32,366 nt of DNA, taken from Bacteroidales bacterium (GTDB lineage Bacteria; Bacteroidota; Bacteroidia; Bacteroidales; P3). A model generated the notes under the pieces. It did not search any database, was not told where the DNA came from, and worked only from the letters and a program-made list of their open reading frames with translations. The position numbers and the translations under genes were made by a program. The stretch lies in assembly GCA_017940465.1 (NCBI GenBank), contig JAGAYN010000003.1, positions 1 through 32,366 of the forward strand, in the 5' to 3' direction. Below, in pieces: positions 1 to 32,366 of the stretch (its first letter is position 1; every line of letters starts with the position of its first letter).

Positions 1-249
1 CGCCCGGCTGCCGCGGCCGAGGTGCCGGAGGCTATGGCCGAAGCCATAGCGACTCCCGCGCCAGACACGCTTCCCGACGCACGTCCCGAGCCCCTCCTCC
101 TGGCCAGCGAGGCGTCCGAGCCCGACGCCGTCCAGCCCGCCTCTCCGTCGCCTGCCGCCAGCGAGCCCCGCGTCATCGTGGGCCTGGTGGTCGACGGTGC
201 GCGCCTGGCCGTCAACCCGTGGCACGAGCTCCTCGCCCTCAACGATTAG
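1..249 (+). CDS. 3' end of an unidentified protein with an Ala/Pro/Glu-rich region
   Basis: The frame is open from the first base of the window and stops at TAG 247-249, so only the C-terminal 82 residues are visible. Roughly the first 55 are low-complexity Ala/Pro/Glu/Ser. The last ~25 (VIVGLVVDGARLAVNPWHEL) look folded. The GTG at 22 lies inside low-complexity sequence and is unlikely to be the real start. The next gene begins about 30 bases after the stop, so the two are probably co-transcribed. I do not recognise the family. A disordered linker joined to a short terminal segment would fit an envelope or regulatory protein encoded with the following outer-membrane gene, but that is inference. 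Confidence 0.55.
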   Translation, partial: RPAAAAEVPEAMAEAIATPAPDTLPDARPEPLLLASEASEPDAVQPASPSPAASEPRVIVGLVVDGARLAVNPWHELLALND

Positions 250-279
250 ACATTGCAACCCCAAAAACACCATACGCCT

Positions 280-1605
280 ATGAAACGTAACCCCAAACCC
301 CTCCTGGCCGCCCTGCTGCTGATGGGCATGCTCTTCGGCCTCGGCCTGGCCACCCAGGCGCAGCAGTTGCCCATCGCCATCCGGCAGGACCTCGGCGCGC
401 CCGTCGGCACCGTCAAGGTGGCGGGCCTCCACGACGTCTCCGTCGTGCTGGACACGGCCGACTACCTCCAGGTCGTCGTCCTCGGCACCGCCGATCAGGT
501 CGACTCCCTGCGCCGCCCGCTCGAGAACATGAAGTTCTCCGGCGGCACCCTCACCATCCCGGCCGACTTCCCCTACGTGAACGGCATTAACGTCCACACC
601 ACCGCCCGCCGCCTGCACCTGGAGGTGCGCGACGACAGCCAGCTCTGGCTCCTCGGTGCCGACGGGCGTGCCGACGACACGCTGCGCCTGGAGTTCCTCC
701 GGATCGACGCCGACGACCACGCCATCGTCCAGTCGCCCCGCGTCGTCGTGGCCGACCAGGCTGTGCTGCGGGGCGATGGATTTGCCACCCTGCGCTATCG
801 TCTGGTGGATAGTCCCGACCTCACCTACAAGATACACGCCGAGAGCCGCCTGCAGCAGCTGGGCGCCACCGAAGTGGACGAGCCGTTCCACTTCTTCAAT
901 CCCTTCCGCAATCGCAGGGTGATCTATAGTATTTCCATTGGCCTGGGCGGCTGGTCGGAGGCTCCCTTCGGCGGCATGTCGGCTCCCATGGGCGACTACT
1001 CCATGAACTCCACCCTGGGCTTCTACGATGTGCGCATCGGTTGGAACTTCCTGCGTCGGCGCCACTGGGACTTCGGCGTGGGCATTGCCATCACCAATGT
1101 TGCCTACAGTTTCCCCCGCCTGATGGGCGTCAGCACCGACGAGGCCACCGGCCTCTCGCACTTCGGCCCCGTCGGCGAGCCCAGTGAGTACCTTAAGCCC
1201 CGCTACGACGGACAGGGGCGCGTATGGAACAGCCGCCTGCGGAGCGGGGTGTACTCGCTTCCCCTCCGCGTGGAATGGCACCGCCGCCTCGACTACCGCG
1301 GCCTGCGCCTCGCCGCCGAGCTGCGCCCAGGCATCGACGTCTCATGGTATATGCGCAGCCAGTGCACCTGGACCTCCGGCACCGAGGCCGAGGCCGGCCG
1401 AACCGACTTGCTGACCGACACCCTCTCCTGCGCTTTCAACCGCCTGCGCTGCGACCTGCGCTTCGACATCGGGTGGGGACACTTCTCCTTCTACGTCCAG
1501 GGCGCCCTCACTCCCCTCTTCCGCACCGCCCGCAAGGACGACGACACCCCCCGCTTCGACACTCACGTCTACCCCCTCTCCGTGGGATTCAGTTTCAATT
1601 ATTAA
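280..1605 (+). CDS. Secreted protein: GIN-like N-terminal region plus outer-membrane beta-barrel
   Basis: This encodes 441 residues from ATG 280. The frame extends upstream to a TTG at 253, but MKRNPKPLLAALLLMGMLFG is a clear signal-peptide start, with cleavage probably after ATQA. Residues ~25-180 are strand-rich with repeated short hydrophobic/Asp stretches and loosely resemble the GIN/DUF2807 'auto-transporter adhesin head' beta-helix. From ~residue 205 (IYSISIGLGGWSEAP onward) alternating aromatic strands look like an outer-membrane barrel, ending in FSFNY with a terminal aromatic residue typical of barrels. It lies 21 bases before a second barrel-like gene, and both precede one terminator, suggesting an operon. 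The exact function is unknown. The GIN comparison is tentative; the secreted barrel reading is firmer. Confidence 0.7.
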   Translation: MKRNPKPLLAALLLMGMLFGLGLATQAQQLPIAIRQDLGAPVGTVKVAGLHDVSVVLDTADYLQVVVLGTADQVDSLRRPLENMKFSGGTLTIPADFPYVNGINVHTTARRLHLEVRDDSQLWLLGADGRADDTLRLEFLRIDADDHAIVQSPRVVVADQAVLRGDGFATLRYRLVDSPDLTYKIHAESRLQQLGATEVDEPFHFFNPFRNRRVIYSISIGLGGWSEAPFGGMSAPMGDYSMNSTLGFYDVRIGWNFLRRRHWDFGVGIAITNVAYSFPRLMGVSTDEATGLSHFGPVGEPSEYLKPRYDGQGRVWNSRLRSGVYSLPLRVEWHRRLDYRGLRLAAELRPGIDVSWYMRSQCTWTSGTEAEAGRTDLLTDTLSCAFNRLRCDLRFDIGWGHFSFYVQGALTPLFRTARKDDDTPRFDTHVYPLSVGFSFNY

Positions 1606-1626
1606 ACGCAATAGGAGACCCTCACT

Positions 1627-2262
1627 ATGAAGAAGATAATGATTATATGCGCAGGTGTCCTGCTTCTTAATTTTCAATTTTCAATTTCTAGCCCCCTCCG
1701 TGCGCAGGGGTTCGACTGGCACCGCTTCACCGTCAGCATCGACTACTCGACCCAGTCGCCCTCATTAGAGTCTCTGTCGCTGCTGCAGGGAGGCTCCGGT
1801 ATTTTCGCCGGCCATCCGTACCGCTCGATTGGTCTCGGTGTGGGCTATCGCCTGTGGGGACATCTGGAGGCTGGCCTTTATGCCAACTACATGGGCGCCA
1901 GCGCTACCAGTGGCACCGGCAGCCGCGACCTCGGAGGCCGTCAGTCGCTGCAGACGCTCTACCGCGAGGACAGTCCGGCCTTCGGCTGGGGTGCCACGGT
2001 ACAGCTGCACCTCGTGCCCTACAAGTACCTCCACGAGATAGGCATCGACATATCAGCCCGCCTGGGATTCGAGTTTTCAGGCATCGAGGCCGACAACTTC
2101 TGGTTTGGCATGGGATTCAGCTACTGGATTTCCAAGCATGTGTCACTGGTCTGGGGCGGCGATTTCGGCAGTTTCCGCTACAGCCGCATGGAGAATGCCC
2201 TTAATGGCAGCAGCATCAGGTTGGGCGCCCGCCTCACCATGGGTGTGCAGATAGGATTGTAA
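1627..2262 (+). CDS. Small outer-membrane beta-barrel protein (hypothetical)
   Basis: This encodes 211 residues beginning MKKIMIICAGVLLL, a signal peptide probably cleaved after LRAQ near residue 27. The mature part is a series of amphipathic strands with Gly/aromatic turns (GLGVGYRLWGHLEAGLYANY; WFGMGFSYWI), ending in a strand with terminal Leu (LTMGVQIGL), as expected for an 8-10-strand barrel. The C-terminal end of the signal peptide is encoded by an AT-rich heptamer repeat (see the repeat at 1669). It follows the preceding barrel gene by 21 bases and is followed by a factor-independent terminator, so it ends that operon. No specific family is recognised. Confidence 0.7.
   Translation: MKKIMIICAGVLLLNFQFSISSPLRAQGFDWHRFTVSIDYSTQSPSLESLSLLQGGSGIFAGHPYRSIGLGVGYRLWGHLEAGLYANYMGASATSGTGSRDLGGRQSLQTLYREDSPAFGWGATVQLHLVPYKYLHEIGIDISARLGFEFSGIEADNFWFGMGFSYWISKHVSLVWGGDFGSFRYSRMENALNGSSIRLGARLTMGVQIGL
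1669..1688 (+). repeat. AATTTTC heptamer repeat inside a signal-peptide coding region
   Basis: Two exact AATTTTC units (1669-1675, 1676-1682) are followed by a partial AATTTC. They sit in the codons for NFQFSIS near the end of the signal peptide of the small barrel gene. The stretch is AT-only apart from one C per unit, in an otherwise GC-rich gene. From memory, tandem AATTTTC-type heptamers are common between genes in Bacteroidales; here the unit is translated. Confidence 0.6.
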
Positions 2263-2282
2263 CCCACTGTGTTATAACGCGA

Positions 2283-2314
2283 AGCGACATATATTTCTGT
2301 ATGTCGCTTTTTTT
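2283..2314 (+). terminator. Rho-independent terminator of the barrel-protein operon
   Basis: A perfect 9-bp stem AGCGACATA (2283-2291) / TATGTCGCT (2300-2308) with an 8-base loop is followed by a T run to 2314. It lies 20 bases after the stop at 2262. The next promoter -7 box begins only four bases after the T run. Confidence 0.85.
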
Positions 2315-2317
2315 GTG

Positions 2318-2325
2318 TACTTTTG
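2318..2325 (+). promoter_or_regulatory. Promoter -7 box of the queCDEF operon
   Basis: TACTTTTG matches the Bacteroidota housekeeping -7 element TAnnTTTG and continues as GCA, as at other promoters in this window. The -33 element is poor: TTTC at 2294-2297, spacing 20, lies within the preceding terminator hairpin. A start near 2332 gives a ~55-base leader that contains little besides the pseudoknot at 2348-2382. Confidence 0.65.
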
Positions 2326-2347
2326 CAGCGCGAATTTGACCGTTCAC

Positions 2348-2382
2348 AGGGGTAGCTTGCACACCCCCTTTAACAAAACAAG
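2348..2382 (+). promoter_or_regulatory. Candidate preQ1 class I riboswitch in the queC leader
   Basis: The leader forms a compact H-type pseudoknot. P1 pairs AGGGG (2348-2352) with CCCCT (2365-2369). The hairpin loop contains CTTG (2356-2359), which pairs perfectly with CAAG (2379-2382) in the tail to form P2. Between P1 and P2 lies the A-rich strand TTAACAAAA (2370-2378). Known preQ1-I aptamers are ~34 nt with a 5-bp P1, a loop ending in ACACC-like sequence and an A-rich tail. The tail here (TTAACAAAACAAG) matches, as I recall it, that of the Thermoanaerobacter tengcongensis aptamer. The tail ends five bases before the queC ATG, so ligand binding would probably mask the translation start. 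The operon makes preQ0 and preQ1, so feedback control is expected. Structure and context are seen; ligand and class are inferred. Confidence 0.78.
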
Positions 2383-2387
2383 ACCAC

Positions 2388-3047
2388 ATGTCAGACAAGG
2401 ACTCTCTCCTCATCTATTCCGGTGGGCTCGACAGCACCACCCTCCTCTACGAGGAGCGGGGGCGTATCGCCCTGGCCCTCACCTTCGGCTACGGCAACAA
2501 CCACGCCGCTCGCGAGCAGGCCTGCGCCCGCTACCACTGCCAGCGCCTTGGCATCGGGCACCTGGTGATCGACCTCGGCTTCATGGGGCGCCACTTCGCC
2601 TCGTCGCTCACCGCCGGCGCCGACGCCATCCCCGACGGCAGCTACGCCGAGGACAACATGCGTTCCACCGTCGTCCCCTTCCGCAACGGCATCATGCTCA
2701 GCGTGGCCTGCGGCCTGGCCGAGAGCAGGGGGCTGAAGCGGGTGCTCATGGCCAACCACGGGGGCGACCACGCCCTCTATCCCGACTGCACGCCGCAGTT
2801 CGTCAGCGCCATGGACGCCGCCATGCAGGCCGGCACCTACGAGGGCGTGCGCCTCTGTGCCCCCTACACCCACCTCTCCAAGGCCGACCTCCTGCGCCGC
2901 GGCGCAGCCCTGGGGATTGACTACGCCCACACCTACTCCTGCTATCGCGGCGGCGAGCACCACTGCGGCCGCTGCGGCACCTGCACCGAGCGTCGCCAGG
3001 CCTTTCGCGAGGCCGGCGTCGCCGACCCGACACAATATGAAATCTGA
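2388..3047 (+). CDS. queC: 7-cyano-7-deazaguanine synthase QueC
   Basis: QueC converts 7-carboxy-7-deazaguanine (CDG) to preQ0 using ATP and ammonia in the cytoplasm. The 219 residues match the family's usual length. The N-terminal PP-loop nucleotide-binding motif SGGLDST is at residues 11-17, VPFRN at 96-100, and the C-terminal zinc site is C185, C193, C196, C199 (SCYRGGEHHCGRCGTC). It starts at ATG 2388, right after the candidate preQ1 riboswitch tail and without a Shine-Dalgarno sequence, as is usual in Bacteroidota. It is the first gene of a four-gene operon with queD (6-base gap), queE and queF, together covering the route from the QueD product to preQ1. GTP cyclohydrolase (folE) is not in the operon and must be supplied elsewhere. 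Confidence 0.96.
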   Translation: MSDKDSLLIYSGGLDSTTLLYEERGRIALALTFGYGNNHAAREQACARYHCQRLGIGHLVIDLGFMGRHFASSLTAGADAIPDGSYAEDNMRSTVVPFRNGIMLSVACGLAESRGLKRVLMANHGGDHALYPDCTPQFVSAMDAAMQAGTYEGVRLCAPYTHLSKADLLRRGAALGIDYAHTYSCYRGGEHHCGRCGTCTERRQAFREAGVADPTQYEI

Positions 3048-3053
3048 CGCGAT

Positions 3054-3389
3054 ATGTACTACGTAAAAAAAACTTTCGAGGTGGCCGGTGCCCACCGCCT
3101 GGAGCTCGACTACCCCAGCAAGTGCACCCAGCTGCACGGCCACAACTGGCTCATCACCATCTACTGCCGCGCCCGCGAGCTGAACGGGAACGGCATGGTG
3201 GTCGACTTCTCCGACATCAAGCGTCGCGTGGCCGATCGGCTGGACCACCAGATAGTCAATGATATCCTGGGCTGCAACCCCACGGCCGAGAACATGGCCC
3301 GCTGGTGCTGCGAGCAGGTGCCTAACTGCTACCGCGTCGACGTGCAGGAGACCACCGGCAACGTGGCTACCTACGAACTCGACGACTGA
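3054..3389 (+). CDS. queD: 6-carboxy-5,6,7,8-tetrahydropterin synthase QueD
   Basis: QueD converts 7,8-dihydroneopterin triphosphate to 6-carboxytetrahydropterin, the first committed step to queuosine. The 111-residue PTPS-fold protein has zinc ligands H14, H28 and H30 (AGAHRL, QLHGHNW), catalytic Cys24 in KCTQLHGH, an Asp-His pair at 64-65 (LDHQIVND) and a pterin-binding Glu at ~99 (VQETTGN). The KCTQLHGH spacing favours QueD over the eukaryote-like PTPS. It sits between queC and queE, and its stop TGA overlaps the queE ATG by one base, indicating translational coupling. It is slightly shorter than E. coli QueD, with a compact loop between the two halves of the fold. Confidence 0.95.
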   Translation: MYYVKKTFEVAGAHRLELDYPSKCTQLHGHNWLITIYCRARELNGNGMVVDFSDIKRRVADRLDHQIVNDILGCNPTAENMARWCCEQVPNCYRVDVQETTGNVATYELDD

Positions 3390-3988
3390 TGCTTGTCAAC
3401 GAGATATTCCTCTCGCTCCAGGGCGAGGGCTACCACAGCGGCACCCCGGCCGTCTTCGTCCGCTTCAGCGGCTGCAACCTGCATTGCCCCTTCTGCGACA
3501 CGCGGCATGCCTCCGGCACCGAGATGACGGAGGAGGAAATAGCGGATGCCGTCAAACGCCTCATTCCTCACGCCTCGTTCCCCATACCCCTGCTGGTGTT
3601 CACCGGTGGCGAGCCCGCCCTGCAGCTCACCCCCTCACTTGTGGCCAGCGCCAAGGCCGCAGGCTTCACCGTCTGCGTCGAGACCAACGGCACCCTGCCC
3701 CTGCCGCCCAATGTCGACTGGGTAACCCTCTCGCCCAAGGGCCTCTGGCTGGGAGCGGAGGCCGAGCCCGTGCTGCGCCGTGCCGACGATCTTAAGGTGC
3801 TCTTCGATGGCGGGCACGACCCCGAGGCCTATGCCCACATCGAGGCCACGCACCGTTTCCTGCAACCCATGGACACCGGCGAGTCCGCCCGCAACGCAGC
3901 CCTCATGCGCCAGGCTGCCGACTACTGCCTCGCCCATCCCCATTGGCGCCTCTCGCTGCAGATACACAAGATAATTGATATCAGGTAA
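3389..3988 (+). CDS. queE: 7-carboxy-7-deazaguanine synthase QueE (radical SAM)
   Basis: QueE uses S-adenosylmethionine, a [4Fe-4S] cluster and Mg2+ to contract 6-carboxytetrahydropterin to 7-carboxy-7-deazaguanine. In these 199 residues the cluster cysteines are C29, C33 and C36 in CNLHCPFC, the canonical CxxxCxxC. LQGEG (10-14) is the QueE N-terminal signature and FTGGEP (71-76) is the SAM-binding GGE motif. ETNGTLPLP and the late LQIHK motif also fit the family. The start ATG overlaps the queD stop by one base; the stop at 3986-3988 is one base before the queF ATG. This tight packing implies one transcript and coupled translation. Confidence 0.95.
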
Positions 3989-3989
3989 T

Positions 3990-4448
3990 ATGGACCGCAC
4001 GCAAGACAACCTGCAATCCCTCGGCCGCAAGGCCGACATCCCCGCCACCTACGCCCCCGAGGTGCTCGAGGCCTTCGTGAACCGGCATCCCGAGCGCGAC
4101 TACTGGGTGCAGTTCAACTGCCCCGAGTTCACCTCGCTCTGCCCCATCACCGGCCAGCCCGACTTCGCCGAGATAAAGATAATGTATATCCCCGACCTCC
4201 GCATGGTGGAGAGCAAGAGCCTCAAGCTCTACCTCTTCTCCTTCCGCAACCACGGCGACTTCCACGAGGACTGTGTCAATGTCATTATGGAGGACCTCAT
4301 CAGGCTGATGGACCCTCGCTACATCGAGGTGCTGGGCCTCTTCGTCCCCCGTGGCGGCATCAGCATCCACCCCTACGCCAACTACGGCCGTCCGGGCACA
4401 CGCTACGAGCAGCTGGCCGCCGACCGCATGGCGCGCCATGCGCTGTAG
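3990..4448 (+). CDS. queF: NADPH-dependent 7-cyano-7-deazaguanine reductase QueF
   Basis: QueF reduces the nitrile of preQ0 to the aminomethyl group of preQ1, the only known biological nitrile reduction of this kind. It is the short, unimodular (B. subtilis-like) form at 152 residues. Cys51 in [13 protein letters not shown] is the thioimide-forming nucleophile and Asp58 the general acid. ESKSLKLY (74-81) is the QueF NADPH-binding motif, and HEDC (92-95) follows. I start at ATG 3990, one base after the queE stop; the longer frame from TTG 3975 would overlap queE and adds nothing conserved. As the last gene of the operon it makes preQ1, the likely ligand of the leader riboswitch, closing a feedback loop. 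Confidence 0.95.
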
Positions 4449-4472
4449 TCCCCTCGGTTGTGGGGAACTGAA

Positions 4473-4498
4473 AAGCCGTGGGCTTTTGCCCACGGCTT
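4473..4498. terminator. Terminator hairpin between convergent queF and the 57-residue gene
   Basis: A perfect 11-bp stem AAGCCGTGGGC (4473-4483) / GCCCACGGCTT (4488-4498) has a TTTT loop. It is preceded by A4 (4471-4474), so it presents a short T run on the minus strand, while the plus-side T run is weak (TTGGTATTTG). It therefore probably serves both converging transcripts, and the minus one better. A smaller TCCCC/GGGGA hairpin (4449-4466) follows the queF stop. Confidence 0.75.
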
Positions 4499-4543
4499 GG
4501 TATTTGTGCATTGCGCGCGGTGGCGCACTTGCCTGAAAGGGGG

Positions 4544-4717
4544 TTAGTTTCCCCAGAAACTGTTGGAACCGCGTCCCATGCCGTCCTGCCAGCCGAATTC
4601 TTCGGTCTGGCCGTTGTCGCTGTTGTTGCCGTTGAGCACGTGCATGTTGCTCTGGACAAAGCCCTGTTCGGTGCGGAAGTTCACGACGGTGAGTGCGGGG
4701 GCTGTATATGTCTTCAT
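4544..4717 (-). CDS. 57-residue peptide downstream of the fimbrillin-like lipoprotein
   Basis: ATG at 4717-4715 gives MKTYTAPALTVVNFRTEQGF followed by a Gly/Asn/Asp-rich tail ending GSNSFWGN. The frame stays open further upstream, but that part only reads the neighbouring lipoprotein gene out of frame, so the internal ATG is chosen. It has no signal peptide or transmembrane segment. Short proteins starting MKxYxxPxLxVVxF are, from memory, frequent beside surface-protein loci in gut Bacteroidales and have no assigned function. It begins 25 bases after the lipoprotein stop on the same strand and is probably co-transcribed, ending at the shared terminator. It is a real gene candidate of unknown function. 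Confidence 0.6.
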   Translation of the reverse strand: MKTYTAPALTVVNFRTEQGFVQSNMHVLNGNNSDNGQTEEFGWQDGMGRGSNSFWGN

Positions 4718-4742
4718 GTTGTTGCTGTTTTTGGTGTTATTA

Positions 4743-6577
4743 TTAGTGGTTTTGGGTGGGGCTGACGGTGGTGCCTGACTTCTTGAATTCGATGTCGGCC
4801 GTGTTTCCGGAGCAGGTCGTGTTAGTGCTGGTATTTCCTGACAGTGTGCCGAATTTGGTGGTTCCGACCCCGTCGCCGGTGATGTCGATGCCATCGCCTG
4901 CGGTTTGGCCGATGGTGCAGCCGCTAACACTGATGTTGCCACCGGAGATGCGGCCGATTAGGCCGCCCAGGTAGGCTGTGAAAGTCTTGTTTCCTGCTGC
5001 GTTGAGCGTGATTGTGGCAAGGCCGTCGCTGTAGGAGCTGTTGCTGATGGTGAGGCGCCGGTTGTTGATGTAGCCGACGAGTCCGCCATAGCAGACAGAG
5101 TAGGTACCGCTGGAGCCGCGTTTGCGGGTGATGCCGTCGGTAAAGGCGTTCTTGACGTGGCAGTTCTCGAGGGTCAGCTGAACGTTGTTCATGTAGCTGC
5201 AGAGGGCGCCGAAGTACATGTTGGCGTTTCTCGCGTTGTTTGCATCGGAGCTGTAGCTCTTGTCTATCTGGATGCCGTCGATGGTGAGGTCTTTCACCGT
5301 GGGTTGCTGGCTCTCGCTGTAGGTGTCGAAGTTGAAGTAGAACAGGCCGACGTAGTGGGTAAGGCTTACATCGGTTTTCGTGTAGTCGATGCGGCGGATG
5401 GTGATGTTCTTGAGGGTGTGGTTGCGGCCGTCGAAGGTGCCCTTGAAGTTCTGGATGGGCTCCACGGCGTCGCCCTCGAAGTTGATGTCGTCGGTGAGCA
5501 CGTAGGTGAGTTCCTCGGCCGGTTTCGTCATGTTCGTGCCGGCGATGGTCATCTGGTCCTTGATGGCCTTGACGATGAGTTCATAGCCCGCGGTCGAGCT
5601 GAAAAAGACCGTGTCATTGCGGGCGGTGAGTTCGGTGGCATGGGTGGGGAGGTCGGTGTTGGTCACGGTGATGGGCACATAGGCTATCTTGTTGCGTTCG
5701 AGCTTGCTGCCGGTCACCTGGCGCTGGCTGAAGGTGATTTCCTTGTGCTGTGTTCCACTCACGGAGGAGCGCACGTGGCCGTGCACGTGGATGGTGAACT
5801 GGTTGTCGTCGCCCACGGGCGGCACGGGGATGAGCACCTCTACGTCGTTGCCGCGGCTCATCTTGTACTCGCGGCCACGGTCGGCGAAGTGCATCGTGAT
5901 GACCGTGTCGCCGCTGCCGAGGTGGGCGTCGGTCTCCTTCAGTGCCTCCTCGGGGCCGAGGGAGAGGTCGAACTCGCGCTCGCCGGCAATGATGTGGTTG
6001 CACTTCACGCAGATGCGCTCCAGGTAGAAGTCGTTGCTCGTGTAGGCACCGCCGAATCCGGAGGCATCGATGTCGTTGGTGATGTGCACCAGCAGGGCGC
6101 CGGTGAGGTGCTTGAAGTTGAGGTTGCCGTTGCTCGAGCGGGCGGCCATGGGCAGGTGGATGTGCTGGTTGCCGCTGTAGATGTCGGTGCCGTCGGTGCG
6201 GTAGGAGTAGCTGCTGGGCAGGTTGATGGTTACGTGGTCGCCGTTGATGGCGTGGACAATCGAGTCGGGGTAGACCGCGTTGTAGTAGCTGGCTTCCGGC
6301 ACCTCCTGGTCGGCATCCACGTAGGCTTTGCCGTCGGCCACGGTGATGGTTACTTTCTCGCCGTTGATGTTGATTTCGTTGCCGTTGTCCCAGGTGGCGA
6401 TTGTGGGGTTCTGGCGGTCCACAATGACCTTCGCGCCGGAGGCCTGGTTGAAGTCTTCGGTGGTGATGTTGAAGCGGGCGTTGACGGGTTCGGGCAGGTC
6501 GGGATTACACGCGACGAGCGCTGCGGAGAAAATCAATGCAGATGCAAAGATTTTGCTGGGGGGGGTAATTTGCTCAT
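4743..6577 (-). CDS. Fimbrillin-like/GLUG-repeat surface lipoprotein, frame broken at an 8-G tract
   Basis: The main frame stops at 4743 and is open upstream to TAA 6588-6590, but holds no ATG. Its only start-like codon, TTG 6536, would begin inside the signal sequence. ATG 6577-6575 lies one frame off across eight Gs (6558-6565). With nine (or six) bases it reads MSKLPPPSKIFASALIFSAA then LVAC: a full lipoprotein signal with lipidated Cys24, giving 611 residues. As assembled, the ATG frame stops after 14 codons. After the lipobox, ~residues 30-310 resemble fimbrillin/Mfa-type domains. Residues ~375-610 carry a GLUG-like beta-helix: FKGTFDGRNHTLKNITI, then YGGLVGYI and LGGLIGRI repeats. It is likely a surface adhesin or matrix protein, phase-variable or miscounted at the tract. 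Confidence 0.8.
6558..6565 (+). repeat. Homopolymer run of eight G (C8 in the coding strand)
   Basis: It lies four codons after the ATG of the fimbrillin-like lipoprotein. Runs of 8 or more G/C in a start region are classic slipped-strand contingency tracts. With eight bases the gene is OFF; nine or six would put it in frame. Confidence 0.75.
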
Positions 6578-6631
6578 TTTCAAGTAATTATATTGTGTTT
6601 TTAGGTTTGTTTAACGAGCATTGCGATGCTG

Positions 6632-6639
6632 CAAAAGTA
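6632..6639 (-). promoter_or_regulatory. Promoter -7 box for the fimbrillin-like gene
   Basis: Read on the minus strand, TACTTTTG (6639 to 6632) followed by CA matches TAnnTTTGCA, identical to the queC box. It lies 55 bases upstream of ATG 6577. No clear TTTG is seen at the expected -33 spacing. The rest of the 6578-6841 gap holds the 11-bp repeat element and a 13-bp tandem duplication (AGCGAGGTGCGG-type, 6723-6748). Confidence 0.55.
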
Positions 6640-6777
6640 CAAGAAAAATCGCAAATGGGTGTCGGCGGGTCTGTTAAAATAGTGTTAAAAATTCGAGATA
6701 TGGGTAAATGATTGAAACACAGAGCGAGGTGCGGCAGCGAGGTGCGGAGGGTATCCCGATGCTCCATTTTAGTGGGT

Positions 6778-6844
6778 CATATCGGGTCAGAGTCGAAGTA
6801 AATACTTAGAGGATACCTATGGGATACCTATAGGGTCCCTGTCA
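6778..6844 (+). repeat. Interspersed 4 x 11-bp repeat element, copy A
   Basis: Units AATACTTAGAG (6801), GATACCTATGG (6812), GATACCTATAG (6823) and GGTCCCTGTCA (6834) are in exact 11-base register. The last ends on the last base of the helicase stop codon (complement of TCA 6842-6844). The left flank CATATCGG...AGTCGAAGTA is shared with copy B at 13651. It lies at the 3' end of the helicase gene. Confidence 0.8.
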
Positions 6845-9460
6845 GACGGGGCGTATTTTGCCGTCGTTCCCCCGCCGGAATTCCGCGAAATGTCCCCGCA
6901 CCTTTTCCAGGAAGGGGCTCAAGGCGTGGGGCGAGCGTCCGAAGTGCTCGTCGGTGGTGATACAGAGCCTTTTACGCGAACGCGACAGCGCCACGAACAT
7001 CCGCCGCGCGTCTTCCTGTATCTGCCTCTCGGTCCACGACCGTTGGCCGGGGTAGTTGCCGTCGATGCCGCGGTATACAATCACCGTGTCGAATTCCAAC
7101 CCCTTGGCTTTGTGTACGGTGGAGATGATGTACCGCTCTTCGAGCGAGGCGCTGCAGAGGTCGGCTTCCTTGAGGGTGCAGATGTCGGTCACGTAGCGTT
7201 CCAGTTGTTTGCGTAGGGTGGGGTAGAGGTCCTCGCGGATGAGGTCTTCGGTGAGGTAGTGTTTGAGGTGCTGCCACTTCTCCACCTCCTTCACCACCCC
7301 CTCGGCCATCCAGCGGCGGTAGGCCGCCTCCAGCGCCGCCACCAGGGTCGGTTGGCTTCGGCCTGCGAGGTATACCTCGGCATAGCGCTGGCGGAACTTG
7401 CTGATTTCCTTGGCATGTAGGCTGGCGAACTGCCGCTGTGAGGGCACCATCTGTATGGCGCAGCGGTGGCAGAAGTCGAGCAGGGCCTTGGTGGCCAGTA
7501 TGTCGTCGTCGGCGCGGTGGCTGTTCTGCCCCTCGAGGTGGAGCACCTCCAGCAGGTGGGCCAATTTATAGTTACGCAGGCGTGGGCGCACGAGGCGGAT
7601 GTATTTCAGCGTGTCGTAGTAGGTGGGGTGCTGCTGTTCGAGGCTGGTTTCCGGGCAGTTGCGCCGCAGGTTGGCCTCCAGTATGCGGTAGTCGTACTCC
7701 ACGTTGTGCCCCACCAGCGGCCGGCCGCCGCAGTAGCCCAGGAACGCCCGCAGCCCCTCGGCACGCGGGTGACGCTTGCCGTTGCGGTAGACTTCCAGCA
7801 TGGGGTTGGGGTGGCCGCCTACGGTCTCGGGCAGCTCGCGGTCGGTCTCCAGCAGGATGTCGAACGGCTTGCCTACGATTTTGCCCTGCTTCACGCGGAT
7901 GGCGGCGATTTGTATGATGTCGTCCTCGTTGGTGTCGAGGCCGGTGGTCTCGGTGTCGAAGATGACGAGTTCCTCCGTGTCGTAGGCTTTCACGAAGGAT
8001 TGCAGGTAGGAACTGTCTGGATAGCGCAGGAAATCGCTTGGGACAAGCGCGTTGCGCCGCATGTCGCGCATAAGGGCCCGCGCTGCGGTGTAGGTTGGGG
8101 TGATGCCCAGTCCCCAGAGCAGGCGCGCCCAGGCGATGAATACGTTCTCGTCGGTCAGCACGGAAAGGTGGGCCAGCAGCAGGCGGATGGCGGGCAGGGA
8201 GAAGAGGTCGGTGCCGCTGATTTTGAAGTGTTTCACTCCCATGCCGTTCATCGTGTCGCTCAATTCGTCGGCCTCGCGGTTGGTGCTTACCAGCAGGGCC
8301 ACCTTGCCATTGGGGTCCAACTCGCCGTAGCGCTTGGCGAAGCGGGCGGTGTAGTAGCTCTGCAACTGGGCGTCCACCACGTTGAGCAGGCAGAGGTCCT
8401 CCGGTGCATGCGGCGGGTCGCTCCCGGTGCTGGGCAGCATCTCGCGCGCGATGCCGAGGTTGCGCACCGCGAAATCGTTCTGCAGATCAAGCAGATACTT
8501 TGGGGAACGGTAGTTGGTGTGCAGGTGGTGCAGGTGGCCGGTGCAGCGTTTCTTCAGCGCTTCCAGTGTCTCCAACTGGGCACCTATGAAGGAGAAGATG
8601 GCCTGCTGCTCGTCGCCGAGGTAGACCACCGTGGCATCCTCCGTCGCCAGCAGGTCGATGAGGGCAAACTGCAGCGCGTTGAGGTCCTGCACTTCGTCGA
8701 CCTCTATCCAGCGGTAGCGTTGCGGTTGCGCCGTGGAGGTCAGGTGGCGGTAGGCGAGGATGAGCAGGTCGTCGTAGTCCAGCAGGTCGTTTTCGGTCTT
8801 GTATTGCTCGTAGGCTTTGGCCAGGAGCATCATGTTGGCTGCCGGCAATTCGTGGAGCATGCTGTAGCGTTGCGCGAGGGCCTCGATGTCGGTGTAGATG
8901 ACCCCCAGGTTTTCCTCGTCGAAGGGGCGTCCCAGCACGTCGCAGAGTTTCCCCAGGGCCGCCGCTCGGAACAGTTCGCCGTGCAGGATGAGGTCGCCAC
9001 GCATCCCCAGGGCCATCTGCTGCAGTCCGTGTTGGAAGCGCACCAATTCGGTGGTGCGGCTGGTAGTGTTCAGCCGCCGGCAGAGTTCCTCCTGGATGAT
9101 GTTCTCCACATCGCCCTCGTCGATGATGGCGCTTCCCTCGTTCACCAGCCCGAGGTTGAAGAGCATCTGCGAGCAGAAGCGGTGGATGTTGCCCACGTAG
9201 AGGTCGTCGGGCACGGGGTTTCCGGTGCGGTCGGCGATGCGCTGAGCCATGCCTTTGGCGGCGCGGTTGGTGAAGGTGAGGCAGAGCATGTCGCTGTATG
9301 CCACGCCGCACTCATGCGCATGCACTACGCGTTCGGTCAGTATGTCGGTCTTGCCGCAGCCCGGTGGCGCCAGCACCACGTGCCGTCCGCCGCTGATTTC
9401 GATGGCCTCCCGCTGCCAGGGGTCGAAGGTGCGCGGCTGTTTGGGTTGAGGGTCCTGCAT
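6842..9460 (-). CDS. UvrD/Rep-type SF1 helicase with inserted DnaQ-like 3'-5' exonuclease
   Basis: This 872-residue protein is probably a DNA unwinding and trimming enzyme for repair. Helicase motifs in order: Q motif FDPWQ (12-16), Walker A APPGCGKT (31-38), Ia LTFTNRAAKG (61-70), motif II VDEVQD (254-259), III LGDEQQAIFSF (281-291), IV TNYRSP (315-320), V TVHKAKGLEFDTV (781-793) and VI ALSRSRKR (824-831). Between IV and V, residues ~495-665 form a complete DEDDh exonuclease: FDTETTGL (D502, E504), GHNVEYD (H585-D590) and HRADDD (H648, D653). All catalytic residues are present, so both activities are predicted. It starts at ATG 9460, eight bases after the DUF4301 stop, implying co-transcription. 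No AddB/RecB partner is nearby. The substrate is unknown. Confidence 0.9.
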   Translation of the reverse strand: MQDPQPKQPRTFDPWQREAIEISGGRHVVLAPPGCGKTDILTERVVHAHECGVAYSDMLCLTFTNRAAKGMAQRIADRTGNPVPDDLYVGNIHRFCSQMLFNLGLVNEGSAIIDEGDVENIIQEELCRRLNTTSRTTELVRFQHGLQQMALGMRGDLILHGELFRAAALGKLCDVLGRPFDEENLGVIYTDIEALAQRYSMLHELPAANMMLLAKAYEQYKTENDLLDYDDLLILAYRHLTSTAQPQRYRWIEVDEVQDLNALQFALIDLLATEDATVVYLGDEQQAIFSFIGAQLETLEALKKRCTGHLHHLHTNYRSPKYLLDLQNDFAVRNLGIAREMLPSTGSDPPHAPEDLCLLNVVDAQLQSYYTARFAKRYGELDPNGKVALLVSTNREADELSDTMNGMGVKHFKISGTDLFSLPAIRLLLAHLSVLTDENVFIAWARLLWGLGITPTYTAARALMRDMRRNALVPSDFLRYPDSSYLQSFVKAYDTEELVIFDTETTGLDTNEDDIIQIAAIRVKQGKIVGKPFDILLETDRELPETVGGHPNPMLEVYRNGKRHPRAEGLRAFLGYCGGRPLVGHNVEYDYRILEANLRRNCPETSLEQQHPTYYDTLKYIRLVRPRLRNYKLAHLLEVLHLEGQNSHRADDDILATKALLDFCHRCAIQMVPSQRQFASLHAKEISKFRQRYAEVYLAGRSQPTLVAALEAAYRRWMAEGVVKEVEKWQHLKHYLTEDLIREDLYPTLRKQLERYVTDICTLKEADLCSASLEERYIISTVHKAKGLEFDTVIVYRGIDGNYPGQRSWTERQIQEDARRMFVALSRSRKRLCITTDEHFGRSPHALSPFLEKVRGHFAEFRRGNDGKIRPV

Positions 9461-9468
9461 GCGTGGGC

Positions 9469-11031
9469 TTATCCTTCGCGGTGTTCCTTGCGGAGGAGGT
9501 CGTTGACGGTCTTGACGGGGTTGAAGGTGGCCACGGGGACTTCCACGAAGAGAGTGATCCAGTGGGCCATGGCGCCGTTCCAGAGGCCTGGAAGTTCCTG
9601 TGACTTAAGTGTCTGCGCGCCTTTGCTCTTCTTGCTGATGAAGCCTGTCTTGGGGTCCACGTACTGCCGCAGGTCGAAGTAGCGGCCGCGGTAGTTCTTG
9701 GTGCTGCATACGAGGTCTACGGGGTTGAAGTGGGTGGATGCCTGGAAGATTTCCTCCTGGTGGGGTTCACGGTGGTTCACTTGGGCCGACTCGACAATCT
9801 GGAGACTTCTATTGCCCATGGTATCAATAGTATAGAATGGGCCTCCGCCAGGTTCGCCGAGGTTTTTCACCATGCCGCAGACACGTATGGGGCGGTTGAG
9901 GAGGGTGTGCAGTGTACGGGCATCGCAACCCTCTGGTACCATGATGTTAAGGTCTTCTTTGGCAAAGCGGACGAGGCGGTTGAGGGTCTTGGTGTCGGGA
10001 CGGGCGTCGAGGGTGCGGAGGGCGTCGAAGACCTTTTCGCGCAGATCCAGGAGCATGCCGGCCAGCACCTGCTTGTAGATCACCGTGGTGTGCTTCATCC
10101 AGTCGGGCACCACGTTGTCTATATTCTTGATAAAGATGACGTCGGCGTGCTGCTCGTTGAGGTTCTCTATCAAGGCGCCGTGTCCGCCGGGGCGGAAGAC
10201 GAGGCGTCCTTCCTCGTCGCGGATGGGGGTGTTTTGCTCGTCGACGGCGATGGTGTCGGTGTAATGCTTTTGTTCAGAGAATGTTATCTTCAACTGGATG
10301 CCGAAGGTGCTCTCATAGTAGTGCTTCACCTCGGCAATCTTCATGCGGAAGGCTTTGCGGTGTTCGGGGGAGATGGTAAAGTGCAGGTTCACGGTGTCGT
10401 CGCTGTTCTTGGCATAGAGTGCGCCTTCGACGATGTGCTCCTCGAGCGGGGTGCGCTGCACTTCGCCGTAGCGGTGGAACTTGAGCAAGGCTTTGGGGAG
10501 GCTGCCGTAGCCGAGGTATTGCTCCCCGTTTGAGGTGGTGCTCCCGTTCTGGCGCGGCTCCTTGAGCAGGAAGTTGATGACGGTGGAGTAGTCGCCGCGC
10601 TGGAGATATTCCTCGATGTCGAGGTCGGCTCTCGACATGCATGCTTTCAAGTCGTTGAAGAATGCAAAGGAGCGTATGTTCTCCAGGAATTCTTTCACCT
10701 CGGGGAATTCCTTGGCGAAGTTGCCGGCCACGCCGAAGTAGGTGGCCGAGAACTCGTAAAGGTCTTTGAACATGCGAGTTGCGGCACCGGAGGCGGGTAC
10801 GAACTTGAGTATCTTCTTGCCGCGCCCGAGGGTGCGGTAGAGTTTTTCGTAGCGGGCGATGTCTTTGTCTTCCATGCAGATGATGCCGCCGTTGGCGGGG
10901 GTGGCAGCGGCATCGAGGTGGCTTTTGGGGAAGCCCTCCTTGAAGTGGTCGATTTGGAGCTGTACGCGTTCGGGGCTGAGACCCAGTTGCTGCAGTTGCT
11001 CCAGGTCTTGTTCGGTGGGTTTAAATATCAT
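9469..11031 (-). CDS. DUF4301 family protein, nucleotidyltransferase-like
   Basis: The 520 residues match the DUF4301 family, found chiefly in Bacteroidota. FVPASGAATRMFK (~77-89) resembles the Gly-rich nucleotide-binding loop of sugar-1-phosphate nucleotidyltransferases. RPGGHGALIENLN followed by ADVIFIKNIDNV (~275-300) resembles the GGHG/N-D active-site region of UTP-sugar pyrophosphorylases. A role in nucleotide-sugar metabolism is therefore suggested but not established. It has no signal peptide or membrane segment and is probably cytoplasmic. It follows a small secreted-protein gene (gap 18 bases) and precedes the helicase-exonuclease gene (gap 8 bases) on the same strand. This mixed content suggests a transcription unit of convenience rather than a pathway. 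Confidence 0.85.
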   Translation of the reverse strand: MIFKPTEQDLEQLQQLGLSPERVQLQIDHFKEGFPKSHLDAAATPANGGIICMEDKDIARYEKLYRTLGRGKKILKFVPASGAATRMFKDLYEFSATYFGVAGNFAKEFPEVKEFLENIRSFAFFNDLKACMSRADLDIEEYLQRGDYSTVINFLLKEPRQNGSTTSNGEQYLGYGSLPKALLKFHRYGEVQRTPLEEHIVEGALYAKNSDDTVNLHFTISPEHRKAFRMKIAEVKHYYESTFGIQLKITFSEQKHYTDTIAVDEQNTPIRDEEGRLVFRPGGHGALIENLNEQHADVIFIKNIDNVVPDWMKHTTVIYKQVLAGMLLDLREKVFDALRTLDARPDTKTLNRLVRFAKEDLNIMVPEGCDARTLHTLLNRPIRVCGMVKNLGEPGGGPFYTIDTMGNRSLQIVESAQVNHREPHQEEIFQASTHFNPVDLVCSTKNYRGRYFDLRQYVDPKTGFISKKSKGAQTLKSQELPGLWNGAMAHWITLFVEVPVATFNPVKTVNDLLRKEHREG

Positions 11032-11049
11032 GTTCTATGATGTTTAGCA

Positions 11050-11448
11050 TCAGCCTCCGTAGTAGATGACGGAGTCTTTGATGAAGACGGTGGCGGTGAC
11101 GGTTTCACCCTCCACGAGGCTCACAGAGGTCTGTCCCTGACGATAACCCACAGAGTCGGCCACCCCTTCCACATAGAACTGGGTGGTGGCATCGACGATG
11201 ACGATGGCCGGGGCAGAGAAGCGTGTGTTGAAGGTGCCACTGCCGTTGGTTCTGGTTTCCAGGTAGATGAGGTTGCCGGTAGTCTGATGAATCTTGATGG
11301 GGGTGTTGGAAAGTGGTGTTTTTTTGTCCGAATCAAACACTTTGACCTCCAGATAGCAGTTGGTATCCTTGTCGCAGTTGGCAAAAAGCGACAGGGGTAA
11401 TATGCTGAGACACAGCAATGCGGGGAGGAGAAGCCGTTTTTTCTTCAT
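11050..11448 (-). CDS. Small secreted protein with carboxypeptidase-regulatory-like beta domain
   Basis: The 132 residues begin MKKKRLLLPALLCLSILPLS, a clear signal peptide. FANC could be a weak lipobox (Asn at -1 is atypical), so either soluble periplasmic or lipid-anchored is possible. The mature part (CYLEVKVFDSDKKTPLSNTP, then NGSGTFNTRFSAP and a final TVTATVFIKD strand) reads as one Ig-like or CarboxypepD_reg-like beta-sandwich, as on many Bacteroidota envelope proteins. It is the first gene of a minus-strand unit with DUF4301 and the helicase. A minus-strand TAATTTTG box at 11508-11501 could drive it. Specific function unknown. Confidence 0.65.
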   Translation of the reverse strand: MKKKRLLLPALLCLSILPLSLFANCDKDTNCYLEVKVFDSDKKTPLSNTPIKIHQTTGNLIYLETRTNGSGTFNTRFSAPAIVIVDATTQFYVEGVADSVGYRQGQTSVSLVEGETVTATVFIKDSVIYYGG

Positions 11449-11488
11449 AAAACTTGGATTTTTTATTCGATGTTTCCTTTTTTCTTCT

Positions 11489-11496
11489 TATTTTTG
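11489..11496 (+). promoter_or_regulatory. Promoter -7 box of the cyclophilin-pheS-folB operon
   Basis: TATTTTTG followed by CA matches TAnnTTTGCA. A -33-like TTCG at 11466-11469 stands 19 bases upstream. Predicted start is near 11503, leaving a short leader before ATG 11518/11530. The box lies five bases from an opposing -7 box. Confidence 0.65.
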
Positions 11497-11500
11497 CAGG

Positions 11501-11508
11501 CAAAATTA
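11501..11508 (-). promoter_or_regulatory. Opposing -7 box for the small secreted-protein gene
   Basis: On the minus strand 11508-11501 reads TAATTTTG (TAnnTTTG). Its predicted start, near 11494, falls inside the plus-strand -7 box, so the two promoters would overlap face to face. No clear -33 element is seen. Weaker than the plus-strand box. Confidence 0.4.
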
Positions 11509-11529
11509 CTAAAAAATATGCTACACCAG

Positions 11530-12216
11530 ATGAAAAAAATCGTCCTTGCTGCATTTTTTTTGATGGCGGCGTTGATTGGACCGGTTCAACAGGCTGACGC
11601 TCAGCGGAATGGGAATGCCAAGGGGACGCGTGTTGAAATGGTCACCAGTTATGGCAAAATGGTCTTTTTGCTGTATGATGACACCCCCCTCCACAGGGAT
11701 AATTTCCTAAAATTGGTCAACGACGGGACCTACAACGGGCTGCTGTTCCACCGCGTCATCGACCACTTCATGATCCAGGGCGGCGACCCCGAGTCGCGGG
11801 ATGCCAAGCCCGGGCAGATGCTGGGCAACGGCACCTTGGGCTACACGATTCCGGCCGAGTTCATTCCCAGCCACTTCCACAAGCGCGGCGCCCTCTGTGC
11901 GGCGCGTCAGGGCGACCAGGTGAACCCGAGGAAGGAGTCGTCGTCGTGCCAGTTCTACATTGTGCAGGGGCAGGTGTGGAGCGATGCCAACCTCGACATG
12001 ATGGAACCACGTATGGGGAAGAAGTTCTCTCCAGAACAACGCAAGGCATACACCACCGCCGGCGGCACGCCGCACCTGGACGGCGACTACACTGTCTTCG
12101 GCGAACTCGTTGAGGGAGAGGCTGTCCTGGACAAGATTGCATCGGCCAAGCGCGACCGTTTCGACCGTCCGCTGGAGGATATCCGCATCGTGAGTGTCAA
12201 AGTGTTAAAAAAGTAG
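11530..12216 (+). CDS. Exported cyclophilin-type peptidyl-prolyl cis-trans isomerase
   Basis: It catalyses proline isomerisation during folding of exported proteins. From ATG 11530 it has 228 residues, with signal peptide MKKIVLAAFFLMAALIGPVQ cleaved near ADA-Q. ATG 11518 is an alternative start adding four residues; the ATG at 11470 lies upstream of the -7 box and is excluded. Cyclophilin core: FHRVIDHFMIQGGDP (73-87) carries the catalytic Arg and substrate-contact Phe/Gln residues; SSSCQFYI (~138-145) and DGDYTVFGEL (~182-191) complete the site. The insert with RMGKKFSPEQRKAY is typical of Bacteroidota versions. It probably acts in the periplasm. pheS follows after eight bases, so it leads an operon with pheS and folB. 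Confidence 0.92.
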   Translation: MKKIVLAAFFLMAALIGPVQQADAQRNGNAKGTRVEMVTSYGKMVFLLYDDTPLHRDNFLKLVNDGTYNGLLFHRVIDHFMIQGGDPESRDAKPGQMLGNGTLGYTIPAEFIPSHFHKRGALCAARQGDQVNPRKESSSCQFYIVQGQVWSDANLDMMEPRMGKKFSPEQRKAYTTAGGTPHLDGDYTVFGELVEGEAVLDKIASAKRDRFDRPLEDIRIVSVKVLKK

Positions 12217-12224
12217 CAGAGAAC

Positions 12225-13265
12225 ATGAAAAGCATTATAGCCCAATATATTGAGGAGATTCGCGCGGCGCGTATAGAGGATTTCAAGGACCGCGCCGCGG
12301 AGGTGGAGCAGTTCCGCATCAAATTCCTTGGGCGCAAGGGAGTTATGACCGAGCTCTTCGAGCAGTTCAAGTCCCTGCCCAACGAGCAGAAGAAGGAGAT
12401 GGGCGTGGCCCTCAACGAGTTGAAGACTGCGGCGTTGGCCAAGGTGGAGGAGTTCAAGAACTTCGTCGAGCAGGTCGAGGAGAGCGGCGAGAGGCACGAC
12501 CTCACCCTGCCCGCCGACTTTGCCCCACGCGGCAGCCGACATGTGCTCTCGGTCGTCATGAACGAGATTGCCGACATCTTCGCACGCATCGGCTTCACGG
12601 TGGAGGAATCGGTCGAGATCGAGGACGACTGGCACCTCTTCTCCGCCCTCAACTTCCCCCACGACCATCCGGCGCGCGACATGCAGGACACCTTCTTCGT
12701 TGAAAAAGAGGAGGGTAAGCCCGAGGTGGCGCTCCGCACCCACACCTCGTCTGTCCAGGTGCGCGTCATGGAGACCCACAAGCCCCCCATCCGCATCATC
12801 GCCCCGGGTCGTGTGTTCAGGAACGAGGCCATCAGCGCCCGTGCACACTGCATCTTCCATCAGGTGGAGGCCCTCTATGTGGACCGCCACGTCACCTTCG
12901 CCGACCTCAAGCAGACCCTCCTCTACTTCGCCAAGGAAATGTTCGGCGAGCAGACCCAGATAAGGCTGAGGCCCAGCTACTTCCCCTTCACCGAACCTTC
13001 GGCCGAGATGGACATCTCCTGCAACATCTGCGGCGGCAAGGGCTGCAATATCTGCAAGGGCACAGGCTGGCTGGAAATCCTCGGCTGCGGCATGGTCGAC
13101 CCGGCTGTGCTCGACGCCTGCGGCATTGATAGCAAGGAGTTTACGGGCTTCGCCCTCGGCATGGGGGTGGAGCGTATGGCCATGCTGAAGTACCAGGTGC
13201 GCGACCTGCGCCTCTATTTCGAGAACGACCTCCGCTTTCTCCACCAGTTCGACAACGTAATCTGA
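12225..13265 (+). CDS. pheS: Phenylalanine-tRNA ligase alpha subunit PheS
   Basis: The catalytic subunit of phenylalanyl-tRNA synthetase charges tRNA-Phe with phenylalanine in the cytoplasm, working with a PheT not in this window. The 346 residues are the usual length. The N-terminal coiled-coil arm (residues ~1-90, including FLGRKG) is followed by the class II catalytic core: motif 2 PGRVFRNEAISARAHCIFHQ, motif 3 GFALGMGVERMAML. A Cys cluster (CNICGGKGCNICKGTGW) inserted before motif 3 is also usual in Bacteroidota and Firmicutes PheS. It lies eight bases after the cyclophilin gene, and its TGA overlaps the folB ATG by one base. No separate promoter or T-box-like leader is seen. Confidence 0.96.
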   Translation: MKSIIAQYIEEIRAARIEDFKDRAAEVEQFRIKFLGRKGVMTELFEQFKSLPNEQKKEMGVALNELKTAALAKVEEFKNFVEQVEESGERHDLTLPADFAPRGSRHVLSVVMNEIADIFARIGFTVEESVEIEDDWHLFSALNFPHDHPARDMQDTFFVEKEEGKPEVALRTHTSSVQVRVMETHKPPIRIIAPGRVFRNEAISARAHCIFHQVEALYVDRHVTFADLKQTLLYFAKEMFGEQTQIRLRPSYFPFTEPSAEMDISCNICGGKGCNICKGTGWLEILGCGMVDPAVLDACGIDSKEFTGFALGMGVERMAMLKYQVRDLRLYFENDLRFLHQFDNVI

Positions 13266-13621
13266 TGGCACTCATCGAGATCCACGGCATGCGCTTCTAT
13301 GCGCACCACGGCTGCTTCGAGGAGGAACAGGCCATCGGAACCCATTTCCAGGTCGACTTGGCCTTCACCACTGACACGTCGAAGGCGGAAGTGTCTGATA
13401 ACATAGCAGATACGGTCAGTTACCTGGATGTCTACCAGGTGGTGAAGCGCGAGATGTTGATTCCCAGTCACTTGTTGGAGCATGTGGCTCACAGGGTGGG
13501 GGAGGCGGTGCTGGCGCAGTTCCCTGATACCATGACTGTTAAGGTGAATGTGCACAAGATGAACCCTCCGCTGGGAGGGCAGATGGATTCGGTCAGTGTC
13601 CAGGTGGCCCTCGAAAGGTAG
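13265..13621 (+). CDS. folB: Dihydroneopterin aldolase FolB
   Basis: FolB cleaves 7,8-dihydroneopterin to 6-hydroxymethyl-dihydropterin and glycolaldehyde in folate synthesis. The 118 residues are typical. IHGMRFYAHHGCFEEE carries the start signature with the catalytic/binding Glu near residue 20-21; TVSYLDVY (50-57) forms the pterin pocket; Lys98 in VHKMNPP is the conserved catalytic lysine. The ATG overlaps the pheS TGA by one base (translational coupling). Downstream are copy B of the 11-bp repeat element and convergent radC; no obvious hairpin-T terminator lies between. Confidence 0.93.
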   Translation: MALIEIHGMRFYAHHGCFEEEQAIGTHFQVDLAFTTDTSKAEVSDNIADTVSYLDVYQVVKREMLIPSHLLEHVAHRVGEAVLAQFPDTMTVKVNVHKMNPPLGGQMDSVSVQVALER

Positions 13622-13650
13622 TCCGGGAGGGCAAGTGGCTCATAAGCGTC

Positions 13651-13717
13651 CATATCGGTTCTCAGTCGAAGTAAATACTTAGAGGATACCTACCGGATAC
13701 CTACAGGATGCCTGCCG
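13651..13717 (+). repeat. Interspersed 4 x 11-bp repeat element, copy B
   Basis: Units AATACTTAGAG (13674), GATACCTACCG (13685), GATACCTACAG (13696) and GATGCCTGCCG (13707) are in exact 11-base register. The left flank CATATCGG...AGTCGAAGTA (13651-13673) matches copy A. It lies between the convergent 3' ends of folB and radC. Confidence 0.8.
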
Positions 13718-13738
13718 GTTCGGGGGCGTTTGTGGCGG

Positions 13739-14452
13739 TCATATCAGCCCATTGCCCTTAAAACTAAAGTATTCGGCCTTTCCGCTTGAAGCGATACCGA
13801 TAATCAGGTGCTCTATGACGTTGATTTGCATCAGCTTGCCTGCCGAGACGAGCTGTGTGGTCAAGGCTTTGTCCTCCTGGCTGGGCCGGAGCGATCCGGA
13901 GGGGTGGTTGTGGACCACCGCCATCATCACCGCCTTGCACTCCAGGGCACCCCTGAACAGGACCCTCGGATCGACATAGGTCCCGGTCTGACCTCCCATG
14001 GCAATGCGCTGGCGGCCAAGCACTTTCTTGCGGTTGCTCAGGTAGACGGCCCAGAACTCCTCGTGGTCGAGGTTGGCCAGCAGTGGGGTCATGTACCGGA
14101 AGAGGTCGTTGCTGTCGTTGATTATCAGCTCTTTGCTTCCATCGAGTTCGCTTTGCATCCGCCACCCCAACTCGAGGGCGGCCATGAGGGTGGCGGCCTT
14201 GGCCATGCCGAGTCCCTTGATGGAGGCCAACCGCTTGTAGTCCAGTTGCGAAAGTGTGGTCAGGCTGTTGCCGGCCACGGTCAGCACCTCCTTCGCTACG
14301 TCGACGGCGCTTTTCCCCGTCACCCCGCTGCGCAACAGGATGGCGATCAGTTCGGCATTGGAGAGTGATTTCTTCCCCTTCTCCAGCATCTTCTCGCGGG
14401 GTTTGTCCTCGTCGGCCCATTCTTTGAGGCTCAAATAAAAATTTTCACTCAT
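13739..14452 (-). CDS. radC: RadC family JAMM-domain protein
   Basis: RadC proteins are named for DNA repair, but their biochemical role is unsettled. The 237 residues comprise an N-terminal UPF0758/helix-hairpin-helix part (LASIKGLGMAKAATLMAALE, ~76-95) and a C-terminal JAB1/MPN metalloprotease-like domain. The zinc motif HNHPSG (H181, H183) with D194 in PSQEDKALT, plus upstream E131/E132, gives the full JAMM set, so the metal site looks intact. It starts at ATG 14452 with a TACCTTTG -7 box 29 bases upstream, divergent from secDF. As it lies in ordinary chromosomal context with no phage genes, this is the housekeeping form rather than an element-borne one. Confidence 0.93.
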   Translation of the reverse strand: MSENFYLSLKEWADEDKPREKMLEKGKKSLSNAELIAILLRSGVTGKSAVDVAKEVLTVAGNSLTTLSQLDYKRLASIKGLGMAKAATLMAALELGWRMQSELDGSKELIINDSNDLFRYMTPLLANLDHEEFWAVYLSNRKKVLGRQRIAMGGQTGTYVDPRVLFRGALECKAVMMAVVHNHPSGSLRPSQEDKALTTQLVSAGKLMQINVIEHLIIGIASSGKAEYFSFKGNGLI

Positions 14453-14480
14453 ATCTATCTGTCAATCTTGAAATTCGGTG

Positions 14481-14488
14481 CAAAGGTA
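14481..14488 (-). promoter_or_regulatory. Promoter -7 box of radC
   Basis: On the minus strand 14488-14481 reads TACCTTTG, followed by CA: a full TAnnTTTGCA match. The position gives a leader of about 25 bases to ATG 14452. No -33 TTTG is seen at the right spacing; a T9 run (14493-14501) lies just upstream. Confidence 0.65.
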
Positions 14489-14505
14489 CATCTTTTTTTT
14501 TATTT

Positions 14506-14539
14506 TTTGTTTCCATGTCAATTATTTTTGTTATTTTTG
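14506..14539 (+). promoter_or_regulatory. Promoter of secDF
   Basis: The -33-like TTTG (14506-14509) and -7 TATTTTTG (14532-14539, followed by CA) are spaced by 22 bases, slightly wider than the usual 19-21. A second TATTTTTG at 14523-14530 is possible. The leader to ATG 14587 is about 40 AT-rich bases. Confidence 0.65.
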
Positions 14540-14586
14540 CACGTTCAAAGTATAGGAATAAAAAAACATAAATTCATAGATAAAGT

Positions 14587-17500
14587 ATGCAGAATAAAGG
14601 ACTTATCAAATTTTTAGCCTGGGCGTTCGCGTTGGTATGTTTGTTCCAATTGTCGTTCACGGTGGTGACGAGTATAGTGGAACGCAAGGCCAATGCCGAC
14701 GCCAAGAACTACGTGAACAGTGAGCAGGTGCGCAGCCAGATAGCCGCCCGCGCTACCGACCAGGGGCAGGCATTGGCGTTGGCCGACTCCATCCAGAATG
14801 CCCGTGAGGCCCACTACCTTGACTCGATGGCTACCGAGAAAGTCTACCTCGGCTATACCTACCGCCAGTGCCAGGGCCGCGAGCTCAACCTCGGTCTCGA
14901 CCTTAAGGGCGGTATGAACGTCATGCTCGAGGTCTCCACGGTCGATGTGGTCCGCGCCCTCGCCGGCAACACGGAAGACCAGCTCTTCAACCAGGCAATC
15001 GACAATGCCCTGGCCAAACAGAAGACCACCACCAACCGTGACTTTGTCACCCTTTTCTATGACGAAATCACTTCCCTCGACCCCAACGTCTCCCTCTCCT
15101 CCTACTTCATCGGCGGCGACCTGCGCGACAAGATCAAAATGGGCGACCGCAACGAGGATGTCATCAAGGCTGTGCGTGCCGAGGCTTCGGATGCCTACGA
15201 GCGCACCTATCAGATCATCAGCAAGCGTATCGACAAATTCGGCGTGGCCCAGCCCACCATCCAGAAACTCTCCGCCTCGGAGCGCATCCTGGTGGAACTC
15301 CCCGGCGTGAAGGAGCCCGAGCGTGTGCGTAAACTTCTCAAAGGAACCGCCCAGCTGGAGTTCTGGCAGACCTACGACAACAGCGAGGCTATCCGCTTCC
15401 TCGACGATGCAAACAAGTACCTGGCCTCTGTCGCTGGCGGCGAGGTTTCCGACAAGGCCGACACCGCTTCCGCCGAAGGCGCCGACAGCACCAGTCTGCT
15501 GGACAAGCTGACTGCCGACAATACCACTGCCGCCTCCGTTGGCGACAACGCCGAGGCAGCCCGTCAGAACCCCCTCTTCGCTAAACTGCAGCCCTATGTG
15601 GATGGCAACGGGCAACCCCTGCCCGGCTCCATTGTGGGTCTGGCTCGCGAGAAGGACCGCGCCGCCATCAGCGCCATGCTCGAGCAGGCCGCTGCCAAGA
15701 AGGTCTTCGATTCTCGCACGGTCAAGTTCCTTTGGTCCCCCAAGGCCGACGATCACTTCCAGGGTGGCGACATCTATACCCTCTATGCCATCAAGGTTAC
15801 CACTCGCGACGGCTCGCCGCTGCTGGACGGTAGCTGCATCTCCGACGCCCGTCAGGACTTCTCCAACAACGGCAAGAGCGAGATATCTATGACAATGAAT
15901 AGCGCGGGCGCGCGCGATTGGGCACGTATCACCCGCGAGAACGTGGGCAAGTGCATCGCCATCGTCCTCGACGACCTCGTCTATTCCGCCCCGGTGGTCA
16001 ATGGTGAAATCGCCGGCGGCCGCTCCTCCATCACGGGCGACTTCTCCCTTGAAGAGGCCAAGGACCTTGCCAATATCCTCAAGTCCGGTAAACTTCCTGC
16101 CCCGGCCAATATCGTGTCTGAAGCTGTGGTGGGTCCCTCGCTCGGTCAGGAGTCTATCCGCAACGGCTTGTGGTCGTTCATCCTGGCTTTTGTCATAGTG
16201 CTCGTCTACATGGTGGTGTTCTACAACCGCGCCGGATGGGTCTCTGTGATTGCCCTTATTATTAATGTATTCCTTCTTATAGGTGTGCTCGCTTCCATCG
16301 GATCCGTCCTGACGCTGCCTGGTATTGCCGGTATCGTCCTCACCATGGCTATGGCTGTTGACGGGAACGTTATTATCTATGAGCGTGTCAAGGAGGAACT
16401 GCGTGCCGGCGCCAGTGTGACTACGGCTGTCGATAACGGCTTCAAGAACGCCTACTCGGCCATTATAGACGGTCAGGTGACCACCTTCCTCTTGGGTATC
16501 GTACTCATCATGTTCGGCTCCGGCGCTGTCCAAGGCTTCGCCGTCACCCTCTGCATCGGTATCGTGACCTCCCTCTTTACTTCAATCTTCATCACCCGAC
16601 TCTTCATCGACTCTGCCCTCACCCACAAGCGCAAGATGAACTTCTCGTTCCCCTTCTCCGAGAATTTCCTCCGCGATGCCAAGATTGATTTCCTCGGCAA
16701 GCGCAAAGTCTTCTATATCATTGCAGGCGCTGCTTTGGTGATATGCATTGCCAGCTTCGCGGTGCGTGGCTTGAGTTTCGGTATTGACTTCACAGGTGGC
16801 CGCACCTATGTCGTCCGCTTTGACCAGCCGGTCAGCGTGCTGGATGTTCGCTCCGACCTGGCCAAGCAGTTCGAGGAAGCCCCTGAGGTCAAGACCTATG
16901 GCCCCTCCAATCAGGTGAAGGTCACCACCAAGTATAAGATCGACCAGGACGGTGACGAGGTGAAGAACGAGATTATGGAGCGTCTCTATGCAGGCTGCGC
17001 CAAGCACTTCAGTGCCCCTATCACTATAGATGGCTTCAAGTCGGCCGAAAGCAACCCCCTCGGTGTCATCCAGGCCGACCAGTTCGGCAAGGGGGTCGCC
17101 CATGACAACCTGATCCACTCCATCTGGGCTGTTATAGGTGGCCTGCTTGTGATGTTTGTATATATCGGTCTGCGCTTCCGCAGCTGGCGCTTCGGTATCG
17201 GATCGGTGGCTGCTTTGGCCCACGACACAATCCTTGTCATCGGTATCTTCTCTCTCCTCTACGGCCTCCTGCCGTTCAATTTGGAGGTGGATCAGTACTT
17301 CATATCGGCTGTGCTTACCGTTATCGGTTACTCGATCAACGCCACCGTGGTTATCTTCGACCGTGTGCGTGAGTACCGCAAACTCTATCCCAAGCGCGAT
17401 ATCATGACGCACATGAACGATGCCATCAACTCCACACTTGCCCGTACGGTCAATACATCCGGCACCACGTTCGTTACCCTGCTGATGATGTTCATCTTCG

Positions 17501-17637
17501 GTGGTGAGGTGATTCGTGGATTCATCTTTGCACTCCTCGTCGGTGTACTTGTCGGTGTGTTCTCGTCGCTCTGCATCGCTTGCGCCGTGGTGTACGAGAT
17601 TTCCGGGAAGGAAAAGGCAAAAGAGCTGGCAAAATAA
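14587..17637 (+). CDS. secDF: Fused protein translocase SecDF
   Basis: SecDF uses the proton gradient to help pull preproteins out of the SecYEG channel on the periplasmic side. The 1016 residues join SecD and SecF in one chain, usual in Bacteroidota. TM1 is at ~8-28; NLGLDLKGG (101-109) is the SecD D1 motif; a large periplasmic domain spans ~40-500; five TM segments follow (~530-680, including GIAGIVLTMAMAVDGNVIIYERVKEE as the D5-like motif region). The SecF half starts ~690, with FGIDFTGGRTYVV (~731) as its D4 motif and VIGYSINATVVIFDRVRE near the end. It heads a run of plus-strand genes for outer-membrane and secreted proteins, a fitting neighbourhood, with a 52-base gap to the next gene. 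Confidence 0.97.
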   Translation: MQNKGLIKFLAWAFALVCLFQLSFTVVTSIVERKANADAKNYVNSEQVRSQIAARATDQGQALALADSIQNAREAHYLDSMATEKVYLGYTYRQCQGRELNLGLDLKGGMNVMLEVSTVDVVRALAGNTEDQLFNQAIDNALAKQKTTTNRDFVTLFYDEITSLDPNVSLSSYFIGGDLRDKIKMGDRNEDVIKAVRAEASDAYERTYQIISKRIDKFGVAQPTIQKLSASERILVELPGVKEPERVRKLLKGTAQLEFWQTYDNSEAIRFLDDANKYLASVAGGEVSDKADTASAEGADSTSLLDKLTADNTTAASVGDNAEAARQNPLFAKLQPYVDGNGQPLPGSIVGLAREKDRAAISAMLEQAAAKKVFDSRTVKFLWSPKADDHFQGGDIYTLYAIKVTTRDGSPLLDGSCISDARQDFSNNGKSEISMTMNSAGARDWARITRENVGKCIAIVLDDLVYSAPVVNGEIAGGRSSITGDFSLEEAKDLANILKSGKLPAPANIVSEAVVGPSLGQESIRNGLWSFILAFVIVLVYMVVFYNRAGWVSVIALIINVFLLIGVLASIGSVLTLPGIAGIVLTMAMAVDGNVIIYERVKEELRAGASVTTAVDNGFKNAYSAIIDGQVTTFLLGIVLIMFGSGAVQGFAVTLCIGIVTSLFTSIFITRLFIDSALTHKRKMNFSFPFSENFLRDAKIDFLGKRKVFYIIAGAALVICIASFAVRGLSFGIDFTGGRTYVVRFDQPVSVLDVRSDLAKQFEEAPEVKTYGPSNQVKVTTKYKIDQDGDEVKNEIMERLYAGCAKHFSAPITIDGFKSAESNPLGVIQADQFGKGVAHDNLIHSIWAVIGGLLVMFVYIGLRFRSWRFGIGSVAALAHDTILVIGIFSLLYGLLPFNLEVDQYFISAVLTVIGYSINATVVIFDRVREYRKLYPKRDIMTHMNDAINSTLARTVNTSGTTFVTLLMMFIFGGEVIRGFIFALLVGVLVGVFSSLCIACAVVYEISGKEKAKELAK

Positions 17638-17689
17638 GGATGATAGAGAGTAAAATAGTTCTGTCGCAAGGTTAATATATCGGTGTAGA

Positions 17690-18031
17690 ATGGATATAGT
17701 ATTCGTCGTGTTGTTCGTGATAACGCTCTTCATGCTCTCCGGCTACTCGCGTTTCAAGAAGCTGGTGGCCGAGCAGGGGGACGCCACGACTATGGGCAGA
17801 AGCGTTCCGCATGAGATGCCGCCTGCTCCCGAAGTCGAATACTTTACCTATGAGAAAGAAACTCCGCAGTCCTATGCCTATACACGCCCTCAAGCATATA
17901 AGGTAAAAAATGAGGAGGAAACCCCTGTAGAGCAGCCTTCTGCCGACATGGTGTCCCGCTTCGACCTGCGCCAGGCGGTCATTAGCCAAGTGATATTGAA
18001 CAATAAATATATTGGAGAAATAAATCAATAA
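17690..18031 (+). CDS. Small single-pass membrane protein (hypothetical)
   Basis: The 113 residues comprise one N-terminal transmembrane segment (VFVVLFVITLFMLSGY, ~4-19) followed by RFKKL, suggesting N-out/C-in orientation by the positive-inside rule. Then comes a Pro/Glu/Tyr-rich, probably disordered stretch (~35-85), and a conserved-looking amphipathic C-terminus FDLRQAVISQVILNNKY. I do not recognise a named family; a final FDLRxAVI...IL..KY motif recurs, from memory, in short Bacteroidales proteins. It lies 52 bases after secDF and 29 before the TonB-dependent receptor, on the same strand with no terminator either side, so it may be a co-transcribed link between them. Confidence 0.65.
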   Translation: MDIVFVVLFVITLFMLSGYSRFKKLVAEQGDATTMGRSVPHEMPPAPEVEYFTYEKETPQSYAYTRPQAYKVKNEEETPVEQPSADMVSRFDLRQAVISQVILNNKYIGEINQ

Positions 18032-18060
18032 ATCAATAATCTCTAAAACATGTAAATGCA

Positions 18061-21000
18061 ATGAGAATGTTTAGAAAAGTACTATTGACATTCGGACTCT
18101 TGCTGATGGCAGAAATGGTTGCCTTGGCGCAGGGTACGCTCAAGGGTACCATCGTCAATGCCAAGACAAAGGAACCTGAACCCTTTGTGAATGTGGTTGT
18201 GAAGCAGGATGGGAAACAGGTGCATGGCGGTGCTACCGATTTGAATGGTGTCTATACCATCAAGCCGCTCAATGTCGGAAAGTACGATATTGAGGTGTCT
18301 GCCGTGGGTTATAATAGATATGTCCGCACCGGCGTCAATGTCAAGGCTTCTGGTTTTACTATTGTTGATATTGAACTGACCCCCCAGGCCACTAACCTTG
18401 AAGAGGTCACTATTGAGGTGGAGCGTGTCCCGCTGTTTGAGGTGGGTACTGCCGAGCAGGGTGCCCGTCTGTCAAGCGAGGATATTGCCCGTATGCCGGG
18501 TAACTCGGTCGATGCTATTGTGGCTACGGTGGGTGGTATGGGATATAGTGACGGCGGAACAGGTACGGCCCGTGGTGAGTCTAATATGGTTACCATGCAG
18601 GGCGGTGTCCGCAAGCGTACAAGCGTCCCTGTGGTAAAGGATGCTATCGCCGAAATCCAGGTCATTCTGGGTGGTACCCCTGCCAGTATCGGTGAGGCTA
18701 TCGGTGGTACGCAGATTATCACCCTCAAACCCCCAACCCCCAAGTTTATGGGTGTGGTGCGTTGGGAAGGCTTTCTGGACTACCGCCTGTACAATACATT
18801 GACCGTCTATCTGACTGGTCCTGTGTATAAAAAGAAGTCGGTTGGTGATGATGGATCTGTCTTGGAGCGTACTCTTGTCGGTTTCCGTTTTACGGGGCAG
18901 GCTCAATACATGAACTCGCCATTCTACAGAGTCAAGGGATATCGTTATAGGATTGTGAATGATGATTTGGTACGTCAATTTGAGCAGAGTCCGTTGGCTT
19001 ATGACCCCGTCACCGGTAGTATCGACTACTCGGCAGAAACCAGCCTCCGTAAAGAGTCTTTCCATGAGATAACCCGTCTGTCCTCAAAGGACTTTGTCTC
19101 TGCTGACCGTAAACCTGACCTGCAGGCTTATTCTGTGGTATTGGAGGGTGCGTTGGATTTCCGTTTTTCGGAGTATGCAACCTTGGCTGTGACTGGTGAG
19201 TTCAGTGCCTCCCATTCTCCGAGTGCCAGTATCAGCCCGCTTGTGATGCCGTCGGTAGGTGCTATGGTCAGTGAGTCGAGGAACATGGTGCTCACGGTGG
19301 ACTTCACGCAGCGTTTCCGTGACCCGGAGGTCTCCAATGAAGACGAGGCCAAGGCATCTTCTCCTATCAAGAATGTGATGTATAACATTACAGGTATGGT
19401 GAACCGTGCTGTGGCTAAATCGTATAATGAGAACTTTGGTAGCAGTCTCGATGATGTGTTCAAGTATGGATTCATCAGTAAGTTTGAGACGGAGAAGCGC
19501 CCCAGTTATGAGAGCAAGTTGATTGACTATTATGGAACTCAAAGGTGGGCATTGGTACAAAACAACTACTACGATGAGGTAAAATATATCTCCCCCAATG
19601 ATCCAGACAAGGGATACGTTTCCAATAACCCCCTCTTGGCCAATTACAACGAGCAGCTTTTCACGAGCGATGAATTCTTGGATATCCGGTCAAATCTTTT
19701 CACTGCCGACTATATCCGTGCCTATAAAGGATTGTTCAACGGTGAACACCCTGGTAGCATTTATGGCCTTTTGTCCAATGTCGGAACGCAGACCGCTACG
19801 GGCTATTCCACTTCGCAGGATGATTACCTCTACTTGCAGGCCAAGGCATCGGCAGATGTCTTTGGACATGAGATAGAGATTGGTTTCCAGTATGATCAGA
19901 TGTGGAACTCTGCATATTCTTTGGATGCATATAGCTTGTGGACGCTGATGCGCGACAATGCCAACAGACACATCCTACAGATGGAAGATAAGTATCCTAT
20001 CTATAGGATGGTGGGCTCCCAGTTGTATGTGGATTATAACAGGAAAGTGGTTGACGATCAGCAGACGCTCTTTGACAAGTCTTTCCGCGAGTATCTTAGG
20101 AATTCGTATTTCAGCGATGTGACTTATGATGAATTTGAACGTACATGGATTGATATCGACAGATATATGCCTGAGGATTATGTGAAGGCTGGCGGTATGG
20201 ACATGTTCTCGGCCGACGAGCTCTTCAATAGTGGCAATCCGTTGGTTTCATATTTGGGTTATGATCATACGGGTAAGAAGTACAGCGCCTCCAACTGGAG
20301 CTTGGACAAGTTCTTCAACTCTCCGGATGGCAAGTACCGCTATCTCCCCTCTTTCTCCCCGATTTATGCGGCAGGTTACATTCAGGATAAGTTCTATTTC
20401 CAGGATCTTATCTTCAATGTCGGTGTACGTGTCGACTACTTCAATGGGAACCAGTATGTGATGAAGGACCCCTATTTGTTGTATGAGTCGTATACTGTTG
20501 CCGATATCCGCAATAATGAGGCTAATATGATTCACGACGGCGGTAAGTATCTCAACAATGCTGGTGACGACTGGGTGCCCTATGTGGACAAGGTGTCGTC
20601 CGAAGAGGGGAGCACCCTTCCGAGTATAGTTGGTTACCGAGATCCGTCCGGCAAATGGTACAATGCTGATGGTGTTGAGTTGTCCTCGCCCAGTGCTGTC
20701 AATGGTAATACGGGCCGACCGACCCCTTATTACACCAAGGAGGGTTTGAATGCGTATGAGAACCATACTGTCGGTACAGGAACATTTGAGCGTTATACTC
20801 CTCAGATCGTCGCTATGCCTCGTATAGCATTCTCTTTCCCCATCGGTGAGAAATCTCAGTTCAAGGCGAGTTATGATATTATTGCGCGCCGTCCGTCCAG
20901 CGGGTGGGCCGCCAGTTATGTCAGTTATATGTTTATGTCGCAGATTTCCAGCATCAGCAATCCCAATTTGAAGCCGGAGCGCATTACTAACTATGAGTTG

Positions 21001-21873
21001 GGCTTCCAGCAGGCTCTTAATGACAATTCTGCAATCAGTGCCTCTGCCTATTACAAGGAGACTCGAGACCTGATCCAGTTGGTTCAGTATGCTGGTGCAG
21101 ACCCGAACCCCAACTATTACAGCTATGACAATAAGGACTTCCGCACCACCAAGGGTGTGACCTTGGCATACGATCTTCGCCAGACCAAGAACATCCGTAT
21201 CAATGCAAACTATACTCTTCAGTATGCGGAGGGTACGGGCTTGTCTTCTGCTACAATGACTGAACTTATCAAGTCTGGTTACACCACACTGAAGATGTTG
21301 AATCCCATCGCTGACGACCGTCGTCATGAGTTCAAGGCAAATGTGGACTTCCGTTATTTCAGTGGTCCGAAGTACAACGGTCCTGTCTTTACGCGTGTGG
21401 TTACGGACAAGGAGACTGGCGAGAAGCGCAAGAAGGAAGTCAAGTTGTTGGAGAACTTTGGTGTCAACTTCACTGCGGTAGCCCAGTCGGGACGTCCGTA
21501 TACGCGTGCTTTCTCCAACACACAGTCGACGATTGTCGGTAGCTACCGTGGTGCCCGTCTGCCGTGGGGTTTCTACTTTGACATTGTTCTTGACAAGGTG
21601 TGGCCTGTCAAAGTTGGCAAGCATGACACGTATATAACTGCGGCTGTTACTATCACGAATTTGTTTGATATCCGTAACGTGCTTGGTGTGTTCCCTGTTA
21701 CGGGAAATCCGGAGGACAATGGCTATCTTACAGACCCGGAAACGCAGCAGGTCATCAATGCCTATCTTGATCCGCAGGCGTTCCGTGACATTTACACCAT
21801 CCGTCTCCGTAACTCCAACTGGAGCTATTCGACGCCAAGACACATCAAACTCTCCCTGTCTTATAATTTCTAA
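18061..21873 (+). CDS. TonB-dependent receptor with N-terminal carboxypeptidase-regulatory domain
   Basis: This 1270-residue outer-membrane receptor has a signal peptide ~1-24 (ending MVALAQ) and a CarboxypepD_reg-like domain ~26-112 (GTLKGTIVNAKTKEPEPFVN; VSAVGYNRYV). A plug domain spans ~125-230 (ARMPGNSVDAIVATVGGMGY; IAEIQVILGGTPASIGEAIGG), followed by a large barrel ending HIKLSLSYNF with terminal Phe. It is not a SusC of the usual kind: no SusD follows. Instead the next genes encode a giant secreted protein and a PorV-like barrel, so it may serve export, assembly or anchoring rather than glycan import. Codon use is less GC-rich than in neighbours (27 of 60 G+C at 19441-19500). The start could also be ATG 18067. 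Confidence 0.92.
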   Translation: MRMFRKVLLTFGLLLMAEMVALAQGTLKGTIVNAKTKEPEPFVNVVVKQDGKQVHGGATDLNGVYTIKPLNVGKYDIEVSAVGYNRYVRTGVNVKASGFTIVDIELTPQATNLEEVTIEVERVPLFEVGTAEQGARLSSEDIARMPGNSVDAIVATVGGMGYSDGGTGTARGESNMVTMQGGVRKRTSVPVVKDAIAEIQVILGGTPASIGEAIGGTQIITLKPPTPKFMGVVRWEGFLDYRLYNTLTVYLTGPVYKKKSVGDDGSVLERTLVGFRFTGQAQYMNSPFYRVKGYRYRIVNDDLVRQFEQSPLAYDPVTGSIDYSAETSLRKESFHEITRLSSKDFVSADRKPDLQAYSVVLEGALDFRFSEYATLAVTGEFSASHSPSASISPLVMPSVGAMVSESRNMVLTVDFTQRFRDPEVSNEDEAKASSPIKNVMYNITGMVNRAVAKSYNENFGSSLDDVFKYGFISKFETEKRPSYESKLIDYYGTQRWALVQNNYYDEVKYISPNDPDKGYVSNNPLLANYNEQLFTSDEFLDIRSNLFTADYIRAYKGLFNGEHPGSIYGLLSNVGTQTATGYSTSQDDYLYLQAKASADVFGHEIEIGFQYDQMWNSAYSLDAYSLWTLMRDNANRHILQMEDKYPIYRMVGSQLYVDYNRKVVDDQQTLFDKSFREYLRNSYFSDVTYDEFERTWIDIDRYMPEDYVKAGGMDMFSADELFNSGNPLVSYLGYDHTGKKYSASNWSLDKFFNSPDGKYRYLPSFSPIYAAGYIQDKFYFQDLIFNVGVRVDYFNGNQYVMKDPYLLYESYTVADIRNNEANMIHDGGKYLNNAGDDWVPYVDKVSSEEGSTLPSIVGYRDPSGKWYNADGVELSSPSAVNGNTGRPTPYYTKEGLNAYENHTVGTGTFERYTPQIVAMPRIAFSFPIGEKSQFKASYDIIARRPSSGWAASYVSYMFMSQISSISNPNLKPERITNYELGFQQALNDNSAISASAYYKETRDLIQLVQYAGADPNPNYYSYDNKDFRTTKGVTLAYDLRQTKNIRINANYTLQYAEGTGLSSATMTELIKSGYTTLKMLNPIADDRRHEFKANVDFRYFSGPKYNGPVFTRVVTDKETGEKRKKEVKLLENFGVNFTAVAQSGRPYTRAFSNTQSTIVGSYRGARLPWGFYFDIVLDKVWPVKVGKHDTYITAAVTITNLFDIRNVLGVFPVTGNPEDNGYLTDPETQQVINAYLDPQAFRDIYTIRLRNSNWSYSTPRHIKLSLSYNF

Positions 21874-21898
21874 CCATAACGCGTAAAATATTACAAAG

Positions 21899-24800
21899 AT
21901 GAAAAGTATATATAGCAAATTGGTATTGGCTTCCTTGCTGCTTCTCATAGGTGCTGCGCCTGTGTCCGCCCGTGAGTGTGTGGGTAGGAAGTCCAACGCG
22001 AAGAGCGCTGCTGCAAGGTCCAAGGCCGCTGCCTGTAAGCGCGCCCAGAGTACGGCTGAGCTCAACATCAACAATGTCCGTGCGCAGATCAATGGTTACG
22101 GTAATATGTGGTATGACGGCAGTGTGGCTCAGTATCACTTGCCGAAGAACGGCACGTCGTGCCCGTTGTACTGCGCGGCATTGTGGATTGGTGGTACCGA
22201 TGTCAATGATCAGTTGCGTCTTTCGGCCCTCAGGTTTGGGCAGGAGGGCGACGATTTCTGGCCGGGGCCCCTCAAGGTCAATGGAACAGCAACAATCGAC
22301 CTGCCAGTCTGTAATGCATATGACAAGCATTGGATTATTACCAAGGCTGAGGTGCAGACATTCAAGTCTCACTTCCAATATGACACTAACCATATGGTCC
22401 TTCAGTTGAGCGACCCGTCGGATGACATCACCGACGTCATCCGCAACTGGCCTGCCAAGGGCGAGGGCGATGATTTGACCAACTATCTTGCTCCGTTCTA
22501 TGATGCAGATGGCGACGGAGTCTACAATCCTGCCAAGGGAGACTATCCTTATTATGACTTTGACAATGAGCTCTGCCCGCGATTCATCAAGCAGACGAAG
22601 CCTCATCTTGCGACTGTGAAGATTCCTTCGATGGAGGAAGAATATGATAAGACTATCCAGGGAAGTATCCTTTCTGACCAGGTCCTTAAGGGCGACCAGA
22701 CTATCTGGTGGGTGTTCAATGATATGGGTAACACCCACACTGAGTCGGGTGGCCAACCTATCGGATTGGAAATCAGGGCACAGGCTTTTGCTTTCTCAAC
22801 GAACGACGCTATCAATAACATGACGTTCTATTCGTATGAGATTATCAACCGTTCCACGTATGAGTTGAGGGAGACCTATTTCAGCCAGTGGGTTGATCCC
22901 GATCTTGGTAACGCCAATGATGACTATGTCGGATGTGATGTCCGTCGCGGTCTGGGCTATTGCTATAACGGAAAGGCCACTGACAGTCCTGGCTCCACCA
23001 GTTACAGTGGCATCCCTCCGGCTGTAGGCATTGACTTCTTCCAGGGACCGTATATGGATCCCGACGGCAAGGACAATCCCAAGATTGACATTGCCAAGAT
23101 CCTGCGTAGCAACAACCAGCCGATGCTTAGGAAACTCAAGGATTATGAGCTTAAGGACGCAAATGGCAACTTTACCGGTTACGACACAATCCAGATTTCC
23201 TACGATGCAGACGAGTTTTCTTGGGAGTACTGGTATTTTGTTCCTGGCGACGAGTTCGGCAACTGTGCCATTAACGGTGTGAACTTTGGTAACGGTATCC
23301 GCGATGACGAGCGTTTCGGCATGCGCCGCTTTGTGTACTATAATAATCAGTCGAATGCGAACAATGGCGAGCCCAGCAAGGCTAGCGACTATTACTATCT
23401 CCTCCGCGGTTATTGGAAGAACGGCAAGCGTATGACTTATGGTGGCGATGGCTACTCGCAGAATACCTCGTCCATCCCCTGTGATTTTATGTTCCCTGGC
23501 AACAGCGATCCGTGGAACTGGGGTACTGACGGTGTCGACCCTGGCATGTACGACTCGAAAGGCTGGGTTGAGACTGTGGCTCCCGCTGACCGTCGCTTCA
23601 TGCAGTCGGCCGGTCCGTTCACGCTGAAGCCCGGTGCCTTGAACTATATCACTGTAGGTATTCCCTTCGCCCAGGCCACCTCTGGCGACAACTGGACCTC
23701 GGTCGAGGAGTTGCGTAAGATTGACGACATCTGCCAGAAACTTTTCGAGAACTGCTTCAAGGTGATCGACGGTCCCGATGCTCCCACGATGACAGCGCAG
23801 GAACTCAGCAATGAGGTGATTCTCTATCTGAAATATGAAAACACGCAGTCGAACAACTATCGTGAGCGCTACCGCGAACTCGACCCCTCGATTCCTACCT
23901 ACTATCTGGACACGAACGGCAATGCGGTGAGCTATCCGAAGGAGGCCCTGTACTATAAATTCGAGGGCTACCAGATCTACCAGTTGAAGGATGCCAACAC
24001 TTCGGTGGCCGACATCAACGACCCCACCAAGGCTGTCCTTGTCGCCCAGTGCGACCTGGAGAACTACTATGACACCTTGAATCCTGACGGTTCGGTCAAT
24101 GCCAATCCGTTGTTGGGTATAGGCAGGTTGATTAACTATGACATCAACACCGCCACAGGAATTATTAACGGAAGTATCATGGTGGAGGGAGCCAACACGG
24201 GTGTGAAGCATGCCTTCCGGATTACGGAGGACAAGTTTGCCACCGGTTCCAATACCAGACTGGTCAACAACAAGGAGTACTATTTTGTTGCGATTGCCTA
24301 TGCCCATAACAGGTACAAGGAGTACTCGCAGACTGACCCTGCCTATTATGACGGCCAGCGCAAGCCCTATCTGGCGGGCCGCAAGAGTGAATCCGGTGGA
24401 AGCATTGTTCCTATCACGGTCATTCCGCACAGCCCTGCCATGGAGGACGGCGGTAAGCTGGCCCAGGCGGAGTTCGGCATGAGTCCCAACGTGATCCGTC
24501 TCGGTGGCTACGGCAACGGCGGTTTCCGTCTCCGTATGGACCAGAGTTCGATTGACGAGCTGATGGGTGCCAGAAATCAGGAAGGCAAAGGACCTGGCAC
24601 AATGGAGGGCAGCCTTGCCACAAATGGTACTGGCCAGTTCTCTATGACAGATCCTTGCATCATCCCCAATCCTGTCTACAAGGAGAACTACGGCCCCATC
24701 GATGTCCGTGTAATCGACCCCTTGAAGGTCAGGGAGGGTCGCTTCAACCTTCTGTTCATCAATGACGATTCTTCCGTCGAGGTCAATGAGGACACTCGCT

Positions 24801-26797
24801 GGTGCATTGTCCGTGTGGATGGCAAGCCTCTCGACTCGGTGATGGTCGATGGCCAGATGAAGTACATCGACACCATTTATTCCGATTTCGCCATCTCCCG
24901 TTACAACGAGCAGTTGTTCTTTGGTCTGGGCATCGCGGTTTCGTTGTCCAATACGGTCCAGGTTGCGACGGACATTGCATATTCTTCCAACAGTTACTTT
25001 GGCGTGGAGGGTGGCATTGTGAACAATGGATCGCTCCTCAGTTCGGAAATGTTCTTCGAATCTCCGGATAAACCGTGGCTCTCCGGTGTGCCTGACAACG
25101 ATTCTTACTTCATGTACAACTGGATCCGTTCCGGTGCACAGTATTCGCAGGGTAGCTACCATTCGTATGAAAACTCCGATGCCGGATATTTAATCAGCGA
25201 ACCGTATCTGGATGAGGACTTCTTCCGCACCGGAGTGGTGGGTTCTGGCATGGATGCCCGCAATACTGACATAGCACTTGACAAGGACCAGGTGTTTGAG
25301 GGTGTCGTGGGTGGCCTGTGGGCACCCTATGCACTCACCTCCAACCTGCCGTTCCACCCGGGCTTCAATATGTCGTACTATGTGGCGGATGAACACACCT
25401 TTGACAGCATCCGTGCCGTGAAACCGCATTCTCCCACGAGAAACGAGATTGTCCGTCACACGACTGTCAATATGTACAACAGATCTCTCAATTATAGCGA
25501 CATGTCGAGTCTGCCCAGCGTGCACATTGTCTTCACGAGCGACCAGACCAAGTGGACGCGTTGTCCTGTCATCGAGATGTGCGACGACTATCTCCAGGCA
25601 GAGGGTGAGGCCCGTCGTTTCAGTGCGCGCAACCATGCTTCGGTCAATAAGGACGGCAAGACCTGCGAGGATCTGGGCATCGCTCCCGATGTCGATGACC
25701 CGAGCAACCCGGCCTACATCGCAGAGACGGGCATGGGCTGGTTCCCCGGCTACGCCATCAACACGGTGACCGGCGAGCGTCTGAACATCATGTTCGGCGA
25801 GGATTCGCGCTTCGTGCAGCACAACGGACGCGACATGATGTGGAACCCCGTGTCGACCATGATGGAAGGCACTGAGAACTACGTGATGGGCGGCCGCCAC
25901 TTTGTCTACATCATGAATGCCACCATGCAGCCCTTCTACCCGATGATCGAGAACGGTGCCGCCCGCATTGAATACTATGCTACCCCGTCCTACGATGCCG
26001 GCCGCTGGGCCCGCCAGATGTTGAGTTCGGTCGACCGACTGATGACTGCGCGTAGGTACTCTGGCGGTGTCGACTTCCTGAACAATGGTATTTCCCATAA
26101 GATCAACGACAACTACTTCCCTGTGCGCGACTCGCTTGCGCTGCTCTATGCTTCGGTGGCGTGGGTGAACATGCCGCTGGTGCAGCCCCGTTATCAGTTT
26201 GACAATCCGAAGGACATCCCGTGTGACGCCGAGATCAATATCGATGTCCGTGCGCCTTACGGAGTCTACATGTCTACGAACCAGACCACTTCTGGCAGCG
26301 CCGGTGTGGAGGTGCGGAACCGCGAGATGCCGGCGTACCAGTTTGTCTTCACCGATGCCGATGCCGTGCTCGAGAACCGTGCCTTCGCTGCCAGTGCCAG
26401 CCAGGACTATAAGGATTCGCTGCTCAACTTGATTAACGTGGTCCCCAACCCCTACTACAGCTACTCCGGTTACGAGACCTCCAACCAGCTCGACACCCGT
26501 GTGCGCATCGTGAACCTGCCTACCGGTTATGAGAACGGTGTGCAGCAGGGTTGCACCATCCACATCTACACGGTGGACGGCACGCTGGTGCGCACCCTGG
26601 GCCCCACGGCCATCACGCGTGATGACAAAATAGGAGCCGAGGCCACCACGGTGGATTGGGACCTCCACAACCAGACCGGTATCCCGATAGCGGGCGGTAT
26701 GTACCTGATACATGTCTCCGTGCCCGGCATCGGCGAGCGTGTCATCAAGTGGTTCGGCACGATGCGTCCGGTGGACCTCAACTCGTTCAGTTTCTAA
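21899..26797 (+). CDS. Giant secreted surface protein, type IX-secretion-substrate-like
   Basis: The 1632 residues include a signal peptide ~1-24 (ending APVSA). The N-terminal region has the conserved Bacteroidota block with NINNVRAQINGYGNMWYD, ALWIGGTD, FWPGPL, an Asp-rich DADGDGVYNPAKGDYP (possible calcium site), WWVFNDMGNTHTESGG and SQWVDPDLGNANDDYVGCD. I recognise this block from proteins annotated as carrying T9SS C-terminal target domains; its role is unknown. The C-terminus (~1510-1632) has VVPNPYYSYSGYE, IHIYTVDGTLVRTLG, GIPIAGGMYLIHV and VIKWFG: a FlgD-Ig/sorting-domain-like fold with a short tail rather than a textbook CTD. It lies 25 bases after the receptor and 32 before the PorV-like gene. 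A surface filament, sheath or adhesin role is plausible. Confidence 0.85.
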   Translation: MKSIYSKLVLASLLLLIGAAPVSARECVGRKSNAKSAAARSKAAACKRAQSTAELNINNVRAQINGYGNMWYDGSVAQYHLPKNGTSCPLYCAALWIGGTDVNDQLRLSALRFGQEGDDFWPGPLKVNGTATIDLPVCNAYDKHWIITKAEVQTFKSHFQYDTNHMVLQLSDPSDDITDVIRNWPAKGEGDDLTNYLAPFYDADGDGVYNPAKGDYPYYDFDNELCPRFIKQTKPHLATVKIPSMEEEYDKTIQGSILSDQVLKGDQTIWWVFNDMGNTHTESGGQPIGLEIRAQAFAFSTNDAINNMTFYSYEIINRSTYELRETYFSQWVDPDLGNANDDYVGCDVRRGLGYCYNGKATDSPGSTSYSGIPPAVGIDFFQGPYMDPDGKDNPKIDIAKILRSNNQPMLRKLKDYELKDANGNFTGYDTIQISYDADEFSWEYWYFVPGDEFGNCAINGVNFGNGIRDDERFGMRRFVYYNNQSNANNGEPSKASDYYYLLRGYWKNGKRMTYGGDGYSQNTSSIPCDFMFPGNSDPWNWGTDGVDPGMYDSKGWVETVAPADRRFMQSAGPFTLKPGALNYITVGIPFAQATSGDNWTSVEELRKIDDICQKLFENCFKVIDGPDAPTMTAQELSNEVILYLKYENTQSNNYRERYRELDPSIPTYYLDTNGNAVSYPKEALYYKFEGYQIYQLKDANTSVADINDPTKAVLVAQCDLENYYDTLNPDGSVNANPLLGIGRLINYDINTATGIINGSIMVEGANTGVKHAFRITEDKFATGSNTRLVNNKEYYFVAIAYAHNRYKEYSQTDPAYYDGQRKPYLAGRKSESGGSIVPITVIPHSPAMEDGGKLAQAEFGMSPNVIRLGGYGNGGFRLRMDQSSIDELMGARNQEGKGPGTMEGSLATNGTGQFSMTDPCIIPNPVYKENYGPIDVRVIDPLKVREGRFNLLFINDDSSVEVNEDTRWCIVRVDGKPLDSVMVDGQMKYIDTIYSDFAISRYNEQLFFGLGIAVSLSNTVQVATDIAYSSNSYFGVEGGIVNNGSLLSSEMFFESPDKPWLSGVPDNDSYFMYNWIRSGAQYSQGSYHSYENSDAGYLISEPYLDEDFFRTGVVGSGMDARNTDIALDKDQVFEGVVGGLWAPYALTSNLPFHPGFNMSYYVADEHTFDSIRAVKPHSPTRNEIVRHTTVNMYNRSLNYSDMSSLPSVHIVFTSDQTKWTRCPVIEMCDDYLQAEGEARRFSARNHASVNKDGKTCEDLGIAPDVDDPSNPAYIAETGMGWFPGYAINTVTGERLNIMFGEDSRFVQHNGRDMMWNPVSTMMEGTENYVMGGRHFVYIMNATMQPFYPMIENGAARIEYYATPSYDAGRWARQMLSSVDRLMTARRYSGGVDFLNNGISHKINDNYFPVRDSLALLYASVAWVNMPLVQPRYQFDNPKDIPCDAEINIDVRAPYGVYMSTNQTTSGSAGVEVRNREMPAYQFVFTDADAVLENRAFAASASQDYKDSLLNLINVVPNPYYSYSGYETSNQLDTRVRIVNLPTGYENGVQQGCTIHIYTVDGTLVRTLGPTAITRDDKIGAEATTVDWDLHNQTGIPIAGGMYLIHVSVPGIGERVIKWFGTMRPVDLNSFSF

Positions 26798-26829
26798 CAA
26801 AGTAAGAACAATCTAAAAGATACAGAGAT

Positions 26830-27906
26830 ATGAAGAAGATAATTAGGATATTTGCTGTAGTTCTGGTTCTCACGGCGTTTGCGGTGCCGACGGTCCAGGC
26901 AGGCAACGACGAGCGCCGTGGAACGGCGGGAGCCTCGGAGTTGCTGGTGAATCCGTGGGCACGCAGCACGGGTTGGGGCGGTGTGAATATCGCCAATGTC
27001 CGCGGCCTGGAGTCGATGTTCAACAATGTGGCCGGCCTGGCCTTCGTCGACGGTGTCGAGGTGGGCTATTCCAATACCCTTCTTTACGGCGGACGCAGTG
27101 GCCTCAGCAGCGGAGCCGTCATCAACACCTTCGGCCTGGCCTTGCGGGTGTTCGATGCAGGTGTGCTGGGTGCCTATGTCATGACGATGGGGTTCGGCGA
27201 CATCGATGTCACCACCTACCTCAATCCCGAAGGCAACGGCTCGGCGGGTACCTTCTCTCCCAGCTATATGAATATCAATGTAGGCTATGCCCACAGCTTC
27301 ACCAACACGATTCATGGCGGTGTGGTCTTCAAACTGGTCACTGAGAGCACTGCCGATATCTCGGGTTCCGGTTTCTCCATTGATGCGGGTATCCAGTATG
27401 TGACGGGCGAGGACGACCAGCTGAAGTTCGGTATCTCGCTCAAGAACTGGGGTCCCTCGATGAAGTTCGGCGGTCCTGGCCATTCGCTGCAGATGATCGG
27501 CGTGGGCGGCAATAACTTCACTGTCGAGACCCGCGCTGCCGAGATGGAGCTGCCTACGTGCCTCAACATCGGTCTGGCCTACGACTTCCTGTTCGAGAAG
27601 TGGGACCAGCGCCTCACCGTGGCCGGCTCGTTCACTTCCAATGCCTTCCTGCGCGACAACTACACGCTGGGTTTGGAGTACAGCCTGCTCAAGATGTTCC
27701 AGGTGCGCTGTGGCTATATCTTCCAGCCCGGCCTGTGGAGCGGCGATGCCGCCACCGCCAACAACGGCTTCTCGGCCGGTGCGTCGGTGGACATCCCCCT
27801 CTCCAAGAAGGAGGGCAGCAAGTCTGGCATCACAATCGACTATTCCTACCGCACGGCCGACCCGCTTCGCGGCACACACGCCATAGGAGCCAGCCTCAGA
27901 TTCTAA
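26830..27906 (+). CDS. PorV/PorQ-like outer-membrane beta-barrel protein
   Basis: The 358 residues include a signal peptide ~1-24 (ending TVQA). The mature N-terminus AGASELLVNPWARSTGWGG, then VANVRG-like and NNVAGLAF, is the signature of the PorV/PorQ/UPF0164 family. Alternating strands follow to a C-terminal GASLRF with terminal Phe. In type IX secretion, PorV is the shuttle that takes substrates from the SprA channel, so a PorV-like protein directly after a substrate-like giant protein suggests a dedicated carrier. This link is inference: the protein could also be a PorQ-like structural relative. It is the last gene before a strong terminator. Confidence 0.82.
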   Translation: MKKIIRIFAVVLVLTAFAVPTVQAGNDERRGTAGASELLVNPWARSTGWGGVNIANVRGLESMFNNVAGLAFVDGVEVGYSNTLLYGGRSGLSSGAVINTFGLALRVFDAGVLGAYVMTMGFGDIDVTTYLNPEGNGSAGTFSPSYMNINVGYAHSFTNTIHGGVVFKLVTESTADISGSGFSIDAGIQYVTGEDDQLKFGISLKNWGPSMKFGGPGHSLQMIGVGGNNFTVETRAAEMELPTCLNIGLAYDFLFEKWDQRLTVAGSFTSNAFLRDNYTLGLEYSLLKMFQVRCGYIFQPGLWSGDAATANNGFSAGASVDIPLSKKEGSKSGITIDYSYRTADPLRGTHAIGASLRF

Positions 27907-27929
27907 AACGAAACGACATAGTCCAATTT

Positions 27930-27963
27930 GGGAAAGGCTTGTCTCAAGCCTTTCCCACTTTTT
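27930..27963 (+). terminator. Strong terminator ending the receptor/giant protein/PorV-like operon
   Basis: A perfect 11-bp stem GGGAAAGGCTT (27930-27940) / AAGCCTTTCCC (27946-27956), five-base loop GTCTC and a T5 run (27959-27963), 24 bases after the PorV-like stop. Confidence 0.9.
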
Positions 27964-27987
27964 AAAACCCGATAAAATACCAAAGAA

Positions 27988-28461
27988 ATGGCAGAAATAA
28001 AATACTACAGTGAAGAAGGCTTGCAGAAGTTGAAGGACGAGCTCCACCAGCTGATAGCCGTGGAGCGTCCCGCCGCGTCGGCAGCCATCGCCGAGGCGCG
28101 CGACAAGGGCGACCTCTCGGAGAACGCCGAGTACGACGCCGCCAAGGAGGCCCAGGGGCACCTCGAGGCCCGCATCTCCAAGCTGCAGGACCTCGTGGCC
28201 AACGCCCGCCTGCTCGACGAGAGCAAGATCGACACCTCCAAGGTGCTGCTCCTCTCCATCATCACCATCCGCAACACCAAGACCAACCAGACCCAGGTCT
28301 ACACCATCGTCCCCGAAAGCGAGGCCAACCTCAAGCAGGGCAAAATCTCTGTCACTTCGCCGTTCGCCTCGGCCTTCCTGGGCCACAAGGTGGGCGACGT
28401 GGTCGACGTGGTGGTCCCGGCGGGCAAGATGACATTTGAACTCACCAAAATCGAGCGTTGA
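27988..28461 (+). CDS. greA: Transcription elongation factor GreA
   Basis: GreA enters the RNA polymerase secondary channel and triggers cleavage of backtracked RNA. The 157 residues match the family: N-terminal coiled coil (1-~75) with the acidic tip in GDLSENAEYDAAKEAQ (D42/E45), then an FKBP-like C-terminal domain ending SPFASAFLGHKVGDVVDVVV. The start ATG 27988 lies 25 bases after the previous terminator; no TAnnTTTG box is evident, so its promoter is unclear and some read-through may supply it. The HIT gene begins one base after its stop, indicating an operon. Confidence 0.96.
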   Translation: MAEIKYYSEEGLQKLKDELHQLIAVERPAASAAIAEARDKGDLSENAEYDAAKEAQGHLEARISKLQDLVANARLLDESKIDTSKVLLLSIITIRNTKTNQTQVYTIVPESEANLKQGKISVTSPFASAFLGHKVGDVVDVVVPAGKMTFELTKIER

Positions 28462-28462
28462 T

Positions 28463-28873
28463 ATGGCCAGTATTTTCACCAGGATTGTCAACGGCGAGAT
28501 ACCCTGCTACAAGGTGGCCGAGACCGACCGCTGCCTCGCCTTCCTCGACATCAACCCCATCGCCCGCGGACATGTCCTCTGCATCCCCAAGCAGGAGGTA
28601 GACAATATCTTCGACATCGAGGACGGGCTCTTCTGCGAATTGCACCTCTTCGCCAAGCGTGTGGCCATGGCCCTGAGGCATGTATGCCCCTGCATCAAGG
28701 TGGGCCAGGCCGTGATAGGCATCGACGTGCCCCATGCCCACATCCACCTCGTGCCCATCAACAAGCCGGCCGACATGGACTTCACCACGCATGTGGCCAT
28801 GACGCCCGACGAGCTGGCCGACCTGGCGCAAGCCATCTCCGACACCCTGGCGAAGATGCCCGCCAAATGTTAA
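28463..28873 (+). CDS. HIT family (HINT-like) nucleotide hydrolase
   Basis: The 136 residues form a histidine-triad protein: HAHIHL at 91-96 (H91, H93, H95) is the catalytic HxHxH, preceded by IGIDVP. The N-terminal SIFTRIVNGEIPCYKV and FLDINPIARGHVLCIPK are typical HINT-branch motifs. Such enzymes hydrolyse purine nucleoside phosphoramidates and related AMP conjugates; the physiological substrate is unknown. I start at ATG 28463, one base after the greA stop; the frame extends to ATG 28436 within greA, but MASIFTRIV matches the family N-terminus. No hairpin-T terminator is obvious after it. Confidence 0.93.
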   Translation: MASIFTRIVNGEIPCYKVAETDRCLAFLDINPIARGHVLCIPKQEVDNIFDIEDGLFCELHLFAKRVAMALRHVCPCIKVGQAVIGIDVPHAHIHLVPINKPADMDFTTHVAMTPDELADLAQAISDTLAKMPAKC

Positions 28874-28934
28874 AACCTTCGCCAACGAGGCTCGTTTAAC
28901 ATCTATTAACATTTGCCGTTTTTACATCCAGGAA

Positions 28935-28978
28935 GACACCTACCAGATACCTACCAAATACCTAGAGGATACCTAGGG
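28935..28978 (+). repeat. Interspersed 4 x 11-bp repeat element, copy C
   Basis: Units GACACCTACCA, GATACCTACCA, AATACCTAGAG and GATACCTAGGG start at 28935, 28946, 28957 and 28968. The orientation, unit length and unit count match copies A and B, without their left flank. It lies 61 bases after the HIT gene. The remainder of the 28874-29149 gap is AT-rich except for the hairpin pair at 29050-29104. Confidence 0.75.
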
Positions 28979-29049
28979 GGTGGCTTAAGGTGCTGAAAGA
29001 GTTGTTTTTAGATGTATTATGTTGAGTGTTAATGCGTTGCGGAGGCGGT

Positions 29050-29104
29050 TTTTGGGAGTGTCGCCCAAAAGGGAGCGGATAAGCCCTGTTTCTAGACAGG
29101 CTCC
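29050..29104 (+). other. Unexplained pair of hairpins upstream of rpsO
   Basis: TTTTGGG (29050-29056) pairs with CCCAAAA (29064-29070). GGAGC (29072-29076) pairs with GCTCC (29100-29104), enclosing CCTGT/ACAGG (29085-29089/29096-29100; one base shared). The stretch is GC-rich within an AT-rich gap and ends 45 bases before the rpsO promoter, so it is not part of the rpsO leader. It may be a 3' UTR structure, a small RNA or a relic. Unidentified. Confidence 0.35.
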
Positions 29105-29149
29105 AACTTTCCTAATAAAAGTTAAAAACATAAAAATCTGCAAAAATAT

Positions 29150-29180
29150 TTTGCCAGTTTGAAAAATGGTCGTATCTTTG
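29150..29180 (+). promoter_or_regulatory. Promoter of rpsO
   Basis: TTTG (29150-29153), 19 bases, then TATCTTTG (29173-29180, followed by CA). This is the best match in the window to the Bacteroidota consensus TTTG-N19-21-TAnnTTTG. The leader to ATG 29230 is about 43 bases. Confidence 0.85.
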
Positions 29181-29229
29181 CAGTCGAAATCAAACGAGAA
29201 ACAACAGAATAAAACAAACGTAACAGACT

Positions 29230-29499
29230 ATGTATCTGACAAAAGAGAAGAAGGAAGAGATATTTGCACAATACGGAAAGTCGGCCAACGACACCGGCAG
29301 TGCCGAGGGACAGATAGCCTTGTTCACCTATCGCATCCAGCACCTCACCGAGCTGATGAAGCGGAACAAGAAAGACCAGGTCTCGGAACGCGCGCTGGTA
29401 GGGCTGGTCGGCAAGCGCCGCCGGATGCTCGACTACCTGAAGAAAGAGGATATCGAACGCTACCGCGCCATCATCAAGAAGCTTAATCTTAGAAAATAG
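29230..29499 (+). CDS. rpsO: 30S ribosomal protein S15
   Basis: S15 is a primary 16S rRNA-binding protein that organises the 30S platform. The 89 residues are the usual length. FAQYGKSANDTGSAEGQIAL, LTYRIQHLTE-like FTYRIQHLTELMK and GLVGKRRRMLDYLKK are the hallmark S15 segments. It has its own strong promoter and is separated from pnp by a hairpin terminator; the rpsO-pnp order is conserved across many bacteria. Whether the short leader carries an S15 autoregulatory fold is not evident by eye. Confidence 0.97.
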   Translation: MYLTKEKKEEIFAQYGKSANDTGSAEGQIALFTYRIQHLTELMKRNKKDQVSERALVGLVGKRRRMLDYLKKEDIERYRAIIKKLNLRK

Positions 29500-29525
29500 T
29501 TTTTCATATTTATTTGGTTATGGTT

Positions 29526-29559
29526 GGGGTTACCCGAGTTCTTCGGGTAGCCCTTTTTT
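29526..29559 (+). terminator. Terminator between rpsO and pnp
   Basis: GGGTTACCCGA (29527-29537) pairs with TCGGGTAGCCC (29543-29553) through one G-T pair. The loop is GTTCT, followed by T6 (29554-29559). It lies 27 bases after the rpsO stop. Partial read-through into pnp is likely. Confidence 0.88.
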
Positions 29560-29580
29560 AAAAGACATCATTCTTGGGAG

Positions 29581-29595
29581 TGCAAACGGTTTGCA
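29581..29595. promoter_or_regulatory. 15-base palindrome in the pnp leader
   Basis: TGCAAAC-G-GTTTGCA is a perfect inverted repeat with a one-base centre. Its right half ends in TTTGCA, like the local -7 boxes, but with AC instead of TA four bases before TTTG. It could be a protein-binding operator over a weak pnp promoter. It lies 37 bases before the pnp ATG. Confidence 0.4.
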
Positions 29596-29632
29596 TCTCC
29601 TGCGGTAAATAAAAGAAAACAATAAAAATCAA

Positions 29633-31876
29633 ATGAACGAACACGTTATCACCAAGCGATTCGACCTCGGCGACGGCCGCATGGTCACTATCGAAACCGG
29701 CAAGCTTGCCAAGCAGGCCGACGGCTCTGCCGTCGTCCGCATGAACGACACCATGCTCCTCGCCACCGTCTGCGCCAAGAAAGAGGTGGGCGAGAACGTC
29801 GATTTCATGCCCCTCACCGTCGACTACCAGGAGAAATATGCCTCCATGGGCCGCTTTCCCGGCGGTTTCTTCAAGCGCGAGGCCCGTCCGTCCGAGCATG
29901 AGATACTCATCGCCCGCCTTGTGGACCGCGCCCTGCGCCCCCTCTTCCCCGACAATTTCCACGCCGAGGTGCAGGTGATGATCTACCTCATCTCCGGCGA
30001 CCACGACACCATGCCCGACCAGCTGGCCGCCCTGGCCGCTGCCTCGGCTCTGGCTGTCAGCGATATCCCCTTCAACGGCCCCGTCTCCGAGGTACGCGTG
30101 AGCCACCTCGACGGCCGCTATGTCATCAACACGCCCATGCAGGATATCGAGCGTGCCGACCTCGACCTCATTGTCGCCGCCACCGAGGACAACATCATGA
30201 TGGTGGAGGGCGAGATGAAGGAAGTCTCCGAGGACATTATGCTCGGCGCCCTCAAGGCCGCCCACGAGGCTATCAAGATCCAGTGCCGTGTGCTGAACGA
30301 GCTCACCGCCGACGCCGGCAAGACCGAGAAGCGCGAGTACTGCCACGAGGTGAACGACGAGGAGTTGCGCCAGCGTGTCCGCGAGGCTGTCTACCAGAAG
30401 TGCTACGACTTCTCCAAGCAGGGCATCGCCAACAAGCACCAGCGCGAAGAGGGCTTCGCCGCCATCAAGCAGGAATTCATCGACGCCAACTATACCGAGG
30501 AGACCCTCACCGACGAGGTGAAGTTCATGATCGACCGCTACTACCACGATGTGGAGCGCGAGGCCATGCGCGACATGGTGCTCAACGAGCGCACGCGCCT
30601 CGACGGTCGCCAGCTGGACGAGATACGCCCCATCTGGTGCGAGAACGACTATCTGCCTTCCGTCCACGGCAGCGCCATCTTCACGCGCGGCGAGACTCAG
30701 TCGCTTTCCACCTGCACGCTGGGTACCAAGCTGGACCAGCAGAAGATCGACGGCGCCGTCATCGAGGGCATGCGTCGCTTCCTGCTGCACTATAACTTCC
30801 CCGGATTCTCCACCGGCGAGGTGAAGCGCGCAGGCAGCACCAGCCGCCGCGAGGTGGGCCACGGTCATCTGGCCTGGCGCGCCCTCAAGGAGGTGCTTCC
30901 CTCGGAGGCCGACTGCCCCTACACCATCCGTATCGTCAGCGATATCCTGGAGTCCAACGGTTCGTCCTCTATGGCCACCGTCTGTGCCGGATGCATGGCA
31001 CTGATGGATGCGGGTGTGAAGATCCGCAAGCCGGTAGCCGGCATTGCCATGGGCCTCATCTCGAAGGGCGACAAGTGGGCCGTGCTGAGCGACATCCTCG
31101 GTGACGAGGACCACCTGGGCGACATGGACTTCAAGGTCTGCGGCACCGCCGACGGCATCACTGCCTGCCAGATGGATATCAAGGTGGACGGCCTCAGCTA
31201 CGACGTGCTGGCCAAGGCCCTCGAGCAGGCCCGCCAGGGACGTATGCACATCCTGGGCAAGATTACCGAGACCATACCCCAGCCCCGCGAGGATTACAAA
31301 CCCTTCGTGCCGCGCATCGAGCAGATACAGATACCCAAGGACTTCATCGGTGCCGTCATTGGCAAGGGCGGCGAGGTCATCCAGAAGATCCAGTCCGAGA
31401 CCAACACCATCATCAACATCGAGGAGGTGGGCGAGTTCGGTATCGTTGACGTGGCCTCTCAGAACAAGGAAGACATCGAGGCCGCCATCAAGTGGATCAA
31501 GGAGATCTGCACGGTGCCCGAGGTGGGTGATATCTACGACGCCCGTGTGGTCTCCATCGTCGAGTTCGGCGCGTTCATGGAGTTCCTGCCCGGCAAAGAG
31601 GGCTTGATGCACATCAGCGAGTACGAGTGGGGCCACCCCGCCACGCTCGAAGGTGTCATCCACGAGGGCGACGAGTTCCAGGTGAAAGTCATCGCTTTCG
31701 ACGAGAAGAATGGCAAGATCAAGCTCAGCCGCAGGGCGCTCCTGCCCAAGCCCGAGGGCTATGTGGAGGAGAAGCCTGCCCGCAGTGGCAACGGCGGTGG
31801 CCGTGGTGGCGACCGTGGAGGCCGCAGGGACGGCGAGCGTCGCGGCTCCGGCGGTGGCGGCAGCCGCCGCAGATAG
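29633..31876 (+). CDS. pnp: Polyribonucleotide nucleotidyltransferase (PNPase)
   Basis: PNPase is a phosphate-dependent 3'-5' exoribonuclease of RNA turnover, forming trimers in the cytoplasm. The 747 residues contain two RNase PH-like domains (~1-220 and ~320-550) joined by a helical region. In the second, [17 protein letters not shown] carries the catalytic-side Arg-rich loop, and a run of Asp residues ([15 protein letters not shown]) binds the metal. A KH domain begins ~568 ([17 protein letters not shown]), then an S1 domain at ~632 ([20 protein letters not shown]). The last ~32 residues are a Gly/Arg-rich RGG-type tail. It follows rpsO across a terminator and a 15-base palindrome. A hairpin terminator follows it. 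Confidence 0.97.
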
Positions 31877-31926
31877 TCTGGCACCAAGTGTCTGAATTGA
31901 TCATTCAGTGAGGCTGAATGGCTGTG

Positions 31927-31961
31927 CGCAGGTGTGAATGTATTCACACCTGCGTTTTTTT
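31927..31961 (+). terminator. Strong terminator after pnp
   Basis: A perfect 13-bp inverted repeat CGCAGGTGTGAAT (31927-31939) / ATTCACACCTGCG (31942-31954) is followed by T7 (31955-31961). A smaller ATTCAG/CTGAAT hairpin (31903-31919) precedes it. Confidence 0.92.
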
Positions 31962-32313
31962 GCCCTGCAGTGTTCCACGTGTGCATCGACATGCCGGCCT
32001 CATCCCGACTGCTTGCCTGCCATGGGCCTGGAGGGGTAGGAGAGGGGAAGAAGAGGGTGCTTGTTCGGTGTTGGTTTTCAGCCTGTTGCGAAGGGGCGGT
32101 TTCCGGCTTTCCAGGCTGTTCCTTTGGGATTTTTGTGCGGTTTTTCTGCAGGTATTGTAATGCGTTGTGGTTTAGTGTTTTGTCACCATTTGTGGCTATT
32201 TTTGCGGGGGTGGCGGCTCTGTGTGGGAAAAAGTTCGTACTTTTCCTCTTTAAATATGGCCTCGAAAACCGTGCGAAAAAGGGCAAATGGGTAAAGATGG
32301 GCAATGCGGCGGC
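31962..32313. other. Intergenic stretch without a convincing gene
   Basis: I see no gene with family features on either strand. The only regulatory hint is TATTTTTG at 32197-32204 (TAnnTTTG, plus strand) with a poor -33; it could drive a gene starting at the window's right edge. Open frames here lack conserved motifs and partly read through the pnp terminator. Confidence 0.5.
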
Positions 32314-32366
32314 ATGACAGGAGGTGCTGTCCGTAGGGTGATCCGATATGTGGTCGAGCGAGGCTA
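32314..32366 (+). CDS. Possible 5' end of the next gene (17 codons visible)
   Basis: ATG 32314 opens a frame (MTGGAVRRVIRYVVERG) that continues past the window edge. It lies ~110 bases after a TATTTTTG box. It is too short to identify or to be sure it is coding. Confidence 0.22.
   Translation, partial: MTGGAVRRVIRYVVERG

Follow-up and report, generated by a model that had tools for sequence, protein, structure and literature searches.

A predicted class I, type II preQ1 riboswitch variant abutting the start codons of queuosine genes in Bacteroidales

The available portions of a 2024 review of preQ1 riboswitches (PMC11625349) define type II of class I by the dinucleotide AC preceding the 3' strand of helix P1, and assign ligand-contact roles to a U, a C and an A residue in class I aptamers. 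Modes of action based on the Shine-Dalgarno (SD) sequence and one indirect mode are described. Bacteroidota are listed among the hosts of class I, type I elements, with a similar distribution for type II; thus, the kind of element reported here is known. Riboswitches in mRNAs lacking an SD sequence are named in the same portions as a future challenge, and translational riboswitches are predicted in organisms that do not use SD sequences. Bacteroidetes are reported to lack natural SD sequences, translation being tuned by structure and by adenines near the start codon (PMC6847099, portions available).

Passages of PMC3766115 describe preQ1 switches as largely confined to Firmicutes and count a total of two RNA regulogs for Bacteroidaceae. 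PMC7366714 reports three putative TPP switches in B. thetaiotaomicron, and the word preQ1 is absent from its main text. It cites a preprint whose title has Bacteroides TPP switches regulating transcription or translation, so there is some precedent for translational switching in a host of this kind. The available portions of PMC11089507 and PMC6593275 contain nothing on a Bacteroidales preQ1 family. A literature search, which covered few subscription papers, retrieved no paper on the Bacteroidales family or on an SD-free mechanism for it. The alignments of McCown 2014 may include some of the Bacteroidales sequences, among the 521 type II members cited by the 2024 review.

The queC leader and its locus

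The window, i.e., the whole 32,366-nucleotide stretch of DNA analysed, derives from a gut Bacteroidales bacterium and carries queC, queD, queE and queF in a single tight row (2388-4448, + strand). The queC gene (2388..3047; TIGR00364, 161.5 bits, cut-off 150.3) is followed by queD (3054..3389; TIGR03367, 86.7 bits, slightly below the cut-off of 89.25), queE (3389..3988; TIGR04508, queE_Cx14CxxC, 173.8 bits, below the cut-off of 240) and queF, encoding preQ1 synthase (3990..4448; TIGR03139, 174.4 bits, cut-off 86.9). The tgt gene scores over cut-off in the same genome, and a TIGR00697 search of this genome did not find yhhQ. The large ORFs flanking the row (253-1605, 1627-2262 and, on the - strand, 4743-6536) have no Pfam match at E<=0.01.

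Upstream of queC, a terminator-like hairpin with a 13-pair stem (2281-2310, + strand), extended to 2317 by a T-rich tail, marks the end of the upstream unit. Two terminator-like sites were found on both strands of 2200-2700, compared with a mean of 0.3 in shuffles. The tail is directly followed by TACTTTTG (2318..2325, + strand), which fits TAnnTTTG, a motif that we take to be the Bacteroidota -7 box consensus. The succession of terminator, box and pseudoknot is as the first-pass annotation had placed it.

The pseudoknot spans 35 bases (2348-2382, + strand), is of the H type and ends 5 nt upstream of the queC ATG. The P1 5' strand AGGGG (2348..2352) pairs with CCCCU (2365..2369), and the P2 5' strand CUUG (2356..2359) with the tail CAAG (2379..2382). 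Loop L1 is UAG (2353..2355), in which U2353 occupies the position of the conserved ligand-contact uridine. Loop L2 is CACAC (2360..2364) and ends in A2363 and C2364, the latter being the predicted specificity base. The A-rich loop L3, UUAACAAAA (2370..2378), ends in A2378, at the conserved position of the contact adenine. The spacer ACCAC (2383..2387) separates the knot from the start codon. A topology scan (5-bp P1, 4-bp P2, A-rich L3) over both strands of the window matched this place only. The coordinates, loops and 5-nt spacing initially annotated are correct.

In six shuffles of the window, the topology by itself was matched 0, 0, 0, 2, 1 and 0 times; once U, AC and A were demanded at the contact positions as well, there was no match. 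The bare topology in 32 kb is thus not far above chance, and the weight is carried by position and conservation. Folded alone, the leader has no unusual stability (z -0.28), as computed by a program that does not model pseudoknots.

Detection and conservation across Bacteroidales

The first annotation had proposed the Rfam model RF00522 as a check, which the element does not pass. Its score is 15.4 bits (E 1.1 in 301 nt), where gathering requires 39. Four further places in this genome come close to it, at 13 to 15.3 bits, and nothing in the window reaches the gathering score. Across 16 related loci, RF00522 yielded two matches at E<=10, the best at 24.7 bits. When 395 genomes were surveyed across the phylum, 20 of them had E<=0.05 and one was over cut-off; this sole match over cut-off lies at 1501-1545 of locus L116. 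Rfam was dropped as sole arbiter, as it gave nothing at gathering in the window. The Rfam PreQ1 model misses the Bacteroidales members scanned, and surveys relying on its cut-off will undercount them.

Two models were built from the family itself. R1 was derived from 19 related queC leaders, the window not being a seed, and R2 from nine shorter elements found in the order search described below. MAFFT misaligned P1 where L1 lengths differ (alignment A1) and the tail where L3 lengths differ (A4); the models were therefore built from the single-length subsets A3 and A5. A4 was kept for the P1 count, as its columns agree there. For P2, counts come solely from A6, a model-fitted alignment that includes the R2 seeds and leans towards the P1 of its model. 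R1 scores the window element at 49.4 bits (E 2.1e-9), and this is its sole match at E<=1 in the genome of the window. Rfam does not establish the element; it is the comparison among relatives that settles it as an RNA family.

The pattern CAGGGGU(n)CUUG(nn)AACCCCCUUUAACAAAACAAG occurs directly upstream of queC in 29 of 80 queC loci from genome contigs, and 51 lack it. The 29 loci comprise 27 of the 30 nearest (L036-L065), together with L067 and L080. In whole genomes of the genus, the element precedes queC in 42 of 55 scored leaders, 39 by pattern and three (L146, L149 and L157) by reading; six of 61 queC loci have no SGGxDS anchor and were left unscored. Of the 13 leaders lacking the element, six begin queC on the stop codon of the upstream gene. 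In L009, L010, L016, L022, L023 and L033, queC starts on the stop codon of an upstream gene ending in VEYYLK and there is no aptamer; in L040, L048 and L052, the aptamer directly follows the same VEYYLK-ending gene.

We counted 50 genus elements, 40 of which are distinct, after excluding L001, a copy of the window. All 50 are followed by an ATG after 2-7 nt, and a looser pattern omitting the ATG retrieved the same 50. The 40 distinct leaders feature one P1 mismatch and variable L1 and L2 loops. P2, the specificity C and the tail are identical in all 40, an invariance that is partly built in, since the search patterns required CUUG, CCCCCU and CAAAACAAG. Among leaders printed as lacking the element, just three near-variants were noticed, all of which keep P2, the specificity C and the tail.

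The element is not restricted to queC. R1 matched 83 of 120 genus genomes at E<1e-3, and many matches stand a few nucleotides before a gene encoding a Vut_1/YhhQ transporter (TIGR00697; PF02592 for L179) rather than queC. YhhQ is implicated in preQ0/preQ1 import (PMC11625349, in the portions available). Of the 120 genomes, 32 have yhhQ. In 29 of these, R1 finds a match on the strand of yhhQ, 38-78 nt upstream of the domain, six of the 29 having E values between 1e-3 and 0.16. In the yhhQ loci that were opened, the element ends a few nucleotides upstream of the yhhQ start codon. Three of the 32 yhhQ genes (G143, G569 and G145) have no upstream R1 match, and one of these three (L297) shows no motif before the start codon. 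Nineteen of the 32 yhhQ genomes were also searched for queC: 17 have no match over cut-off, and two have one. As R1 was trained on queC leaders alone and 17 of the 19 genomes have no queC match, linkage to yhhQ amounts to an independent confirmation.

In 12 of 14 genus genomes compared, queF follows the yhhQ domain by 127-291 nt on the same strand. For instance, yhhQ and queF are about 10 nt apart in L179 (1539-2681), forming a two-gene salvage operon behind the same switch. In genome G126, queC and yhhQ occur together, and each carries a separate copy of the element (L187 and L292). In the 27 genomes searched for them, queA is over cut-off in all and queF in 24. As the element precedes either queCDEF or yhhQ-queF, one switch would stand ahead of two routes to preQ1, i.e., synthesis, or import followed by reduction by QueF.

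Part of the genus carries insertions in L2, with the core around them unchanged. Eleven distinct sequences were found. Two are 23 nt long and are predicted to form one hairpin; the other nine span 32-56 nt, and two adjacent hairpins are predicted in most of them. The loci concerned are L008, L014, L017, L019, L064, L067, L080, L145, L157, L294 and L295, and the insertions lie beside the predicted ligand pocket. The first hairpin varies in sequence and keeps its pairing, as in AUUGC/GCAGU, CCUGC/GCAGG and GCUAC/GUAGC. Fold energies are not extreme relative to mononucleotide shuffles (z -3.8 to -0.5). To judge from the predicted folds, the insertion is likely an added domain.

Beyond the genus, an R1 search of 393 genomes of the order gave matches at E<=0.1 in 62 genomes. 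A selection of these loci was read, and among many weak matches were shorter elements with P1 helices reading AGUG/CACU, CGUG/CACG or AGAG/CUCU. At E<=0.05, R2 matched 48 of 295 genomes of the order, in 32 of 184 genera. Of the 56 places matched, 51 precede yhhQ or queC. The other five are weak (L272, L275, L276, L277 and L278; E 0.006-0.048), are not followed by a queC or yhhQ start, and were excluded from A6. G843 (yhhQ) and G862 and G682 (long form before queC) are also outside A6, making eight of the 56 places in all. The alignment was extended by nine loci of the genus and by L209 and L212, which came from the order search with R1. A6 thus aligns 59 diverged matches, 49 before yhhQ and 10 before queC. 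In 55 of them, the element ends 2-6 nt before the start codon (49 yhhQ, 6 queC). In L234, L237, L262 and L265, a distance of 72 to about 170 nt separates the aptamer from queC, the upper value being estimated from a protein motif; these elements must use another expression platform or have lost regulation. Across the phylum, R2 matched four of 247 genomes. The element is present in only one of them, G386, which was part of the order set; the three other matches look like chance by inspection.

Helix P1 covaries across Bacteroidales. In 15 sequences, it is 100% paired, with 16 cells changed on both sides, and its covariation score exceeds that of 500 of 500 shuffles, in a kind of test that related sequences inflate. 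Two of five P1 measures, changed pairs and pair types, are not above shuffles, 466 and 320 of 500 being as high. In the 56 distinct diverged sequences, 98.9% of cells are paired, and 18 of the 19 both-sided changes fall in P1. P2 is paired in 97-100% of cells and has a single both-sided change, from CUUG/CAAG to AUUG/CAAU (L267); four diverged sequences (L269, L273, L274 and L279) have no CUUG. Of the covariation that the first reading proposed to look for in both helices, that of P1 was borne out, with pairing kept through both-sided changes, and that of P2 hardly at all. P2 accordingly rests on conservation, with almost no covariation.

The contact positions are nearly invariant in the diverged set: U in 56/56 sequences, C in 55/56 (one gap), and A before the P2 3' strand in 56/56. 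All three bases are also found in 40/40 distinct genus leaders, where the patterns required them. The A of the AC dinucleotide before the P1 3' strand, the signature of type II, is likewise present in 55/56 diverged sequences, with one gap. The window reads AC and UA, not the UC and the UU atop the P1 5' strand of type I, and UA and CAAGA, not the UU motif and the P2-paired AAGG SD of type III. The H-type pseudoknot with P1 and P2 is that of class I, and linkage to queuosine genes holds for the queCDEF row of the window, for 59/59 aligned elements and for 51/56 order-search places. Family-wide conservation, P1 covariation, the contact bases and queC/yhhQ linkage all agree with the class I preQ1 identity originally suggested, preQ1 being the predicted ligand. 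By these comparative features, the element is identified as a genuine class I, type II preQ1 riboswitch in a form particular to Bacteroidales, which the Rfam cut-off leaves undetected.

A candidate SD-free translational mechanism

Among 69 distinct AGGGG-type leaders, TAnnTTTG occurs within 60 nt upstream of P1 in 50, compared with 407 of 18311 background 60-mers. In 46 of these 50, the box stands 11-22 nt before P1; the leader is therefore little more than the aptamer, in line with the earlier remark that almost no other leader sequence is left. In L034, L040, L045 and L048, the element lies about 10 nt after the stop codon of the upstream gene and has no promoter box, an arrangement that suits a translational device. 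In the window, no terminator-like site was found downstream of the element on the + strand up to 2700.

The assembly of the window has no 16S match, and hence the anti-SD sequence is not readable there. Upstream of 92 long ORFs from the window and L036-L065, which were picked mechanically and may include false ones, SD core motifs show no enrichment (7.6%, vs 9.8% in a control stretch and 9.2% in shuffled sequence). Taken together, the distance of 2-7 nt to the ATG, the lack of a downstream terminator-like site up to 2700 and the lack of SD enrichment suggest that the pseudoknot, once locked by its ligand, blocks initiation directly. The near-constant short distance and the two negative results favour the SD-free translational reading with which the annotation began.

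Judging from the leaders, the element is probably a translational OFF switch, in which the preQ1-locked pseudoknot would itself occupy the queC initiation region and block it without SD masking. We infer preQ1 as the ligand, the OFF direction, the steric mechanism and polarity on queDEF. The class I, type II aptamer would form most of the short queCDEF 5' leader. Accumulated preQ1, the product of the operon, would pair with C2364 between the stacked P1 and P2 helices and lock the H-type pseudoknot. The 30S subunit must occupy the stretch just upstream of the AUG; the locked knot, reaching to 5 nt before the AUG, would fall within this footprint, and queC initiation would be blocked with no SD masked. 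The closely spaced queDEF genes would be translated less along with queC. Without preQ1, the CAAG tail and the A-rich L3 would be single-stranded, an upstream region of the kind favoured by Bacteroidota ribosomes, and translation would proceed.

The aptamer could instead act by burying a weak SD sequence, CAAG(A/G), within P2, as in T. tengcongensis. This is unlikely. In its favour, the tail reads CAAGG, a partial SD, in seven of the 40 distinct genus leaders, and partial SD occlusion is given for T. tengcongensis (PMC11625349, available portions). Against it, the other 33 leaders read CAAGA, SD motifs are not enriched at these loci, the distance from the element to the AUG is short for an SD, and Bacteroidetes are reported as having no natural SD sequences (PMC6847099, likewise). 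Control of transcription, by termination or ligand-sensitive pausing, is quite unlikely. The type II aptamer of B. subtilis terminates transcription and also pauses the polymerase (same portions of PMC11625349), and four of the 59 relatives have long spacers with room for another platform. However, the + strand of the window shows no terminator-like site between the element and 2700, and nearly all relatives examined end their aptamer 2-7 nt before the start codon, which leaves no room for a terminator.

As to the ligand, preQ0 or another deazapurine such as queuine in place of preQ1 seems very unlikely. YhhQ is implicated in the import of preQ0 as well as preQ1, and type II aptamers also bind preQ0, 17-fold more weakly in T. 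tengcongensis (PMC11625349, in part). Both gene modules nevertheless lead to preQ1, with queF following yhhQ in 12 of 14 genus genomes, and the contact bases are those of preQ1 aptamers. That the conserved stretch is a protein-binding site or a chance repeat, and no aptamer, is barely credible. Sequence conservation inside the genus is very high and the bare topology arose in two of six shuffles, but P1 pairing is kept while its sequence differs between families, the element is linked to queuosine genes, and L2 insertions are tolerated. The preQ1-responsive translational OFF switch is thus the reading we retain.

Relation to known preQ1 riboswitches

What appears to be new is the SD-free layout abutting the start codon, the exchange of queCDEF for yhhQ-queF and the L2 hairpin insertions. 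On balance, we favour a Bacteroidales-wide group of SD-free class I riboswitches, in which the pseudoknot would be a roadblock held near the AUG by selection and kept through exchange between queCDEF and yhhQ-queF (preQ0 salvage), with a one- or two-hairpin L2 domain in part of the genus. The family is a natural test set for riboswitches in SD-less mRNAs, with leaders so short that the aptamer makes up most of the 5' UTR, and it makes directly testable whether a pseudoknot alone can block the Bacteroidota ribosome.

The class I, type II translational riboswitch of T. tengcongensis shares the H-type pseudoknot, the AC before the P1 3' strand, the A-rich L3 and an aptamer at the ribosome site. 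The tail of the window element is presumably nearly identical to that of the T. tengcongensis aptamer. In the window, all four P2 pairs can be of the Watson-Crick type, no SD is evident, and the knot lies right against the AUG. In T. tengcongensis, two bases of the SD are buried and only two of the four steps in P2 are canonical (PMC11625349, available portions).

The transcriptional type II riboswitch of B. subtilis belongs to the same aptamer class, and type II elements of that mode regulate queCDEF genes (PMC11625349, available portions). It differs in using a downstream terminator; in the window, nothing terminator-like was found after the element on the + strand up to 2700. For the type I riboswitch of Carnobacterium antarcticum, the reported effect comes from the pseudoknot, by indirect occlusion, and not from burial of the SD (same portions of PMC11625349), as would be the case here. 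In contrast to the window, which reads AC and UA, type I carries UC ahead of the P1 3' strand together with a UU motif, and has two ligands. The type III riboswitch of E. coli regulates yhhQ (PMC11625349, likewise), as would, by position, the relatives found here before that gene. The UU motif and the paired AAGG SD of type III are both absent from the window.
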